A DNA stretch of 64,000 bases, from positions 806,001 through 870,000 of the forward strand of contig NZ_QXNY01000002.1 in assembly GCF_003572205.1 (NCBI RefSeq). Reading direction: 5' to 3'. This DNA is from Algihabitans albus. GTDB lineage: Bacteria; Pseudomonadota; Alphaproteobacteria; Kiloniellales; DSM-21159. Below the pieces are notes generated by a model. That model saw only the letters and a program-made list of their open reading frames with translations, had not been told where the DNA came from and searched no databases. Both the position numbers and the translations under genes were made by a program. This document shows positions 1-64,000 of the stretch, piece by piece (positions within the stretch are counted from its first letter, which is position 1; the number at the start of each line of letters is the position of its first letter).

Positions 1-203
1 AGGCCGGAGCAGCCCTGGAGTGCCGCCTCAAGCGAACCGGGCTCTCGCAGATCACCGATGACCGTCTCGACATCCAGGTCCTTGAGGTTCAGCCGCGGAC
101 TGCCGCTGCGCAGGAGGGCCCGCACCCGATGGCCCCGCCCCAGCAGGTTGCGCGCCACGGCCGCTCCGACGAAGCCGCTCGCCCCGGTGACCAGGACCGT
201 CAT
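1..203 (-). CDS. hpnA: HpnA, hopanoid-associated sugar epimerase (5' part only)
   Basis: Only the first 67 codons are present; the gene runs off the left edge. The N-terminus reads MTVLVTGASGFVGAAVARNL, the glycine-rich NAD(P)-binding turn (GxxGxxG) of extended short-chain dehydrogenase/epimerases. This is followed by a conserved Arg after the second strand and a DxR-type acidic strand end (VIGDLREP). Its ATG overlaps the stop of the upstream hpnN by 4 nt (ATGA at 200-203), so the two are translationally coupled. HpnA proteins are NAD-dependent epimerase-like enzymes that occur in hopanoid gene clusters. The specific name rests on the neighbours HpnN and HpnM; the visible sequence alone supports only the epimerase family. 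Confidence 0.72.
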   Translation of the reverse strand, partial: MTVLVTGASGFVGAAVARNLLGRGHRVRALLRSGSPRLNLKDLDVETVIGDLREPGSLEAALQGCSG

Positions 204-2824
204 CGTCGTGCGCTCCTCCGGCGGTCCAACAGGTCGATCATGGCCGGCAAGACGACCAGCGTCGCGATCAGCGTCGCGGTAATGGCCAGGGTCAGGAGCT
301 CCCCCATGGAGGCCATGCCGCGATGTCCGGAGATCGCCAGACTCCCGAAGGCCGCCATCGTGGTGAAGGCCGAGAACAACACGCCCGAGCAGGTAGAGCT
401 TCGCAGCACCGCCGCGCCATTGCCTTCCTCGCGCAGTCGCAGGACGAAATGGATGGCGCTGGCAACCCCCAGACCGAAGAGCAGCGGCAGCGCGATGATG
501 TTGGCGAAGTTGAAGGACACCCCCAAGAGCGCGGCGGCGCCCGCGGTCCAAAGCGCAGCCAGCAGCAGCGTCAGGGCAACCAGCGCGATTTCGACCGGTC
601 GACGCAGGACGACGGCGAGAATCACCAGAACGGCCAGGAAAGCGAGTCCGCTGGCAGTGATGAAAGCGGTCAGAATAGCCTCCGCCGCACCGCTGATGAT
701 CACCGGCGCGCCGGTCGCTTGCGGGGCCACGGCCAGCACGGCGGACGCGAAGCTTTGCAAGCCGGCATTGTCCTGCAGCGGCGCAACCGGGCGCAGCTCC
801 AACCGCTCGCTACCGTTCGGCGCTTGCCAACGGCGCACCAGTTCGGGGGGAAGCGCCTGCCGCGTGATCGGCTCCGTCACGGACAACGAAGTCTGCAGTC
901 GCTGCAGAGCCGCGGGGAAGTGGCGCATCAGGCGGTCGTCCAGCTCGGCGGCCGGGGTCTCTTGCTGCTGAGAAAGCCGCTCCAGAGCCGAATTCAGCCG
1001 CGCGGCGGCCGGCCCAACCGGTGCGGGCAGGCGCGTCGCGGCCGCAGCTGTCTCGCGCAATCGGCGATAGTCGTTTGCGAGAGCTGCCGGATCCGAAGCC
1101 GCCCGGCTCGGCTCCGCCAGCAGCAAGGGTTGCAGCACGAAGGCCAGATCGTCGAGGGCAAAGAGCTTTTCGTCCTGGCCGGTCGGGACGAAGTTGGAGA
1201 GGTGCCGGACACTGCCGACCTCCGGTAAGGCCGCAAGCTCGCCGGCGAGCTCGGCCACGCGCGCGGGCTCGTTCGTCACCACCTGGATCAGATAGGGTGT
1301 GGTCTCGACCGACTCGGCCAGCTCGAAGAAGGTTCTGACGGATTCGAAGACCGGGTCTTTCAGGTTGATCGGGTCGAAATCGAACTCGCCGCTGGGCGCC
1401 TTCGCTACCGCCCCGAGCGTGATGAGGACAGCCACGGCCAAGACCGCGCCGTGCGGCAAACGACCGCCCCGTTCGCCCCCGCCCCCTTCACGCCCGCCCT
1501 CGGGTCGCGTGGCGGTCTGGCGCAGCGGCAGCACCGTCAAAAGAGCCGGCAGGACGGTGAAGGTGGCGATCAGCGCGATGATCATCCCGCCGCCGGCGAT
1601 CAAGCCCAGTTCGGCCAGCCCCTTGTAGTCGGTCGGCAGGAACGCGAAAAAGCCGGCTGCGGCGCAGATGGCGGAGAGCAGGATTCCGGGTCCCGTGGCG
1701 CAGAAAGCCGAGGAGAGCGGCGCGGCACTTCGAGTCCGCGCCTCCTCCCGATAACGCAGACAGGCGTGAATGCCGAAGTCGACACCCAAACCGATGAAGA
1801 GAACGGCGAAGGCGACGGAGATCAGGTTCAGGCTGCCCACCGTCAGCGTCGCGAAGGCGGCGGTCCAGATCAGACCCAGCAAGAGTGTCACCACCATCGC
1901 AAAGACCAGACGACCGGATCGCAGTCCGATCCCGAGCAGGAGAGCGACCAGCAGGAGCGAGAGCAGGCCCGCCGTCGAGCCGCCCAGCTCCACCGCCTTG
2001 AGTTCCTCGTGATTCAAGGCCACCGTTCCCGTCAGCCGAACGGCGATGCCATTGGCGGAGGTCAGGCCCAGAGTCTCGATCTCAGCACGCAGCCGGTCGA
2101 TTGCCGCGGCGGCCGGTTTCAGGACGCCGTCGCTCAACTCAGGCTGGATGATCAGAAACCGTCGGTTCGAAGTCAGCAGGTCGGTCTCACCGGCGATCAG
2201 CGCTTGCCAGGACAGCGCGAGCGGCTGACCGACCGTCTGAGCCTCGGCAACGGCTGCCGCGCGGCCCAGCAAGCCGGCCAGGGCGGCCGCCGCCTCCCCC
2301 TCCGCCAGCAGCTGCGGCTGCCCGATCGCCTGTCCAAGGACCTGCGAGAATCCGCCTAGGTCCGGCCGGTCCGCAAGCTGTCCAAGCAGCGGCTGCGCGG
2401 AGACCAGCCGGTCCGAGAGGGCATAGAGATCGTCGAGCTCGAGATACAGCAGACCCGACTCTGCAAAGATCGGCTCGCTGCCAGGCTGGTAGATGTCACG
2501 AAAAAACCCCGGCTCCGCCGACAGAGCTGCGGCCAACGCGTCAGCCGCATTCGAGGCGTCTTCTGGCGTCGGCGCCTCTACGACGGCCACAATCGTGTCG
2601 GAAAATTGAGGGAAAAGGGCGTCGAACCGACTGTCGTTCTGCCGAAAGGGAACCTCCTCGGCAATCATATCGGTCGTCCCAGTGTCGATGCCGAGGCCTT
2701 GAGCAACGTACCATAGACAGGCTGCCGTGAAGAGACTGGCCAAGAGCAGAAGCGGCCAGGCCCGACGCTGCAGTCGGTCGAGCCATCCGACCAACCAATC
2801 CGGTCGCGGATTGACGGCGGTCAT
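200..2824 (-). CDS. hpnN: HpnN, RND/MMPL-family hopanoid transporter
   Basis: The predicted protein has 874 aa. It has one N-terminal transmembrane helix, a large periplasmic loop, and a block of five to six hydrophobic helices around residues 270-440. A second loop and a second helix block close to the C-terminus complete the duplicated RND/MMPL plan of 12 helices. HpnN moves hopanoids from the inner to the outer membrane in alphaproteobacteria such as Rhodopseudomonas. I chose the ATG at 2824 (MTAVNPRP) over an upstream in-frame start because it leaves a short cytoplasmic tail before the first helix. The gene is divergent from hpnM across about 75 nt and overlaps hpnA by 4 nt. The family call is firm; the substrate comes from the hpn context. 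Confidence 0.85.
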   Translation of the reverse strand: MTAVNPRPDWLVGWLDRLQRRAWPLLLLASLFTAACLWYVAQGLGIDTGTTDMIAEEVPFRQNDSRFDALFPQFSDTIVAVVEAPTPEDASNAADALAAALSAEPGFFRDIYQPGSEPIFAESGLLYLELDDLYALSDRLVSAQPLLGQLADRPDLGGFSQVLGQAIGQPQLLAEGEAAAALAGLLGRAAAVAEAQTVGQPLALSWQALIAGETDLLTSNRRFLIIQPELSDGVLKPAAAAIDRLRAEIETLGLTSANGIAVRLTGTVALNHEELKAVELGGSTAGLLSLLLVALLLGIGLRSGRLVFAMVVTLLLGLIWTAAFATLTVGSLNLISVAFAVLFIGLGVDFGIHACLRYREEARTRSAAPLSSAFCATGPGILLSAICAAAGFFAFLPTDYKGLAELGLIAGGGMIIALIATFTVLPALLTVLPLRQTATRPEGGREGGGGERGGRLPHGAVLAVAVLITLGAVAKAPSGEFDFDPINLKDPVFESVRTFFELAESVETTPYLIQVVTNEPARVAELAGELAALPEVGSVRHLSNFVPTGQDEKLFALDDLAFVLQPLLLAEPSRAASDPAALANDYRRLRETAAAATRLPAPVGPAAARLNSALERLSQQQETPAAELDDRLMRHFPAALQRLQTSLSVTEPITRQALPPELVRRWQAPNGSERLELRPVAPLQDNAGLQSFASAVLAVAPQATGAPVIISGAAEAILTAFITASGLAFLAVLVILAVVLRRPVEIALVALTLLLAALWTAGAAALLGVSFNFANIIALPLLFGLGVASAIHFVLRLREEGNGAAVLRSSTCSGVLFSAFTTMAAFGSLAISGHRGMASMGELLTLAITATLIATLVVLPAMIDLLDRRRSARR

Positions 2825-2899
2825 CCTTGCCCCGATGTTTGGTCGGCTCGGGGATCTGCCGTATGTAGAACCACCGCGACCGTCATCTGGAGTCTCCAA

Positions 2900-3592
2900 G
2901 TGTTTCCTTCCGCAAACAAAGCCTTGGCCCGAGCGGCCGTCAATCTTCGCATGCTGTTCGGCGGGTCGCTGGCGGCGGCCGGCCTTGTCGCTGTGCTGTT
3001 CACCGCCTCGTTGCCTTCCTCAGCTCCGGCGCAGGCGGGCGACACGCCAATCGAGACCGTGCAGACCGTGAACGATGCTTTGCTGCACGTGATGGAGAAT
3101 GCGGAAGCATTGGGTTTTCAGGGCCGGCAAGACTATCTGACACCGGTGTTGATGCAGACCTTCGAGTTTCCCGCGATGGCACGCTTGGCTGCCGGACGCT
3201 ACTGGGGACGCTTCAGCGGCGAGGAAAAGCGCGAACTCGTCACTCACTTCACTGACCTCAGCGTTTCGACCTTCGCCGCCCGCTTCGATGGCTATTCCGG
3301 TGAAACCTGGAAAATCGAAGGCACAACAGAGGCGCCCCGCGGCGGCACCATCGTAGAGAATCGTTTAATCACAGGCAAAGGCAGGGTGATTGCGATCAAC
3401 TACCTGATGCATCAGACAGAGGCCGGAGACTGGCGGATCATCGACGTCTACCTCGACGGCAACATCAGCGAACTGGCGCTCCGGCGAAGCGAATTCAACT
3501 CCGTCTTGCGGAACGGCGGCGTGCGTCACCTGTTCGAACAGATCGCCCAGCAGGTCGACCGGCTGTCGAGTCAGCCCATGCAGACCAACTAG
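2900..3592 (+). CDS. hpnM: HpnM, MlaC/Ttg2D-like periplasmic protein of hopanoid clusters
   Basis: The protein has 230 aa and a Sec signal peptide (hydrophobic core LAAAGLVAVLF, probable cleavage after APAQA). A MlaC/toluene-tolerance (Ttg2D) domain follows. MlaC-type proteins carry lipids across the periplasm, and HpnM is the paralogue found with the hopanoid transporter HpnN. The family pattern is visible: an FEFPAMARLAAGRYW-like helix, a central TFAARFDGYSGE segment, and a closing W-R-I-x-D-V-Y-x-D-G strand. The start is a GTG at 2900 preceded by GGAG about 8 nt upstream. An ATG at 2951, directly before the signal peptide core, is a possible alternative. It is divergent from hpnN and convergent with ispA. 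Confidence 0.83.
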   Translation: MFPSANKALARAAVNLRMLFGGSLAAAGLVAVLFTASLPSSAPAQAGDTPIETVQTVNDALLHVMENAEALGFQGRQDYLTPVLMQTFEFPAMARLAAGRYWGRFSGEEKRELVTHFTDLSVSTFAARFDGYSGETWKIEGTTEAPRGGTIVENRLITGKGRVIAINYLMHQTEAGDWRIIDVYLDGNISELALRRSEFNSVLRNGGVRHLFEQIAQQVDRLSSQPMQTN

Positions 3593-3657
3593 ACCGGACC
3601 CCGAACAGGCTTCACCGAGACCTGCCGATAGGCAGGCCGCCAGCTTGGGAGTCGATC

Positions 3658-4560
3658 TCAGTTGGAGCGCTCGAGGACGAAGCGCGTGAGCTGCCGCAAG
3701 GTTTGGGCGCGAGGTCCGAAGGAGGCCAGCCGCTCCGCCGCCGACTCGGCCAGACGCTCGGCTTCCGCCCGCGCGCCCTCCACGCCGAGCATGCCGACGA
3801 AGGTGGCCTTGCCCATCTCGATATCCTGGCCCGCGGGCTTACCGAGATCCTCGGCGGTCGAGGTGACGTCCAACAGGTCGTCGACAATCTGAAAGCAGAG
3901 GCCCAGGTCGGCCGCATAGCCGGTCAAGCGGGCGCGATCCTCCGCCGAGGCTTGGCCCAGGATCGCACCTGCCTGGCAGGAAAACCCGATGAGAGCTCCG
4001 GTTTTCAGGGCCTGCAGGGTTTTGATGCCATCTAGATCGAGGTCGTGGCGGTCCGGAGAGATATCGACCATTTGCCCCCCGACCATGCCGTCCTTGCCGC
4101 CCGCTTGCGCCAAAGCCGCCACCAAGGCGATCCGAACGTCCGCCGAAGGGTGAGTCGCTGAATCCGCCAGCACGGCAAAAGCTTCGGTCAGCAAGCCGTC
4201 ACCGGCCAGAATCGCAATTGCCTCGTCGAACCGCTTGTGCGCCGTCAGCCGCCCCCGCCGCAGGTCGCTGTCGTCCATGGCCGGAAGGTCGTCGTGCACC
4301 AGACTGTAGCAGTGCACCATCTCGACCGCCGCGCCGGCGCGCAAGGCGCGCGCCTCCGGCACATCGAACAGGGCCGCGCTCTCCACGGCCAGGAAAGGCC
4401 GCAGGCGCTTGCCGCCGTCCAGGCTGCTATAGCGCATCGCCTCGATGACCTTGGCGTAGGGCGCCGAAGAGGCCGGCAAGAGTGCCTCCAACGTCGCCTC
4501 CACACGCGCCGCCCCGGCTTGCAGGCGCTGCATCAGGGCGTCGCCGTCTCCCCCGTCCAT
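3658..4560 (-). CDS. ispA: Polyprenyl (farnesyl) diphosphate synthase
   Basis: The protein has 300 aa and is a trans-isoprenyl diphosphate synthase. It makes farnesyl diphosphate from IPP and DMAPP/GPP, the precursor of squalene and hopanoids, quinones and undecaprenyl phosphate. The first aspartate-rich motif DDLPAMDD lies near residue 90 and is followed by RRG. The second, DDLLD, lies near residue 230. The GGKRLRP motif near residue 50 and the KTGALI segment are also present. The insertion of two residues in the first motif (DDx4D) is typical of bacterial type II FPP synthases. I start it at the ATG at 4560 (MDGGDGD), giving the usual length of about 300 aa. The position next to hpn genes fits a supply role, though it is convergent with hpnM rather than co-transcribed. 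Confidence 0.88.
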   Translation of the reverse strand: MDGGDGDALMQRLQAGAARVEATLEALLPASSAPYAKVIEAMRYSSLDGGKRLRPFLAVESAALFDVPEARALRAGAAVEMVHCYSLVHDDLPAMDDSDLRRGRLTAHKRFDEAIAILAGDGLLTEAFAVLADSATHPSADVRIALVAALAQAGGKDGMVGGQMVDISPDRHDLDLDGIKTLQALKTGALIGFSCQAGAILGQASAEDRARLTGYAADLGLCFQIVDDLLDVTSTAEDLGKPAGQDIEMGKATFVGMLGVEGARAEAERLAESAAERLASFGPRAQTLRQLTRFVLERSN

Positions 4561-4712
4561 AAGTCCCCGCCGATGGTTTCTCGATTGCTCCTGAGGGGGT
4601 TCTAGCACAGCCGCGGCAAGCTGCCGCAAGCCCGTAACGGATTGCCCGCTAACGGTCACGCGCAACCGGCCGACCGATCGCTGACGACCGTTTCACGTGG
4701 CGAACCGCTTCG

Positions 4713-5966
4713 TCAGCCGGTCTCGTCCGCCGTCGCGTTGGCGCGCTCCAGCATCGCAGCGAGCAGGACGTTGCAGCCGGCCTCCAAGTCGTCCGGCGTG
4801 GCGTTCTCGATCTCGTTGTGGCTGATGCCGTCTTCGCAGGGCACGAAGATCATCCCGGTGGGCGTCACCTTGGAAAGGTAGATGGCGTCGTGGCCGGCAC
4901 CGGAGACCATGCGGCGATGGGAATAGCCGGCGGCCTGCGCGCCGCGCTCCACGGCGTCGACGCAGGCCGGATCGAAGGGCATCGGCGGCAAGGTCCAGAT
5001 CTCTTCGATCTCGAGCTCCAGCTTCGCCGTCTCCGCGATGTCCCGACAGCCCTCGCGCAAGGCCGCGTTCATGCCATCCAGACGCGCCTCCTCGGGATGG
5101 CGCAAATCGACCGTGAACCAGACCTGACCGGGAATGACGTTGCGCGAGTTCGGGCGGTTCACCAGCATACCGACAGTGGCACAGGCATCCGGCTGGAAGT
5201 CGAATCCGATCCGGTTGACCAGTTCCACCATGCGGGCCGCCCCGACCAGTGCGTTGCGGCGTCGGGCCATGGGCGTCGGGCCGGCATGGGCCTCCTGCCC
5301 AGTCACGGTGATTTCGTACCAGCGCTGCCCTTGGCCGCCGGTGACCACACCGATTGTCTTGCCCTCGGCCTCCAGGATCGGGCCCTGCTCGATATGCGCC
5401 TCGAAGTAAGCCCCAATCGGATGCTGGCCCACCGGCTCCGGACCGCGGTAGCCGATGCGCTCCAACTCCTGGCGCACGCTCTTGCCGTCGATATCCTTGG
5501 TTTCCAGGCAGGCCTCCAGATCGAAGTCGCCGACGAAGGCCCCGGACCCGAAGGTGGCCGGCGGAAAGCGCGAACCCTCTTCGTTCGTCCAAACCGCGAC
5601 TTCCATTGGTGCTTCAGTCTCGTAGCCGGCATCGTTCAGGCTTCGCATCACCTCGAGTCCGGCCAGAACCCCATAGACGCCGTCGAACTTGCCGCCGGTC
5701 GGCTGGCTGTCCAGATGGCTGCCCGTCACGATCGGCTTCAGCGCGTCGTTGCGTCCGGGGCGGCGCGCGAAGATGTTGCCGATGCCGTCCACCGTGACGC
5801 TGCAGCCCGCCTCCTCGCACCAGCGCACGAAGAGATCCCGGCTTTCGCGGTCCAGGTCGGTCAGCGCCAGTCGGCAAACACCCCCCTTCGCCGTGGCGCC
5901 GATCCGCGCCATCTCCATCAGGCTGTCCCAGAGACGCTTGCCATCGACGCGCAGATTCTTCTCCAT
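4713..5966 (-). CDS. M20-family N-carbamoyl-L-amino-acid hydrolase / amidase-type Zn hydrolase
   Basis: The protein has 417 aa. It belongs to the M20/M28-fold hydrolases typified by N-carbamoyl-L-amino acid hydrolase, beta-ureidopropionase and allantoate amidohydrolase. The metal-binding segments are clear: GSHLDSQPTGGKFDGVYG (His and Asp), then NEEGSRF with the catalytic Glu pair. An ALVGAARMVE lid/dimerisation region follows, then a late SGAGHDAIYL with the last metal-ligand His. Enzymes of this family release ammonia and CO2 from carbamoyl or ureido groups in pyrimidine, hydantoin or purine breakdown. The exact substrate cannot be read from sequence. I prefer the ATG at 5966 (MEKNLRVDG) over an upstream GTG at 6005. 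It stands alone, with no hydantoinase gene beside it. Confidence 0.82.
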   Translation of the reverse strand: MEKNLRVDGKRLWDSLMEMARIGATAKGGVCRLALTDLDRESRDLFVRWCEEAGCSVTVDGIGNIFARRPGRNDALKPIVTGSHLDSQPTGGKFDGVYGVLAGLEVMRSLNDAGYETEAPMEVAVWTNEEGSRFPPATFGSGAFVGDFDLEACLETKDIDGKSVRQELERIGYRGPEPVGQHPIGAYFEAHIEQGPILEAEGKTIGVVTGGQGQRWYEITVTGQEAHAGPTPMARRRNALVGAARMVELVNRIGFDFQPDACATVGMLVNRPNSRNVIPGQVWFTVDLRHPEEARLDGMNAALREGCRDIAETAKLELEIEEIWTLPPMPFDPACVDAVERGAQAAGYSHRRMVSGAGHDAIYLSKVTPTGMIFVPCEDGISHNEIENATPDDLEAGCNVLLAAMLERANATADETG

Positions 5967-6060
5967 GAGCCTCTCGGTTTCCTTCGCTGGTGTCCTCTCC
6001 GGCACAAACTAACCCCGAGCGAACCGCTCAGGCCAGCAATCTGCATACGATTTGGTATCC

Positions 6061-6711
6061 ATGCGCATCGTCGAAGGCAAGAAACAGCGCGACCTCTCGC
6101 CGGAGGCCTTCGCCGACTTGGCAAGCGGCTTTGCAGGGATCGCCCTGGACCTCGGCACCGGCGACGGGAGCTTCGTCCTGCGCCGGGCAAGGACGGAACC
6201 GGGCGTGCTCTGCATCGGGCTGGACGCGGTTGCGGAGGCCATGGCGGAGAGCGCCCGCCGGGCGCGGGCCAAACCGGCCAAGGGCGGCGCGGCGAATGCC
6301 CTCTACGTCGTCGCTCGGGCCGAAGATCTGCCGTCGGAGCTGGCCGGGCGCTGCGATGCGATTACGATCAACTACCCTTGGGGATCGCTGCTGAAGGCGG
6401 TGAGCGAACCGCAGCAGGAGGTCCTGGCGGGGATTGCCGCCTGTGCCAAACCCGGCGCGCGGGTCACGCTGCTCATCAACCTCGCGCCCTTCGAGGACCC
6501 GGACCAACGCGACCGTCTGGGCCTCAACGAACTGGACGCGGAGCTGGCGGAACAAAGACTCGGGCCGGCTTACCTGGCCGCCGGCCTGAAGATCGGAAAG
6601 ATCGACCTCCATCTCGGCGAGTTGCCCGAACGGACCTCGTGGGGCCGCAGACTGGTTGTCGGAAGTCGGCGCAAAACACTCGAAATCAAAAGTCAAAAAT
6701 CATATATTTAA
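6061..6711 (+). CDS. KamB/NpmA-like 16S rRNA (adenine-1408-N1)-methyltransferase
   Basis: The protein has 216 aa and a class I SAM-dependent methyltransferase fold. It matches, from memory, the aminoglycoside-resistance enzymes KamB (Streptoalloteichus) and NpmA, which methylate N1 of A1408 in helix 44 of 16S rRNA. The same residue numbers hold as in NpmA: D30 in DLGTGDG, D55, E88 in ARAEDLP, and P106-W107-G108 in NYPWGSLL. The KPAKGGAANALYV stretch (71-83) is shared with KamB. TSW at 192-194 and R204 keep the spacing of NpmA W197 and R207. A1408 methylation blocks kanamycin, apramycin, gentamicin and related drugs. The start is the ATG at 6061, which matches family N-termini; no clear Shine-Dalgarno sequence precedes it. 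The final 20 codons and downstream DNA are strikingly AT-rich. Family confidence is high; activity is untested. Confidence 0.85.
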   Translation: MRIVEGKKQRDLSPEAFADLASGFAGIALDLGTGDGSFVLRRARTEPGVLCIGLDAVAEAMAESARRARAKPAKGGAANALYVVARAEDLPSELAGRCDAITINYPWGSLLKAVSEPQQEVLAGIAACAKPGARVTLLINLAPFEDPDQRDRLGLNELDAELAEQRLGPAYLAAGLKIGKIDLHLGELPERTSWGRRLVVGSRRKTLEIKSQKSYI

Positions 6712-6726
6712 ATTGGTTATTCAGTT

Positions 6727-7845
6727 TTATTCATCTTTTATGAGAGCATTGAAGGCATCGCGCTTCGACAGATGGGTGGTTTCGGCCAGAGCAGCGGCCA
6801 GGGTCTTGGTTGCAACGCCGGCCGCTTGCAGGCGTCTGGCCAGGGCAGCGAGCTTGGAGTCGAGCTGGCCGGCCTCGCCCGGCTCGCACTCCGCCACGAC
6901 CAGCCAGACCTCGCCTTGAGGAAGCGGTGCCTCCGCCAACGCGATCAAGCTGCCGCGGCGCGACTCTTCCTGCGGATCGTTCGGCGCGACGATCAGGACT
7001 GCTTCGCGGTCGCCGACGGTTTTGGCGACCAACGAGAGGAGTCCTTCACCCTGCCCGGCGGGAAGGGGCAGCAGCAGGCCTGCGCCGGAGTCGGCCAGGC
7101 GCGCCAGAAGATCGCGCCGGGCCGGCTTGCCGTTCGGCCAGCGACGCAGACGGCTCCAGGTTTCGGCCGCGAGGCCCGAGAGCGCCCGGGCTCCCTCCGC
7201 CGCACTCCAGCCGCCTACCAAGGTTGCCTGACCGCCGGCCTCCGCCGTGAGCCTCACCGCCTCGGCCTGGAGGCCGAGATCGTCGCTTTCCAGAAGCACG
7301 CGACCGCCCGCCGCTATTTCCCGCAGCAAGCCCTCCAGCCCGCGCGTCAGTCGCAGATCGGCCAAACGCCGGGCGGCAGCCAGCCGTGCATCCTCCCGCC
7401 CGGCCGGCCCCGCAAGAAACAGCGCACCCGCCGGCGCGTGCGCGCCGGTCGGAGAGATCTCCATCTCCAACCGCGCGGTCGAGTCGCTCAGCCCGGCGAT
7501 GAAGTTCCGGTCGAGGTCCGCCGCCCCTTTATCGGCGGCGAAGCCGAAGGTGCGGCGGGTGAGCGGCAAGGTCCGGCGGCGTAAGATCAAGGGCTCACCC
7601 GGCAGCCAAGCCGGATTGAGGGTCGCCCGCAGGTGCTGCGTCATCCCTTGGCAGGTCAAAGTCAGCTCGACCGCCCCCCGCAGACCCGCCACGGCGTCCA
7701 TATCGCCCTCCAGGGCGACACCCAGGACACAGGTGCCGCGCGGGCTCAGATCCGCCTCGGGAACCAGTTCGAGAGTCTTGGAATGGCTGGCCCTGACGTT
7801 GGGATGGCCGCGGGCGGTCAGAATCGGGCCGGAGGGTGCGTGCAT
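6727..7845 (-). CDS. DUF371 protein fused to a degenerate RsmI-like domain
   Basis: The protein has 372 aa in two parts. Residues 8-132 fit DUF371, known mainly from archaea: [16 protein letters not shown] at 11-26 and [12 protein letters not shown] at 33-44. Residues of about 140-372 resemble, by eye, the 16S rRNA C1402 2'-O-methyltransferase RsmI. The segment at 207-225 (ending ARALSGL) matches the RsmI stretch after its SAM loop, [11 protein letters not shown] matches its late strand, and THLSKRDAF at 357-365 matches its C-terminal helix-turn-helix. The RsmI active-site signatures (SDAGTP and EDTR types) are missing; SDDLGLQ replaces the former at 187-193. It may therefore bind RNA or SAM without classical catalysis. 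The start is the ATG at 7845. It is convergent with the A1408-type methyltransferase (15 nt apart) and divergent from rpsL. The function is unknown. Confidence 0.7.
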
Positions 7846-7881
7846 CGCACTAGGATACCCGAGAAAAAGCGGCGGCTGCAC

Positions 7882-7910
7882 TTGATCTGGCGCCCTGGAT
7901 CGGCTACATG
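7882..7910 (+). promoter_or_regulatory. Candidate sigma-70-type promoter of the solitary rpsL
   Basis: TTGATC at 7882-7887 and TACATG at 7905-7910 are separated by exactly 17 nt and lie about 38 nt upstream of the rpsL ATG. The -35 is a fair match and the -10 is weak. It sits in the 102-nt divergent gap shared with the DUF371 gene. Confidence 0.3.
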
Positions 7911-7947
7911 GCGCGCTCTCTCGAAACACGTCAGCCATAGAGCGCTT

Positions 7948-8319
7948 ATGCCCACGATTAATCAGTTGATCCGCAAGCCGCGTAAAGACAAGACCGGCGC
8001 GGGTCGCAGCCTCGGCCTGGAAAACAACCCGCAGCTCCGCGGCGTCTGCACGCGCGTCTACACCGTGACGCCGCGTAAGCCGAACTCGGCGCTGCGCAAG
8101 GTCGCGCGCGTGCGCATGACCAACGGTCACGAGATCACCGCCTATATCCCCGGCGAGGGCCATAACCTGCAGGAGCACTCCGTGGTGCTGGTGCAGGGCG
8201 GCGGCCCGAACGACCTGCCCGGCGTCTACTTCCGCGTGGTGCGCGGCGCGCTGGACACCCAGGGCGTCAAGGACCGCAAGCAGAAGCGTTCCCGCTACGG
8301 CGCCACGCGCCCGAAGTAA
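7948..8319 (+). CDS. rpsL: Divergent, solitary 30S ribosomal protein S12
   Basis: The protein has 123 aa and aligns without gaps to bacterial S12. It keeps the N-terminus [15 protein letters not shown], the core [13 protein letters not shown] (44-56), [11 protein letters not shown] (69-79), LPGV (90-93) and GVKDRKQ (106-112). It departs from the family at positions that are almost invariant: Arg43 instead of Lys and Asn88 instead of Lys. Residues 86-88 read GPN where RVK is usual, 94-96 read YFR, residue 30 is Leu not Lys, and the 16-27 loop is unlike normal S12. Lys43 and Lys88 are the classical sites of streptomycin-resistance changes. Asp89, the RimO target, is kept. No rpsG, fusA or tuf follows, so this is probably a second copy outside the str operon. 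A strong terminator ends it. Confidence 0.93.
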
Positions 8320-8361
8320 GCGGTTCCGGCGGGCGTCAGGGCTCGCCGATTCGAATTTTCG

Positions 8362-8398
8362 ACACTGCGCCGGCCTCACAGCCGGCGCAGTGTTTTTT
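8362..8398 (+). terminator. Rho-independent terminator of rpsL
   Basis: A perfect 13-bp stem (ACACTGCGCCGGC at 8362-8374, partner at 8381-8393) with a 6-nt loop is followed directly by a T run (8393-8398). It lies 42 nt after the rpsL stop. It shows that rpsL is a single-gene transcript, not the head of a str operon. Confidence 0.9.
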
Positions 8399-8433
8399 CG
8401 TGGGTATCTGCTCGGCGGGCCGCACCGACCATG

Positions 8434-8475
8434 CCTGTCGAAAAGCGATGCCCTTCGACAGGCTCAGGGTGACGA
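8434..8475. repeat. Intergenic palindromic repeat of the CTTCGACAGG type
   Basis: CCTGTCGAA (8434-8442) and TTCGACAGG (8454-8462) form a 9-bp inverted repeat, followed by CTCAGGGTGAC. The string CTTCGACAGGCTCAGGGTGA is a familiar dispersed intergenic element in high-GC proteobacteria (from memory). It lies between the convergent rpsL and rimO. Only one copy is visible in this window. Confidence 0.5.
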
Positions 8476-8540
8476 TCTCTAGGCTCCGGAAATCAAACCA
8501 AGCCGGAACGGGCAACCGACTGGGCAGCGTCTCGCAGCCC

Positions 8541-9941
8541 TCACCCCACCGGAAGACGCGTCGCCCAGAAATCGTACTCGTCGGCGTGATCGATGCGCAC
8601 CGGGACGATGTCGCCCGGCTTCAGATCGGTCTCGCCCTGCAGGAAGGTGATCCCGTCGACCTGCGGGGCATCCCATTCGGTGCGGCCGATGGCGCCCTCC
8701 TCATCCACTTCGTCGACGATCAGACTTGTCGTGCGGCCGACGCGCTTGGCCAGCGCGCGGGTGGAGATCTCCTGCTGCTTCAGCATCAGCCGCTCGTAGC
8801 GCTGCTGCTTGACCTCTTCCGGCACCGCGTCCGGCAGGTCGTTGGCACGGGCGCCCTCCACCGGCTCGTAGCGGAAGCAACCGACGCGCTCGATCTCCGC
8901 CTCCTCCAGCCAGTCGAGCAGAAACTCGAAATCCGCGTCGGTCTCGCCGGGAAAACCGACAATGAAGGTCGAGCGGATGGCGATGTCGGGGCAGACCTGC
9001 CGCCAGCCCTTGATGCGGTCCAGCACCTTTTCCTGGTTGGCCGGGCGGCGCATGGTCTTGAGCACGTTGGGACTGGCATGCTGAAAGGGAATGTCCAGGT
9101 AGGGCAGGATCTTACCCTCAGCCATCAGCGGAATGAGCTGATCGACGTGGGGATAGGGATAGACGTAGTGCAGCCGCACCCAGGCGCCCAGTTCGCTGAT
9201 CCGGCCAAGCCCCTCGCAGAGATCCTTGATTCGCGTCCGATAGTCGACGCCGTGCCAGCTGCGCGGATCGTACTTGGTGTCGAGCCCGTAGGCGGAGGTA
9301 TCCTGGCTGACCACCAGCAGCTCGCGCACCCCCGTCCGCACCAGCCGCTCCGCCTCGCTCAGGACCTCGTCGACGGGCCGACTGACCAGATCGCCGCGGA
9401 TCGACGGGATGATGCAGAAGGAACAGCGGTTGTTGCAGCCTTCAGAGATCTTCAGATAGGCGTAGTGGCGCGGCGTGAGCTGCACGGCGGAAGGCGGAAC
9501 CAGGGAGGTGAAGGCATCCTGCTTCAGCGGCAGCGCCTCGCGCACGGCCGAGACCACCTGCTCGTACTGCTGCGGCCCGGTGATCGCCAGCACCTCCGGA
9601 TGCGCGGCCATGATCCGCTCCGGCTCGACCCCCAGGCAACCGGTCACGACCACACGCCCGTTCTCCGCCACAGCCTGTCCAATGGCCCCCAGGGACTCTT
9701 CCTTGGCGGAGGTCAGGAAGCCGCAAGTGTTGACCACCACCAGATCGGCGCCGGGCACGTCGGCCACGATCTCGTACCCCTCGGCGCGCAGGCGGGTCAG
9801 AATCCGCTCGGAATCCACCAGCGCCTTGCCGCAGCCCAGAGAGATGAAGCCGACCTTGCCGCCGTCTCGCCCGAGCGTCGAGTCGGAGCCGCCGCCGGGG
9901 GTGAAGCTCGGGGTCACGCGGTCGGCCGTCTGGCTGGTCAT
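8541..9941 (-). CDS. rimO: Ribosomal protein S12 methylthiotransferase RimO
   Basis: The protein has 466 aa and is a radical-SAM methylthiotransferase that adds a methylthio group to the conserved Asp89 (Asp88 in mature numbering) of S12. The N-terminal MTTase domain has the three [4Fe-4S] cysteines C37 ([12 protein letters not shown]), C73 (NTCGF) and C102 (TGCLG). The radical-SAM triad is C169-C173-C176 in [10 protein letters not shown]. The C-terminus ends in a TRAM domain. The subfamily marker SLGCxKALVDSE separates it from MiaB. It lies next to, and convergent with, the divergent rpsL whose product is the substrate class. The same enzyme may also serve the normal S12 encoded elsewhere. 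Confidence 0.94.
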
Positions 9942-10078
9942 AGAAATCGGACTTTCTGAGGATTCATGCAGGCGTGGCGGGAGTTATGGGCGCCAATCCG
10001 CAAGGTTTCAACCGCCCGGCCGTCGGCCCGAGCTTGCGGCCGGACGCGACCGGTCGCGTCGGACCTCGAGGGCCATCT

Positions 10079-11605
10079 CTAGGCGATCAGGGGCTCCCAG
10101 GCCCAAGCCGTACCCTCCGGACCGTCCATGAGGGCCACGCCTTTGGTCAGCAGCGCGTCGCGGAGAGCATCGGCGGCGGCGAAGTCCTTGGCCTTGCGCG
10201 CCGCCGTTCGCTCGGCGATAGCGGCCTCGATCTCGGCCTCGGCGATGGTCGCGGCCTTTGGCTTGAGCGAGAGGTCGGTGGCCTCCAGGGTCAGCAGGTC
10301 GAGGCCAAGGACCAGATCGTAGGTCGCGACAAGCCGCAGGCGTTCGTCCGGCGAGAGCTGCTTGCTCTCCACGAGTTCCCCCAGATCGGCCAGGGCGCGG
10401 GGCGTCGCCAGATCGTCGCCGATCGCCGCATCCAGCTTGTCGACCCAGCTTCGGGCCGCCTCACCCAGCGGCGCTTCGATCTCCTCGCGCAGATAGCTCA
10501 AGGAGGCCCCCTTGGAGTACTTGGCTTCGCCGAGGGTACGCAGCCAATCGGCCGGCCCGGCCTTAGCCTTGAGCTCGGCGACGCGCAGCAGCAGACGGCG
10601 GAGTTGCGCCCGGGCCGCCACCAGGGCATCCCAGGAAAACTCCAGCTGCGAGCGGTAGGACGCGGTCAGCGCGAAGAGCCGGTAGGCCAGCGGATGAAGG
10701 CCGTTGTCCAGAACGGTCGAGAGCGTCAGGAAGCCGCCCTCGGACTTCGCCATCTTGCGGTCGCGCACCACGAGGAACTCGTTGTGCATCCAGTAGCGCG
10801 CGCCGGTCGCCTCGCTGCGGGTGTAGGCCTGGTTCTGAGCGATTTCGTTGCAATGGTGGACCTGCCGGTGGTCGACGCCGCCGGTGTGGATATCGAACTG
10901 GCGGCCCAGGTACTTGATAGACATGACCGAGCATTCGAGATGCCAACCGGGCGCACCGACGCCCCATGGCGAGTGCCACTCCATCAGACGTTGGGCATCG
11001 CCGGGCGAGCGGCGCCAAACGGCGAAGTCGCTGGGCTGGCGCTTGCCGCCGGGTCCTGCGACCCGCTTGCCCTCCTCGAGGCCCTCGAGATCGAGGCGGC
11101 CGAGATAGCCGTAGTCGGGCACCTTGGCGGTATCGAAGTAGAGTCCGTCCTCCAAGGCGTAGGTGTAGCCGCCGCCCTCGATGTCGCGGGTGAAGTCGAT
11201 CATCTCCTGAATGTGGTCGGTCGCCTTGCACCAGATCGAGGGCTCCAGAACGGAGAGCCGCGCGAGATCCCGCTCGAAGGCCTCGGTGTAGTGGGCCGCG
11301 ATATCCCAGACGGTCTTGCTCTCACGCTCGGCCGCCCGCTCCATCTTGTCCTCGCCTTCGTCGGCGTCGGAGGTCAGATGCCCCACGTCGGTGATGTTCA
11401 TGACGTGGGTCAGGCCGTAGCCCTTCCACATCAGCGACCGGCGCAGCGTGTCGACGAAAAGGTAGGCCCGCAGGTTGCCCAGGTGAGCGTAGTTGTAGAC
11501 CGTCGGTCCGCAGGAGTAGATCCGCACATTGCTCGGGTCGAGCGGCTCGAAGGTTTCGAGCTCGCGCGTCAGACTGTTGAAGAGCTGCAAAGGGCGGTCG
11601 GTCAT
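10079..11605 (-). CDS. cysS: Cysteinyl-tRNA synthetase
   Basis: The protein has 508 aa and is a class I aminoacyl-tRNA synthetase that charges tRNA-Cys in the cytoplasm. The first signature appears as AHLGNLRAY, the HIGN-type variant of HIGH. The zinc site residues include the Cys of SCGPTVYN, GWHLECS and HHCNE. The KMSKS loop appears as KMAKSEGG. The C-terminal helical domain with an ERTAARKAKDFAAAD-like segment is typical of bacterial CysRS. The start is the ATG at 11605 (MTDRPLQLFN), the family's usual N-terminus. Confidence 0.95.
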   Translation of the reverse strand: MTDRPLQLFNSLTRELETFEPLDPSNVRIYSCGPTVYNYAHLGNLRAYLFVDTLRRSLMWKGYGLTHVMNITDVGHLTSDADEGEDKMERAAERESKTVWDIAAHYTEAFERDLARLSVLEPSIWCKATDHIQEMIDFTRDIEGGGYTYALEDGLYFDTAKVPDYGYLGRLDLEGLEEGKRVAGPGGKRQPSDFAVWRRSPGDAQRLMEWHSPWGVGAPGWHLECSVMSIKYLGRQFDIHTGGVDHRQVHHCNEIAQNQAYTRSEATGARYWMHNEFLVVRDRKMAKSEGGFLTLSTVLDNGLHPLAYRLFALTASYRSQLEFSWDALVAARAQLRRLLLRVAELKAKAGPADWLRTLGEAKYSKGASLSYLREEIEAPLGEAARSWVDKLDAAIGDDLATPRALADLGELVESKQLSPDERLRLVATYDLVLGLDLLTLEATDLSLKPKAATIAEAEIEAAIAERTAARKAKDFAAADALRDALLTKGVALMDGPEGTAWAWEPLIA

Positions 11606-11772
11606 GCTGAATTCGGGTCCTCGCCAAGAACAGGATCGCTTCGGATGGACTGGCTCCGACAGAGCATCACAGCGAAACTCCCGCGCTTTCATAAAGTTGG
11701 AGCGTGATCGTCACAAGCGGAAGCGAAGTCCAACCGTAAAACCGGTCGCTGGCTCGACCGGAGCCTTTTGGA

Positions 11773-14700
11773 TCAATAGTCCCATTCCCAGCTGAAACCG
11801 ACGTTGCTTTCCCGTGTCGCTCCGCCGACCTCGCTCTCCAACGTGAGATTGGGGGTGACCTCCCACTCCACGACCGCGCTGGAACTGCCGGGCGTGGCGC
11901 CCTGGCGCACGCCGACGAAAACGTCGTCGGCAAGATAGCGGCCGGCTTCGATCTGACCCAGGTCGTCTTCGCCGGCGCCGGGCGCCAGGGTCAGCACATC
12001 GACCCCCAAAGTCTGGCGCGCGACGTCCAGCAGGCCGCCGCCGCCGCCGCCCGTCAGCGTCGCCGCGGCCTGGGCCACCTGAACCGCCTGAGCCGCCGAC
12101 AGGCGCGCCGTGCCCTCACCGAACAGAATACGCGAGAGAATCTCGTCGTTGGGCAATTCCGGCTCGCTGGACAGCGAGAGGACCGGCGCCGATGCCGGTC
12201 CCGTCACCGCGATCCGTCCGGTGAAACCGTCGGCGCGGTAGACCGTGGTCAGGTCCAACTGCGGATCGAGGTCGGTGCCGCCGGCGAACGTGATGCTGCC
12301 CCGCTCAAGTTCGAAGCGCCGTCCGGCAAGGTCGAAGAAGCCGCGCACGGGCCGCAGATCGCCACGCAACTGCGGCGCGGCGGCCGTCCCTTTCAGGCGG
12401 AAGGTGCCCCGCCACTCGGAGTCCAATCCCCGGCCGCGAACGAACAGCCGGCCCGGAATCGAGATCCCGACATCGAGCCCGAGAAAGGCAAGCCCCGGGT
12501 CGGGTCCGGCTTGCGCCTCCGTCTCCGCCGGCTCGGGCCGGCCGGTGTTGATCTCCTCGACGTCGAGCGTCGCGACACTAGGCGGCAGTTCTCCAGCCAA
12601 GCTCACTTCGATGCGTTGCGGCTCGATATCGCCGGTCAGGCTTGCGGCCTCGAGGTCGCCGGACAGGGAGATTTGCGAGTTGATCTCGGCACTCAGGTCG
12701 TCGCGGCGCACCAGAATGGCCGCATTCGTTTCGGCCTCGACCTCGAAACGCGGCACGTCGCCGGCCAGGTCGAGCCAGCCGGCGGCGCGCAAGCTGCCGC
12801 CATCGCCGTCTCGCGCGTTGAAGCCGCGCAGAACCAGACGGCTGCCCTCCCCCTCCACGCTCAGATCGAACGGCCGCAGAAGAGTCCCGAGCGTAAAGTT
12901 CTCGTAGATCCCGTCGGTCACGGTCAAAGCACCGCTGGCCTGGGGGTTGCCCAAGCTGCCGCGCAGGGTCATGTCGAGTTCGCCCTGCCCCTCGATGCGC
13001 ACGACGTCGATCGGAAAGAGACCGACGACGGGCGCCAGGTTCCCCAACCAACGGACCGAGGCCGAGACCGGTTCATCTTGCGGAAAGACCAGACCGAGCG
13101 GCGCATCGGTGATCAGCAGCGGCAGCTCCGCCTGCGCGTCGAGCGACTCCTCGGCGAAACCGGACAGCCGCGCCGTCGTACTGAAACGGCCTCGGGTCAA
13201 GCGACCGTCGACCTCCAGAGCCAAGGGTAGAGTTTCCTCGGCCACCCGCTCCGCGAACCGCAGCCCATCGGTGCGCAGCCGGAGTTGACCCTCGGGGCGC
13301 GGAAGAGCGCCGGACAGATTGGCTTCGGCATGCAGAAGGCCCTCCAGCGGCAGATCCGCGCCCGCTGCCGCCGCCAGCGAGAGAGGCAGGTCGCGGACCG
13401 CGAGCCCCGCCTCGATCCACCCGTTCTCGACCTGGGCGTCCAGGTCCAGTTCGCCTTCGTCGAAGCCGAGGCGCAAGCCCTCGACACCAAGGCGCCCGGC
13501 GCCGAATGTCAGGCTAGCCGGCTGACGCAGCCGCGTTTCCAGATCCCCGTAGCGAGCCTCCAGGCGTGCCAGATCGAGCTGTTGAGGTTCTTCGAGAACC
13601 GCGCGCGCCTGCGCCGCCAGTGCCAAGGCACGCGGCTCAGGTCCGGCCGTCGCACCTTCGGCCTCGAGCGAGATCGCCAGGTCGGCGAGGCCGCCCTCGG
13701 CCTGGATCGCGACTGCCGTCAAGGTCGCATCGCCGGCCCGCAGGTCGGTGGCCCGCACGGCAGCGCGGAGCGAGTGGGTTGCCAACAGCCCATCGAGGGA
13801 GGCGGTCACCTCGGCCGTCGCGATCCCCAGGCCATCGCTGAGACTGAGACCCTGCGCTTGCACCGCCAGCTCGGCGGCCTGATCGCCGGTGCGGGAGATC
13901 AAGTCGAGAGTCCCCTCCAGACTCCCGCCGGCCAACTCCGGAACGAGCGGAGCATAGGCGGCGAGATCGGCGACTCTCAGCGCGAGGCTCCCCTCTGCCG
14001 GTGGGCCAGCCAGAGGCATGGCCAAGCGCCCGCTCAGGCTGTCGCCGCCTCGCGCAAGCCGCAGATCGTCCAGCCGCAGGCGCTCGCCGTCGATCGCGAC
14101 GTCACTGCCCAATGCAACCGGACCCGCCGGGGTCCCGACCTCCAGGTCGAGCCGCCCGGTCAGCTCCGGGGGCAGCCCGACCATCCGCCCGGTCAAGGCG
14201 AGGTCGCGCAGTTCGCGACCGTCGAAGACAAGCTCTGGTGCCGCCGCCTCGAGAGTTAGGTCCGGGCGGGCAAGGCTCCCGGTGGCGGCAAGATCGATGC
14301 GCGCCTGCCCGGCCAGAGGAAGCTCCGCCGCCTGCAATCGAGCAAGGTCCGGAAAGCTCGCTGTCAGATCGGCCGCCAGAGTCCGTCCCTGGGCGTCGCT
14401 GCGACCTTGGCCCGCCACGGTCAAGGCCGCGCCGTCGAGATGCAGACTCTCGAGGATCAGAGCGCCATCCGCTCCCAGCTCCGCTTCGGCCCAGAGCATC
14501 GGGCTCGGCCCCAGCAGCGCCTCGAGCGCCGGGAGCCCGATCCGCAGCGCCTCCGCCTGGCCGCTCAAAACCGCGGAGATCGACCCGCTGTCCGCCAGAT
14601 CGAGATAGGCTTCGCCCTGCCAGGCACCGGCGAGATCGAGACCGGTGAGCGCTGCCAGACGGCCGAGGTCGTTGTAGGTCAGCGCCAGGGCGCCGTCAGC

Positions 14701-16164
14701 TGTGAAGTCGGTCAAATCGAGCGTGCCGTCGCCGGTCACGGAGGCCGCCGGGGTCGTCGCAATCAAGCGTTCGAGAGAGATCCAGGCGTCGGAGGCCTGC
14801 CCCCGCGCGCTGAGCGACAGACGGTCGCCGAGCGCCTCCGCCAAGGCCGGCGGTCCGGAGAGGCCGGCCGCCTCGGCTTCCAAGGTGAAGGTCGCCGGCT
14901 GGGTCCCGATCACCTGCCCGTTCACACGCAAACGCCGGGTCTCGAAGCCGGACGCCTCCAGTCTCTCCAACTCGCCGGAGAGCAGCAGATCGGGTTCGGA
15001 GAGAGACCCGCTTGCGATCACGGACAGACGGCCGCCCGACAGGTTGGCCGGCGCAATGAGATCCGCCAAACCGGCCGGGTCGGCGAGAATCAACTCGATC
15101 TGTCCCGAGAGATCTTCGCTGTCCAGGTTCAGATCCGCGAAACCTTCGAGTGCGGCCGCGCCGGTCTCGAACCGCTCGACGACCAGGCCAAGAGAGTCCC
15201 CGTAGCTTGCCGACATCGCGAAGTCGAGTTGCGGTTCCAGCAGAACGCGCAGGTTCGGCGGCAGCAAGGCGGCGAGCTGCGCCTGTCCGGTCAAACGAAG
15301 ACTCGGCGGCTCAAGACTCTCGACCGTCAGAACGCCGGAAGCCTGGGCGGCCTCGCCGGCTTCGACCGACCAGTCGCCGCGCCATCCCTCCAGAGGTCCG
15401 GCGCCAGTGAGCCGCACGGCGAGCGGCGGTTCACCCGGCAGGTCAAGCAGTCGCGTGGCCAATCCGCCGGCCGGTGCCGTCGCCTCCAGGTCCGCTTCCA
15501 AGCGCCCGCTCGGCGGGAAGTAGACCGCACTGGCCATGATGGCCCCCTCGCCGTCGAGGCGGCGAACGCGCAATTGAGACTCCACACGGCTTGCATCGCC
15601 CGCCGCCGCGCGACCTTCCACGGCGAGCTCAAGACGCTCGCCCAGCAATGAGGCGCCCAAGAGCAGACGATCCACCGCGAACCGGTCCAGGCGCAACCCG
15701 ACGGGAGGCGCTTGCGGCAGAACAAGTCCGCCCTCCGGCTCGGCCACCGCATCTTCGACCGGCGGGCCGGCCAGGGGTGCGCGGACCACCTCCAGGGTTC
15801 CCAGGTCCAGCGCCTCGACGGCGAGGGTTCCCTGGAACAGTCCCAAGGCATCCCAAGCGACTCGCCCTCGGTCCAGGGACAGCCAGACCCCATCCGCGTC
15901 GGTCAAGGTCACCTCGGACACGATCGTCTCGAAAGGCGGCGCACCTTCAAGGCGACCGATCTCCAATCCCGGCACCGCGCTTTCGGCGAGGTCGATCACG
16001 AGGCCACGCCCAGGTCCGGTTTGAAGAGCCGCCAGCGCCAGGAGAAGCAGCAGCAGCGGCAGCCCCACCAAGGCTGCGGGGATCCACCAAAGCCAGCGCC
16101 GGCGGCGTCGGCCGCCCGGCGGCTGGGAGGGGCGTGGCCCGGCTCTCAAATCGCCCTCCGCCAT
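11773..16164 (-). CDS. tamB: TamB, inner-membrane translocation/assembly protein (DUF490)
   Basis: The protein has 1463 aa. It has a short basic N-terminus, one transmembrane helix (about residues 27-48, leucine-rich), and then more than 1300 residues of repetitive beta-strand sequence. The C-terminal TamB/DUF490 domain contains a PxLDLTTVYRADGFTGRI-like strand and ends WEWDY with the terminal aromatic typical of the family. TamB spans the periplasm as a lipid-conducting beta-taco and works with TamA in outer-membrane assembly or phospholipid transport. The ATG at 16164 lies 1 nt after the tamA stop, so the two form a coupled operon (tamA-tamB). An upstream in-frame TTG was rejected. Confidence 0.93.
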   Translation of the reverse strand: MAEGDLRAGPRPSQPPGGRRRRRWLWWIPAALVGLPLLLLLLALAALQTGPGRGLVIDLAESAVPGLEIGRLEGAPPFETIVSEVTLTDADGVWLSLDRGRVAWDALGLFQGTLAVEALDLGTLEVVRAPLAGPPVEDAVAEPEGGLVLPQAPPVGLRLDRFAVDRLLLGASLLGERLELAVEGRAAAGDASRVESQLRVRRLDGEGAIMASAVYFPPSGRLEADLEATAPAGGLATRLLDLPGEPPLAVRLTGAGPLEGWRGDWSVEAGEAAQASGVLTVESLEPPSLRLTGQAQLAALLPPNLRVLLEPQLDFAMSASYGDSLGLVVERFETGAAALEGFADLNLDSEDLSGQIELILADPAGLADLIAPANLSGGRLSVIASGSLSEPDLLLSGELERLEASGFETRRLRVNGQVIGTQPATFTLEAEAAGLSGPPALAEALGDRLSLSARGQASDAWISLERLIATTPAASVTGDGTLDLTDFTADGALALTYNDLGRLAALTGLDLAGAWQGEAYLDLADSGSISAVLSGQAEALRIGLPALEALLGPSPMLWAEAELGADGALILESLHLDGAALTVAGQGRSDAQGRTLAADLTASFPDLARLQAAELPLAGQARIDLAATGSLARPDLTLEAAAPELVFDGRELRDLALTGRMVGLPPELTGRLDLEVGTPAGPVALGSDVAIDGERLRLDDLRLARGGDSLSGRLAMPLAGPPAEGSLALRVADLAAYAPLVPELAGGSLEGTLDLISRTGDQAAELAVQAQGLSLSDGLGIATAEVTASLDGLLATHSLRAAVRATDLRAGDATLTAVAIQAEGGLADLAISLEAEGATAGPEPRALALAAQARAVLEEPQQLDLARLEARYGDLETRLRQPASLTFGAGRLGVEGLRLGFDEGELDLDAQVENGWIEAGLAVRDLPLSLAAAAGADLPLEGLLHAEANLSGALPRPEGQLRLRTDGLRFAERVAEETLPLALEVDGRLTRGRFSTTARLSGFAEESLDAQAELPLLITDAPLGLVFPQDEPVSASVRWLGNLAPVVGLFPIDVVRIEGQGELDMTLRGSLGNPQASGALTVTDGIYENFTLGTLLRPFDLSVEGEGSRLVLRGFNARDGDGGSLRAAGWLDLAGDVPRFEVEAETNAAILVRRDDLSAEINSQISLSGDLEAASLTGDIEPQRIEVSLAGELPPSVATLDVEEINTGRPEPAETEAQAGPDPGLAFLGLDVGISIPGRLFVRGRGLDSEWRGTFRLKGTAAAPQLRGDLRPVRGFFDLAGRRFELERGSITFAGGTDLDPQLDLTTVYRADGFTGRIAVTGPASAPVLSLSSEPELPNDEILSRILFGEGTARLSAAQAVQVAQAAATLTGGGGGGLLDVARQTLGVDVLTLAPGAGEDDLGQIEAGRYLADDVFVGVRQGATPGSSSAVVEWEVTPNLTLESEVGGATRESNVGFSWEWDY

Positions 16165-16165
16165 T

Positions 16166-18076
16166 TCAGAAGGCCTGCCCAATGGAGAGGTAGAACTCGA
16201 AAGAGTCGTCGTCGTTCCGTGGATTCAGAGGAACCGCCACATCGAGACGCAAGGGACCGATGCCGAGGTCGTAGCGGAGACCGAGACCGGCCGCCCATTG
16301 CCAATCGAAATCGGAATCCGGCAAGGCATCTTCGTAGACCTGTCCACCGTCGAGAAACGGGACGATGCCGATGGTATCGGTCAGGCGCAACCGCGCCTCG
16401 ATGCCAATCTCGGCCACCGACCGGCCGCCCTCAGGATCGCCATCCTCGTCCTGGGGACCGATGGCGCGGAATTCGTAACCGCGCACCGAACCGCCGCCGC
16501 CAGAATAGAAGCGGCGGCTGGCCGGCACGGAGGAGGTCTCCTCTAGGAAAAGCGCCCCGAGCCGCGCACGACCGGCGAAGGTGACCCAGTTACTCTCGAA
16601 GGGGCTCCAGTAGGTCGCCGCGCTGGTCTCCCCGACCAGGAACTGGCTTTCGCGTTCGCCCACACTGATCCAGGGCGCGGCGCCGAAGGTGATATGCACG
16701 CCGCGGGTCGGGTCCAGCAGATCGTCACGGGTATCGTAAGCGACGCTGCCGGGCAGGCCTACAAGCGTGAAGCGGTCGGTGCCGAAGCTGTCGGTCTGCT
16801 CGCTGAACTCGATGGCGGTGTCGAGGGCCACGGTCCAATTCTCCCCGATCGAGCGTTCGATGCCGAGAGACGCGGCGGCGGTGGTTTCGTCGAAAGCGTC
16901 GCTTTCCTCGCGCAGGAAGGACGTCCGGGCGATCAGCGCCTGGTCCAGCCGCAGGAATTTGGGCCGGCGAAGGGTCGCGCGCGCTTCCTGCCGCAGAAAG
17001 GAGCCGATGGCCTCCAGCCGAAGCGACTCCCCGTTCCCCAGAAAGTTACGGTGCTCCCAACTGACCTTGGCGCGCGCGATCTCCTCGCCCGAGGTCACGG
17101 CCGCACCCACGCCGATGGTCCGGTGCGGGCGTTCGCGTAAGGTCAGAGTCACCGGCACGGGGCCTTCGGCATCCGGCGGCGTGTCCGGGTAGTCGAGCAG
17201 CACGGTCTCGAAGAGATCCGTGGCGGCCACGCGGTTGCGCAGCTCCCTCAAGGTCCTGGCGTCCCAGAGCTCACCCTCCCTCCAGGCCGAAAGCTCGCGG
17301 ATGTAATCCTCCTCGACCTCATCCAGACCTTCGACGCTCAAGGCTCCGAAAAAGACGCGGGGACCGGGCTCGACCGTGACCGTTGCCGTCAGTTCGCTGC
17401 GCGCGTGATCGGCCTGGTAGCGCGTCTGCGCGATGGTCGCATAGGGATAGCCGGACCGCGGGAGCAGCCACAGCAGCCGGCCTTCGGCGGCCTGCAGTGG
17501 CGCCGCGCGCGCCGGCATGCCGAGTTCCAGGTCCAGATCCGCCGGCATCCTTGGAATGCGGCGTTCGTCGCCGGGCGGCAGCGGCTCGGACGGCCGATAG
17601 ACGATGACATAATCGGCCAGGACGAACTGCTCGCCGGGCGCGACCGCAATCTTGACCTCCGTAGGGCTTCGCTCCGTGTCGATCTCGCTCGAGAGGGTGA
17701 AGGCATAGTACCCCTCCGACTTGAGCGCCGCCTCGAAGCGCCGAATTTCGGCATCGACGCGACCGCGCAATGCGGCCGGAGTCGCAGGCCGGCGCTCGCG
17801 CAAATCCTCCAACTGCGAGACCTCGTCGAAGAGTTGGCGCAGCTCCGGCGGCAACTCGCCGACCAGTGCGAAGCGGTAATCGATGCCCGACTGCGCCGGC
17901 GCCGCCTGCTCCGTCTGCCGCTGACTGCCCAGCTCGGGCCGCGGATCCGTATCGGCAGCCGGCGCCGTCCGCGCGAAACCGAGAACCGTCAGCCCGCAAA
18001 CAAAGGCGAGCAAAAGCGGCATGCCCTGCGCGCGCCGCCGACCGCCGCCCCCTGATACCAAACCCCAAAGACCCAT
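16166..18076 (-). CDS. tamA: TamA, Omp85-family outer-membrane protein
   Basis: The protein has about 636 aa from the ATG at 18076. It has a signal peptide (hydrophobic core PLLLAFVCGLTVLGF, cleavage near APAAD), then three POTRA-like periplasmic domains, then a 16-strand Omp85 barrel. The barrel contains the FxGGGGSVRGYEFR lid-lock motif (GSVRGY) and ends in Phe (LSIGQAF), as expected for an outer-membrane barrel signal. It partners the TamB encoded directly downstream. An internal ATG at 18022 closer to the hydrophobic core is an alternative start. Confidence 0.92.
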   Translation of the reverse strand: MGLWGLVSGGGGRRRAQGMPLLLAFVCGLTVLGFARTAPAADTDPRPELGSQRQTEQAAPAQSGIDYRFALVGELPPELRQLFDEVSQLEDLRERRPATPAALRGRVDAEIRRFEAALKSEGYYAFTLSSEIDTERSPTEVKIAVAPGEQFVLADYVIVYRPSEPLPPGDERRIPRMPADLDLELGMPARAAPLQAAEGRLLWLLPRSGYPYATIAQTRYQADHARSELTATVTVEPGPRVFFGALSVEGLDEVEEDYIRELSAWREGELWDARTLRELRNRVAATDLFETVLLDYPDTPPDAEGPVPVTLTLRERPHRTIGVGAAVTSGEEIARAKVSWEHRNFLGNGESLRLEAIGSFLRQEARATLRRPKFLRLDQALIARTSFLREESDAFDETTAAASLGIERSIGENWTVALDTAIEFSEQTDSFGTDRFTLVGLPGSVAYDTRDDLLDPTRGVHITFGAAPWISVGERESQFLVGETSAATYWSPFESNWVTFAGRARLGALFLEETSSVPASRRFYSGGGGSVRGYEFRAIGPQDEDGDPEGGRSVAEIGIEARLRLTDTIGIVPFLDGGQVYEDALPDSDFDWQWAAGLGLRYDLGIGPLRLDVAVPLNPRNDDDSFEFYLSIGQAF

Positions 18077-18235
18077 GGCGCGACGGTACGGGACCGGCGG
18101 CTGAAATCCAACAAATCTGCGGTCGCCTTCGTAATGCCCGAACCTCCGCCAAGTTGCCGTCGTCAGCCGCATGAAACGTCGCAAAGATTGTTGAAGAAGT
18201 CGCGTGCGGCCAAGGGCTTGCAGCGCCGGAACGGC

Positions 18236-19468
18236 ATGTTTGTCCTCCAGATCGTGATAAACGCCCCTATGACTGCGGGAGTTCCAGGTGTGCCAGTGAC
18301 CCAGGACAGCCTCGTGAACGTGCTAAGCGGTGTTTCGGCGCCCGTCGAGCAGGCCCGCGGCCTGCCGGGATGGATGTTCGGCGATCCCGACGTCTACGCC
18401 CTCGAGCAGGAACGGATCTTCGCCGGCTCCTGGGTTTGTGTCGGCGCCGAAGACGACCTGCCGCGCGTCGGCGACGTCATGCCCGTCGAAGTCGCCGGCC
18501 GGCCCTTGTTCGTGGTACGCGACCAAACCGGATATCTCCGCTGCTTTCACAACATTTGCAGCCATCGCGGCGCCCTGCTCGTCACCGATCCGGGACGGCG
18601 GAAGATCATCGCCTGTCCCTATCACGCCTGGACCTACGAACTGGACGGAACGCTCAAGAAGACACCGCACATCTGCGGCCAGGGCGTCCACGATTCGCCG
18701 ACGCTGGACAAATCGCTGCACGGTCTGAAGCCGGTGCGCTGCGCCACCTGGGCCCGGCTGGTCTTCGTCAACCTCGATCCGCTGGCGCCCTCCTTGGACG
18801 AGGAGCTGGCACCCTTGGCCGAGCGCTGGGCCGCTTACGACTTCTCGCTCCTGCGCTTCAGCAGCGCCGAGGACTTCCTGCTGCCGGCCAACTGGAAGCT
18901 GGCCATCGAGAATTTCGTCGAACGCTATCATCTGCCTTGGGTGCATCCGAGCCTGAACGGCTTTTCCGGGATCGACCATTCCTTCGAACTCTTCGGCGAC
19001 CTCTTCGTGGGAGTCGGCAGTCGCAAGGTCACGCCGCCGCGCCCGCACGGACCGTTGCCCACCTTCCCGGGCTTGCCGGCGGAACTGGCCGAGCGTGGCG
19101 AGTACCCCGCGCTCTTTCCCAACGTGCTGCTCGGCTTGCACTGCGACTCTCTCTTCGCCTACGTGATGACGCCTCAGGGACCGAACGAGACGAAGGAGCG
19201 GCTCTACTTCTTCAGCGTCGGCGAGGAGTCGCTGGAGCCGCGCTACGCCGAGGCCAAGGCGGCGCTGCACAAGGTCTTCGCCGATATCAACCGCGAGGAT
19301 ATGGATATCGTCAGCCGCCTGCACCGCGGTTGCGCCTCGCCGGCCATGATGGGTGCGGTTTTCTCGCCGGTCTTCGAGAAGACCAGCCAGGCCTTCCAGC
19401 GCATGGTCGCCGAACGGCTCGCGGAGCCTCGCGAGCCGCAGACGGTTTCGGTTGAGGCCGGGGGTTAG
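18236..19468 (+). CDS. Rieske non-haem iron oxygenase, alpha subunit
   Basis: The protein has 410 aa from the ATG at 18236, which has a GGAA-type ribosome site; an ATG at 18269 is an alternative. The Rieske [2Fe-2S] ligands are C-S-H in ICSHRGALL and C-P-Y-H in ACPYHAWTYELDG. The catalytic domain has the mononuclear iron motif in ENFVERYHLPWVHPS and a late Asp in DIVSRLHRG. Such oxygenases hydroxylate or demethylate small organic substrates using electrons from a separate reductase, and no reductase gene is nearby. Its 3' end overlaps the fghA stop by 4 nt on the opposite strand. The adjacent formaldehyde-oxidation genes hint that it could be a demethylase (inference). The substrate is unknown. 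Confidence 0.87.
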   Translation: MFVLQIVINAPMTAGVPGVPVTQDSLVNVLSGVSAPVEQARGLPGWMFGDPDVYALEQERIFAGSWVCVGAEDDLPRVGDVMPVEVAGRPLFVVRDQTGYLRCFHNICSHRGALLVTDPGRRKIIACPYHAWTYELDGTLKKTPHICGQGVHDSPTLDKSLHGLKPVRCATWARLVFVNLDPLAPSLDEELAPLAERWAAYDFSLLRFSSAEDFLLPANWKLAIENFVERYHLPWVHPSLNGFSGIDHSFELFGDLFVGVGSRKVTPPRPHGPLPTFPGLPAELAERGEYPALFPNVLLGLHCDSLFAYVMTPQGPNETKERLYFFSVGEESLEPRYAEAKAALHKVFADINREDMDIVSRLHRGCASPAMMGAVFSPVFEKTSQAFQRMVAERLAEPREPQTVSVEAGG

Positions 19469-20322
19469 ATCAGGCCGAGAGCCTTGGCGTGGTGGGCCAA
19501 GTGGTCCGCCATGAAAGTGGAGATGAAATAGTAGCCGTGATCGTAACCCGGCTGTCGGCGCAGCTCCAGCGGATGCCCCGCCTCGGCGCAGGCCGCCTCG
19601 AAGAGCTCCGGATTGAGCTGCGTTTCCAGAAACTGGTCGTCGCTGCCCTGATCGATCAGCAGCGGCAAGCGCTCTTCGGCCTGCTTGACCAGTTCGCTGG
19701 CGTCGTAGGCCGTCCAGGCGCTTCGATCCTCGCCCAGATACCCGGTGAAGGCCTTCTCGCCCCAGGGACACCGCAGGGGTGCCGCGATCGGCGCGAAGGC
19801 GGAAACAGACCGGTAGGTGCCGGGATTTTTCAGGGCGGAGATCAACGCGCCGTGTCCGCCCATGGAGTGCCCGAAGATCGACTGGCGCGCGGGATCGGCC
19901 GGGAATTCCGCCGCGATCAGGGCCGGCAGTTCCTGGGTGACGTAGCTGTACATGCGGAAGTGCCGGGACCAGGGTTCGACCGTAGCGTCGAGGTAGAAGC
20001 CGGCGCCCGAACCGAAGTCCCAGTCGCCGTCCTGCTCGGCCGGCGCGACTCTGCGCGGCGAGGTGTCCGGACAGACCAGCATCAAACCGTAGTCGGCGGC
20101 GAGACGCTGCGCGCCCGCCTTGATCATGAAGGTTTCTTCCGTGCAGGTAAGCCCGGCCAGGTAGGTCAGCGTCGGCAGCGCCGCCGGCTGGGCCCCGGAC
20201 CGGGCATGGGGCGGCAGGAAGACGGAGAAATTCATCTCCGTTCCCGTCACCGCCGACTCGTGGCTGTAAAAGCCCACCGTCCCGCCGAAGCAGGCATGTT
20301 CGCTACGCAGCGTCACAGCCAT
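19465..20322 (-). CDS. fghA: S-formylglutathione hydrolase
   Basis: The protein has 285 aa and is an alpha/beta hydrolase of the esterase D family. It hydrolyses S-formylglutathione to formate and glutathione, the second step of formaldehyde detoxification. The nucleophile motif is GHSMGGHGA. The catalytic Asp lies in LIDQGSDDQFLE and the His in GYDHGYYFI. The oxyanion region YLAGLTCTEETF is characteristic of FGH. It is 70 nt downstream of frmA on the same strand, forming the expected two-step pair. Confidence 0.94.
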   Translation of the reverse strand: MAVTLRSEHACFGGTVGFYSHESAVTGTEMNFSVFLPPHARSGAQPAALPTLTYLAGLTCTEETFMIKAGAQRLAADYGLMLVCPDTSPRRVAPAEQDGDWDFGSGAGFYLDATVEPWSRHFRMYSYVTQELPALIAAEFPADPARQSIFGHSMGGHGALISALKNPGTYRSVSAFAPIAAPLRCPWGEKAFTGYLGEDRSAWTAYDASELVKQAEERLPLLIDQGSDDQFLETQLNPELFEAACAEAGHPLELRRQPGYDHGYYFISTFMADHLAHHAKALGLI

Positions 20323-20392
20323 CGCGGCCGATCTCCTTTTGTGGATTTCCGGTCAGTCAGCGGTAGGTAGGCCCGCAGTCGAGAAGCTTCAC

Positions 20393-22367
<1,975 letters not shown>

Positions 22368-22371
<4 letters not shown>

Positions 22372-23330
22372 GGTCCCTTCCCGAGAATGGCCTCGGCCAT
22401 CGCGAGACCGCTGTCGTAGGCCGCCTCGGCGCGAGCGCCCAGGCACCAGTCCCCGCCGACGAGAATCCGATCCTCACCCAGGAAGGGGCGGCCGAGCGGC
22501 GTAACCGTCCTGGCATAGCGCCAACGGTGCGCCGTCGCATGGATCGCCGCCGGAAGAGGTCCGGCAACAGCCGCGAAAGTGGACGTCAGTTCCGCCAGAA
22601 CCTCCGAGCCCTCTTGCTCCAGGTGCGCGGCCGACCAGTCGGGGTCGGCCTGCAGGACCCAGGTCTCCGCTGCGGGATCGCGCCCTGGCTTCGACGCGTT
22701 CCGGGCTATCCAGGAGAGCAAGCCGTCGTCCGCTTGCCGGACGTCGAAGCCAGTCTTCAAAGGCTCGGCGAAGGCCAGCATGGCGGTCCAGCAAGGCGCG
22801 ACCCGGACGGACGCCAGCGCGTCGGCTTCCGGTCTGCCGGCCAGCAGCTCCGCCGCCTGGATCTGAGGGATCGCAAGCACCAAACGATCGAAGGGGCCCG
22901 CCGCTTCGTCCCCCTCCAGGCCAAGCCGAAGGCCTTCCGCGCCTTCGGTCACCGCGAGGACGCGTGTCGCGAGCCGCAGCTCGAGACCTTCGGCGAGCGG
23001 ACGGAACAAGGCCGTCATACCAGGGGTGCCGACCCACCAGGTCGTATTGCGCCGCCCGGCCTTCGCCCCAACGATCTGCGGCCGCCAGACCGCAAGGGCG
23101 CCGGCCGCCTCGAGGTCCTGCAGCAACGCCCGGAAGGCCGCGCCGCGCGCCGTGATGAATTGAGCGCCGTGATCGAAACTCAGGCTTTGGCCCACCCGGC
23201 GCGTGGCAAGCCGGCCGCCGAGACCACGGCTTTTTTCGAACAGGGTGACGGCTGAACCGCCGGCGGCCAAATGGCGGGCGCAGATGAGGCCGGCGAGGCC
23301 GGCGCCAACAACGGCAACGGACAGGGTCAT
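22368..23330 (-). CDS. Renalase-like FAD-dependent amine/NAD(P)H oxidoreductase
   Basis: The protein has 320 aa. An N-terminal dinucleotide fold, VAVVGAGLAGLICARHL, is followed by FEKSRGLGGRLATRR, the signature of bacterial renalase-like flavoproteins. FDHGAQFITAR and the late GGDWCLGARAEAAYDSG complete the FAD site. Bacterial renalases oxidise off-pathway isomers of dihydronicotinamide dinucleotides, and this may be such a repair enzyme. It is co-transcribed with the SDR downstream and possibly with a 52-aa ORF 3 nt upstream. Confidence 0.85.
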
Positions 23331-23333
23331 GGA

Positions 23334-23492
23334 CTAGACGATCCGCGCCGACGGGTCGATCTCTGCCCGCGTCGCCTCTTCAACCGCCTTTCGATCCGGA
23401 AAGACCTGGGCTGAGAGCGTCCCGGAGGAACCGGCACAAGAGGCCGCCTCGTGGAGCCGAAGATCGTGAGAGCCGTTGCCGAAATCCGCCAT
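23334..23492 (-). CDS. Possible small protein, 52 aa, unknown function
   Basis: An ATG at 23492 opens 52 codons ending 3 nt before the renalase-like start. The sequence begins MADFGNGSHDLRLHEAA and ends TRAEIDPSARIV. Third codon positions are mostly G or C as in the neighbours, and the very short spacing suggests translational coupling. No clear Shine-Dalgarno sequence precedes it and I recognise no family. It is the only candidate gene in the 225-nt gap. It could equally be a chance frame. Confidence 0.35.
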   Translation of the reverse strand: MADFGNGSHDLRLHEAASCAGSSGTLSAQVFPDRKAVEEATRAEIDPSARIV

Positions 23493-23555
23493 GGACCCGA
23501 AGATATGGCCGAACCACGTTTCGCCCAGTCCGAAACACTCAGAAACGCGACGGCG

Positions 23556-23918
23556 TCACCCCAGAGCCTGTTCCTTCTTCAGGAAGTGTTCGAGCCGGAC
23601 GACCCTGGCGTCGGAGATGAACATCACGCCGGTATTCTTCTCGAACAGGGGCTTGAGACCGGCGGCGACGCGGCGGATGGTCTCGTCGCTCGCGACCGCC
23701 ATGAACATCACCAGGCTGGCCTGGTCGTTGAACAGCAAGCGGCCTTCGTGAAAGCCGTGCTCGCCCATGCCAGCGACGTCGCGCACCAGGGTGTAGCCCT
23801 TGGCACCGGAGCGGTCGAGCAGGTCGGAGACGAACTGCTTCTTATCGCCCTTGACGATGATCTCGATCTTCTTGAGCGGGTGAAAAACCAGATCGGGGTC
23901 GGTGTTTTCGAATGTCAT
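23556..23918 (-). CDS. PII-like protein of the DAB inorganic-carbon operon
   Basis: The protein has 120 aa and a ferredoxin-like PII/GlnB-type fold. It shows a first strand KKIEIIVKGD, a helix QFVSDLLDRSGAKGYTLV, a T-loop region HGFHEGRLLF, and a last strand GVMFISDARVVRLEHFLK. It lacks the GlnB uridylylation-type T-loop. PII-like proteins are encoded beside dabA in many autotrophic and heterotrophic bacteria and are thought to regulate the pump. It lies 40 nt downstream of dabA on the same strand. Confidence 0.78.
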   Translation of the reverse strand: MTFENTDPDLVFHPLKKIEIIVKGDKKQFVSDLLDRSGAKGYTLVRDVAGMGEHGFHEGRLLFNDQASLVMFMAVASDETIRRVAAGLKPLFEKNTGVMFISDARVVRLEHFLKKEQALG

Positions 23919-23958
23919 GGTGTCCGTCTCTGTTATGCGTTGGGCAATTCGAAGGACG

Positions 23959-26361
23959 TCAGGCGACTTGCGGCGTCGGTGCGGCGGCCGTCTGGGAAGC
24001 CGGGGCGCCTTGCCGCTCGGAGGATGTCTGGAACGCGGCCGCCCAGGTCCCGTTGCGACCGCGACGGGACAGCAGACCCGTCTCGGGGTCGAGCACAGCC
24101 AAGGCCACCCAGCCGTTGCCGAACAGGGTCTTCAGGATGTCGTTGCGGCGCACCACCTGCTCGACCCGAGCAAGCGGGGCCTCGACGACGGTCATCAGCC
24201 GCAGAGGCTCGTGGTAGCCTCGGTCGTCGGCGGCCATCACGGATTGAGCCGGCAGTCCGGTCATGAGATCGCTGGCATTGCCTTGCATCACACCGAAGGT
24301 GCCGACCACGTTGTGGGTGATCTTCGATCCGGCACCGTAGGCGACGTTGTCGACAGTCGAGAAATAGTACTGGGTGTTGATCCACTCGGCCACAACCATG
24401 GGAGCGGTCAGGATAACCTCGAGCGCCTGCCCCTCGGCATCGCTCTGCCAGTCGTAGGAATGCAGGAAGCTACGCCCCTCCAGGTCCAGGCCGTGGGTCA
24501 GGTCGCGATGACCGACGATGAAGGCCGCGTTGCGCGCCAGCCCCCATTCGGGCCGGACCTGCGCCCAGTCGGTCGCCCGCGCGCTCACCGCCGAGAGACT
24601 GTCGCCGGTAGCCCCCGGCAGATGGCGGCAGCGTTCGGCCGAGGCCGCGGAACGCGCCCGCCCCAGGTCCTTGAGCAGTGTGGCGAAAATCTCCGGATGG
24701 GCCGCGCGCCCAACCTCCGGGTCGAACAGCGTCACGATGTCGGTCGTGGTGTTGTGCTGTGCAGCGAGGAACAGCGTGGTCTCGGGGACCTCGATGCCGC
24801 GCTCGACGAGTCCGCGCCGAACAACGGGATCGTTCAGGATTGCCGCCATGACGCGGGCGTTCGGGCCGCCGTGGTTGCCGCCGCAGGCACCGCAATCGAG
24901 ACCGGCGGCGAAGGGATTGTTGATCGTCTCGCCACCGTGCCCGCAGAGCAGCACCAGCGGCGCGAAGTCCCGGGTGAGACCCATGATGCTGAGCGAGGCT
25001 TCGGCATAGAAGATCCGCTCGGCATCGCTGAAACCGCTCACGTCCTCCTCGCGCGGTCCGCAGGCCGTCAGCGCGATTTGAGGCGCCAGCTTGGCGTCCG
25101 GGCTAACCCGACGGCGGAGCCGGTCCAACAGGTCGGAGAAACGCTTCGGCATCAGGGTACGCCCGGCCATGGCGAGCCCGAACAGCCCGCCGGCCGTCTC
25201 GACGAAGGCGAAGGGTGTGGCGACGCTCTCCTTGAGTTGAGCGGTCAGCGTCTTGACGCCCGTCAGGTGCGCGCGCCCCTGCAGATGCCGTTCGGCCTGT
25301 CGTTCGTGGCCGCCGGCGGGCGTATCCTGCACCAGGTGCTTCGGCTCCAGCAGCACGGGACAGGAAGCCACGGCCGTGGCGGAGCCAAAGGTCTGATGGG
25401 CGATCGGCAGGCCGAAGAAGCCAGCGAAACCCAGCGTGTCGTAGGGCCCGACGGCCTCCAGATGTCTACGGAAGACCTCCGAGCGCACATCGATGCAGAA
25501 GATCAGCTGTGCGGCCGGCGGCGACTCGCGCCGATCTTTGGTGTCCGCCGAGCGCTGCAGCCGCTCGAGCAAGGGCCGCCGGTAGCTTTCTTCCCAAGCC
25601 TCGAGCCATACCGCCCCGTCGGGGGCGAGCGTGCCGTTCGATGCCGGGACCGGTTCCCGCTCGCCGAACAGGCGCGAGAGGGTCAGTCGCACCGCCAGGT
25701 AGTCGACCAGCGCGATCGGGGCGGCCTGCTGCCAGGGATGCGCCCGCTGCCCAGCCCGCCACTTGACGTAACCCGACCACCCCGGCAGGGCGACCAGGTG
25801 CTTCGTGAGGACCGCTTCGCGCTCCGCCTCCGGCACGCCGGACATCAGCTCGGCCAGGGCCGCGAGAGGCTCCTCGGGTAGCCGTCCGATTTCGGCACGC
25901 TCGGGCAGGTCACGATCGTGAACGGCCAGATTTCGCCAAGCACGCCAGAAGCCATGCTCCCGCCCCGGCATCGGCCAGCCGGCCTGGCCTTCTTCCAGAA
26001 AGGCCGCCAGCCACTTGATCAGCAGGCGGTTGACCTGCGTCGCCGCAGGCTTCGTCGAAGCGGTTGCTAGCGCATCGGCCGGACCGTCCTTAACCAAGTC
26101 GGGCCGGTCGTGACGCTCGGCGACCTCCTGCAGGACATCGCGGTCGATCCGGCCGTCGGACAAGGCCCGGCGGACGGAGACCGCGTTCGGGTAGCCGCGC
26201 CCGCCAAAGAGGTCGGTGCCCAGCTCGACCGCTTCCTCGAAGGATAGGCGCTCGAGCCCCTGAATCGGGTTCGCCGCGATGAAACTCTGCAGCGGCCAAT
26301 AGGGTGTGATGGTGGCGGCAGCGTTCTCGAGCTGTGCGAAGAGTCTTGCTTGATCAGGCAC
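23959..26361 (-). CDS. dabA: DabA, inorganic carbon transporter subunit (DUF2309)
   Basis: The protein has 800 aa and is the cytoplasmic carbonic-anhydrase-like subunit of the DAB CO2/bicarbonate accumulation complex. The zinc-site residues are visible with the family spacing: C289 and D291 in FCIDVRSE, H475 in LCGHGGE and C490 in AGLDCGACGGNHG. The H-to-C distance of 15 matches the Halothiobacillus enzyme. The N-terminal PLQSFIAANPIQGLE is also typical. It overlaps dabB by 8 nt and is followed by the PII-like gene. DabA works with the membrane subunit DabB to hydrate CO2 unidirectionally, powered by cation flow. Confidence 0.93.
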   Translation of the reverse strand: MPDQARLFAQLENAAATITPYWPLQSFIAANPIQGLERLSFEEAVELGTDLFGGRGYPNAVSVRRALSDGRIDRDVLQEVAERHDRPDLVKDGPADALATASTKPAATQVNRLLIKWLAAFLEEGQAGWPMPGREHGFWRAWRNLAVHDRDLPERAEIGRLPEEPLAALAELMSGVPEAEREAVLTKHLVALPGWSGYVKWRAGQRAHPWQQAAPIALVDYLAVRLTLSRLFGEREPVPASNGTLAPDGAVWLEAWEESYRRPLLERLQRSADTKDRRESPPAAQLIFCIDVRSEVFRRHLEAVGPYDTLGFAGFFGLPIAHQTFGSATAVASCPVLLEPKHLVQDTPAGGHERQAERHLQGRAHLTGVKTLTAQLKESVATPFAFVETAGGLFGLAMAGRTLMPKRFSDLLDRLRRRVSPDAKLAPQIALTACGPREEDVSGFSDAERIFYAEASLSIMGLTRDFAPLVLLCGHGGETINNPFAAGLDCGACGGNHGGPNARVMAAILNDPVVRRGLVERGIEVPETTLFLAAQHNTTTDIVTLFDPEVGRAAHPEIFATLLKDLGRARSAASAERCRHLPGATGDSLSAVSARATDWAQVRPEWGLARNAAFIVGHRDLTHGLDLEGRSFLHSYDWQSDAEGQALEVILTAPMVVAEWINTQYYFSTVDNVAYGAGSKITHNVVGTFGVMQGNASDLMTGLPAQSVMAADDRGYHEPLRLMTVVEAPLARVEQVVRRNDILKTLFGNGWVALAVLDPETGLLSRRGRNGTWAAAFQTSSERQGAPASQTAAAPTPQVA

Positions 26362-27784
26362 GGTAGGCCTCCCGACGGGCGGTCACGGTGACGGAAGACG
26401 GTTGGCCCGCACTGAGAATACGCGTGTAGAGCCAACCGCTCTTGCGATGCAGGCCGGCGCCGAAAGCGATCCAGGCGGCGGCGAAGACGAAGGCCACCAG
26501 AAGCTCCGGCAGTCCCAAGAGCTGCGGTGCGGTGGTGCCGGGTACGCCGGACAGCGCCATCTCGGCCAGCGCGACCGTGACGCCGTAGACCAGTGCGGCC
26601 AGCCCGAGTACCAGCGGCAAGGCAACCAGGCGCTTCGCAAGGGACAGATGGGACCAGCCCTTGAGGGACAGAGCGGCCTGAGCCGCGGCAAGCACCGCGA
26701 AGACCACCAGAAGCAGTCCCGAATCGGCCGGCCAGAGCGCCTTGCCGCTGACGGCCGCGAACAGCAGGCCCGCGACCAAGGCGGCCGGAACCGCGATGGC
26801 GAGTCCGGCCAAGTCGAGTCCGGGCTTGACCGTCTCGGGGGCGACCCGGCGAACCGCGGAGCCGGCACTCAGGAAGAGGCTGGCCTTGAAAAGGCCGTGC
26901 AAGATCAGGTGAGCCATGGCGGCGGCATAGAAACCGAGGCCGCACTGCATGACCATGAAGCCCATCTGCGCGACGGTGGAGGCCCCCAGCCCGCGCTTCA
27001 CGTCCGACTGGACCAGGGCGAAGAGGCTGCCGGCCAAAGCGCTGACCGCGCCCAGCAGGAAGACCAGGGTCATGATCTCGCCCTGCGCCGTGAAAGCGGG
27101 CGCGAAGCGTGCCAGCAGAATCCCACCGGCATTGACCAGCCCGGCATGCATGAAGGCGGAGACCGGCGTGGGCGCCGTCATCGAGGAGAGCAGCCAGCCG
27201 TGGAAAGGAAAGAGGCCGCACTGTATCGCGGCCGCCAGAAGCAGTGGCAGCAGCGCCAAGGCCAGAACCGGACCCGACAGCGTGGGAGCGACCGCCGCGA
27301 CCGCGAAGATCGAGGTCTCTCCGGTCGCAATCGCCAAGACCGCCAACCCCGTCGCCAGAGCGGCGGAGCCGCCAAGGAACCACAGGCGACATAGGCGTGC
27401 CGCCGCCTGCGCTTGCGGCCAAGTCCGGACGTGGCCGATCAGATCGGCCAGCAACAAACCCATCGCAGCCCAGGCCAGCGCGAAGAGCACCAGATGATCG
27501 GCGGTGATCAGCAGCAGGACAACCAGGGTCAGGACCGTCAGCCTGGCGAAAAAGGCGCCGATCCGCCCATCGCCATCCATGTACCGCAGGGAGAAGGCGT
27601 GAACGATGCCGCTGACGAAGGTCACGGCGATGGCCAGGAGGAGCGCCAGCGCGTCGATCCGCAGCGGGCCGGCGGTCCAGGCCTCGGCGTCCGAGAACCA
27701 GAGGCCGAGAGCGGCACAGGAGCTGCCGGCAAACAGCAGCCACACGAAGGAGGTCAGCACCCGAATCATCCGCGACATACCCAT
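26354..27784 (-). CDS. dabB: DabB, membrane subunit related to NuoL/MrpA
   Basis: The protein has 476 aa and about 13 predicted transmembrane helices. It belongs to the proton-conducting membrane transporter (NADH-quinone oxidoreductase subunit L) family. Recognisable blocks are CGLFPFHGWLLSSMTAPTPVSAFMHAGLVNAGG and QSDVKRGLGASTVAQMGFM, which contain the proton-channel Lys and His. No other complex I subunits are nearby, and dabA overlaps its end, so it is the coupling subunit of a DAB system. Possible starts are the ATGs at 27784, 27778 and 27769; I use the first. Confidence 0.9.
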   Translation of the reverse strand: MGMSRMIRVLTSFVWLLFAGSSCAALGLWFSDAEAWTAGPLRIDALALLLAIAVTFVSGIVHAFSLRYMDGDGRIGAFFARLTVLTLVVLLLITADHLVLFALAWAAMGLLLADLIGHVRTWPQAQAAARLCRLWFLGGSAALATGLAVLAIATGETSIFAVAAVAPTLSGPVLALALLPLLLAAAIQCGLFPFHGWLLSSMTAPTPVSAFMHAGLVNAGGILLARFAPAFTAQGEIMTLVFLLGAVSALAGSLFALVQSDVKRGLGASTVAQMGFMVMQCGLGFYAAAMAHLILHGLFKASLFLSAGSAVRRVAPETVKPGLDLAGLAIAVPAALVAGLLFAAVSGKALWPADSGLLLVVFAVLAAAQAALSLKGWSHLSLAKRLVALPLVLGLAALVYGVTVALAEMALSGVPGTTAPQLLGLPELLVAFVFAAAWIAFGAGLHRKSGWLYTRILSAGQPSSVTVTARREAYRA

Positions 27785-27859
27785 CTTACTGCAAGCGATG
27801 ACGGGCCGAGCCGCCATTGGCTGGCTCTATGGCATAGGCGCGGTCAATGAATGAAACAA

Positions 27860-27892
27860 ATTATACCTATCGTATACATTGAAAAAATCAAT
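27860..27892 (-). promoter_or_regulatory. Candidate promoter and operator of the dab operon
   Basis: On the minus strand a perfect TATAAT (27865-27860) lies about 75 nt upstream of the dabB start in an unusually AT-rich stretch. Just upstream of it is a 15-nt inverted repeat, ATTGA-N5-TCAAT (27878-27892), which could be a regulator site. No good -35 hexamer sits at 17 nt, which fits an activator-dependent promoter. Confidence 0.45.
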
Positions 27893-27908
27893 TTTTACAA
27901 GCATGGCA

Positions 27909-27942
27909 AGGACGCCGCCCGGCGTCTTCCGGGCGGCGTCCT
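27909..27942 (-). terminator. Probable terminator after the dienelactone-hydrolase-like gene
   Basis: A perfect 12-bp GC-rich stem (27909-27920 with 27931-27942) and 10-nt loop lies 15 nt past the stop of the gene at 27958-28740. The T-rich stretch follows only after about 12 nt, so termination may be imperfect. Confidence 0.5.
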
Positions 27943-27957
27943 AGCATGGCGGAGCGA

Positions 27958-28740
27958 CTAAAGCTGTTCGTCGAGGAAGCGGAGAAAGGTCTCCCAGGAC
28001 GCCAGATCGGCGGCCCCGTCGTAGCGCTCGCCGTCCCAGACCGTGAAGGCGTGGTCGGCGCCGCCATAGATCTCCATGCTGTGGACGACGCCGGCCTCAT
28101 CCATCCGGGTCGCCAAGTCCGCCACCTCGCTCATCGGCGCGACCGGATCGGCCGAGCCGTGCAGGATCAGAACCGGGGCCGTAACGGCGCCGTAGTCCTG
28201 GCCGTCCGGGGTGCCGAGACCACCATGAAAAGAGACGAAGCCCAACGCCTCGGCTCCGCTGCGCGCCAGTTCCAGCGCGGCCGCGCCGCCGAAGCAGTAC
28301 CCCATGGTGACGAGACGCTCGCCATCCATGCCCTCGCCGAGCAGAGCCTCGATGCCGCCCGTCATCAGTCGGCGCATGCGCTCGCGGTCGGCATAGAGCG
28401 CCCCTGTCCGCGCGCGCCTCTCCTCCAGCGTCTCAGGGCGGATCCCGGCGCCGTAGAGGTCGAGCGCGATGGCCGCATAGCCGGCCTCGGCCAGCATCTC
28501 GGCCCGGCGTTCTTCATAGGCGCCGAGGCCGTCCCAGTCGTGAATCACGACTACCACCGGCAGATCGCCCGCCAGGGCCGGGTTGCGGGCGACGTAGCCT
28601 TCGAAGCGCTCACCGTCGATCTCGTAGGCGACCGTCTCTCCGGCGATCTGTGCGTGAGCCGGAGGGGTCGAGGCAAGGACGACGGCAAAAGCGGCTGCGC
28701 CGAGAGACAGGCCGGCGACTCTTCTGGAAACGGAACCCAT
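27958..28740 (-). CDS. Secreted dienelactone-hydrolase family protein
   Basis: The protein has 260 aa and a Sec signal peptide (core LSLGAAAFAVVLAS, cleavage near PAHAQ). It is an alpha/beta hydrolase of the dienelactone hydrolase family. The triad is Cys in GYCFGGAA, Asp in LHGSADPVAP and His in GGADHAFTV. The ATG at 28740 has GGGAG upstream; an ATG 18 nt earlier is less likely. Family members act on lactones or esters; the substrate here is unknown. The signal peptide makes a periplasmic location likely, unlike catabolic cytoplasmic DLH enzymes. Confidence 0.83.
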   Translation of the reverse strand: MGSVSRRVAGLSLGAAAFAVVLASTPPAHAQIAGETVAYEIDGERFEGYVARNPALAGDLPVVVVIHDWDGLGAYEERRAEMLAEAGYAAIALDLYGAGIRPETLEERRARTGALYADRERMRRLMTGGIEALLGEGMDGERLVTMGYCFGGAAALELARSGAEALGFVSFHGGLGTPDGQDYGAVTAPVLILHGSADPVAPMSEVADLATRMDEAGVVHSMEIYGGADHAFTVWDGERYDGAADLASWETFLRFLDEQL

Positions 28741-28869
28741 GACGTTTCTCCCATCCATCCGATGCTGCGCGAGCGGGAGGCTCGGTCGCGAGGACTACTA
28801 TGCCGCAAGACTCTACGGGCGGCAGCATCGCAAAGACGAAAGTTCGTCCAGCATCGCGCCGATCGCGGG

Positions 28870-29862
28870 CTACTCCGGATAGCAGCCGGCGACCCTGGCG
28901 CGCAGCCGCACGAGGGAGAGCACCGTGTCGATGGTGGGGGTCGGCACATCAACCAGTTCGCCCATCTCGCGCACCGAGGCGACGAGCGCGTCGATCTCCA
29001 TGGGCCGGCCGCGCTCCAGGTCCTGCAGCATGGAGGTCTTATGGGCGCCGACGGCCGCGCCGCCGGCGATCCTCCGGTCGACGTCGATGGGGAACTTGAC
29101 GCCCAGCTTCTCCGCGACGGCCTGGGCCTCCAGCATCATGTCGCGCGCCACCTCCCGCGTGCCGCCCCCGATGCCCTCGTCCTCGCAGAGCACATCCAGG
29201 GTGGCGCCGGTCAGGGCCGAGATGGGGTTGAAGGAGAGGTTACCCCAGAGCTTGACCCAGATCTCGTCGCGAATCTTCGGCCGCACCGGCGCCTTCAGGC
29301 CGGCGCTGCCGAGGGCCTTCGAGAGAGCCTGCGCGCGATCGCTCTTCTCGCCCGACGGCTCACCGAGAGAAAACCGATTGCCCTCGATATGCAAGATGGT
29401 GCCGGGCTCGGTGACCTCCGCCGCCGGATAGACGACGCAGCCGAGCACGCGCTGCGGGCCGATGCCCCGCCACTGCCGGTCGCCCGGGTCCACCGTCTGG
29501 AGACGGCGGTTCTCATAAGGACCGTCCAGTTTGTAGAAGTACCACCAGGGAACGCCGTTGACCCCCATCACCACCGTGGTCTCGGACCCCAGCAGAGGCC
29601 GAAAGCTGTCCACGACACCGGGAACCGAGTGTGCCTTCAGGGTGACGATCAGATAGTCCTGCGGACCGAGGTCGGCCGGGTTGTCCGAGGCGGTGACGGA
29701 GACCGTCGAGCGCTCTCCCTCCTCGACCAGGGTCAGGCCGCTGTCCCGCATGGCGGCCAGGTGCGGACCGCGCGCGACCAGGCTGACATCCGCACCCGCC
29801 TGCGCTAGCTTGGCCCCCATGTAACCGCCGATGGCCCCGGCGCCGAAGACGCAGATCTTCAT
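28870..29862 (-). CDS. Ketopantoate reductase family (PanE/ApbA-like) 2-oxoacid reductase
   Basis: The protein has 330 aa. Its N-terminal NADP-binding fold starts MKICVFGAGAIGGYMGAKLA. The family Lys (LKAHSVP) and the C-terminal helical domain, with KLWGNLSFNPISALTG and the late substrate-binding Glu in RPMEIDAL, are present. It overlaps the end of the CoA ligase by 4 nt and is the last gene of the tctCBA-ligase-reductase operon. That context argues for reduction of a catabolic 2-oxoacid rather than pantothenate synthesis (inference). Confidence 0.8.
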   Translation of the reverse strand: MKICVFGAGAIGGYMGAKLAQAGADVSLVARGPHLAAMRDSGLTLVEEGERSTVSVTASDNPADLGPQDYLIVTLKAHSVPGVVDSFRPLLGSETTVVMGVNGVPWWYFYKLDGPYENRRLQTVDPGDRQWRGIGPQRVLGCVVYPAAEVTEPGTILHIEGNRFSLGEPSGEKSDRAQALSKALGSAGLKAPVRPKIRDEIWVKLWGNLSFNPISALTGATLDVLCEDEGIGGGTREVARDMMLEAQAVAEKLGVKFPIDVDRRIAGGAAVGAHKTSMLQDLERGRPMEIDALVASVREMGELVDVPTPTIDTVLSLVRLRARVAGCYPE

Positions 29863-31400
29863 GAGGTCAGACCGAGCTTTTCGGCCAGGCCGATGCGCTG
29901 CAGCTTGCCGGTGGCCCCCTTGGGGATGTCCGGCAGAATCACCACCTTGCGCGGCACCTTGAAGTCGGCGAGCCGCTCGGAGGCGAAGTCGCGCAGCTGC
30001 CGTTCCTGGGCCTCCTGCCCTTCCCGCAGCACCACGGCCGCCGCCACCTCCTCGCCCAGCTTGGGATGGGGCATGGCGAAGGTGACGACCTGGGCCACGG
30101 CGGGGTGATCCATCAGCACCTCGTCGACCTCGAGCGGCGAGACCTTCTCGCCGCCCCGGTTGATGATTTCCTTCAGTCGTCCGGTGATACGCAGGTACCC
30201 CTCGGCATCGAACTGGCCCTGGTCGCCGGTCCGGAACCAGCGGCGCCCCTCGACCTCGAAGAAGGACTTTGCGTTGGCATCGGGATTGGCTTCGTAGCCC
30301 GGCGTCACGTTGGGGCCGGAGATCACGACCTCGCCGGTCTCCTGCGGCTCCAGCAGACGGTCCGCCGCCTCGTCGGCTGTCCGGACCAGCGGCCCGGCCT
30401 CGATGCCGACCGAACCGGCCTTCTGGGGTCGCGGCGGCAGCGGGTTGGAGGCCATCTGGTGCGCCGCCTCCGTCATGCCGTAGCTCTCGATCACCGGACA
30501 GCCGAAAGTTTCCTGCAGGGCCGTCATCACCTGCGGCGGCAAGGAGGCGGAGGAGGAGCGGATCAGCCGCAGGTCGGCCGTCTCAACGACCGCATTATTG
30601 CGCGCGGCACGCGCCAGAATGGCCTGATGCATGGTCGGCACCGCCGTGTACCAGCTGGGCTTGACGGTTTCGAACCAGCCGAAAACCTGCAGCGCGTTGA
30701 AGCCCGGGGAGCACCAGACCGAGGCTCCGGCGGACAGGGAGGAGAGCACCGCCGCGATCAGTCCGTGGATATGGAACAACGGCATGATGTTGAGGCAGCG
30801 ATCCGCCGGCGTCAGCGCCAGCGTCGCCCCGATGTGGTGAGCCGAGGCGGTCAGGTTCCGCTGCAGCAGCGGCACGATCTTCGGCCGCGAGGTCGTCCCC
30901 GAGGTGTGGAGCACCAGGCCAACATCGTCGGCTTCTGCCCAGCCGCCCGAGGCAGCCGTAGCGACGGAGCTCTCTCCCTCGGCCCGCAACTGGAACCAAC
31001 CGGCGGGTTTGTCGGGCGGGCTCGACAGCCTCAGCACCCGCACGCCCTGCCGGGCCGCCGCCGGCAGAGCCGGACCGTCGTAGTCCTCCGCCACCACCAG
31101 CGCCTTGGCATTCAGATCGCCGAGATAGAAGTCGTACTCCTCCTCCCGGTAGGCCGGATTGAGCGGCGCCGTCGTCGTACCGCAGGCCAGCGTGACAAAG
31201 GCGGCCGCCATCTCGGGGCCGTTCGGCAGCACGATCGCCAAGCGGTCGCCGCGGCCGATGCCCAGCTCGTTCACGCTGGCCAGCGTGGTCTCGATCAGGT
31301 CGCGCAGTTGGCCGAAGCTCAACCAGTCGCGCCCGGCGGCGCCGAGCGCGGGCGCTGCGGCCGGATGAGGCATGAGAAGATCTTTGACGGTATCGGACAT
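29859..31400 (-). CDS. Acyl-CoA synthetase of the AAE3 / oxalyl-CoA synthetase type
   Basis: The protein has 513 aa and belongs to the AMP-forming ligase (ANL) family. The P-loop LHTSGTTSRPKIVPL has the TSRPK form I recall from plant and methylotroph AAE3/oxalyl-CoA synthetases. MPLFHIHGL, ESYGMTEAAHQM, the hinge TGDQGQFDAEGYLRITGRLKEIINRGGEK and the catalytic Lys in PKGATGKLQR are all present. It probably activates a short dicarboxylate (oxalate or similar) to its CoA ester. It follows tctA by 40 nt and precedes the reductase with overlap, so the substrate is likely the one imported by TctCBA. The exact acid is not proven. Confidence 0.8.
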   Translation of the reverse strand: MSDTVKDLLMPHPAAAPALGAAGRDWLSFGQLRDLIETTLASVNELGIGRGDRLAIVLPNGPEMAAAFVTLACGTTTAPLNPAYREEEYDFYLGDLNAKALVVAEDYDGPALPAAARQGVRVLRLSSPPDKPAGWFQLRAEGESSVATAASGGWAEADDVGLVLHTSGTTSRPKIVPLLQRNLTASAHHIGATLALTPADRCLNIMPLFHIHGLIAAVLSSLSAGASVWCSPGFNALQVFGWFETVKPSWYTAVPTMHQAILARAARNNAVVETADLRLIRSSSASLPPQVMTALQETFGCPVIESYGMTEAAHQMASNPLPPRPQKAGSVGIEAGPLVRTADEAADRLLEPQETGEVVISGPNVTPGYEANPDANAKSFFEVEGRRWFRTGDQGQFDAEGYLRITGRLKEIINRGGEKVSPLEVDEVLMDHPAVAQVVTFAMPHPKLGEEVAAAVVLREGQEAQERQLRDFASERLADFKVPRKVVILPDIPKGATGKLQRIGLAEKLGLTS

Positions 31401-31440
31401 GCTTTCCCTTGAAAAAATTCGGTCGTGCCGGAAGGCGGAG

Positions 31441-32973
31441 TTACGCCGACGAGCCGCTGGACGCGGCGGCGCGCTTGAAAAGCGGAAGGTGGCGCAGCTT
31501 ACGGATCAAGGGCAAGAGGAACAACAGCAGCGCGATGGCGATGAAAGTTCCGGAAATCGGACGCTCGATAAAGGTGGTCACGTCGCCCTGGGCGGCGATC
31601 AGCGCCTGGCGTAGCGACTTCTCCATTAAAGGCCCCAGCACCAGGGCCAGAACCAGCGGCGCCAGGGGATAATCGAGCTTGCGCAGCACGTAGCCGGCGA
31701 TGCCGAAGGCGGCAATCAGCCAGACGTCGTGCATCTTCTGGTTGGGCGTGTAGCCGCCGACGATACAGAGCACCAGCACGAGGGCGCAGAGCACCGGCAG
31801 CGGCATGCGCAGCGACCAGACGAACAGAGGGATCAGCGCAAGATTGATGACCACGGCGAAGACGTTCGCCGTGTAGAGACTGGAGATCAGGCCCCAAACG
31901 AACTCCGGTTGCTCGATGAAGAGCATCGGGCCCGGCATCAGGCCCCACATCACCATACCGCCGAGCAGCAAGGCCGTCGTCGGCGAGCCGGGGATGCCCA
32001 AGGTCAGCATCGGGAGCAGCGAGCCGGTGCTGGCGGCGTTGTTGGCAGTCTCCGGCGCCACGACGCCCTCGACGGCGCCCTTGCCGAACTCTTCCGGTCT
32101 GCGCGAGGTGGATTTTGCGACCCCGTAGGCCATCAGCGAGGCCGGGGTCGCGCCGGCGGCCGGCAGCATGCCGACGAAGTAGCCGAGCAGCGAACCGCTG
32201 GCCATGGCCATCACCGACGACTTGAGCGCGCGAAAACCGGCGACAAGGTCCGAGAACCGGATATGCGCCGGCATGACCTGCGGCTTGTGGCGGGTCTGCT
32301 CGATGGTCCAGAGGATCTCGCCGACGCCGTAAAGGCCGATCGCCAGCACGAGAAAGGAGATCCCGCTGTAGAAGCCGGGCAGATCGCCGAAGATCAAGCG
32401 CGGCTGGCCGGAGATCAGATCGAGCCCGACGGTGCTGAGGACGAGACCGAGCACGATCATGATCACGGTCTTAAGCACGTCGTCGCCGCCGAGTGCCAGG
32501 AAGGTCGTGAAGGCGAGCAGGACGAGCGCGAACTCCTCGGCCGGTCCGAAGGCCAGCGCCACGTCGGCCAGGGGAGCGGCGAAGAGCGTGAAGAGGACGA
32601 CGGACACCGTCCCGCCGACGAAGGAGCCGACCGCGGCCGCGATCAGCGCAAGCCCCGCTTGGCCTTTCTGGGCCAGAGGCCGGCCGTCGAAGGTGGTGGC
32701 GACCGCCGTCGAAGCGCCCGGAATGCCCAGCAGGATCGAAGAGATGGCGCCACCGTACATGGCGCCGTAGTAGATTGCCGCGAGGAAGATGATGGCCGAG
32801 GCCGGCGGCACCAGGAAGGTGATCGGGAGCAGGATCGCGACGCCGTTGACCGAGCCCAGACCCGGCATCGCGCCGATGAACAGGCCGACCGTCACGCCGA
32901 GGATGAGAACGCCGAGGTTGAGCGGAAGAAGCGAAATCGCAAAGCCGTCGGCCAGGTGCTGCAGGACGTCCAT
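31441..32973 (-). CDS. tctA: TctA, large permease of a tripartite tricarboxylate transporter
   Basis: The protein has 510 aa and about 12 transmembrane helices. Family hallmarks include GAMPGLGSVNGVAILLP near the N-terminus, GIPGASTAVATTFDGRPLAQKGQ, and a second copy of the glycine-rich motif, LGIPGSPTTALLLGGMV. It couples uptake of a carboxylate captured by TctC to an ion gradient. It lies downstream of tctC and tctB on the same strand. Confidence 0.92.
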   Translation of the reverse strand: MDVLQHLADGFAISLLPLNLGVLILGVTVGLFIGAMPGLGSVNGVAILLPITFLVPPASAIIFLAAIYYGAMYGGAISSILLGIPGASTAVATTFDGRPLAQKGQAGLALIAAAVGSFVGGTVSVVLFTLFAAPLADVALAFGPAEEFALVLLAFTTFLALGGDDVLKTVIMIVLGLVLSTVGLDLISGQPRLIFGDLPGFYSGISFLVLAIGLYGVGEILWTIEQTRHKPQVMPAHIRFSDLVAGFRALKSSVMAMASGSLLGYFVGMLPAAGATPASLMAYGVAKSTSRRPEEFGKGAVEGVVAPETANNAASTGSLLPMLTLGIPGSPTTALLLGGMVMWGLMPGPMLFIEQPEFVWGLISSLYTANVFAVVINLALIPLFVWSLRMPLPVLCALVLVLCIVGGYTPNQKMHDVWLIAAFGIAGYVLRKLDYPLAPLVLALVLGPLMEKSLRQALIAAQGDVTTFIERPISGTFIAIALLLFLLPLIRKLRHLPLFKRAAASSGSSA

Positions 32974-33070
32974 GGCGAACTCCTCGGGTGGTCCCAGCCA
33001 AGGAAACCGGCAGGGCCGGACGGATCACGATCCGCGGCGGCTTAATCCCTGCGGCGGATCCGGCCGCGCG

Positions 33071-33568
33071 TCAGAACAGAAGGGTGTAGAGCGGTATGAA
33101 CAGCGGTTCGGTGATGCCCTTGGGCAGCAGGATCTTGAGCGCGACCTCGAAAAAGAAAAACACGACCACCGGGGTCACCAGCGCCAGCGTGGCGGTCAGG
33201 CGCCAGCCCCTATTGCCCATGACCCTCAGGTAGAAGAGCAGAAACAGCGGGATGGCGACGTAGGCTCCCACCACGTGGATCAGCGCGATCGTCGCCACGA
33301 GGGACAGGCCGACGAACAGGAGGTCGCGCAGCGCCGCCCGGGTGACAAAGGGGCGGCTGCTGCCCCTGTCGGCCAGCAGCCCGGCGAACTGACGCAGGAA
33401 GACACCGCCAACCGCAGCCAGCATGATCAGCGAAAGCCAGAAGGGAAAGGCACCGCCACCGGGTCCGGCGCCCGGCTCCCAACCGATCGGCAGAGCGGTG
33501 GCATGGAGCATGAAGTAGCCGGACAGGCCCATCAGCAGGGCCGCGACCATCAATTCGGCAACGCGCAT
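33071..33568 (-). CDS. tctB: TctB, small permease of the tripartite tricarboxylate transporter
   Basis: The protein has 165 aa and four predicted transmembrane helices. It has the family N-terminus (VAELMVAALLMGLSGYFMLHA), the PIGWEPGAGPGGGAFPFWL loop and a VVFFFFEVALKILLPKG end. It is the small membrane subunit that partners TctA. It lies 97 nt before tctA and 186 nt after tctC. Confidence 0.88.
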   Translation of the reverse strand: MRVAELMVAALLMGLSGYFMLHATALPIGWEPGAGPGGGAFPFWLSLIMLAAVGGVFLRQFAGLLADRGSSRPFVTRAALRDLLFVGLSLVATIALIHVVGAYVAIPLFLLFYLRVMGNRGWRLTATLALVTPVVVFFFFEVALKILLPKGITEPLFIPLYTLLF

Positions 33569-33754
33569 CGCCTCGACTCCTCTGGATCAGGTCGCCTGTC
33601 GATCGAGTCTTCCGGGCCGGTTCTTATCGAAGGACAAAGAGGCGAGGAGGACAAAGAGGCAGCCGAGCGGCACCGGACGGGCCAGCGTTCCGGCTTGCCG
33701 TTTCCGACAGTCCTCTCGGCCGTCCTTGAGCGAAAGCACCTCACGGCGAAGCGA

Positions 33755-34738
33755 CTAGGACCCGCTCTCGTCCATCTCCGACAGCAGCTTTTCGTGCAGG
33801 TCGCGTTCCGTCAGCAGATAGGCCTGCAGCTCTTCCCCGGTCAGCAGGTCGGTCACCAGCGCCTGCTCGGCGGCGTAGCTCTGCCATTCCTCGGTCTTGC
33901 TGAGGTCGATCAGGAGCCGAACGTAGAAATCCTGCGCCGCGGCCGGCATGTCCGGCGGACCGACGAAGCTGCGCTGCATGGTGTAGACGAGGTCATGGCC
34001 AAGTTCACGCATGGTCGGCACGTCGGAGAAGACCTGAATGCGGTCTTCCGTAAAGGTCGCGATCGGCCGACTCTTGCCCGCCTTCCAGAAGGCCATCTGT
34101 TCGGAGGGATTGTTGACCGTGGAATCGACATGCCCACCGACCAGATTCTTGGCGACCGTGCCGCCGCCCGCGAAGGGCACATAGGTCATCTCGACCCCGA
34201 ACTCCTTCTCCAGCATCGCCGTGACCAGGGAGTCCTCCTGCCCCGTTCCGGTTCCGCCCATCTTCCAGGCACCGCCCGCGGCCTTCACCGCCGCGACGTA
34301 ATCCTCGAGCGTCTCGATGTCGCTGTCGGCACTGACCCAGAGCACGAAGGTGTCGACCGCCATGCGCGCCAGCGGCGTGAACTCGGCGATATCCACGCCG
34401 ATATCGGTCCGCAGGGGCGTGGTGTAGTAGCTGTTCAGCGTCGCCATCACCTTGTGAGGGTCGCCGGCATTGTCCTGCAGGTAGCGCAGCGCCTCGGCCC
34501 CGGAGCCGCCGCCCTTGTTGATCGGCAGCACCGGCATCGGCGAGAGGTCGTTCTTCTGAATGATCGATTGAAACAGCCGGGCCAAGCGGTCGGCGCCACC
34601 GCCCTGTCCCGCCATGATCACCATTTCGAACGGCTTGTTCGGCTCCCAGTCGTCCGCCTTGGCGGCATCCGTGCCGAGGGTCGACGCCAGTGTCAGGCTT
34701 GCCAGAGCGGCAAAAGCTACAAAAGGTTTCCCGTGCAT
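33755..34738 (-). CDS. tctC: TctC, periplasmic substrate-binding protein of the Tct transporter
   Basis: The protein has 327 aa and a signal peptide (FAALASLTLASTLG, cleavage near AAKADD). It is a TctC/Bug-family binding protein. The first-domain motif AGQGGGADRLARLFQ and the second carboxylate-binding loop GGTGTGQEDSLV are present, with YVPFAGGGTVAKNLVGGHVD later. Bug proteins bind carboxylates such as tricarballylate, citrate, terephthalate or oxalate-like acids. It is the first gene of tctCBA-ligase-reductase. Confidence 0.9.
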   Translation of the reverse strand: MHGKPFVAFAALASLTLASTLGTDAAKADDWEPNKPFEMVIMAGQGGGADRLARLFQSIIQKNDLSPMPVLPINKGGGSGAEALRYLQDNAGDPHKVMATLNSYYTTPLRTDIGVDIAEFTPLARMAVDTFVLWVSADSDIETLEDYVAAVKAAGGAWKMGGTGTGQEDSLVTAMLEKEFGVEMTYVPFAGGGTVAKNLVGGHVDSTVNNPSEQMAFWKAGKSRPIATFTEDRIQVFSDVPTMRELGHDLVYTMQRSFVGPPDMPAAAQDFYVRLLIDLSKTEEWQSYAAEQALVTDLLTGEELQAYLLTERDLHEKLLSEMDESGS

Positions 34739-34764
34739 CGATTAAGTCTCCCAGTTCGACTGCG

Positions 34765-34785
34765 GATGACAGACAATCTGTCATC
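34765..34785. promoter_or_regulatory. Perfect inverted repeat in the tctC leader
   Basis: GATGACAGA (34765-34773) and TCTGTCATC (34777-34785) form a 9-bp perfect inverted repeat with a 3-nt spacer, 27 nt upstream of the tctC start. It may be an operator, for example of GntR type, or an RNA hairpin in the leader. The rest of the 283-nt gap between tctC and sgaA is AT-rich and holds no gene I can support. Confidence 0.45.
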
Positions 34786-35021
34786 TCATTTTATTTTCAG
34801 TCTTTTACAGGATTTTTTTCGAGCGATACTACGGCCTCCGAAATCACTCTCGCCGTGGTTTTTGACCGACGTCGAATAAACCCTGAATTGATACTTACTG
34901 TAGCGCAAATTCCCTCCCTGCGAGATCTTCAAGCACCGGCGAAGCTGTGACCTTTCGGAGTACGGGCGGTCACTTCGGTGGCCTGGGGGATGGCCTGGGG
35001 AAAGCTTGGCAGTCGTGACGA

Positions 35022-36248
35022 CTACTCGGCTGCCACCGCCTGTGCCTGCGGCAGGATCGACTGGCGATACCAACTCTGAGCCGCGGCAACGCCGGCGCCC
35101 GGTTCGATTTCGGCGCCCGCGTCGCAGAGGGCCATCTCGGCGCTGGCCAGCGCCGCGAGACAGCTGACCTCGTTGAGATCCCCCAGATGCCCGATGCGGA
35201 AGACCTTGCCGGCCAATTGCGATAGTCCCGATCCGAAGGAGGTGCGGTAGCGCTCGTAGCCGATCCGGATCACCTCCCGCGCGTCGATCGCTTCCGGCAC
35301 CCGGATCGCGCTGACGGTGTCGGAGTAGAGATCCGGTTTCCGCGCGCAGAGATCGAGTCCCCAGGCAAAAACGCCGCGGCGCACGCCCTCGGCCAGGCGC
35401 CTGTGCCGCGCGAAGACGTTGTCCAGGCCTTCGGCGAACAGCAGGTCCAGCGCCGCGCGCAGGCCATGGAACATCTGGGTCGGTGGCGTGTAGGGGAAGA
35501 AGCCGTCCGCGTTCATCCGCGCCATATCGTCGAAATCGAAATAACAGCGGCTCAGACCGGCCGTTTTCCTGGCGCGCAACGCCTTCTCGCTGACACCGAC
35601 GAAACTCAGACCGGCCGGCATCAGAAAGCCTTTCTGCGAGCCGGCAATGGCCAGATCGACGCCCCAGTCGTCCATCCGGAAGTCGATCGAGGCGATCGAG
35701 CTGACACCGTCAGCGAAGAGCAAGGCCTCATGCCCGCAAGCGTCGAGCGCCGCGCGCACGCCGGCCAGGTCCGAGGTGACGCCGGTGGCGGTCTCGTTGT
35801 GGGTCACGAAGACAGCCTTGATCCGGCCCTCGCGGTCGGCCGTCAGCCGCTCCGCATAGGTGTCGACAGGCACACCCGCCCCCCACGGCAGATCGATACA
35901 CTCGACCTCCAGGCCCAGGCGCTCGGCCATGTCGACCCAGAGATGGGAGAACTGCCCGAAGCGCGACATCAGAACCCGGTCGCCGGGGCTCAGCGTGTTG
36001 GTGATGCCGGCCTCCCAGGCTCCGGTCCCGGACGAGGGAAACATGAAGACGCGGCCGCGGGAGGTTTTGAAAACCTTCGCCAGATCCGCAAAGAGCGGCA
36101 GGGTCAAAGCGCCGAAATCGGCGGCGCGCATGTCCTGCATTGGCACGTTCATGGCACGGCGCACGGGCTCGGGAACGTTCGTCGGGCCGGGAATGAAAAG
36201 ATGCGTCATGCCGGATTTGACGACAGCGGTCGCGACGGTGTCGGTCAT
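35022..36248 (-). CDS. sgaA: Serine-glyoxylate (alanine-glyoxylate type) aminotransferase
   Basis: The protein has 408 aa and is a class V PLP-dependent aminotransferase. The opening is HLFIPGPTNVPEPVRRAM. SSGTGAWEAGITN binds the PLP phosphate, ADGVSSIASIDF carries the PLP-binding Asp, and the Schiff-base Lys is in AGSQKGFLMP. GYERYRTSFGSGL and FRIGHLGD close the active site. These are typical of the serine-glyoxylate enzyme of the serine cycle and photorespiration-like routes. It makes glycine and hydroxypyruvate from glyoxylate and serine. It sits just upstream of the tct operon and divergent from a RamB/ScfR-type regulator. Confidence 0.9.
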   Translation of the reverse strand: MTDTVATAVVKSGMTHLFIPGPTNVPEPVRRAMNVPMQDMRAADFGALTLPLFADLAKVFKTSRGRVFMFPSSGTGAWEAGITNTLSPGDRVLMSRFGQFSHLWVDMAERLGLEVECIDLPWGAGVPVDTYAERLTADREGRIKAVFVTHNETATGVTSDLAGVRAALDACGHEALLFADGVSSIASIDFRMDDWGVDLAIAGSQKGFLMPAGLSFVGVSEKALRARKTAGLSRCYFDFDDMARMNADGFFPYTPPTQMFHGLRAALDLLFAEGLDNVFARHRRLAEGVRRGVFAWGLDLCARKPDLYSDTVSAIRVPEAIDAREVIRIGYERYRTSFGSGLSQLAGKVFRIGHLGDLNEVSCLAALASAEMALCDAGAEIEPGAGVAAAQSWYRQSILPQAQAVAAE

Positions 36249-36408
36249 CGGGCGGGTCCTCTCCCCTTGGATCTGCTTCTTTTGGGGAGGTTCGAGCTGC
36301 CAGCCTCGCGCGACCTCCGGTCTAGAAGAAAACTGGCGGAGAACCCTCTGACCGCGAAGAATATTCGAGTAATCGTGATAGCTGTGTTATTAACAAAGCT
36401 CTGTTTAG

Positions 36409-36424
36409 TGAATTTGTAAATTCA
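36409..36424. promoter_or_regulatory. Candidate operator between sgaA and the ScfR/RamB-type regulator
   Basis: TGAATTT-GT-AAATTCA is a perfect 7-bp inverted repeat with a 2-nt spacer. It ends 30 nt before the regulator ATG, inside the AT-rich 206-nt divergent gap. It could allow autoregulation and control of sgaA. The regulator of this site is inferred only from position. Confidence 0.45.
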
Positions 36425-36454
36425 ATCCAAGGACGCCGGATCCAGAGGTCAGCC

Positions 36455-37873
36455 ATGCCGCAACGCAAGACCTTCGTCGGACCGCGCCTGCGCCAGCTCC
36501 GCCGCGACCGCAAGCAGTCGCAAGCCGAGATGGCCCGACAACTGGGCCTCAGTCCGGCCTATGTGAACTTGCTGGAGAACAATCAGCGCAGCCTTTCGGT
36601 GCAGGTGCTGTTGCGGCTGTCCGAGGCCTATGGCGTCGACTGGCGCGACCTGGTGCAGGACGATACCGCCACCGCGCTCGCGGACCTGCGCAACGCCTTG
36701 CAGGACCCCCTGTTCGGAGGCGACGTGCCGGACCTGCAGGAACTGCGGGCCGCGCTCGACCACTCGCCGAAATTCGCCGAGAGATTCCTGGATCTGCACA
36801 AGAGCTATCGGAACCTGGGGGACCGGCTGCTGTCGCTCGGCGGCGGCGGCGCCAGCGATGCCGAACGGATTGCGGCGGCCAGCCCAGAGACCGTCGTTCA
36901 CGACCTTTTCCGCAAGCATCGCAACCACTTCGATCCGCTCGAGCAGGCGGCGGCCGACTTCCGGCACGGGGAGCCGATCGATGCCGACGAGATGTACAGC
37001 TATCTGAAACTAAGGCTGAAGCGCGACCTGGGCATCCAGGTCAGCAGCGTCCCGGTCGGCGCCCTGCCCCGGACCCTGCGCTACTACGACGAAACGCTGG
37101 GCGAGATCCTCTTGTCCGAGGGACTCGATCATCAGAACAGAGTTTTCCAGCTCACTCACGTGGCCGGCCTGCTGAAGTACCGCGCGACAATCGATGCCAT
37201 CATCGAAGCGGCCGCGATCGTCGGCGCGCGGGCTCAAGCGCGCTGCCGTGTCGAATTGGCCAATTACTTCGCCGCCGCCGTTCTGATGCCCTACGCGCAG
37301 GTGCTGAGCGAGGCGCAGGACTGCCGCTACGACCTGGATCGCGTCGCCCTGCGCTTCGGCGTCTCCTTCGAGCAGGCTTGCCACCGGGTGACGACGCTCC
37401 AGCGCGAAGGCGCGCTCGGCGTACCCTTCTTCTTCCTGCGCATCGACAAAGCCGGCAACGTCACCAAACGCTTCAACGCCACCACTTTTCACTTGGCCGA
37501 GTACGGCGGCGCCTGCCCGCGTTGGGACATCCACTTCAGCTTTCGGACCCCCGGGCGCATCCTGCCGCAATTCGTCGAGATGCCGGACGGCAGCCGCTAC
37601 TTTACCATCAACCGCACGGTCGACCGTCCCAGCCTCGGCTACACCACGCAGGACCAGCGGTTGGCCGTAACTCTGGGCTGCGCCATCGAGCACGCGGGAC
37701 AGCTGATCTACTCGAGCAGCTTCGACCTCGACGACCCCGATCTCTTCACGCCCATCGGCATCAACTGCCGGCTCTGCCCCCGGCAAAACTGCGCCCAGCG
37801 CGCGCACCAGCCGCTGCATCTCGACCTGCCCATCGACGAACGCCGCCGAGGTCAGACGCGCTTCGAAAGCTAG
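36455..37873 (+). CDS. ScfR/RamB-type transcriptional regulator (XRE HTH + ImmA-like + DUF2083)
   Basis: The protein has 472 aa. An N-terminal XRE helix-turn-helix occupies about residues 10-65 (GPRLRQLRRDRKQSQAEMA, then LSPAYVNLLENNQRSL). A central IrrE/ImmA-like domain has RVELANYFAAAVLMPY but no HExxH metal motif. A C-terminal DUF2083 domain has a cysteine-rich end CRLCPRQNCAQRAHQP. RamB of Corynebacterium controls acetate and glyoxylate-cycle genes, and relatives respond to short-chain acyl-CoA. The divergent sgaA and nearby CoA ligase suggest that this one controls glyoxylate/C2 metabolism (inference). Confidence 0.86.
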   Translation: MPQRKTFVGPRLRQLRRDRKQSQAEMARQLGLSPAYVNLLENNQRSLSVQVLLRLSEAYGVDWRDLVQDDTATALADLRNALQDPLFGGDVPDLQELRAALDHSPKFAERFLDLHKSYRNLGDRLLSLGGGGASDAERIAAASPETVVHDLFRKHRNHFDPLEQAAADFRHGEPIDADEMYSYLKLRLKRDLGIQVSSVPVGALPRTLRYYDETLGEILLSEGLDHQNRVFQLTHVAGLLKYRATIDAIIEAAAIVGARAQARCRVELANYFAAAVLMPYAQVLSEAQDCRYDLDRVALRFGVSFEQACHRVTTLQREGALGVPFFFLRIDKAGNVTKRFNATTFHLAEYGGACPRWDIHFSFRTPGRILPQFVEMPDGSRYFTINRTVDRPSLGYTTQDQRLAVTLGCAIEHAGQLIYSSSFDLDDPDLFTPIGINCRLCPRQNCAQRAHQPLHLDLPIDERRRGQTRFES

Positions 37874-37930
37874 CTGTAAGTCGCCGGAGCGAAGATTCCG
37901 CCGCTCCAGGCTTGACGATTATCCAATGAA

Positions 37931-37942
37931 GTGCATATGCAC
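37931..37942. promoter_or_regulatory. Candidate MarR operator overlapping the marR start region
   Basis: GTGCATATGCAC is a perfect 12-bp palindrome. It ends 3 nt before the ATG at 37946 and itself contains an in-frame GTG and ATG. MarR proteins bind palindromes of this kind, often over their own promoter or start. Confidence 0.45.
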
Positions 37943-37945
37943 GTC

Positions 37946-38407
37946 ATGAGCCCTGACATCGACGAACGCGACCTGCAGGCGGCCGCCGACCTGGCGCGAG
38001 AGACCTGCGCCTGCTTCGCCCTGCGCCATGCGGCGCGGCAGACCACGAGACTGTTCGAGACGGAGCTTTCGCAAGCCGGCCTCAGTCCGGGACAGTTCTC
38101 GATCCTGAGCGCCCTCGTGTTGCACGAGGAGATAGCCTTCAGCGACCTGGCGGAGCGACTGGGCATGGAGCGGACATCCCTGTCCCGCGCCCTGCGGCCG
38201 CTCGCGCGCGATGGGCACATCACGCTCTCGCCCGAGGGCCCGCGCCGCCGGCGCAGCGCCAAGATCACGGAAGCGGGCCGTAAAACCTATGCCGGCGCCT
38301 TTCCTCTGTGGCAGCGGGCACAGGCGAAGGCCGCCCGACAGTTCGGGCCGCAGGCCTGGCCAGAGCTTGCAGACCGTCTTTCGAAACTTTCCGAGACGCA
38401 GACGTGA
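37946..38407 (+). CDS. MarR-family transcriptional regulator
   Basis: The protein has 153 aa and a winged helix-turn-helix. The recognition region is IAFSDLAERLGMERTSLSRALRPL, followed by the wing RDGHITLSPEGPRRRRSAKIT and EAGRKT. It lies 54 nt upstream of the RND fusion protein on the same strand and is probably the local repressor of the pump. The start is uncertain: ATG 37946 (MSPDIDER), ATG 37937 or GTG 37931, the last two lying within a palindrome. Confidence 0.87.
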   Translation: MSPDIDERDLQAAADLARETCACFALRHAARQTTRLFETELSQAGLSPGQFSILSALVLHEEIAFSDLAERLGMERTSLSRALRPLARDGHITLSPEGPRRRRSAKITEAGRKTYAGAFPLWQRAQAKAARQFGPQAWPELADRLSKLSETQT

Positions 38408-38461
38408 TCCGCCCCAGTCGCGCTGCGTAGAGAATTCAGTTGCCCGCGAGGACCGATCGGA

Positions 38462-39628
38462 ATGACGCAAACGAACGAAGTGCAACGCCGGAGCGGCTTG
38501 GTCGGCTTGGTCGGGCGGCTGACGGTCGCGGCCGCGATTTTTGCGGTCATCGCCGGTGGCGTCGCGACCTTCCATCTACGTGCCGCGGCGGAAGACGAAC
38601 CTGAGGCGTTGGTACCGCTGCCGGTGCAGGTCCAGACCGTCCTCCGGCAGGACAGCTACCGGATCAACGAGCGCTTTGCGGGACGCCTGGAGCCCGCTCG
38701 CCGGTCGAGCCTCGCCTTCGAGCGTGCCGGCCTGCTGATCGAGGTGATGGTCGAGGAAGGCGACAGGGTCGAGACCGGTCAACTGCTGGCCCAGCTCGAC
38801 ATCGACCCCCTGCTGGCCCAGCGCGATGCCGTGACGGCACAGCAGGCCCAAGTCGCAGCGGATCTCGACCTCGCCCGGCGAACCCTCCGTCGCCAGCGCG
38901 ACCTCTTCGATCAAGGCCATGTCAGTAGCCAACGGCTCGACGAGGCTCGGCTTTCGGCCGATGCTCTGGCCGCCCGCGCCCGCGCCCTGGCCGCCGATTT
39001 GCGCGCGCTCGACATCGACATCGACAAGTCCACCCTGCGCGCGCCCTTCAGCGGCCAGCTCGCGGCGCGCCACCTCGACGAGGGCGCGGTGGTCTCGCCC
39101 GGCGGTGCGGTTCTGGATCTGCTGGAGAGCAGCCGCCCGCAAGCGCGGATCGGCGTGACACCCGAAGCCGCCCGTCGGATCTTCGCCGGAGCCACCTTCG
39201 CGCTGCAAGCGAGCGGCAAAGACCTGGAAGGGCGTCTGGCGGCGACGCGGCCCGACATTGCGCCCGAGACACGCAGCATCGAGCTGCTGTTCGATCTCGC
39301 AGACAGGCAGGACGTGCCCTTCGGCGAAGTCGTAACCCTGCGTCTGGCGCGCGAGATCGACGGCTCCGGGTTCTGGCTGCCCCTGACCGCTCTCTATGAA
39401 GACGAAAAAGGCCTCTGGTCCGTCTTCACGCTGATAGAGCGAGACGGCGACAGCCTCGTGGCGCGCGAAACCGTCGAGGTTCTGCATGCGGAAGACGGCC
39501 AGGCCTTCGTGCGCGGTACCCTGGCGGCCCAAGCCGACGTGGTGGTCGGGAATGCCGAACGGGTGGTGCCGGGCCAGCGCGTCAGGCCGGTGCCACCGAC
39601 CGAAGTCGCGGGAGTACCGGCTTCGTGA
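38462..39628 (+). CDS. RND efflux periplasmic adaptor (membrane fusion protein)
   Basis: The protein has 388 aa. One N-terminal membrane anchor (LTVAAAIFAVIAGGVATFHL) is followed by a barrel-sandwich/lipoyl half-motif FERAGLLIEVMVEEGDRVETGQLLAQLD. A coiled-coil hairpin from about residue 115 to 185 is rich in Ala, Arg, Asp and Leu. The second lipoyl half is STLRAPFSGQLAARHLDEGAVVSPG, and beta-barrel domains follow. It links the inner-membrane pump to an outer-membrane channel; no tolC-like gene is nearby. Its stop overlaps the GTG start of the pump by 4 nt. Confidence 0.9.
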   Translation: MTQTNEVQRRSGLVGLVGRLTVAAAIFAVIAGGVATFHLRAAAEDEPEALVPLPVQVQTVLRQDSYRINERFAGRLEPARRSSLAFERAGLLIEVMVEEGDRVETGQLLAQLDIDPLLAQRDAVTAQQAQVAADLDLARRTLRRQRDLFDQGHVSSQRLDEARLSADALAARARALAADLRALDIDIDKSTLRAPFSGQLAARHLDEGAVVSPGGAVLDLLESSRPQARIGVTPEAARRIFAGATFALQASGKDLEGRLAATRPDIAPETRSIELLFDLADRQDVPFGEVVTLRLAREIDGSGFWLPLTALYEDEKGLWSVFTLIERDGDSLVARETVEVLHAEDGQAFVRGTLAAQADVVVGNAERVVPGQRVRPVPPTEVAGVPAS

Positions 39629-42600
39629 CCACGCTGTTTTTCCGAGACTGGCGCCTCTTCGTCTTGGCCGTCGGTATGTTGGTGGTTTTGGGCGTGGCGG
39701 CGCTCACGACCATCGGCCGCCAGGAAGATCCGACCATCACCAATCTCTTCGCCACCATCGTAACGCCCTATCCGGGCGCCGACCCGGCGCGGGTGGAATC
39801 CCTGGTGACGGAGAAGATCGAGGAGGAGCTGCGCGAGATTGCGGAGATCGAGGAAATCACCTCGACCTCCAGCAGCGGCATCTCGGTGGTGCAGGTCGAA
39901 CTCAGCGAGTTCATATCCGACACGGAGATCGAACAGGCCTGGTCGGAAATTCGCGATGCGCTCGCCGACGCCGCCCGCCAGCTTCCGAGCGGCGTGCCCG
40001 AACCCGATTTCGACAACGACCGCACCGGCGCCTTCACCGCGATCTCGGCCGTGACCGCCAGCGAGGGACGCGACGTACCGCTGTCGATCCTGCGGCGCAG
40101 CGCCGAGCGCCTGCAGGACCGTCTGCGCCGCATGCCTGGCACGGAACTGGTCCGCGTCTACGGCGCGCCGAGCGAGGAGGTGCTCGTGCAGATCGACCCG
40201 CGGCGTCTGGCCTCCGTCGGCCTCACCGCGGAAGCGGTCTCTCAAGCCATCGCCGGCGGCGACAGCAAGGTTCCGGCCGGGCAGCTGCGCGGCGCTGCCA
40301 TCGACCTGCTGGTCGAAGTCGAAGGCGAAATCGACAGTCTGGCGCGGGTTCGCAACATCGCCTTGGTCGAGGGGCGAGACGGCCGCATCCTGCGGGTCGG
40401 CGACATCGCCGAGGTAAGCCGCAGCACGGCGGACCCCCCCTCCAGTATCGCCTATGCGGACGGCCAGCGCGCCATCCTGGTCGCAGCGAAGATGGAGGAA
40501 GGCCTGCAGGTCGATACCTGGGCCGGGCGCCTGCAGAGGGAACTGACGGCTTTCGAAGAGACCCTGCCGGCGGGCCTGACGCACGCGCTGGTGTTCGACC
40601 AGTCCGGCTACACGGCGAACCGCCTGAACGATCTGATCGGCAACATGGCCATCGGTGTCGGGATCGTGGTGTCCGTGGTTCTGCTCACGCTAGGCTGGCG
40701 CGGAGCGATCATCGTCGGGGCCGTCCTGCCGTTGACCAGTCTCGGGACGATCGCGATCCTACAGGCTGCCGGAGTGGCGATCCATCAGATGTCGGTGACC
40801 GGCCTGATCGTCGCCCTCGGCCTGCTGGTCGACGCCGCCATCGTCATGGTCGATCAGGTTCGTCACCGCTTGAACGAGGGGAAGGATCGCGAAGCCGCCG
40901 TGAGCGGCGCCGTGCGCCGCCTGGCCGTCCCGCTGTTCGCTTCCACGCTCACGACGGTACTCGCCTTCCTGCCGATGGCCCTGCTCCCCGGACCGGCCGG
41001 CGACTTCGTCGGGTCGATCGCACTGTCGGTGATCGTCATGCTGATCGTCTCCTTCGGACTGGCGCTCACGATCACACCGGCGCTGGCCGGCTGGATGCTG
41101 CCGAGTCAGGAGCGGTCGGATCGATTCGCCTGGTTGCAGCATGGGGTCGACCTGCCGGCGGCCCGGCGTCTCTTCGAGCGCTCGCTCGACCTCTCCCTGA
41201 GACATCGCTGGCTGGCGATCCTGGCCGCCGTCGCCTTACCGCTGATCGGCTTCGGCGCTTTCCCGACCCTGACGGCACAGTTCTTTCCCGGCGTCGAACG
41301 CGACCAATTCTACGTCCAGCTCAACGCGCCGCGCCTGGCGTCGATCCGGGAAACCGAACGTCAGGTTTTGGCAGCCGACGCACTGCTGCGCGGGGACGAG
41401 CGCGTCGCCAAGGTGGACTGGGTGGTCGGCGAAAGCGCCCCGGCCTTCTACTACAACATGATGATGAATCAGGACGGTCAGCCGACCTTCGCAGAAGCGC
41501 TGGTCACGACGGTATCGCCCGAGGCCGCAGCCGCCCTGATCCCCGATCTGCAAGCGCGCTTCGATGCGGAACTCCCGCAGTCCCAGGTGCTGGTCCGGGA
41601 TCTGGTGCAAGGCCCGCCCGTCAACGCCCCAGTCGAACTGCGGCTGTACGGCCCCGAACTGAGCGCGCTACGCACCCTGGGCGAGGAGATCCGCCGACGC
41701 ATGGTCGAAGTCTCCGACATCACCCATACCCGCACCAGTCTGTCCAGCGGCGCACCGCAACTCACCTTCGATCTGAGCGAGGAGCGGGTGCGCCTTGCCG
41801 GCCTGGAGATGAGCAGCGTCGCCCGCCAGTTGGACGCCAGACTGGAGGGCATGCTCGGCGGTTCTTTGGTCGAGGGCAGCGAAGAACTCCCGGTCCGCGT
41901 CCGCGTCGGGTCGGAAACGCGCAGCTCCCTGGCAGAAATCGCCAACATGGACGTGCTTGGCCCGCAGGCCGCCGCACGGGTCTCTCAAGGCGCCTATCCC
42001 GCCGTGCCGCTCTCCGCCCTCGGTCGCACGGTCCTGGAGCCGGCGGAGACGCCGATCACGCGGCGAGACGGCGAGCGGGTCAATACCGTACAAGGCTACA
42101 TTCGCATGGGCGTGCTGCCGGAGGAAGCTCTGCAGCAGGTGCTGGACGCGCTCGAGCGCAGCCCCGTCGCCCTGCCCGTCGGCTACCGCCTGGAAGTCGG
42201 CGGCGATGCCGACGCGCGGCAGGAGACGGTGAACAACCTCGTCTCGACGCTAGGGCTGGTAGTGACCCTGACAGTGGCGACGATCGTGCTGACCTTCCGC
42301 TCCTTCCGGCTGTCGTTGATTGCCGGGGCGGTCAGCCTGCTCGCGGTCGGCCTCAGCTTGCTGTGCCTTGCCATCTTCGACTACCCTTTCGGCATTCAGG
42401 CGCTGATCGGAGTGATCGGCTCCATCGGCGTATCGATCAATGCCGCGATCATCATCATGACCGGGTTGCAGGCGGACCCCGAGGCGGCGCGCGGGGACCC
42501 GGTTCGCATGCGCGAGGTGGTTGCCGGCTCCAGCCGCCACATCCTCTCCACCACCGTCACCACCTTCGGCGGCTTTCTTCCGCTGATCCTGGCCGGCGGT

Positions 42601-42765
42601 GGTTTCTGGCCGCCCTTCGCGATGGCGATCGCCGGCGGCGTGCTGCTATCCAGCATCGTCTCCTTCTACTTCACGCCGCCAATGTTCAGCCTGGTGACGG
42701 GCCGGCCGCGCGCGCCTGAACCGCAAAGCGGCGCGGAGGCCGCGCCGCAGTTGAAGGCCGCTTAG
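39625..42765 (+). CDS. RND-family efflux pump, inner-membrane permease
   Basis: The protein has 1046 aa from a GTG start. It has the standard HAE-type RND plan: TM1, a large periplasmic loop (about residues 35-325), TM2-6, TM7, a second loop and TM8-12. TM4 reads GLLVDAAIVMVDQVRH; the usual paired aspartates of the proton relay appear as Asp-Ala, so one is absent. Substrates cannot be read from sequence. The gene forms an operon with marR and the adaptor and is convergent with the ABC ATPase, overlapping it by 4 nt. Confidence 0.92.
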   Translation: MTTLFFRDWRLFVLAVGMLVVLGVAALTTIGRQEDPTITNLFATIVTPYPGADPARVESLVTEKIEEELREIAEIEEITSTSSSGISVVQVELSEFISDTEIEQAWSEIRDALADAARQLPSGVPEPDFDNDRTGAFTAISAVTASEGRDVPLSILRRSAERLQDRLRRMPGTELVRVYGAPSEEVLVQIDPRRLASVGLTAEAVSQAIAGGDSKVPAGQLRGAAIDLLVEVEGEIDSLARVRNIALVEGRDGRILRVGDIAEVSRSTADPPSSIAYADGQRAILVAAKMEEGLQVDTWAGRLQRELTAFEETLPAGLTHALVFDQSGYTANRLNDLIGNMAIGVGIVVSVVLLTLGWRGAIIVGAVLPLTSLGTIAILQAAGVAIHQMSVTGLIVALGLLVDAAIVMVDQVRHRLNEGKDREAAVSGAVRRLAVPLFASTLTTVLAFLPMALLPGPAGDFVGSIALSVIVMLIVSFGLALTITPALAGWMLPSQERSDRFAWLQHGVDLPAARRLFERSLDLSLRHRWLAILAAVALPLIGFGAFPTLTAQFFPGVERDQFYVQLNAPRLASIRETERQVLAADALLRGDERVAKVDWVVGESAPAFYYNMMMNQDGQPTFAEALVTTVSPEAAAALIPDLQARFDAELPQSQVLVRDLVQGPPVNAPVELRLYGPELSALRTLGEEIRRRMVEVSDITHTRTSLSSGAPQLTFDLSEERVRLAGLEMSSVARQLDARLEGMLGGSLVEGSEELPVRVRVGSETRSSLAEIANMDVLGPQAAARVSQGAYPAVPLSALGRTVLEPAETPITRRDGERVNTVQGYIRMGVLPEEALQQVLDALERSPVALPVGYRLEVGGDADARQETVNNLVSTLGLVVTLTVATIVLTFRSFRLSLIAGAVSLLAVGLSLLCLAIFDYPFGIQALIGVIGSIGVSINAAIIIMTGLQADPEAARGDPVRMREVVAGSSRHILSTTVTTFGGFLPLILAGGGFWPPFAMAIAGGVLLSSIVSFYFTPPMFSLVTGRPRAPEPQSGAEAAPQLKAA

Positions 42766-43844
42766 CCTTCGGCGGAGACGGCCGACTGGGGTAGCACCCA
42801 GCCGTCGCGAATGCGCAGGCCGACCGACACGCCGACTTCAGGCTCGGCTTCGGTTCGCAGGAGCAGACGAAGCGATGGGTCGGCGGTGGGGACGGCTTCT
42901 ACACTGGTATGGTCGCCACGAAAGGTGGTCGCCGAAACCGTCGCAGCCAGGCTGTCCGATGCCTCCGGCCCGGTCAGTTCGAGGGTCTCGGGCCGCAGCA
43001 CGATGGTCGCGGGTCCTTCCGTCCGGTCGCCAGCGCTGCGGCAGGTCACCCGCAGACCGAAGATCTCGGCCGCCACACGTCCGTCCGATAGAGATCCGAG
43101 AATCCGGCCCGGCACGGGAACGCCCTGACCAATGAAGCGGGCCACCATCTCCGTCGCCGGTCGCGCATAGAGCTCGCGCGGTGGCGCGACCTGCTGAATC
43201 ACGCCGCGGTCCATCACCGCGACCCGGTCGGCCAGGGCCATCGCCTCCGCCTGATCGTGGGTCACGTAGACCATCGTAGCACCGGTTTCGCGGTGCAGCC
43301 GGCGAAACTCCGCCTGCATCTCCTCGCGCAGATGGGCGTCGAGATTGGCAAGCGGCTCGTCCAGCAGAACCAGCGAGGGATCGGTCGCCAGGCAGCGGGC
43401 CAGAGCCACCCGTTGGCGCTGACCGCCGGACAGGAGCTCGGGCCGCCGGTCGGCCAGATGCCCGAGCCCGACCGTCTCCAGGCAGCCCATCACGCGCTCC
43501 CGCCGCGCCGCCGCCGGCAGGCCACGCAGCTTCAGCGCATAGCCGACATTCTCGGCCACGCTCATGTGCGGCCAAAGCGCATAGGCCTGGAACACCATCG
43601 CGACCTGTCGCGCCTCGGGCGGCAGCCCCCTTTCCGGCGTGGCGATCGTCTCGCCGCGCAGGCGGATGGTTCCGGTGTCCGGCGCCTCGAAACCGGCGAT
43701 CAGCCGCAATAAGGTCGTCTTGCCGCAACCGGAGGGTCCCAGCAGGGCGACGAACTCGCCCGAGCGCAGCGCCAGGCTCGCGGAGTCCACGGCGGCATGA
43801 GTGCCGAAGCGCTTGCTGACGGCATCGAGACTCAGGTCTGCCAT
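42762..43844 (-). CDS. ABC transporter ATPase, iron/polyamine (FbpC/PotA) type
   Basis: The protein has 360 aa. Walker A is GPSGCGKTT, the Q-loop is VFQAYALWPHMSV, the signature is LLSGGQRQRVALARCLA, Walker B is LVLLDEP, and the switch His is in VYVTHDQAEAMALAD. A C-terminal TOBE domain (about 285-360) is typical of Fe(III), spermidine or 2-aminoethylphosphonate importers. It overlaps the permease by 13 nt and powers uptake together with the two upstream genes. Confidence 0.9.
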   Translation of the reverse strand: MADLSLDAVSKRFGTHAAVDSASLALRSGEFVALLGPSGCGKTTLLRLIAGFEAPDTGTIRLRGETIATPERGLPPEARQVAMVFQAYALWPHMSVAENVGYALKLRGLPAAARRERVMGCLETVGLGHLADRRPELLSGGQRQRVALARCLATDPSLVLLDEPLANLDAHLREEMQAEFRRLHRETGATMVYVTHDQAEAMALADRVAVMDRGVIQQVAPPRELYARPATEMVARFIGQGVPVPGRILGSLSDGRVAAEIFGLRVTCRSAGDRTEGPATIVLRPETLELTGPEASDSLAATVSATTFRGDHTSVEAVPTADPSLRLLLRTEAEPEVGVSVGLRIRDGWVLPQSAVSAEG

Positions 43845-45619
43845 GGCAACACTCCACGCGGCATCTTTGTCCAGCGGACGAAAGCCGTTGCGGCGGCGGC
43901 AATGGCCAAGGTGACGATCACCGTCAGGACCGAGACAGCCGCCGCAGCATTGGAATTTCCCTCGTCGTAGAGCGCGAAGATCACGACGCCGAGCGTCTCG
44001 CTCCCGGCCGACCAAAGCAGCGCGGAGACCGTCAGTTCGTTGAAGGCCGCCATGAAGACCAGCATACCGCCGGCCGCCGCCGGAGGCGCGGCCAACGGCA
44101 GCACGATGTCGCGCAGACGCCGCCAGCCCCTGGCGCCGGCGATCTGCGCGGCTTCCTCCAGCCGGGGATCCAGCTGCTCGACACCGGAGATGGCCGGCCG
44201 CAGCGCCAGCGCCAGAAAGCGTCCGAGATAGGCCACGGCGAGGATCCAGAAGCTGCCGTAGAGACTGATCTCGAGCAAGGGAAGCGGACGCAGATAGAGC
44301 AGGATGCAGGCAATCGAGAGGACGATCCCCGGCAGCGCGTAGGGTGCGTCGGAGACCAGTGTCAGCAGGCGCGCCAGCGCGCGGCGGCGCACGACCGCCA
44401 GATAAGCGAGCGGGATGGAGACCAGAACGCAGGACAGGGCGGCCAGGGCGGCCAGAAGGGTCGAGTTGACGAAGGCCCGGGCCGTAACCTGATTGGCGAT
44501 CACGTCGGCATAGTGCCGCAGGGTCGCGGTCTCGAGGGTCACCGCCACGCCCAGCGCCTGGGCAATCGAGCTGTTGAGCAGCGCCAGAAGCGGCAGGACG
44601 CCGGTCAGGATCAGCAGACTCCAGACCGCCGCCTCGAGCCGCCAACGTCCAGCGCCGAGCGGAAACGGCTGCAGGACCCGGCCGCCGCGCTCCAAGCTCA
44701 ACTTGCCACGCCGGCCCGCCGCCGCCTGAACCGCGAGCCCGACCGCCGCGAACAGCGCCAGGAGCGCCGCCAGCAAGGCGACCTCGCCCAGGACACTGGG
44801 ACCGAAGCCGTTGAGACGCTGATAGATGAAGGTCGTGAGCATCGTGTAGCGCCCCGGAATCCCGAGCAAGGCCGGCACGCCGAAATTGCCGATAGCCGAG
44901 ACGAAGGCCAGAGCGGCGCCGGCGAGCAAGGCCGGACGCAACAGAGGCAGCAGGATTCCGAAGGTCAGCCGCAGCGGTCGGGCACCGGCCGCACGCGCCG
45001 CCTCGATCAACTCGTCGGGCAGAGCACGCAAACCGGCCCGGACGGTCAGGAAGACCATGGGCGCATGCTCCACCCCCATCAGGATCACGACCCCCTCGCG
45101 CCCGTAGAGCGGGTTGCGGCTGCCCGCCGGGTAGTCGAGTCCGGGCAGTTGCCAGAGAAAGCTGGAGGGGCCGATCAGTTCCAGCCAGGCCAGCGCCGCG
45201 ATCTGAGCCGGGATCAGCAGTGGCATCAAGGCCAAAAAGGTCAGCAGCGCCTTGGCGCGGAGATCGGTCAGTCCGATCGCCAGGGCCAGACCGGCGCCGA
45301 GCAGGACCGAGACCAACGTCGAGAGCAGGCCCGCCTCCAAAGTATTGATCACGGCCTGGCGGGCGAAACGGTTGTCCAGGAGATCCCGAGCGATCTCGAG
45401 GCCTTCGGCCGGGCCGGCGGCGAAAACCTCCGCGAAGAGACGCAGCAAGGGCAGCAGGCAAAAGAGTAGAACGAAGGCCGCGACCAGGCCGAGCAGCAGC
45501 CCTTCCTGGCGATCGCCGGCCCCCGGCCGGGTCAAACGGCGAAGGGCGCCCGGCCGCGTCACGTGGCTGCGGGCGCCCTCTTCTTCGTCCCTGGACGGCA
45601 CTACTCCCTTGAGCGACAT
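43832..45619 (-). CDS. ABC transporter permease, fused double-domain iron-type (FbpB-like)
   Basis: The protein has 595 aa and about 12 transmembrane helices in two homologous halves. Each half has an EAA loop: ELIEAARAAGARPLRLTFGILLPLLRPALL in the first and RLEEAAQIAGARGWRRLRDIVLPLAAPP in the second. A fused permease of this form is characteristic of FbpB/AfuB-type ferric or phosphonate transporters. Its start shares one nucleotide with the stop of the binding protein, and its end overlaps the ATPase. Confidence 0.9.
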   Translation of the reverse strand: MSLKGVVPSRDEEEGARSHVTRPGALRRLTRPGAGDRQEGLLLGLVAAFVLLFCLLPLLRLFAEVFAAGPAEGLEIARDLLDNRFARQAVINTLEAGLLSTLVSVLLGAGLALAIGLTDLRAKALLTFLALMPLLIPAQIAALAWLELIGPSSFLWQLPGLDYPAGSRNPLYGREGVVILMGVEHAPMVFLTVRAGLRALPDELIEAARAAGARPLRLTFGILLPLLRPALLAGAALAFVSAIGNFGVPALLGIPGRYTMLTTFIYQRLNGFGPSVLGEVALLAALLALFAAVGLAVQAAAGRRGKLSLERGGRVLQPFPLGAGRWRLEAAVWSLLILTGVLPLLALLNSSIAQALGVAVTLETATLRHYADVIANQVTARAFVNSTLLAALAALSCVLVSIPLAYLAVVRRRALARLLTLVSDAPYALPGIVLSIACILLYLRPLPLLEISLYGSFWILAVAYLGRFLALALRPAISGVEQLDPRLEEAAQIAGARGWRRLRDIVLPLAAPPAAAGGMLVFMAAFNELTVSALLWSAGSETLGVVIFALYDEGNSNAAAAVSVLTVIVTLAIAAAATAFVRWTKMPRGVLPWQT

Positions 45620-46599
45620 CAGCCGCCGAAGAGGTTGGCGAAACTCTTCTTCATCTCTTCGTCGTTGGCGATCAGCGTCCCCGGCTCGACCGCGATGATT
45701 TCAAGCTCGACCTCGTCGGGAAAGGTCGAAGGTGTGGGCGCGCCCGGCAGAGCCGGCAGATACCCCTGCTCGGCGGAAAACCGCTGCCCCGCCTCGCTCA
45801 ACAGCCAGTCGATGAAGATTTCGGCGGCAACCGGGTTTTCGGCGGTCGAGAGGATGGCCGCCGGTTCGGTGATCGCGGTCACGCCCTCGGAGGGAAAGGC
45901 GAAATCCACCGGCGACCCCTCGGCCTTGGCGTTGAAGGCCATGAACTCAACGATGATTCCAACCGCGTTCTGACCGGTCGCCACGGCCTCGAGCACGGAA
46001 CCGTTGCCACGGCCCGCAATCGCCCCGTTGTCGGCCAGCGCCTCGTAGTAGTCCCAGCCGAATGACTCGTGCGCCGTCATGGTTCCGACATGCAAGGCAG
46101 CCGCGCCGGAATAGAGCGGGCTCGGCATGATCACCTGGTTTTCGAAGCGCGCGTCGGTCAGGTCCGCCCAGCTCGTGGGCGGCTCGCTGACCAGCTCGGT
46201 GTTGTAGACGATACCGGTGGTGATCAGCTTGGTTCCGACGAAGGCCCCGTCGGGGTCCATGATCGCGGAATCGTAGGCCTCGGTCGGCGCCTCCGGATAG
46301 GGCAGCAGCCGGCCGTCGTTCTTGAGGCCGGTCATGACCAGGGAATTGGCCACCAACAAGACGTCGGGCTGCGGATCGCCGGCCGCGAACTCGGCCTCCA
46401 GCTTGTTCATCACCTCGGTCGTGCCGGACCGGAAGAACGAGACTTCGATCTCCGGGTGAGTCTCGTTGAAAACTTCGATCATCTGGACCAGGAGGTCCTG
46501 AGGCTGCGAGGTGTAGAGCATCAACTCACCGTTCTGAGCCGCCGCCGGCGCCGACCCAAGGGTGGCGCAGAGAGCTGCGGCGAGAAGCGTTTTACGCAT
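45619..46599 (-). CDS. Periplasmic binding protein of an iron/polyamine-type ABC importer
   Basis: The protein has 326 aa and a signal peptide (LLAAALCATLGSAPAAAQ). It is an extracellular solute-binding family 1 protein of the FbpA/AfuA type: GELMLYTSQPQDLLVQMIEVF at the start, DVLLVANSLVMTGLKNDGRLLPY in lobe one and TGIVYNTELV near the hinge. I do not see the paired tyrosines that bind ferric iron in FbpA, so the ligand may be a phosphonate, a polyamine or an iron chelate. First gene of the three-gene importer. Confidence 0.85.
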   Translation of the reverse strand: MRKTLLAAALCATLGSAPAAAQNGELMLYTSQPQDLLVQMIEVFNETHPEIEVSFFRSGTTEVMNKLEAEFAAGDPQPDVLLVANSLVMTGLKNDGRLLPYPEAPTEAYDSAIMDPDGAFVGTKLITTGIVYNTELVSEPPTSWADLTDARFENQVIMPSPLYSGAAALHVGTMTAHESFGWDYYEALADNGAIAGRGNGSVLEAVATGQNAVGIIVEFMAFNAKAEGSPVDFAFPSEGVTAITEPAAILSTAENPVAAEIFIDWLLSEAGQRFSAEQGYLPALPGAPTPSTFPDEVELEIIAVEPGTLIANDEEMKKSFANLFGG

Positions 46600-46745
46600 C
46601 TTTCAGTCGCTCCCGTCATGGAGGATGAAGTGAAAAGGGCCGCCATTCGGCAGCCTCCGAAAGCCGGATGGGGCCAGCGTTTCCTAGCCCAGGAGCCACG
46701 ACAGTTTCATGACAAAGCGGCGATTCATGACCGAAAGCGAAGGGT

Positions 46746-47537
46746 TTACTGACCCGGCCGTTCCAGACGGCAGCTCAGATCGAGCACCGGCGCGAAGTCC
46801 TGAGCCTGACATACGAAGGTGCCGATCGGCCGGCCCTCGCCGTCGTCGCAGTCGACCGTCAGACTGAGTGTCTCGGCCGGCGGCCAAAGCTCCTGGTCCT
46901 TGAAGCTGGCGGCCAGACTGGAGCCGAGACGCGCCACCTTCGTCGTGCAAGCGGTCTTGATCGCCGGCGGAACCGCGGCGCGTTCCCAATGCATATCGCC
47001 CTCGACACGGCTAAAGCCGGCGCGCGGAAGCTCGAGATCCCGGGCGAAACGTTGGGAACCGTCGTCGGTAAAGGTTTCGGCCTCCCCGGCTGGAGCGGGC
47101 GACGGCGGCGACGCCGCGAAATCCGGCGGCGGGGTCGGCCGGCGGGGCGGCAGCGGAACCCTGTCGCCGACAGGAGCCGCCGCGGGACCGGAGACCGGCT
47201 CAGATGCATCGGGGAGCTCGGCGGGCGGAAGCGGGTCGGCTGGAGGTGGCTCGACCTGGGATGGATCGGCGAGAGGCGGATCGGCGGGCAACAAGGGGCG
47301 GGGCGCGGCCTGCTCCGGTTCGCGCGGCGGCGAAGGATCGCTCCGTTGCGGCGTGCCGCCGAGCGGCGGCGGAGGAGGTGCCACAGGAATCCCGTCCTCC
47401 GGCGCGGTTTCCGCCTGCGCTACCTCCAGCGCATGCGGAGCGCTCGGGAACAGCAGGCTAGCGGCCAGCAACAGCGCGAGAGAGCGGAGCGCGGCGGCGC
47501 GAACCGCCGGTTTCGAAGCGAGAAAGATCGGAGACAT
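46746..47537 (-). CDS. Secreted proline-rich protein with conserved-looking Cys domain, unknown function
   Basis: The protein has 263 aa and I recognise no family. It has a signal peptide (ALRSLALLLAASLLFPSAPHA), then about 110 residues dominated by Pro, Ala, Asp and Glu without hydrophobic segments, a likely disordered linker. A compact C-terminal part of about 90 residues has four cysteines (TACTTKVA, TVDCDDG, TFVCQAQ, LSCRLE) that could form two disulfides. The layout suggests an exported protein with a tethering linker. It is flanked by two importer operons on the same strand. Confidence 0.65.
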   Translation of the reverse strand: MSPIFLASKPAVRAAALRSLALLLAASLLFPSAPHALEVAQAETAPEDGIPVAPPPPPLGGTPQRSDPSPPREPEQAAPRPLLPADPPLADPSQVEPPPADPLPPAELPDASEPVSGPAAAPVGDRVPLPPRRPTPPPDFAASPPSPAPAGEAETFTDDGSQRFARDLELPRAGFSRVEGDMHWERAAVPPAIKTACTTKVARLGSSLAASFKDQELWPPAETLSLTVDCDDGEGRPIGTFVCQAQDFAPVLDLSCRLERPGQ

Positions 47538-47599
47538 AGCCTTGCATTCTACGCAGACGCCTCGGCTTGCGCACCCCGGCGTTCCGGAATTCTTGCCGA

Positions 47600-48787
47600 T
47601 CAGAAGCCGCCGTCGGCCTCCTGGCGCAGGATCGCACGGTAGATCTCGGTATCGCCGCAGAGCCCGACCGGCTGCCGTCCCTCGCAGAGAATGACGGGCC
47701 GCCCGCTCACTTGGCGGAGTTCCATCACCTGCCGCAGCGTCGTCTCCGCCGGCGCCAGCACCAAAGCCGCCTCGGGCAGATCGGAGGTCGGCTGGTCGGG
47801 GTCCCAGCTATGCAAGGCCAGAGGCCGGCCGTCCTCTTGAACGTCGGCGATGCCCGCGCCATTCATTCGAAGCAGGCAGCGCCCGCCAGAATCCAACGCC
47901 AGGGCATCGCCCTGACGCGGCAACTCCGCGAAAGGCGTCATCATCGAAGCCCCGCGCAGAACGTTGATCGGATTCATGTGGGCCACGAACTCGCGCACGT
48001 AGTCGTTGGCCGGCTGCAGCACGATCTCCTCCGGACGGCCGACCTGGACCACGCGGCCGCCCTCCATGATGGCGATGCGATTGCCGAGCTTGAGAGCCTC
48101 GTCGAGATCGTGGCTGACGAAGAGAATGGTCTTGCGCAGATCCGCCTGGAGCGCGAGCAACTCGTCCTGCAGGTGCGTGCGGATCAGGGGGTCGAGCGCA
48201 CTGAAGGGCTCGTCCATCAGCAGCAGATCGCCATCGGTGGCGAAGGCGCGTGCCAAGCCCACCCGTTGCTGCATCCCGCCCGACAGCTCGTGCGCGTACT
48301 TGTCGCCCCACTGGTCGAGACCGACCAGCTCCAGCTTCTCCGCGACGATGCGACTGCGTTCCGCCTTGGGCAAACCGCGCAGTTCCAGCCCCAAACCGAC
48401 GTTCTCGCGCACCGTACGCCAGGGCAGCAGCGCGAACTGCTGAAACACCATGGCGATACGCTCGGTTCGCAGGCGGCGCAGCGTGGCCTCGTCGCAGGCC
48501 GCAACATCGATTTCGGCGTCTTCGTCGCGCACGAGCACGCGGCCGCGCGTGACCCGGTTGAGGCCGTTGACGGCGCGCAGCAAGGTCGACTTGCCGGAAC
48601 CGGACAAGCCCATCAGCACACAGATTTCGCCGGATTGAACCTCCAGATCCGCCTGAGCGACACCGAGCACGCAGCCGGTCTCCTCCAGGATCTCGTCGCG
48701 GGTGCGGCCCTGGTCGATCAGCGGCAGCGCGCGCCCGGACTCCTCGCCGAAGACGATGTCGACGGCTTGAAAGGCGAGTGCGGACAT
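47600..48787 (-). CDS. choV: Choline/glycine-betaine ABC transporter ATPase (ChoV/ProV type)
   Basis: The protein has 395 aa. A long N-terminal extension typical of ProV/ChoV comes before Walker A, GLSGSGKST. The signature is ELSGGMQQRVGLARAFA and Walker B is LLLMDEPFSALDPLIR. VSHDLDEALKLG carries the switch His. About 120 residues follow the ATPase core, corresponding to a CBS-like regulatory module. It lies 3 nt after choW. The set imports choline under control of the adjacent bet region. Confidence 0.9.
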   Translation of the reverse strand: MSALAFQAVDIVFGEESGRALPLIDQGRTRDEILEETGCVLGVAQADLEVQSGEICVLMGLSGSGKSTLLRAVNGLNRVTRGRVLVRDEDAEIDVAACDEATLRRLRTERIAMVFQQFALLPWRTVRENVGLGLELRGLPKAERSRIVAEKLELVGLDQWGDKYAHELSGGMQQRVGLARAFATDGDLLLMDEPFSALDPLIRTHLQDELLALQADLRKTILFVSHDLDEALKLGNRIAIMEGGRVVQVGRPEEIVLQPANDYVREFVAHMNPINVLRGASMMTPFAELPRQGDALALDSGGRCLLRMNGAGIADVQEDGRPLALHSWDPDQPTSDLPEAALVLAPAETTLRQVMELRQVSGRPVILCEGRQPVGLCGDTEIYRAILRQEADGGF

Positions 48788-48790
48788 GGC

Positions 48791-49639
48791 CTAGCGCTCC
48801 CCCCCGAGCTTCGGCGGCTTACAAAAACGGTCGAGCAGAATTGCCAGGATCACGATGGCCAGACCGGCCTCGATCCCCATCTCGACGTTGACCGTATTGA
48901 GCGCGCGTACCACCGGTTTGCCGAGGCCATCGGCGCCGACCAGGGCGGCGATCACGACCATGGAGAGCGACAGCATGATGCACTGGGTCAGACCCGCCAT
49001 GATCGTCGGCAGGGCATGCGGCAGCTCGATCTTCCACAAAAGCTGGCGGCGCGTCGCCCCGAAGGCCTCTCCGGCCTCGATCAACTGCTTCGGCACCGAG
49101 GAGACACCGAGATAGGTCAAGCGAATCGGTGCCGGAATCGCGAAGATCACCGTCGAGATCAGGCCCGGCACCATGCCGAGGCCGAAGAGGATCAGGGTCG
49201 GGATCAGATAGACGAAGGTCGGGATGGTCTGCATCAGATCGAGCACCGGGCGCAGAACCGTGTAGAGCCAGGGCCTGTGAGCGGCGGCGATCCCGAGCGG
49301 CACGCCGACCACCATGCAGGCCGTGGTGGCGAAGAGCACCAGGGTCAGCGTTTCGACCGTGGCCTCCCAATAGCCGAGGTTCACCACCAGCAGCAGCGAG
49401 GCCACCACGGCAGCGGGCAGTTTCCAGCTTCGGTGCAGCCACCAGGCCAGCCCCGCCAGAAGCGCGATCAGCAGCAGCGGCGGGATCGTCTGCAGTCCGT
49501 CGTTGACGCCCTCGACCACGAAGCCCAGCCCGTCTGACAGCGCCCGGAAGAACCAATAAAAGTGGGTCTGCAGGAGATCGAAAAGTGTCTCGCCGACCTC
49601 CCCGATCGGGATCTTCCAGGAGGTGATCCAGTCTTCCAT
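48791..49639 (-). CDS. choW: Choline ABC transporter permease (ChoW/ProW type)
   Basis: The protein has 282 aa and six to seven transmembrane helices. It has the amphipathic N-terminus of ProW (WKIPIGEVGETLFDLLQTHF). The EAA-loop region SSVPKQLIEAGEAFGATRRQLLWKIELPHALPTIM contacts the ATPase. It is paired with choV downstream and choX upstream. Confidence 0.9.
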   Translation of the reverse strand: MEDWITSWKIPIGEVGETLFDLLQTHFYWFFRALSDGLGFVVEGVNDGLQTIPPLLLIALLAGLAWWLHRSWKLPAAVVASLLLVVNLGYWEATVETLTLVLFATTACMVVGVPLGIAAAHRPWLYTVLRPVLDLMQTIPTFVYLIPTLILFGLGMVPGLISTVIFAIPAPIRLTYLGVSSVPKQLIEAGEAFGATRRQLLWKIELPHALPTIMAGLTQCIMLSLSMVVIAALVGADGLGKPVVRALNTVNVEMGIEAGLAIVILAILLDRFCKPPKLGGER

Positions 49640-49746
49640 GCCCGTCTTCCCTTCCGTTCGCAGGAGCGCCGGTGGAGCGTTACGGAACAGCTCGGGGTCA
49701 GCCAGCCGCTAGAGCCGCCGGAGCCCCGACCTCACGCCCGTAACCT

Positions 49747-50700
49747 CTAAAGTCCCAGCGCCGCCTTGACGGCCGGCAGGCCGGCTTCGCCATCGACCGT
49801 CGTCACCTCGGCAAGCCAGCCGTCGAGCGTCCCGGGATTGGCCTGAAGCCAAGCCTCGGCCGCTTCGGCGGGGTCCTCTCCCTCGTCCAGGATGGCGCCC
49901 ATGACCTCGTTTTCCATGGTCAGGGTGAAGGTCAGGTTGGTGAGAAAGCGGCCGACGTTCGGGCAAGCCTCCAAATAGCCGGTGCGAACGTTGGTATAGA
50001 CCGTTGCGCCGCCGAAGTCCGGTCCGAAGACCTCGTCGCCGCCGGTCAGATAGACAATCTCATGGTTGGCATTCATGGGGTGCGGCTCCCAGGCGAGGAA
50101 GACCACCGGCTCCTCCTCGCGCTCGGCCCGGCGAACCTGAGACAGCATGCCCTGCTCGCTCGACTCCACCACCTCGAAGTCGGCGAGGCCGAAGAGACCG
50201 CCGTCGATCATGTCCTGGATCAGACGGTTGCCGTCGTTGCCCGGCTCGATGCCGTAGATCCGGCCGTCCAGCTCCTCCGCGAAGCCGGCAATGTCCGCGA
50301 AATCCTCGAGGCCGTCATCGGCCGTGTAGCGAAGGGTGGCCAGAGTGTACTTCGCGCCTTCCAGGTTGGCGCCGACCACCTCGACCGATCCGTCCTCGCG
50401 GTAAGGCGCGAGGTCCGCTTCCATGGTCGGCATCCAGTTGCCGAGGAAGACGTCCACGTCGCCGTTCTTCATCGAGGCGTAGGTGACAGGGACCGACAGT
50501 ACTTCCGTATCGGTTTCGTAGCCCAAGCCTTCGAGCACGGTGGTCGCCAGCGCGGTGGTCGCGGTGATGTCAGTCCAGCCGACATCGGAGAAGACGACCG
50601 TTCGGCAAGCCTCGGGGGCCTCTGCCTGCGCCGTCGCCGTCAGAATCGCTGTGGCTGTGGCCGCCACGGCAACGCCTGCGATGAGCCTTTTCGTCTTCAT
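49747..50700 (-). CDS. choX: Choline-binding periplasmic protein (ChoX type)
   Basis: The protein has 317 aa from the ATG at 50700, which has GGGAGA upstream; an in-frame start 24 nt earlier is rejected. It has a signal peptide (LIAGVAVAATATAILTATAQAEA) and an OpuAC/ProX-type fold: RTVVFSDVGWTDITATTALA, FLGNWMPTMEADL and FLAWEPHPMNANHEI. Conserved Trp and Tyr residues in these motifs form the aromatic box for the trimethylammonium group. It is divergent from betI and shares its control region. Confidence 0.92.
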   Translation of the reverse strand: MKTKRLIAGVAVAATATAILTATAQAEAPEACRTVVFSDVGWTDITATTALATTVLEGLGYETDTEVLSVPVTYASMKNGDVDVFLGNWMPTMEADLAPYREDGSVEVVGANLEGAKYTLATLRYTADDGLEDFADIAGFAEELDGRIYGIEPGNDGNRLIQDMIDGGLFGLADFEVVESSEQGMLSQVRRAEREEEPVVFLAWEPHPMNANHEIVYLTGGDEVFGPDFGGATVYTNVRTGYLEACPNVGRFLTNLTFTLTMENEVMGAILDEGEDPAEAAEAWLQANPGTLDGWLAEVTTVDGEAGLPAVKAALGL

Positions 50701-51008
50701 GGAATATCTCCCTGCCTTCCCCAATCCGTGCCTTGAGCCGTAGCGGCCCGGCGCTTGTTCCGATTTTCATCCGGATGCGGCGATCGTCACGGTTTGAGCT
50801 GTGACTGGTCCGGACCGCGAACAACCTCAGTCGCGCTGGCCCAACGCCTGTCGTCCCGCGTGTAACTGACCATAATTCAAGCTGTTTTTGATTGAACGTT
50901 CAATCAAAAATGTTAATTTCGCAGCGAAGTCGGATTCTGCCTCGCGGGACTCGGGGCCTGGCCGATAGGAAAACGCCGGTTCGGGACGGCAGATTCGGGA
51001 CGGCAGAG
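50701..51008. other. Shared control region of choXWV and betIBA
   Basis: This 308-nt divergent gap holds no convincing gene. Its centre is AT-rich and contains the BetI palindrome described separately. In-frame codons upstream of the chosen betI start run from the operator itself and lack BetI homology, so they are treated as leader. Confidence 0.7.
50885..50910. promoter_or_regulatory. BetI operator
   Basis: A perfect 26-bp palindrome with half-site TTTTTGATTGAAC. The core ATTGAACGTTCAAT matches, from memory, the BetI operators of other proteobacteria. It lies between choX and betI, so BetI can repress both choline import and oxidation until choline is present. Confidence 0.85.
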
Positions 51009-51602
51009 ATGCCAAAGCTCGGCATGGAACGGCTACGTCGGCGCCAACTGATCGAGGCGACGATCGACACGATCCACGAAGTCGGCTTCGCCGCCGCCAG
51101 CCTGCAAGCCATCGCCAAGCGCGCCGGCGTCTCGCCCGGCTTGGTGGCCCACTACTTCACCGACAAGAACGGCCTGCTGGAAGCGACCTTGCGCGCCCTC
51201 TTCGAAGACCTGAACCGAGACCTGGTCGCGCGCCTGACGGCGGCAAGGACTCCTCGTGCGCGCATGGAGGCGGTGATCGACGCGAACCTGGCGACCAATC
51301 AGTTCGACCCGCGCCTCGCCAAGGTCTGGCTCGCCTTCTGGGCGCAGTCCCTGCATGTCCCAGCCCTGGAGCGCATTCAGCGCGTCTATCAACGGCGTAT
51401 GTTCGCCAATCTCTTCCACGCCGCGAAGCAGCTCATGCGAGAGCGCCCGGCACGCGATCTCGCCGAGGGCCTGGCCGGACTGATCGACGGCCTCTGGCTG
51501 CGCGCCACCCTGGCCGGCGGCCGGCCGGGCAGCAGCTCCGCGCGGCGGATCGTCCGCGACTATCTGCACACCCAACTCGCACGGGAGCCCGTCGATGCCT
51601 GA
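51009..51602 (+). CDS. betI: BetI, TetR-family choline-responsive repressor
   Basis: The protein has 197 aa. The start MPKLGMERLRRRQLIEAT is the BetI family N-terminus, which is why I use the ATG at 51009. The helix-turn-helix is ASLQAIAKRAGVSPGLVAHYFTDKNGLL, and the ligand domain carries LAKVWLAFWAQS. It overlaps betB by 8 nt. It represses bet and probably cho genes through the palindrome at 50885-50910. Confidence 0.95.
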   Translation: MPKLGMERLRRRQLIEATIDTIHEVGFAAASLQAIAKRAGVSPGLVAHYFTDKNGLLEATLRALFEDLNRDLVARLTAARTPRARMEAVIDANLATNQFDPRLAKVWLAFWAQSLHVPALERIQRVYQRRMFANLFHAAKQLMRERPARDLAEGLAGLIDGLWLRATLAGGRPGSSSARRIVRDYLHTQLAREPVDA

Positions 51603-53088
51603 CGCGACCCTTCTGCCGACCCTCACGACCCAGAAGGCCTGGATCGGCGGCCACCCGCTCGACAACGGCGACGGCCGAACCTTCGAGACCCTCAACCCGG
51701 CGACCAACCAAGCGCTCTGCGACGTACAGATCTCCGGCGCCGCCGAGATCGAAGCGGCGGTCGCGGCGGCGGAAGCCGGCTTCGCCGCCTGGTCCGACAT
51801 GGGCGGCACGGCCCGAGGCCGCGTGCTGAAACGCGCGGCCGATCTTCTGCGCGCACGCAATCGCGAGCTGGCGGTCCTGGAGACGCTGGACAGTGGGAAG
51901 CCGATTTCGGAGTCGGAGACGGTCGACGTTCACTCCGGCGCCGACTGCCTGGAGTACTACGGCGGGCTGGCGGCGACGCTGGGCGGAGAGCACGTCGATC
52001 TGGGCGCCGAATGGAACCACAGTTTCTTCTACACGCGGCGGGAGCCGCTCGGGATCTGCGCCGGGATCGGCGCCTGGAACTACCCGCTCCAGATCGCCTG
52101 CTGGAAAGCCGCGCCGGCCCTGGCCTGCGGCAACGCCATGATCTTCAAGCCGGCGGAACTGACACCCTTGACCGCGTTGAAGCTAGCCGAGGTCTTCAAG
52201 GAGGCCGGACTGCCGGACGGCGTGTTCAACGTGGTCCAGGGCTTCGCGGAGACCGGGCAGTTGCTGACGCGGCACGAGCGGATCGCCAAGGTTTCTCTGA
52301 CCGGTGAAGTCGGGACCGGAAAGAAGGTGATGGCCGACGCCGCCAAGACCCTCAAGGAAGTCACCTTGGAATTGGGCGGCAAGTCGCCGCTGATCGTCTT
52401 CGCCGACGCCGATCTCGACAACGCCGTCTCGGCCGCGCTGCTGGCGAACTTCTTTACCCAGGGCGAGATCTGCTCGAACGGCACCCGCGTCTTCGTCGAA
52501 GCCCCCGTCAAGGATGCCTTTCTGGAGAAGCTGGTCGCCCGCACGAAGGCCATGCGGATCGGCGATCCGATGGACCCCGCGACCCAGGTGGGGGCGCTGA
52601 TCTCGGCGGAACACCGCGACAAGGTGCTTGCCTACGTCCAGGCCGGCGTCGCAGCCGGCGCCAGGCTGGTCGCGGGCGGCGGCGCGCCGGAGGAGCCGGC
52701 CCTGGCCAACGGCAACTACATGGCGCCGGCCATCTTCGACGGCTGCAACGACGAGATGAGCATCGTGCGCGAGGAAGTCTTCGGCCCCCTGCTCTCCCTC
52801 CTCACCTTTACCGAGGAAGAGGAGGTCGTCGCCCGCGCGAACGCGACGCCCTTCGGTCTGGCAGCCGGCATCTTCACCCGCGACCTGAGACGCGCGCACC
52901 GGGTGATCGCCCGGCTGCAGGCGGGCACGTGCTGGATCAACACCTACAACCTCACGCCCATCGAAATGCCCTTCGGCGGCTACCGGCAATCCGGTCTCGG
53001 CCGCGAGAACGGCCGGGCCGCGATCGAACACTACAGCCAACTGAAATCCGTCTACGTCGAGATGGGCGACGTCGACTCTCCTTATTGA
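51595..53088 (+). CDS. betB: Betaine aldehyde dehydrogenase
   Basis: The protein has 497 aa and belongs to the NAD(P)+-dependent aldehyde dehydrogenase family. It oxidises betaine aldehyde to glycine betaine. The catalytic Glu is in VTLELGGKSP and the Cys in QGEICSNGTRVFV. The cofactor turn FTGEVGTGKKV appears as SLTGEVGTGKKV. GYRQSGLGRENG is the BetB C-terminal signature. It is the middle gene of betIBA, 25 nt before betA. Confidence 0.95.
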   Translation: MPDATLLPTLTTQKAWIGGHPLDNGDGRTFETLNPATNQALCDVQISGAAEIEAAVAAAEAGFAAWSDMGGTARGRVLKRAADLLRARNRELAVLETLDSGKPISESETVDVHSGADCLEYYGGLAATLGGEHVDLGAEWNHSFFYTRREPLGICAGIGAWNYPLQIACWKAAPALACGNAMIFKPAELTPLTALKLAEVFKEAGLPDGVFNVVQGFAETGQLLTRHERIAKVSLTGEVGTGKKVMADAAKTLKEVTLELGGKSPLIVFADADLDNAVSAALLANFFTQGEICSNGTRVFVEAPVKDAFLEKLVARTKAMRIGDPMDPATQVGALISAEHRDKVLAYVQAGVAAGARLVAGGGAPEEPALANGNYMAPAIFDGCNDEMSIVREEVFGPLLSLLTFTEEEEVVARANATPFGLAAGIFTRDLRRAHRVIARLQAGTCWINTYNLTPIEMPFGGYRQSGLGRENGRAAIEHYSQLKSVYVEMGDVDSPY

Positions 53089-53113
53089 GACTCTCGAGAT
53101 AGAAGACAAAAAA

Positions 53114-54784
53114 ATGCGCGAGCAAGCCTACGACTACGTCATCGTCGGGGCCGGTTCGGCCGGCTGCGTGCTGGCCGCCCGGCTGAGCGAAGATCCCGCC
53201 GTCTCCGTGCTGCTGCTGGAGGCCGGCGGCCCGGACCGCGGCCTGATGTCTTGGATGATCCATATGCCGGCGGCCCTGGCCGAACCGCTGAAGGGCAAAC
53301 GCTACAACTGGGCCTACCAGTCCGAGCCCGAGCCCTACATGGACGGCCGGCAGATCTATCAGCCGCGCGGCCGCGTGATCGGCGGATCGAGTTCGATCAA
53401 CGGCATGGCCTACGTGCGCGGACACGCGCGCGACTACGACCGCTGGGCACAGAAAGGCTTGCGGGGCTGGGACTACAGTCATGTGCTGCCTTACTTCCGC
53501 AAGGCGGAGACGCACGAAGCGGGCGAGGACGCCTATCACGGCGGCGATGGCCCGCTTCGGGTGACGGCGGGCCGACTCGATCACCCCCTCTACAACGCCT
53601 GGATCGAAGCCGGCCGGCAAGCAGGCTACCCCATTACCGAAGATATGAACGGCGCACAGCAGGAGGGGCTGTCGCGCCTGGACCGCACCACCTGGGCCGG
53701 CGAGCGCTGGTCGGCCGCTAAGGGCTACCTGCAGCCGGCGACGACCCGGCCGAACCTGAGCGTGATCGACCGCGCCCTGGTCACCAAGATCGGGGTCGAG
53801 GGCGGCCGCGCGACCGGCGTGACCTACAAGCGCCGCGGCCTGGAACGGTCCGTCCGGGCCGAGCGCGAGGTGATCCTGGCGGGCGGCGCGATCAACTCGC
53901 CGCAACTGCTGCTGCTCTCCGGCATCGGCCCGGCCGACGAGCTGCGCGCGCTGGGGATCGAGATCGTGGCGGACCGCCCCGGCGTTGGCGACAACCTGCA
54001 GGACCATCTGGAGGTCTACGTCCAGCACGCCTGCACGAAACCGGTGACCCTCTACCCGTCGCTCAAACCCTGGAACAAGCTGAAGATCGGCATGGACTGG
54101 GTGTTCTTCCGCAAGGGCCTCGGCACCACCAGCCACTTCGAGGCCGGTGGCTTCATTCGCAGCCGCGCCGGCGTCGAGCACCCCGATCTGCAGTATCACT
54201 TCCTGCCCATCGCCATAAACTACGACGGCAGCAGCCCGGCCGGCGGTCACGGCTTCCAGGCCCATGTCGGGCCGGTGCGGCCGACGAGCCGCGGCAAGCT
54301 GAAGCTCCGTTCCGCCGACCCGAAGGCGGCGCCCTCGATCCTGTTCAACTATATGGCCAGCGAGCAGGATCGCCGGGAGATGCGCGAAGGCATCAAGCTG
54401 ACCCGTGAAATCTTCGCGCAAGCGGCCTTCGACCCTCTGCGTGGAGCGGAACTGAGCCCAGGCCCGACCGTCACCAGTGACGCGGACCTGGACGCCTTCG
54501 TGCGCGCCGAGGGCGAGAGCGCCTACCACCCCTCCTGCACTTGCAAGATGGGCCCCGACAGCGATCCCCTGGCGGTGGTCGACGGCGCCGGTCGGGTCTA
54601 TGGGGTCGAGGGGCTGCGCGTGGTGGACGCCTCGATCATGCCGGACATCGTCAGCGGCAATCTCAATGCACCCACCGTGATGCTGGCCGAGAAGATCGCC
54701 GACGACCTCCGCGGGCGCCAGGCCCTGCCTCCCTCGGAAGCGGCCGTCTGGATCCACCCGCAGTGGGAAAGCCAGCAGCGCTAG
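53114..54784 (+). CDS. betA: Choline dehydrogenase
   Basis: The protein has 556 aa and is a GMC-family flavoenzyme that oxidises choline to betaine aldehyde at the membrane. The FAD motif YVIVGAGSAGCVLAARLSE opens the protein. The GMC signatures PRGRVIGGSSSINGMAYVRGH and GAINSPQLLLLSGIGPA are present, as are the active-site His in YHPSCTCKMG and the C-terminal SGNLNAPTVMLAEK with Asn. It is the last gene of betIBA and convergent with the TRAP permease. Confidence 0.95.
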   Translation: MREQAYDYVIVGAGSAGCVLAARLSEDPAVSVLLLEAGGPDRGLMSWMIHMPAALAEPLKGKRYNWAYQSEPEPYMDGRQIYQPRGRVIGGSSSINGMAYVRGHARDYDRWAQKGLRGWDYSHVLPYFRKAETHEAGEDAYHGGDGPLRVTAGRLDHPLYNAWIEAGRQAGYPITEDMNGAQQEGLSRLDRTTWAGERWSAAKGYLQPATTRPNLSVIDRALVTKIGVEGGRATGVTYKRRGLERSVRAEREVILAGGAINSPQLLLLSGIGPADELRALGIEIVADRPGVGDNLQDHLEVYVQHACTKPVTLYPSLKPWNKLKIGMDWVFFRKGLGTTSHFEAGGFIRSRAGVEHPDLQYHFLPIAINYDGSSPAGGHGFQAHVGPVRPTSRGKLKLRSADPKAAPSILFNYMASEQDRREMREGIKLTREIFAQAAFDPLRGAELSPGPTVTSDADLDAFVRAEGESAYHPSCTCKMGPDSDPLAVVDGAGRVYGVEGLRVVDASIMPDIVSGNLNAPTVMLAEKIADDLRGRQALPPSEAAVWIHPQWESQQR

Positions 54785-54800
54785 GACGGGCTGCCGGTCG

Positions 54801-56678
54801 TCAGATTCCGAAGGCGAACAACAGGACGATCCCGCCCGCGAAGGCCGGAAGGCGCAGCCAGGCCTTCGGCGTCGGGCCGATCACGGCGTAGGACAGCAGG
54901 AACAGCGCGGCCGCGACCTTGACCAAGGCGGCCAGAGTCAGCAGCGGCGCCTCGGCGAGCATCAGCAGGGCCGGGTTGGCGACGAAGCCGAGCGGTACGA
55001 GAAACAGGCCGAGCCCGAGCGCCATGGAGCGCAAGGCCACGGGGATCCAGGGCGTCTCGGCGATGCCGGCGGCGATAAAGACGTTGCCGCAGACCGGCGG
55101 GGTGATCGTGCAGAGCAGCGCATACCAGAAGACGAAGAGGTGCGCGTAGAGTTCGGGCAAGCCCAGCTCGACCAGAGCCGGACCGGCCACCGCCACGCAG
55201 ATCACATAGGCGGCCGTCGTCGGCAGCTCCATCCCCAGCACCAGGCTGGCGAGCGCCGTCAGCAGCAAGGCGATCCACAACTCCCCGCCGGAGGCCGAGA
55301 GAATCAGCGAAGTGATCTTCACGCCCAGACCGGTCATGTGAAACACGCCGACGATCAGGCTGGCGCAGACGATGATCGCGGCGATGGAGGCGATCTGCCG
55401 CCCGGCACTGACGCAGCCGGTCCAAAGCCGATGCAGCCAGCGGCGCAGGTCGAAGCTGCCGATGGAGTCGGTGGCCAGCAGCAAGAGCGCCGCCAGCGTC
55501 GCGAAGAAGGCGGCGTAAGGCGCGGTGTAGGCCGTGAAGACCAGCATGTAGACCAGGATGCCGAAGGGCAGCAGGAAGAAGGGGACGCTGCGCAGCACCA
55601 GCGACCAGCCCGGCAACTCGTCGCGCCGCAGACCGCGCAGGCCGAAGCGCAGCGCGTAGGCATGCACCCCCATCCAGGCCGTCAGGAAGAAGAGCAGCGC
55701 CGGCGGGGTCGCGGCGACCATGATGGTCGTGTAGTCGCTGCGCAGCAGCTCCGCCATCACGAAGATCCCGGCCCCCATCAGCGGCGGCATGATCTGGCCG
55801 CCGGTCGAGGCCACGGCCTCCGTCGCCGCCGCCATGGAGGGCGGATAGCCCAGCCGCTTCATGGCCGGGATGGTCACCATTCCGGTCGAGGCCGTGTTGG
55901 CGGCGGCGACCCCGGAGATGGTGCCGTAGAGGGCGCTGGAAAGCACCGCGATCTTGGCCGCTCCGGCCCGGAAGCGGCCGGCCAGTTGGGTCGCCACGGC
56001 CATGAAGCCGGTGCCCGCCGTTCCGGCCGAGATGAAGGCGCCGAGGATGATGAAGGGCGCGATCATCTCCGCCGAGATGCCGGTGAGGCTGGACCACATG
56101 CCACCGCCGGTGATCACGAGCGTTCCGAAATAGTAGTCGAACGGTAGTCCGCCGTGACCGAAAGTGCCGGGAATCAGGTCGCCGAAGTAGCCGTAGAGCA
56201 GCACCAGCAGTGTGATGGCCGGTAAGACCCACTTGATGGCGCGCCGCGCCATCTCCAGCGCCACCAGGATCACCGCCAGAGCGACCGCGCGCTGCAAAGT
56301 CCCCTGCAGAGAGCCGTACTGATCGACCAAGCGGTCGCTCTCCGCCGCGATGAAGCCGGCTGCGAGCAATCCGATAAAGCCCAGTGCATAACCCGACCAG
56401 CGGGCGAATCGGTTGGGCGTCAGCGCGAGAAAGAAGATCCAGGGCAGCGCCAGCGCGAAATGCAGCGGCCGCGTGATGAGGTTCGGGATCAAGCCCGAAA
56501 AGACGAGGTAAAGGTGGAACCCGACCGAGATCAGACCGCAGGCCAGCATCGCCCAGTCCCGCAGGCCGAGCCGCGACAGCGGTCCGGCCAGGGGAGAATC
56601 GTCTGGAATACCGCGCTCCTCCGACACCACGAGAACGGTGCCGTGAGTCTCCACGGTGGCGGCAACCGGACCCGCCAT
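54801..56678 (-). CDS. TRAP transporter permease, fused 4TM/12TM (TAXI type)
   Basis: The protein has 625 aa and about 16-18 transmembrane helices, the fused DctQM form used with TAXI-type binding proteins. Typical stretches are ISAEMIAPFIILGAFISAGTAGTGFM, SGVAAANTASTGMVTIPAMKRLGYPP, ASTGGQIMPPLMGAGIFVMAE and LILGMELPTTAAY (here LVLGMELPTTAAY). It lies 23 nt after the binding-protein gene. The substrate is unknown; glutamate or small organic acids are precedents. Confidence 0.9.
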   Translation of the reverse strand: MAGPVAATVETHGTVLVVSEERGIPDDSPLAGPLSRLGLRDWAMLACGLISVGFHLYLVFSGLIPNLITRPLHFALALPWIFFLALTPNRFARWSGYALGFIGLLAAGFIAAESDRLVDQYGSLQGTLQRAVALAVILVALEMARRAIKWVLPAITLLVLLYGYFGDLIPGTFGHGGLPFDYYFGTLVITGGGMWSSLTGISAEMIAPFIILGAFISAGTAGTGFMAVATQLAGRFRAGAAKIAVLSSALYGTISGVAAANTASTGMVTIPAMKRLGYPPSMAAATEAVASTGGQIMPPLMGAGIFVMAELLRSDYTTIMVAATPPALLFFLTAWMGVHAYALRFGLRGLRRDELPGWSLVLRSVPFFLLPFGILVYMLVFTAYTAPYAAFFATLAALLLLATDSIGSFDLRRWLHRLWTGCVSAGRQIASIAAIIVCASLIVGVFHMTGLGVKITSLILSASGGELWIALLLTALASLVLGMELPTTAAYVICVAVAGPALVELGLPELYAHLFVFWYALLCTITPPVCGNVFIAAGIAETPWIPVALRSMALGLGLFLVPLGFVANPALLMLAEAPLLTLAALVKVAAALFLLSYAVIGPTPKAWLRLPAFAGGIVLLFAFGI

Positions 56679-56701
56679 CGGCTAGAGGCCCGCAGGCCGC
56701 A

Positions 56702-57676
56702 TCAAAGCAGGGCGTCCGGCAGGTCGATGCCCTGTTCCTCGTAGTAGCGCCGCGCGCCCGGATGTAGCGGCGCCCCCATCTGACTCAAGAGATCGACCGT
56801 GACGCCGTCCCACCAGGGGTTCTCGCCGGCCAGCCGATCCTTCCATTCCCAGAAGGTCTTGGTCAGGAAGTAGGCGACCTCCTCGTCCATTCCGGCCGTA
56901 CCGTACCCGCCGACCGGCACGCCGACGGTCGAAACCTCCCGATCCTGGCCCTTGTAGGTTCCGGCGCCGATGGTGACCGGCCCGGACAGCGGGTCCAGTT
57001 CGACGATGGTCTGCCGCTCCTCGGCCGTCAGCGAGAGCACTTCGACCGGCGTGGTGGTGGCCAGCTCGACCAGACCCGGAGTCGGGTGCGAACTGCAGGT
57101 GACGAAACCGTCCACCTTGGCGTTGCGCACGGCGGGGGCCGCGGCATCCAGCTCGACGTCCACCAGGTCGATCTTATCGGTCAGCTCCAGGGCATCGAGG
57201 ATCGACTTGGCCCGACGCTCGCAGAAGGAACCCTTGCCGCCCGCAATGAAGTCCTTGCCGGCAAGATCGCTCAAGGTCGCGACCTCGGCGTCCTCGCGCA
57301 CGACGAAATGGATCGTCACGAAGGGCATGACGAAGAGGGTCCGCGCGGTATCGAAGGACTCGCCCTCGAAGGGCTTGCGGCCCTCGCGCGCCGCGGCCAG
57401 CAGACTGGGCGGCGAGGTGAAGAAGAAGTTGCCGGGACGGACCTTCGACTCCTTGACGTTCTGGACAGAGCCCTGGCTCTCCTCCACCGTCGGCAGGATA
57501 TCGCCGCCGCTGGCGTCCTTCAGCATCTCGGCGAGCTGGACCATCATCACGTAGTAGGACGAGGTCGATTTCGCCGACTTCAGGGTGATACGCGACTCGG
57601 CACTGGCGCCGCCCGCCAGCAAGGAGAGACCGGCCAAGGCGCCCACGCCGGCGGCCAAAAGTTTGCGCAGCTGCAT
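56702..57676 (-). CDS. TAXI-family TRAP solute-binding protein
   Basis: The protein has 324 aa and a signal peptide (LLAAGVGALAGLSLLAGGASA). It has the TAXI-family layout with an early SSYYVMMVQLAEML (the place of the TAXI motif) and VEESQGSVQNVKESKVRPGNFFF. A later GGKGSFCERRAKSILDALEL loop and AYFLTKTFWEWKDRL-like C-terminus follow. GGGAGGAAG precedes the start. It feeds the fused permease downstream. Confidence 0.88.
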   Translation of the reverse strand: MQLRKLLAAGVGALAGLSLLAGGASAESRITLKSAKSTSSYYVMMVQLAEMLKDASGGDILPTVEESQGSVQNVKESKVRPGNFFFTSPPSLLAAAREGRKPFEGESFDTARTLFVMPFVTIHFVVREDAEVATLSDLAGKDFIAGGKGSFCERRAKSILDALELTDKIDLVDVELDAAAPAVRNAKVDGFVTCSSHPTPGLVELATTTPVEVLSLTAEERQTIVELDPLSGPVTIGAGTYKGQDREVSTVGVPVGGYGTAGMDEEVAYFLTKTFWEWKDRLAGENPWWDGVTVDLLSQMGAPLHPGARRYYEEQGIDLPDALL

Positions 57677-57898
57677 TAAAAGTCTTCCTCCCTCAAGGGC
57701 CGGCTTGACCTCTGCCGGCGCTCTTTATCTCTTCGGTTGAGTTTACGCCCGAACGACACAGCAATGAGTGTCATGACGCGATCGTAGGAGCCAGACACTG
57801 CTCGGCAAGCAGCCGGCGGGTCAAGCAAACTCGCAAGATCGGATGGGATTTGCAGGGAGACTGGGCGAAGGCCAGGGCCGGCTGGAACCGTCCCGGCT

Positions 57899-58828
57899 CT
57901 AGCTTTGCCGGGACTTCGCGCGCTCGGCGATCCAGATGCCGCCGAGCACCAGCACCAAAGCAACCGCATGGAAAAGCGCGAAGGTTTCCCCCAGCAGCAG
58001 CACGGAGAAGAGCGCGGCGAAGATCGGCACCAGGTTGACGAACACCCCGGCCCGGCCCGGCCCGATCAACTTGACCCCTTGCATGAAAGAAAGCTGAGCC
58101 AGGAAAGAGGGGAAGACCATGACGAAAGCCACGACCGCCCAGCCGGTCAAGCTCGGCCAGACGAAGGCGCCGGCCGCCGCTTCGGCCACCGCCAGCGGCA
58201 AGGCGGCCAGGAAGGCAGCGAAAGCCATGACCGAGAACATCGCCAACCCCGAGACCTTCGGGCGGCGGCGCAGGGCGACGGTGTAGGCGGCATAGAAACC
58301 GCAGGCGACCAGCATGATCAGATCGCCTTCCGCGAAACTCATCTGCAGCAGGCGCTGCAGCTCGCCGGCGGCGGTCACGGTCACCACGCCGAGCGTCGTG
58401 ACGGCCACGCCGAGCATCTGCAGCGGCGTCACCGGCGTACGGTCGAGCAGGAAGGCGCCAATCAGCACGAAGACCGGAATCGAGCCCTGGAGAATCCCGA
58501 TGTTGATGGCCGTGGTGGTCTGGGCCGCCGTGTAGAAAAGCGCGTTGAAGATCGTGAAGCCGATCGTCCCGAGCAGCGCCATGAAGCGCCAGTGCACGCG
58601 CAGCACCGGCAGCTCGGAGACCATCTGACGGCGCGCGAAGATCAGCACCAGCAGAACCACGCCAACCCAGCGCAGGGCCACCAGCGCCATGGGCGAAACT
58701 TCGCCGACGGCGAACCGCCCGGCGACGGCATTGCCGCCCCAGGCCGCCGCCGTCAGGATTAGCAGCAGATAGGCGTTGCCGCCCATCCAGTCACTCAGCT
58801 TGCGCGCACCTGCAACAAGGGCCGGCAT
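57899..58828 (-). CDS. EamA/DMT-family transporter
   Basis: The protein has 309 aa and ten predicted transmembrane helices in two EamA repeats. The N-terminal AYLLLILTAAAWGGNAVAGRF is the first-helix pattern of metabolite exporters. I use the ATG at 58828, which has GGGAG upstream, instead of a GTG at 58846. The substrate is unknown. It lies between the TRAP and pca modules; the 222 nt after its stop region and before the TAXI gene hold no supported gene. Confidence 0.87.
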   Translation of the reverse strand: MPALVAGARKLSDWMGGNAYLLLILTAAAWGGNAVAGRFAVGEVSPMALVALRWVGVVLLVLIFARRQMVSELPVLRVHWRFMALLGTIGFTIFNALFYTAAQTTTAINIGILQGSIPVFVLIGAFLLDRTPVTPLQMLGVAVTTLGVVTVTAAGELQRLLQMSFAEGDLIMLVACGFYAAYTVALRRRPKVSGLAMFSVMAFAAFLAALPLAVAEAAAGAFVWPSLTGWAVVAFVMVFPSFLAQLSFMQGVKLIGPGRAGVFVNLVPIFAALFSVLLLGETFALFHAVALVLVLGGIWIAERAKSRQS

Positions 58829-58982
58829 ACCCGTCGCGACTCCCACGACTCCCCAAGAGAGGCAGGGACCATAGAGGAGAAGTGCGACCTGCGGGGCGGT
58901 GAAATCCGACCGGCAGATCTGCGCGGATCTACGGGGAAGAAACCGCCGGAGCCGTGTCGGAGACGCGCTTGCCGCGTGTTCG

Positions 58983-60329
58983 CTACGTGGGGTCGCTCGT
59001 CCGCAGATCCCGATGCGCGGCCAGCACGCGATCGATCAGGGCATCGCTGCGCCCGGTCTGAGCCAGGGGGTCGCGCAGAGCCTCCCAGTCGATCGGAAGG
59101 TCGCAGCGGCGTTGCAGGCTGTCGATCAGGTGCAGGCCGCTGTCGCGGACCTCGGCGCAGGCCTGCTCGACGAGCGCTTGGGCGTCCGGGCGCGGCAGAT
59201 GGACCGCCAAGGCGAAGCTGGCCGCCTCGGCGAGCAGCAGCCCCTTGGCACCTTCGACATTCGCCTTCATTCGCTCGGCCTTGACCTCCAGCGTCTCGAG
59301 CAGCCCGAGCGCCTGCCGCAACGCGGCACCGCAGGAGACGGCCACAGATGGCAAGGTCAGCCATTCGAGTTGCCAGGCCGCACCGCCCCGCTCATGGTCA
59401 TGCAGGACGGCCTGGTGCAGCATCGAGATTTCCGTCGCCGTATGGCGCGCCAGAGCGACGACCGCTTCAGCTTTGGTCGGGTTGGCCTTGTTGGGCATGG
59501 TGGAGGACCCGCCAGAGCCGGCCAGTGCGACCTCCCCGACCTCGGACTGCGCCAACAGGAGGACGTCGCCGGCCAGTTTTCCGAGCGCGCCGGCCACACC
59601 CGTCATCCAGCTGCCGATCTCGACGAAGCGCTCGCGCTGTGTGTGCCAGGGCAGGACCGGAACGGCTAAGCCGAGCCGCAAGGCGAGACGCCGCTCGATC
59701 TCCTCGGCCTGCACGCCGAAGGCTGCCTGGGTGCCGCTCGCGCCGCCGAGCGAAACGGCGAGCGCGTCCCGGCGTAACGCCGTCAGGCGCGCCGCGTGGC
59801 GGATGAGCGGCATCAACCAGCCGGCCGCTTTCAAGCCGAAGGTCGTCGGGGTTGCCTGCTGTCCGCGCGTGCGCGCCGGCATGACCGTGGTCCGGTGGGC
59901 ATCCGCCAGAGCCGCCAATCGGTCCATGACGGCCTGCAGACGCGCCGATTGAATCTCGAGCGTCGTCCGCAAGGTCAGGCAGGCGGCGGTATCGAGGATG
60001 TCCTGGCTGGTCGCGCCCCAGTGCAGATAGGCGGCTAGTTCGGGCGGCAAGGCCTCGCGAAGCTGTGCCACGAGGCCCGGCACCACGACCCCGTCGCGCG
60101 CGGTGGCCTCTTGCAGAGCCTCCGGCGCGATCGGGTGGCGCGCGCAGAGACCGGCAATGACTTCAGCCGCCTCGAACGGAATGAGTCTCAATTCCGCCTG
60201 CACGGCGGCCAGCTCCGCTTCGACCCGCAGCATGGCCCGGATCTGGGATTCGGCAGAGAGCGCCGTCTCGGTCTCCGGATCGCCGAGAAGACCGTCGAGG
60301 TAGGCCGGAAAGACTCTGCGGCTGTGCAT
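58983..60329 (-). CDS. pcaB: 3-carboxy-cis,cis-muconate cycloisomerase
   Basis: The protein has 448 aa and belongs to the fumarase/argininosuccinase superfamily. It cyclises beta-carboxymuconate to gamma-carboxymuconolactone. The family signature is GSSTMPNKANPTKAE. HWGATSQDILDTA carries conserved active-site residues, and ARTRGQQATPTTFG is typical of PcaB. The start is the ATG at 60329. It is the last gene of pcaDCHGB, 17 nt after pcaG. Confidence 0.93.
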   Translation of the reverse strand: MHSRRVFPAYLDGLLGDPETETALSAESQIRAMLRVEAELAAVQAELRLIPFEAAEVIAGLCARHPIAPEALQEATARDGVVVPGLVAQLREALPPELAAYLHWGATSQDILDTAACLTLRTTLEIQSARLQAVMDRLAALADAHRTTVMPARTRGQQATPTTFGLKAAGWLMPLIRHAARLTALRRDALAVSLGGASGTQAAFGVQAEEIERRLALRLGLAVPVLPWHTQRERFVEIGSWMTGVAGALGKLAGDVLLLAQSEVGEVALAGSGGSSTMPNKANPTKAEAVVALARHTATEISMLHQAVLHDHERGGAAWQLEWLTLPSVAVSCGAALRQALGLLETLEVKAERMKANVEGAKGLLLAEAASFALAVHLPRPDAQALVEQACAEVRDSGLHLIDSLQRRCDLPIDWEALRDPLAQTGRSDALIDRVLAAHRDLRTSDPT

Positions 60330-60346
60330 GGGTTCAGCCGGCGCCG

Positions 60347-60979
60347 TCAGGTCGCGAAGAAGACGGTCTCGCCCTCGCCCTGCAAGCGGATATCGAAGCG
60401 GTAGAGCTTGTTGTCGCCTCCGGTTTCGGACGATTGCGCGATCAGGGTGGCTCGGCGCGCTGGGTTCTCGATCCGCCGCAAAACCGGATCGGCGGCGTTG
60501 GCGGTCTCCTCTTCGGGAAAGTAGAGGCGGGTGGAGAGGCCGAGATTGATGCCGCGGGCAACGATCCAAAAGGAGATATGCGGTGCCATCATGCTGTCGC
60601 GCGGTCCCGGCGCCGGCCCCGGCTTAACGGTCTCGAAGGCGAAAACGCCGCTGTCGAAGTCGGTAGCGCAGCGGCCCCAACCGATGAAGTCCGGGGCGCA
60701 ACGGCCGTGCCGCGGATCGAGTGGCGCGTTGTAGACTCCGTTGGCATCGGCCTGCCAGGTCTCGATCAGCGCGTCGCGGACCAGACCGCCGTCGCCGTCG
60801 AAGACGCGGCCCTCCACCCGAATGCGCTCGCCGGGCGTCTCCGGTCCTGCGATGACGCCGCCCGGATCGATGGGATAGACACCCGCGACGCCGGCCAGGC
60901 TCGGCACCAGGCCGATATGGACGTAGGGACCGGCGGTTTGGGAGGGTGTTTCCCTTAGACGGTCGAGCGCTTGCGGCAT
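60347..60979 (-). CDS. pcaG: Protocatechuate 3,4-dioxygenase, alpha subunit
   Basis: The protein has 210 aa. The opening TPSQTAGPYVHIGL is the PcaG signature. DALIETWQADANGVY, CATDFDSGVFAFETVKPG and APHISFWIVARGINLGLSTRLYFP form the conserved core. The alpha subunit lacks the iron ligands and pairs with PcaH to form the intradiol ring-cleaving enzyme. The start lies 1 nt after the pcaH stop. Confidence 0.93.
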   Translation of the reverse strand: MPQALDRLRETPSQTAGPYVHIGLVPSLAGVAGVYPIDPGGVIAGPETPGERIRVEGRVFDGDGGLVRDALIETWQADANGVYNAPLDPRHGRCAPDFIGWGRCATDFDSGVFAFETVKPGPAPGPRDSMMAPHISFWIVARGINLGLSTRLYFPEEETANAADPVLRRIENPARRATLIAQSSETGGDNKLYRFDIRLQGEGETVFFAT

Positions 60980-60980
60980 G

Positions 60981-61733
60981 TCAGTTGCCCTCCGGCCGGG
61001 TCTCGAAGTAGGTCGAGCGGCGCCCGCGCAGCACCAGGTCGAACCGATAGGCGCGCGCATCCATCGGTGCGGTCGCGGCCATGTCCAGAGGCGCGATCAA
61101 CTGATCGACCGCCCGGGCGTCCGGGATCGCGTTGAGGATCGGGCAAAGCGGAATATGAGGATCGCCCTCGAAGTACATCTGGGTGATCAGTCTCTGACCG
61201 AAGCCCGACCCGAAGATCGAGAAATGGATATGCGCAGGCCGCCAGTCGTTGACGTTGTTCGGCCAGGGGTAAGGCCCCGGCATGACCGTGCGGAAGACAT
61301 AGGCGCCCCGGTCGTCCGTCAGCGTGCGGCCGCAACCGCCGAAGTTTGGGTCGAGCGCCGCCAGATAGCCGTCGTTGCGATGACGGTAGCGCCCGCCGGC
61401 ATTGGCTTGCCAGATCTCGATCATCGCGCCCGGCACCCCGCGCCCTGTCTCATCGCAGAGCCGCCCGTGGACCAGAATGCGAGGGCCGATCGGCGCGCCT
61501 TGTTGGGCAAAGTTCCGCAGCAGGTCGTTATCCAGGGGCCCGATCGCCTCCGTGCCGAAGACAGGCCCCGTGCCCTCCGACAGGGTCGACTCGTGAGCGA
61601 CCAAGGGCCGCTGCGGCGACCGCAGGACCGAGGTCTTGTAGGCCGGTGCCAGGGCCGGCGGATGCCAGGCGTGATCGCGTGGGATCAGCGGATCGGGCTG
61701 CGGTCGCAGATTGGTCGCCGAAGGGTCGCTCAT
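60981..61733 (-). CDS. pcaH: Protocatechuate 3,4-dioxygenase, beta subunit
   Basis: The protein has 250 aa and is the catalytic subunit, which binds non-haem Fe(III) and cleaves protocatechuate to 3-carboxy-cis,cis-muconate. The iron ligands are visible: the Tyr in GGRYRHRNDGYLAAL, the Tyr in MPGPYPWPN and two His in WRPAHIHFSIFG. EIWQANAGGRYRH is the intradiol-dioxygenase signature. It overlaps pcaC by 4 nt at its start and abuts pcaG. Confidence 0.95.
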   Translation of the reverse strand: MSDPSATNLRPQPDPLIPRDHAWHPPALAPAYKTSVLRSPQRPLVAHESTLSEGTGPVFGTEAIGPLDNDLLRNFAQQGAPIGPRILVHGRLCDETGRGVPGAMIEIWQANAGGRYRHRNDGYLAALDPNFGGCGRTLTDDRGAYVFRTVMPGPYPWPNNVNDWRPAHIHFSIFGSGFGQRLITQMYFEGDPHIPLCPILNAIPDARAVDQLIAPLDMAATAPMDARAYRFDLVLRGRRSTYFETRPEGN

Positions 61734-62164
61734 GCCGGCCGCTCTCCCGCAGCCGGTTCCAGCCGGCCGCTTTCCTCCAGGGTCTGCTTGACGATGCGGA
61801 TCGCCTCGTTGGCCGCCGGCACGCCGGCGTAGACCGCCACATGCAGCAACGCTTCCTTGAGATCGTCGGGCGTGGCTCCCGTGTTGGCGGTCGCGCGGGT
61901 GTGCATCGCAATCTCCTCCTGATGACCGCCGGCGGCGAGCAAGGCCAAGGTGATCAGCGAGCGTTCGCGGGGCGTCAGCCCGGGCCGCGACCAAACCGAG
62001 CCCCAAGCCCCTTCGGTGATGAAACGTTGGAAGTCGTCGTCGAAGCCGGTCTTGCAGGCTTCGGCCCGGTCGACGTGCGCATCGCCGAGAACCCGCCGGC
62101 GGGTCGCCATGCCGTCGTCGTAGGTCTTGCCGTAGATCTGTCCGTCGCGCTCAGCCAAGGCCAT
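61730..62164 (-). CDS. pcaC: 4-carboxymuconolactone decarboxylase
   Basis: The protein has 144 aa and belongs to the AhpD-like helical family. It decarboxylates gamma-carboxymuconolactone to beta-ketoadipate enol-lactone. RRRVLGDAHVDRA and FITEGAWGSVWSRPGLTPRERSLITLALLAA are typical. HTRATANTGATPDDLKEALLHVAVYAGVPAAN carries the active-site region. It overlaps pcaD by 14 nt and pcaH by 4 nt. Confidence 0.94.
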   Translation of the reverse strand: MALAERDGQIYGKTYDDGMATRRRVLGDAHVDRAEACKTGFDDDFQRFITEGAWGSVWSRPGLTPRERSLITLALLAAGGHQEEIAMHTRATANTGATPDDLKEALLHVAVYAGVPAANEAIRIVKQTLEESGRLEPAAGERPA

Positions 62165-62954
62165 GCTCCTTCAGGACTCCGGAGATCAGATGGCCGAGCC
62201 GCTCCGGCGCCTCGACGCAGGGAATGTGACCGACACCCTCGATCACCTCGAAACCGGCGCCCGGGATCAGATCGGTCAGGCCGCGCACCACCTCGGGCGG
62301 CGTCGAGCCGTCGACGCTGCCGGCGACGCAGAGCGTCGGGACCGACAGAGACTTGGTCCCGGCGGTCAGGTCCGCGTCGCGGATCGCGGCACAGAGCGCG
62401 CTGTAGCCCTTGGCCGGCGTACGCAGCAGCATGTTGCGCCAGAGCGCCAGCTCGGCGGCGCGGGTCTCGCGGAAAGCCGGGGAGAACCAGCGCTCCATGA
62501 CGGCATCCGCCAGGGACTCGAGCCCGCCCGCGCGAATGCCGGCGATGCGCTCGTTCCAGATCTCCGCCGTGCCGATCTTCTGCGCCGTGCAGCAGAGCAC
62601 GAGCCCAGTCACGCGCTCCGGCGCGGCAGCCGCCAAGGACTGGGCGATCATGCCGCCGACCGAGAGACCGACAAGCGTTGCCTTGGCGATGCCGAGTTGG
62701 TTCATCAAGGACAGCAGATCGCCGGCGTGAGCCAGGATCGGGCGCTCCCCGGCGAGATCGCTCAGCCCGTGACCGGCCTTGGAATAGCGCAGGATCCTCA
62801 GCCCGGCCGGCAAAAACGGCAAGAGCGCGTCCCAAACCCGCAGATCGGTGCCGAGCGAGTTGGAGAAGACCAGAACCGGCCCGCCGTTGGATCCGTCACC
62901 CGGTCCCTCGATCCGGTACTCGATAACCCGCCCGTCGATCAGGGCTGACTGCAT
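62151..62954 (-). CDS. pcaD: 3-oxoadipate enol-lactonase
   Basis: The protein has 267 aa and is an alpha/beta hydrolase that opens the enol-lactone to beta-ketoadipate. The oxyanion region is FSNSLGTDLRVWD, the nucleophile is GLSVGGMIAQ, the Asp is in AGSVDGSTPP and the His in EGVGHIPCVE. A strong ribosome site, GGAGGAGGG, precedes the ATG. It is the first gene of the operon and divergent from pcaQ. Confidence 0.93.
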   Translation of the reverse strand: MQSALIDGRVIEYRIEGPGDGSNGGPVLVFSNSLGTDLRVWDALLPFLPAGLRILRYSKAGHGLSDLAGERPILAHAGDLLSLMNQLGIAKATLVGLSVGGMIAQSLAAAAPERVTGLVLCCTAQKIGTAEIWNERIAGIRAGGLESLADAVMERWFSPAFRETRAAELALWRNMLLRTPAKGYSALCAAIRDADLTAGTKSLSVPTLCVAGSVDGSTPPEVVRGLTDLIPGAGFEVIEGVGHIPCVEAPERLGHLISGVLKEHGLG

Positions 62955-63064
62955 TTGGACCCTCCTCCATCACCACGTTTTCTTTCCAGACTGCGCGATC
63001 CGATCCGTTATGTAAAATTAGGTTTTGGAGCGGACCGATAACCCCCGCGTCATGTTGGTGAGTC

Positions 63065-63979
63065 ATGCTGGACCCGAGAATCAAGCTTCGCCATCTGCGG
63101 ACCTTCGTTGAGGTAGCCCGACGCGGCAGCGTCAAGCAGGCCGCCGACGCCCTCGCGGTGACCCAACCGGCCGTCTCCAAGACCCTGAAGGAATTGGAGG
63201 AGATCGTGGAGGCGCGGCTGCTGGAGCGCGGCCGTGCCGGCGCCGCGACGACGCCGGTCGGCGAAACCTTTCTCCACTATGCGGCCTCCGCCCTCGCCTC
63301 CCTGGTACAAGGCATGGACGGTATCGCCCAAGCCCGGCAGCAGGGTCAGGACATCCTGACCGTCGGCGCCCTGCCCAGCGTGGCCGCCCGTATCATTCCC
63401 GGCGCCGTCGCGAGCTTCAAGGAGGCCACGCCGGAGATGACGATTCGCATCGTCTCCGGCCCCAATCCCTACATCCTCGACCTGCTGCGCGACGGTGAGC
63501 TGGACCTGGTGGTCGGTCGTCTGGGACCGCAGGAGAGCATGACCGGCCTGAGCTTCAATCACCTCTATTCGGAGCGGGTCGCGGTGGTGGTCCGTCCCGG
63601 CCACCCGCTGCTGACCACGAACGACGTGACGCGGATCGCGGACTACACCGTACTGTTCCCCAATCCCGGCGCGGCGATCCGCGAGCTGTGCGAACAGCTT
63701 CTCATCACCAGCGGGATCGCCCGCCTGCCCGACCGGATCGAGACGGTCGCCGCCACCTTCGGGCGGACTTATCTGCGCAAAACCGATGCCGTCTGGTTCA
63801 TCTCTTACGGCGTCGTCGCCCTCGATATAGCCGACGGGCTGCTTGTCGAACTGCCCTTCAACATCGACCAGACCCTGGGTCCGGTCGGCCTGACCGTGCG
63901 GGCGGAGATCGCCATGACGCCGCCAATGACTCTCTTCGCCGGCATCCTGCGCAGGATCGTCGACGCGGCGGCGCCGTGA
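63065..63979 (+). CDS. pcaQ: PcaQ, LysR-type activator of the pca genes
   Basis: The protein has 304 aa. The N-terminal helix-turn-helix is LRHLRTFVEVARRGSVKQAADALAVTQPAVSKTLKELEE, and a LysR effector domain follows (TVGALPSVAARIIPGAV at its start). PcaQ binds beta-carboxymuconate-type inducers and activates pcaDCHGB from the 110-nt divergent gap. I see GGTGAG upstream of the ATG. The region between the two genes is AT-rich near 63010-63035, but I find no clean copy of the known PcaQ box. Confidence 0.92.
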   Translation: MLDPRIKLRHLRTFVEVARRGSVKQAADALAVTQPAVSKTLKELEEIVEARLLERGRAGAATTPVGETFLHYAASALASLVQGMDGIAQARQQGQDILTVGALPSVAARIIPGAVASFKEATPEMTIRIVSGPNPYILDLLRDGELDLVVGRLGPQESMTGLSFNHLYSERVAVVVRPGHPLLTTNDVTRIADYTVLFPNPGAAIRELCEQLLITSGIARLPDRIETVAATFGRTYLRKTDAVWFISYGVVALDIADGLLVELPFNIDQTLGPVGLTVRAEIAMTPPMTLFAGILRRIVDAAAP

Positions 63980-64000
63980 CGGCCGGACAGGGCTTCGATC

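What the first reader, a model, noticed from the sequence alone, without database searches (positions are those of the whole stretch)
6061..6711. Chromosomal KamB/NpmA-family 16S rRNA A1408 methyltransferase in an alphaproteobacterium
The protein keeps D30, D55, E88, P106, W107 at the same residue numbers as NpmA, plus W194 and R204 with the right spacing (NpmA W197 and R207). The known family comes from aminoglycoside-producing actinomycetes and from rare mobile resistance genes. A chromosomal alphaproteobacterial member with no mobile element nearby would be a potential reservoir or ancestor.
Basis: partly seen in the sequence, partly recalled or inferred. Interest (0 to 1): 0.8.

Follow-up and report, generated by a model that had tools for sequence, protein, structure and literature searches.

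The report
Ribosome A-site methylase beside altered S12
The gene is a real relative of enzymes that methylate the ribosome's decoding site and block aminoglycoside antibiotics, and next to it lies the only gene found in this genome for ribosomal protein S12, moved from its usual place and changed at classic streptomycin-resistance positions, so this bacterium may run on an altered, drug-insensitive decoding centre.

Summary
It is not TrmB.

By itself it is a new member of a known kind: 9 of 385 sampled genomes of its class, its own included, carry one. At 10 of 20 loci examined it sits beside or near rsmI, the gene for the C1402 methyltransferase of the same 16S helix. The 'reservoir or ancestor' reading is not supported: it is 30-40% identical to mobile NpmA and NpmB1, and the tree does not join it to them.

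The surprise is next door. A protein of DUF371 plus half an RsmI follows, then the only rpsL found in this genome. That rpsL has left the str operon and carries K43R, R86G, V87P and K88N, at or beside classic streptomycin-resistance sites, under strong purifying selection. RimO, which modifies S12, follows. The same S12 type, also beside RimO, is on an Indioceanicola plasmid.

Best reading: an island that rebuilds the decoding centre, making the ribosome insensitive to 2-deoxystreptamine aminoglycosides and streptomycin. The anatomy is shown. Methylation, resistance and co-adaptation are inferred.

The parts
6061..6711 (+). Kam/NpmA-family 16S rRNA (A1408-N1) methyltransferase gene, 216 aa
   Evidence: PF24675 E 5.1e-66; seven key residues; AF2 model pLDDT 90.8, NpmA Z 30.1; dN 0.19 and dS 1.0 against G001
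6727..7845 (-). DUF371 domain followed by a decayed, half RsmI-like domain, 372 aa; convergent with the methyltransferase gene
   Evidence: PF04027 E 6e-15; TIGR00096 only 11.9 bits; model matches DUF371 7y7n Z 17.3 and the second half of RsmI 5hw4 Z 17.2
7882..7910 (+). promoter-like block (TTGATC, 17 bases, TACATG) ahead of rpsL, conserved in three genus genomes
   Evidence: alignment of three intergenic stretches; promoter function is inference
7948..8319 (+). rpsL, the only gene found for ribosomal protein S12 in this genome; variant 'S12*' with K43R, R83Q, R86G, V87P, K88N, R94Y, Y95F, H96R
   Evidence: TIGR00981 196.6 bits; single match in G000; absent from the str operon; signature; dN 0.02 and dS 0.39 against G001
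8541..9941 (-). RimO, methylthiotransferase of S12, convergent with rpsL
   Evidence: TIGR01125 554 bits against a cut-off of 357

Best explanation
6061-6711 is an intrinsic, chromosomal A1408 methyltransferase of the Kam family. It should bind the assembled 30S subunit, flip A1408 of helix 44 between W107 and W194, and methylate N1 with SAM, which would bar kanamycin, neomycin and apramycin. It is one part of a small decoding-centre island. Beside it is a DUF371/half-RsmI protein that has lost the SAM-binding half of RsmI and may only dock on or near helix 44. Next is the only S12 gene found, a variant acquired or remade outside the str operon, whose K43, R86 and K88 are replaced, which should make the ribosome insensitive to streptomycin; RimO is its likely partner. 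Shown: family membership, the target base A1408 in 16S rRNA of the same genus, the gene order, one S12 gene found, loss of rpsL from the str operon, purifying selection. Inferred: methylation, both resistances, co-adaptation of the methyltransferase, the DUF371 protein and S12*. My estimates: methylates A1408 0.85; S12* ribosome streptomycin-insensitive 0.75; functional co-adaptation rather than chance adjacency 0.5.
For: Family and fold. Target: both 16S copies of G001 have A1408, G1405 and the ordinary 1491-1494 and 912-915 bases. S12: one match in G000 and in single-contig genome G001; the rpoC-rpsG gaps of G000 and G001 hold no S12, whereas same-family G003, G004 and G005 have rpsL next to rpsG. 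Of 385 genomes of the class 340 had an S12 match, and only G000 and G001 exceed 74% identity in the rows listed (listing cut below E 2.5e-54). R86G, V87P and K88N occur in 0 of 64 other distinct S12 sequences. Order methyltransferase, DUF371 protein, rpsL* in three genus genomes, with a contig break inside the methyltransferase gene in G002. DUF371 occurs in 4 of 385 genomes of the class, all 4 carrying the methyltransferase, and is adjacent each time. S12* and RimO of the genus group with those of Indioceanicola (100/100 and 100/99), where they are adjacent. K43N and K88R each give streptomycin MIC above 32,768 mg/L in E. coli, R86S 64 (PMC13390409, passages); 43R is listed as a resistance allele (PMC4494058, passages).
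Against: No biochemical or phenotypic evidence. The parts also occur apart: G005 has the methyltransferase with ordinary S12; Indioceanicola's plasmid has S12*-RimO and no match to the methyltransferase; at 13 of 20 methyltransferase loci no DUF371 was found in the flank held. In G001 RimO is about 32 kb from rpsL*. K43R also occurs in G417, which is not among the 9 genomes with the methyltransferase, and in G109, which has the family, so K43R is not specific. The DUF371 protein evolves fastest of the three. The S12 search found no S12 at all in 13 of 58 relatives, so absence by search alone is weak; the claim of loss rests on the two str operons read directly.
Confidence: 0.66

Rival explanations
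1. Ordinary intrinsic Kam methyltransferase; the altered S12 and the DUF371 protein are neighbours by chance and have no shared function.
For: Each part also occurs without the others. In genus mate G001 the stretch downstream of rpsL* is rearranged.
Against: The order methyltransferase, DUF371 protein, rpsL* is kept in three genomes although the methyltransferase has diverged to 75% identity. All 4 DUF371 genes found in 385 genomes of the class lie beside this methyltransferase (by genus P about 4e-4). A lone methyltransferase does not explain why rpsL left the str operon.
Confidence: 0.25
2. Housekeeping, not resistance: the Kam enzyme works with RsmI as a pair that tunes helix 44 (C1402 and A1408) for decoding, and drug insensitivity is a by-product.
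For: In six class-sample genomes Kam is followed on the same strand by RsmI or DUF371-RsmI, the aligned parts 12-75 bases apart, and that RsmI is the only one over cut-off. KamB is reported to raise translational accuracy in E. coli (PMC12406665, passages).
Against: Patchy: 9 of 385 genomes. In the window genus the adjacent RsmI half is decayed and an intact RsmI lies elsewhere. At 9 of 20 loci no RsmI-like gene was found nearby. The reported interference with RsmI (C1402) is by ArmA, a G1405 enzyme; NpmA is reported to block RsmF (C1407) instead (PMC12406665, passages).
Confidence: 0.3
3. The protein is a tRNA m7G46 methyltransferase (TrmB) or another class I methyltransferase.
For: Shared class I fold; TrmB models and structures score as distant relatives.
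Against: 222.5 bits for NpmA against 20.7 for TrmB; Z 26.8-30.1 against 15.7-16.9; all seven A1408 residues kept.
Confidence: 0.02
4. A recently mobile resistance gene passing through this genome.
For: Scattered phylogenetic distribution; an integrase-core ORF after rpsL* in G001.
Against: Same locus in three genomes with 75% protein identity between the window and G001, GC and GC3 like the neighbours; no match in 72,556 plasmid and 50,697 phage records or in the viral contigs scanned.
Confidence: 0.03

Closest known systems
Kam family: KamB, NpmA, NpmB1, Kmr, CacKam, UncKam (16S rRNA A1408-N1 methyltransferases)
   Same: PF24675, fold (Z 21.5-30.1), D30, D55, E88, W107, W194 and R204 equivalents of NpmA
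   Different: 24-40% identical in structural alignment; intrinsic and chromosomal; next to a DUF371/half-RsmI protein and a variant rpsL
RsmI (16S C1402 2'-O-methyltransferase), free or fused to DUF371
   Same: Beside or near Kam genes at 10 of 20 loci; second half of the fold is kept in the window's DUF371 protein (Z 17.2)
   Different: The window protein lacks much of the first half and the SAM-binding motif
Streptomycin-resistant rpsL alleles (K43R, K43N, K88R, R86S)
   Same: Same positions changed
   Different: Not a point mutant but a diverged S12 clade (branch 0.89), relocated, the only copy found, shared by the three genomes of the genus
S12 of Indioceanicola profundi plasmid NZ_CP030127.1
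   Same: 83% identical, same signature, next to RimO
   Different: No Kam match on that plasmid; whether an ordinary rpsL also exists in that species was not testable

Membership tests
Kam/NpmA 16S rRNA A1408 methyltransferase (PF24675) | Match to the family model over its length | tested here: met
   222.5 bits, cut-off 60, residues 2-211 of 216
Kam/NpmA 16S rRNA A1408 methyltransferase (PF24675) | SAM-pocket and base-flipping residues (NpmA D30, D55, E88, P106, W107, W197, R207) | tested here: met
   All seven aligned
Kam/NpmA 16S rRNA A1408 methyltransferase (PF24675) | Fold with family-specific linkers | tested here: met
   Model pLDDT 90.8; NpmA Z 30.1 over 215 residues
Kam/NpmA 16S rRNA A1408 methyltransferase (PF24675) | Host 16S rRNA has A at 1408 | tested here: met
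   Both copies in genus mate G001; no 16S found in the window's own assembly
Kam/NpmA 16S rRNA A1408 methyltransferase (PF24675) | Makes m1A1408 on 30S and confers kanamycin/apramycin resistance | not testable with these tools
   -
TrmB (tRNA m7G46 methyltransferase) | TIGR00091 above cut-off, grouping with TrmB | tested here: not met
   20.7 bits, cut-off 112.65; E. coli TrmB outside with an end branch of 10
RsmI (for 6727-7845) | TIGR00096 above cut-off and SAM motif | tested here: not met
   11.9 bits, cut-off 167.9; motif region gapped or changed
Ribosomal protein S12 (for 7948-8319) | TIGR00981 above cut-off, universal S12 core | tested here: met
   196.6 bits, cut-off 112.95
Acquired mobile resistance gene | On or near plasmid, transposon or phage | tested here: not met
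   Chromosomal; no match in the collections; no such domain in the 28 window ORFs scanned. In G001, though, an integrase-core ORF lies 1.9 kb from the gene

The most novel reading that the evidence does not exclude
An essential ribosomal protein has been swapped: a travelling S12 variant that moves with its modifying enzyme RimO replaced the native rpsL and was physically joined to an A1408 methyltransferase and an h44-docking half-RsmI, giving a whole genus a permanently re-engineered decoding centre that neither 2-deoxystreptamine aminoglycosides nor streptomycin can bind.
Probability: 0.35. Interest if true: 0.87.

Novelty: new variant of a known kind. Interest (0 to 1): 0.68.

Why it matters
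If true, drug-insensitive decoding centres evolve as assembled units (rRNA methylation plus a matching S12) and not only by single mutations or single acquired enzymes, and an essential ribosomal protein can be replaced by a transferable variant. It also recasts intrinsic Kam enzymes: in several Alphaproteobacteria they sit in an apparent operon with the only rsmI found in the genome, which points to a native role in tuning helix 44 and makes that question directly testable.

Tried and rejected
TrmB identity: rejected. Plasmid or phage origin: no match for the methyltransferase. S12* signature in viral contigs: one hit, a chance match inside a phage tape-measure-like ORF. 16S rRNA of the window's own assembly: not found by Rfam model or pattern, so genus mate G001 was used. 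First thought that the half-RsmI was an active C1402 enzyme: rejected on its profile score. The Indioceanicola chromosome was not in the collections I could search with a cap left, so whether S12* is its only S12 is open. WarA and NpmC sequences were not in the tree. The class, order and family groupings come from the search tool without names; that the class is Alphaproteobacteria is inferred from the named records of genus mates. Literature: four searches on Kam/A1408 and RsmI, one on DUF371, three on rpsL variants or second copies and one on Indioceanicola. By the titles and abstract starts listed, nothing was about a Kam-rsmI operon or a relocated natural rpsL; six of these listings were cut, and only the held open-access library was searched. 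Whole-model Foldseek rmsd values were not used because two domains were superposed at once.

Full report
OBSERVATION. The ORF at 6061-6711 (+) encodes 216 aa. Pfam's NpmA model matches it almost end to end (222.5 bits, E 5.1e-66, cut-off 60). The four NCBIfam models for named A1408 methyltransferases hit at E 3.7e-44 to 2.5e-25 but below their curated cut-offs, and TrmB reaches 20.7 bits against a cut-off of 112.65. An AlphaFold2 model (pLDDT 90.8) aligns to NpmA, KamB, NpmB1, CacKam and Kmr with Z 26.8-30.1 and to UncKam with 21.5; bacterial TrmB entries score 15.7-16.9. In a 28-row tree the window gene pairs with genus mate G001 (100/100); E. coli TrmB is far outside; the backbone that holds Kmr and NpmB is unresolved. 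The substrate exists: both 16S copies of G001 have A1408 and an otherwise ordinary decoding site. The window's own assembly yielded no 16S.

HOW COMMON. Among 98 genomes (the window's own and its relatives), 4 have a match over the cut-off: the three genomes of the genus, and G005 of the same family at 50% identity. Among 385 genomes drawn from the class 9 have one, G000 and G001 included. One scan of named genomes gave 14 loci, in Alpha- and Gammaproteobacteria, Solirubrobacteraceae, Verrucomicrobia, Chlamydiae and a bin labelled Euryarchaeota. A 2015 paper already counts eleven family members, including Kmr from a myxobacterium (PMC4705659, introduction and passages). So a chromosomal alphaproteobacterial Kam enzyme is uncommon but not unique.

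A LINK TO RsmI. I took 20 methyltransferase loci, counting the window genus once: the genus, G005, L087-L097 and L114-L120. At 10 of the 20 an RsmI-type gene lies nearby (L089, L090, L092, L093, L114-L119): directly beside in nine, one gene away in L089. In L114-L119 it follows on the same strand, the aligned parts 12-75 bases apart. In L089, L090, L093, L114 and L115 it is a DUF371-RsmI fusion; four of these were confirmed with Pfam, and L115 by both models in one open frame. The RsmI part of L089, L090 and L093 passes the TIGR00096 cut-off. In the ten genomes concerned the gene near Kam is the only RsmI over the cut-off in nine; G101 has a second one, and G104 and G102 have further sub-cut-off matches. 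DUF371 was found in 4 of 385 genomes of the class, all four with the methyltransferase and adjacent to it; the chance is 1.4e-7 by genome and 4e-4 by genus, the latter being fairer as the four are two genera. Among the 14 control genomes DUF371 rings only in three archaea. At 9 of 20 loci (G005, L087, L088, L091, L094-L097, L120) no RsmI-like gene was found within the flank held. In the Solirubrobacteraceae bin L092 the order, read by ORF list and tblastn, is rpsL, rpsG, DUF371 protein, methyltransferase (on the other strand), RsmI, fusA: Kam and DUF371 sit inside the str operon, with an ordinary S12.

THE DUF371 PROTEIN OF THE WINDOW (6727-7845, -). DUF371 is clear. The rest is not recognised as RsmI by profile (11.9 bits), but the model (pLDDT 81.9) matches solved DUF371 proteins (7y7n Z 17.3, 3cbn Z 17.0) and the second half of E. 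coli RsmI (5hw4 Z 17.2 over residues 213-322); 30S-bound RsmI 9pzg is Foldseek's best hit. The first half, with the SAM motif seen in the fusions, is reduced. An intact RsmI lies elsewhere in the genome (G000 contig 11). I infer a non-catalytic 30S-docking or RsmI-pairing protein; this is not shown.

THE S12 GENE (7948-8319, +). This is the only S12 match in the genome and in the single-contig genome G001. The same search found no S12 in 13 of 58 relatives, so it or the assemblies can miss one; I therefore read the str operon itself. In same-family G003 rpsL lies between rpoC and rpsG, and in G004 and G005 next to rpsG. In G000 and G001 the rpoC-rpsG gap (about 540 and 590 bases) has no S12 similarity; G002 gave no rpsG match, so its gap was not tested. 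Across 385 genomes of the class 340 had an S12 match; in the rows listed only G000 and G001 exceed 74% identity to this one (the listing was cut below E 2.5e-54). Against 64 other distinct S12 sequences held, this clade has K30L, K43R, R83Q, R86G, V87P, K88N, R94Y or S, Y95F or H, H96R and a changed 19-23 loop; R86G, V87P and K88N occur in none of the 64. K43R also occurs in two others: G417 (L154, which also has K88S and is not among the 9 methyltransferase genomes), and G109, which carries a Kam homologue, L097. K43N and K88R give streptomycin MIC above 32,768 mg/L and R86S 64 mg/L in E. coli (PMC13390409, passages); 43R is listed as a resistance allele (PMC4494058, passages). The gene is under strong purifying selection between G000 and G001 (dN 0.020, dS 0.39), like rpsG (0.026, 0.66), while the methyltransferase (0.19, 1.0) and the DUF371 gene (0.39, 1.08) evolve faster. 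A promoter-like block ahead of it is conserved in three genomes.

RimO AND INDIOCEANICOLA. RimO, which methylthiolates S12 D89 (recalled), is at 8541-9941; D89 is kept. RimO was found in 8 of 20 genomes tested. Of 68 plasmid records with an S12, one is over 80% identical: Indioceanicola profundi NZ_CP030127.1 (82.9%), with the same TVTPRKPN and [10 protein letters not shown] and directly after RimO. S12 of the genus and of Indioceanicola form one clade (100/100; 68 rows but only 123 columns, and the bootstrap had not settled), as do their RimO proteins (100/99; 9 rows, no outgroup), although same-family genomes G004, G007 and G009 have RimO outside that clade. That fits a joint transfer. In G001 RimO is about 32 kb from rpsL*, so the pair can separate.

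MECHANISM AND WEIGHING. The most economical reading is a small island that changes the decoding centre from three sides: A1408 (h44), the S12 loops that reach h44, h18 and h27 (recalled), and possibly the C1402 region through the half-RsmI. PMC12406665 (passages) reports that ArmA interferes with RsmI at C1402, that NpmA interferes with RsmF at C1407, and that KamB raises accuracy. So methylation here is known to disturb neighbouring marks and fidelity, and a partner that adapts the ribosome to m1A1408 is plausible; a Kam effect on C1402 itself is not reported in the passages I saw. Against it, each part also occurs without the others, and no functional data exist. The pieces that are shown are anatomical; methylation, resistance and co-adaptation are inferred.

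NOVELTY. The methyltransferase alone is a new member of a known kind. I found no description of the island with a relocated, diverged S12 in the searches of the held open-access library (titles and abstract starts, several listings cut); I rate it a new variant.

Noticed in passing
L087:5001-5651, L088 and L091:5001-5660, L094:1950-2620: Methyltransferase genes with two in-frame stop codons just before the SAM motif. In L087, L088 and L091 both are TGA at places that read well as Trp, a lead for genomes that use TGA=W; L094 still has a stop under code 4.
   Followed up: partly
L114-L119: In six class-sample genomes Kam genes are followed on the same strand by the genome's only RsmI over cut-off, an apparent rRNA-modification operon.
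   Followed up: yes
L089:5683-6213: In Parerythrobacter an ORF on the other strand, by eye a SpoU/TrmH-type RNA methyltransferase, lies between the Kam gene and the DUF371-RsmI fusion.
   Followed up: no
L058 (G001, second 16S copy): One of the two 16S copies has G at position 906 where the other copy and relatives have A; may be an assembly error.
   Followed up: no
L154 (G417), L105 (G109): Natural S12 genes with K43R outside the S12* clade; G417 also has S at position 88.
   Followed up: no
L065:10303-11370: Integrase-core (rve) transposase-like ORF directly after rpsL* in G001, where the window has RimO.
   Followed up: partly
G004 contigs C26 and C106: Two rpsG genes in one genome of the same family.
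   Followed up: no
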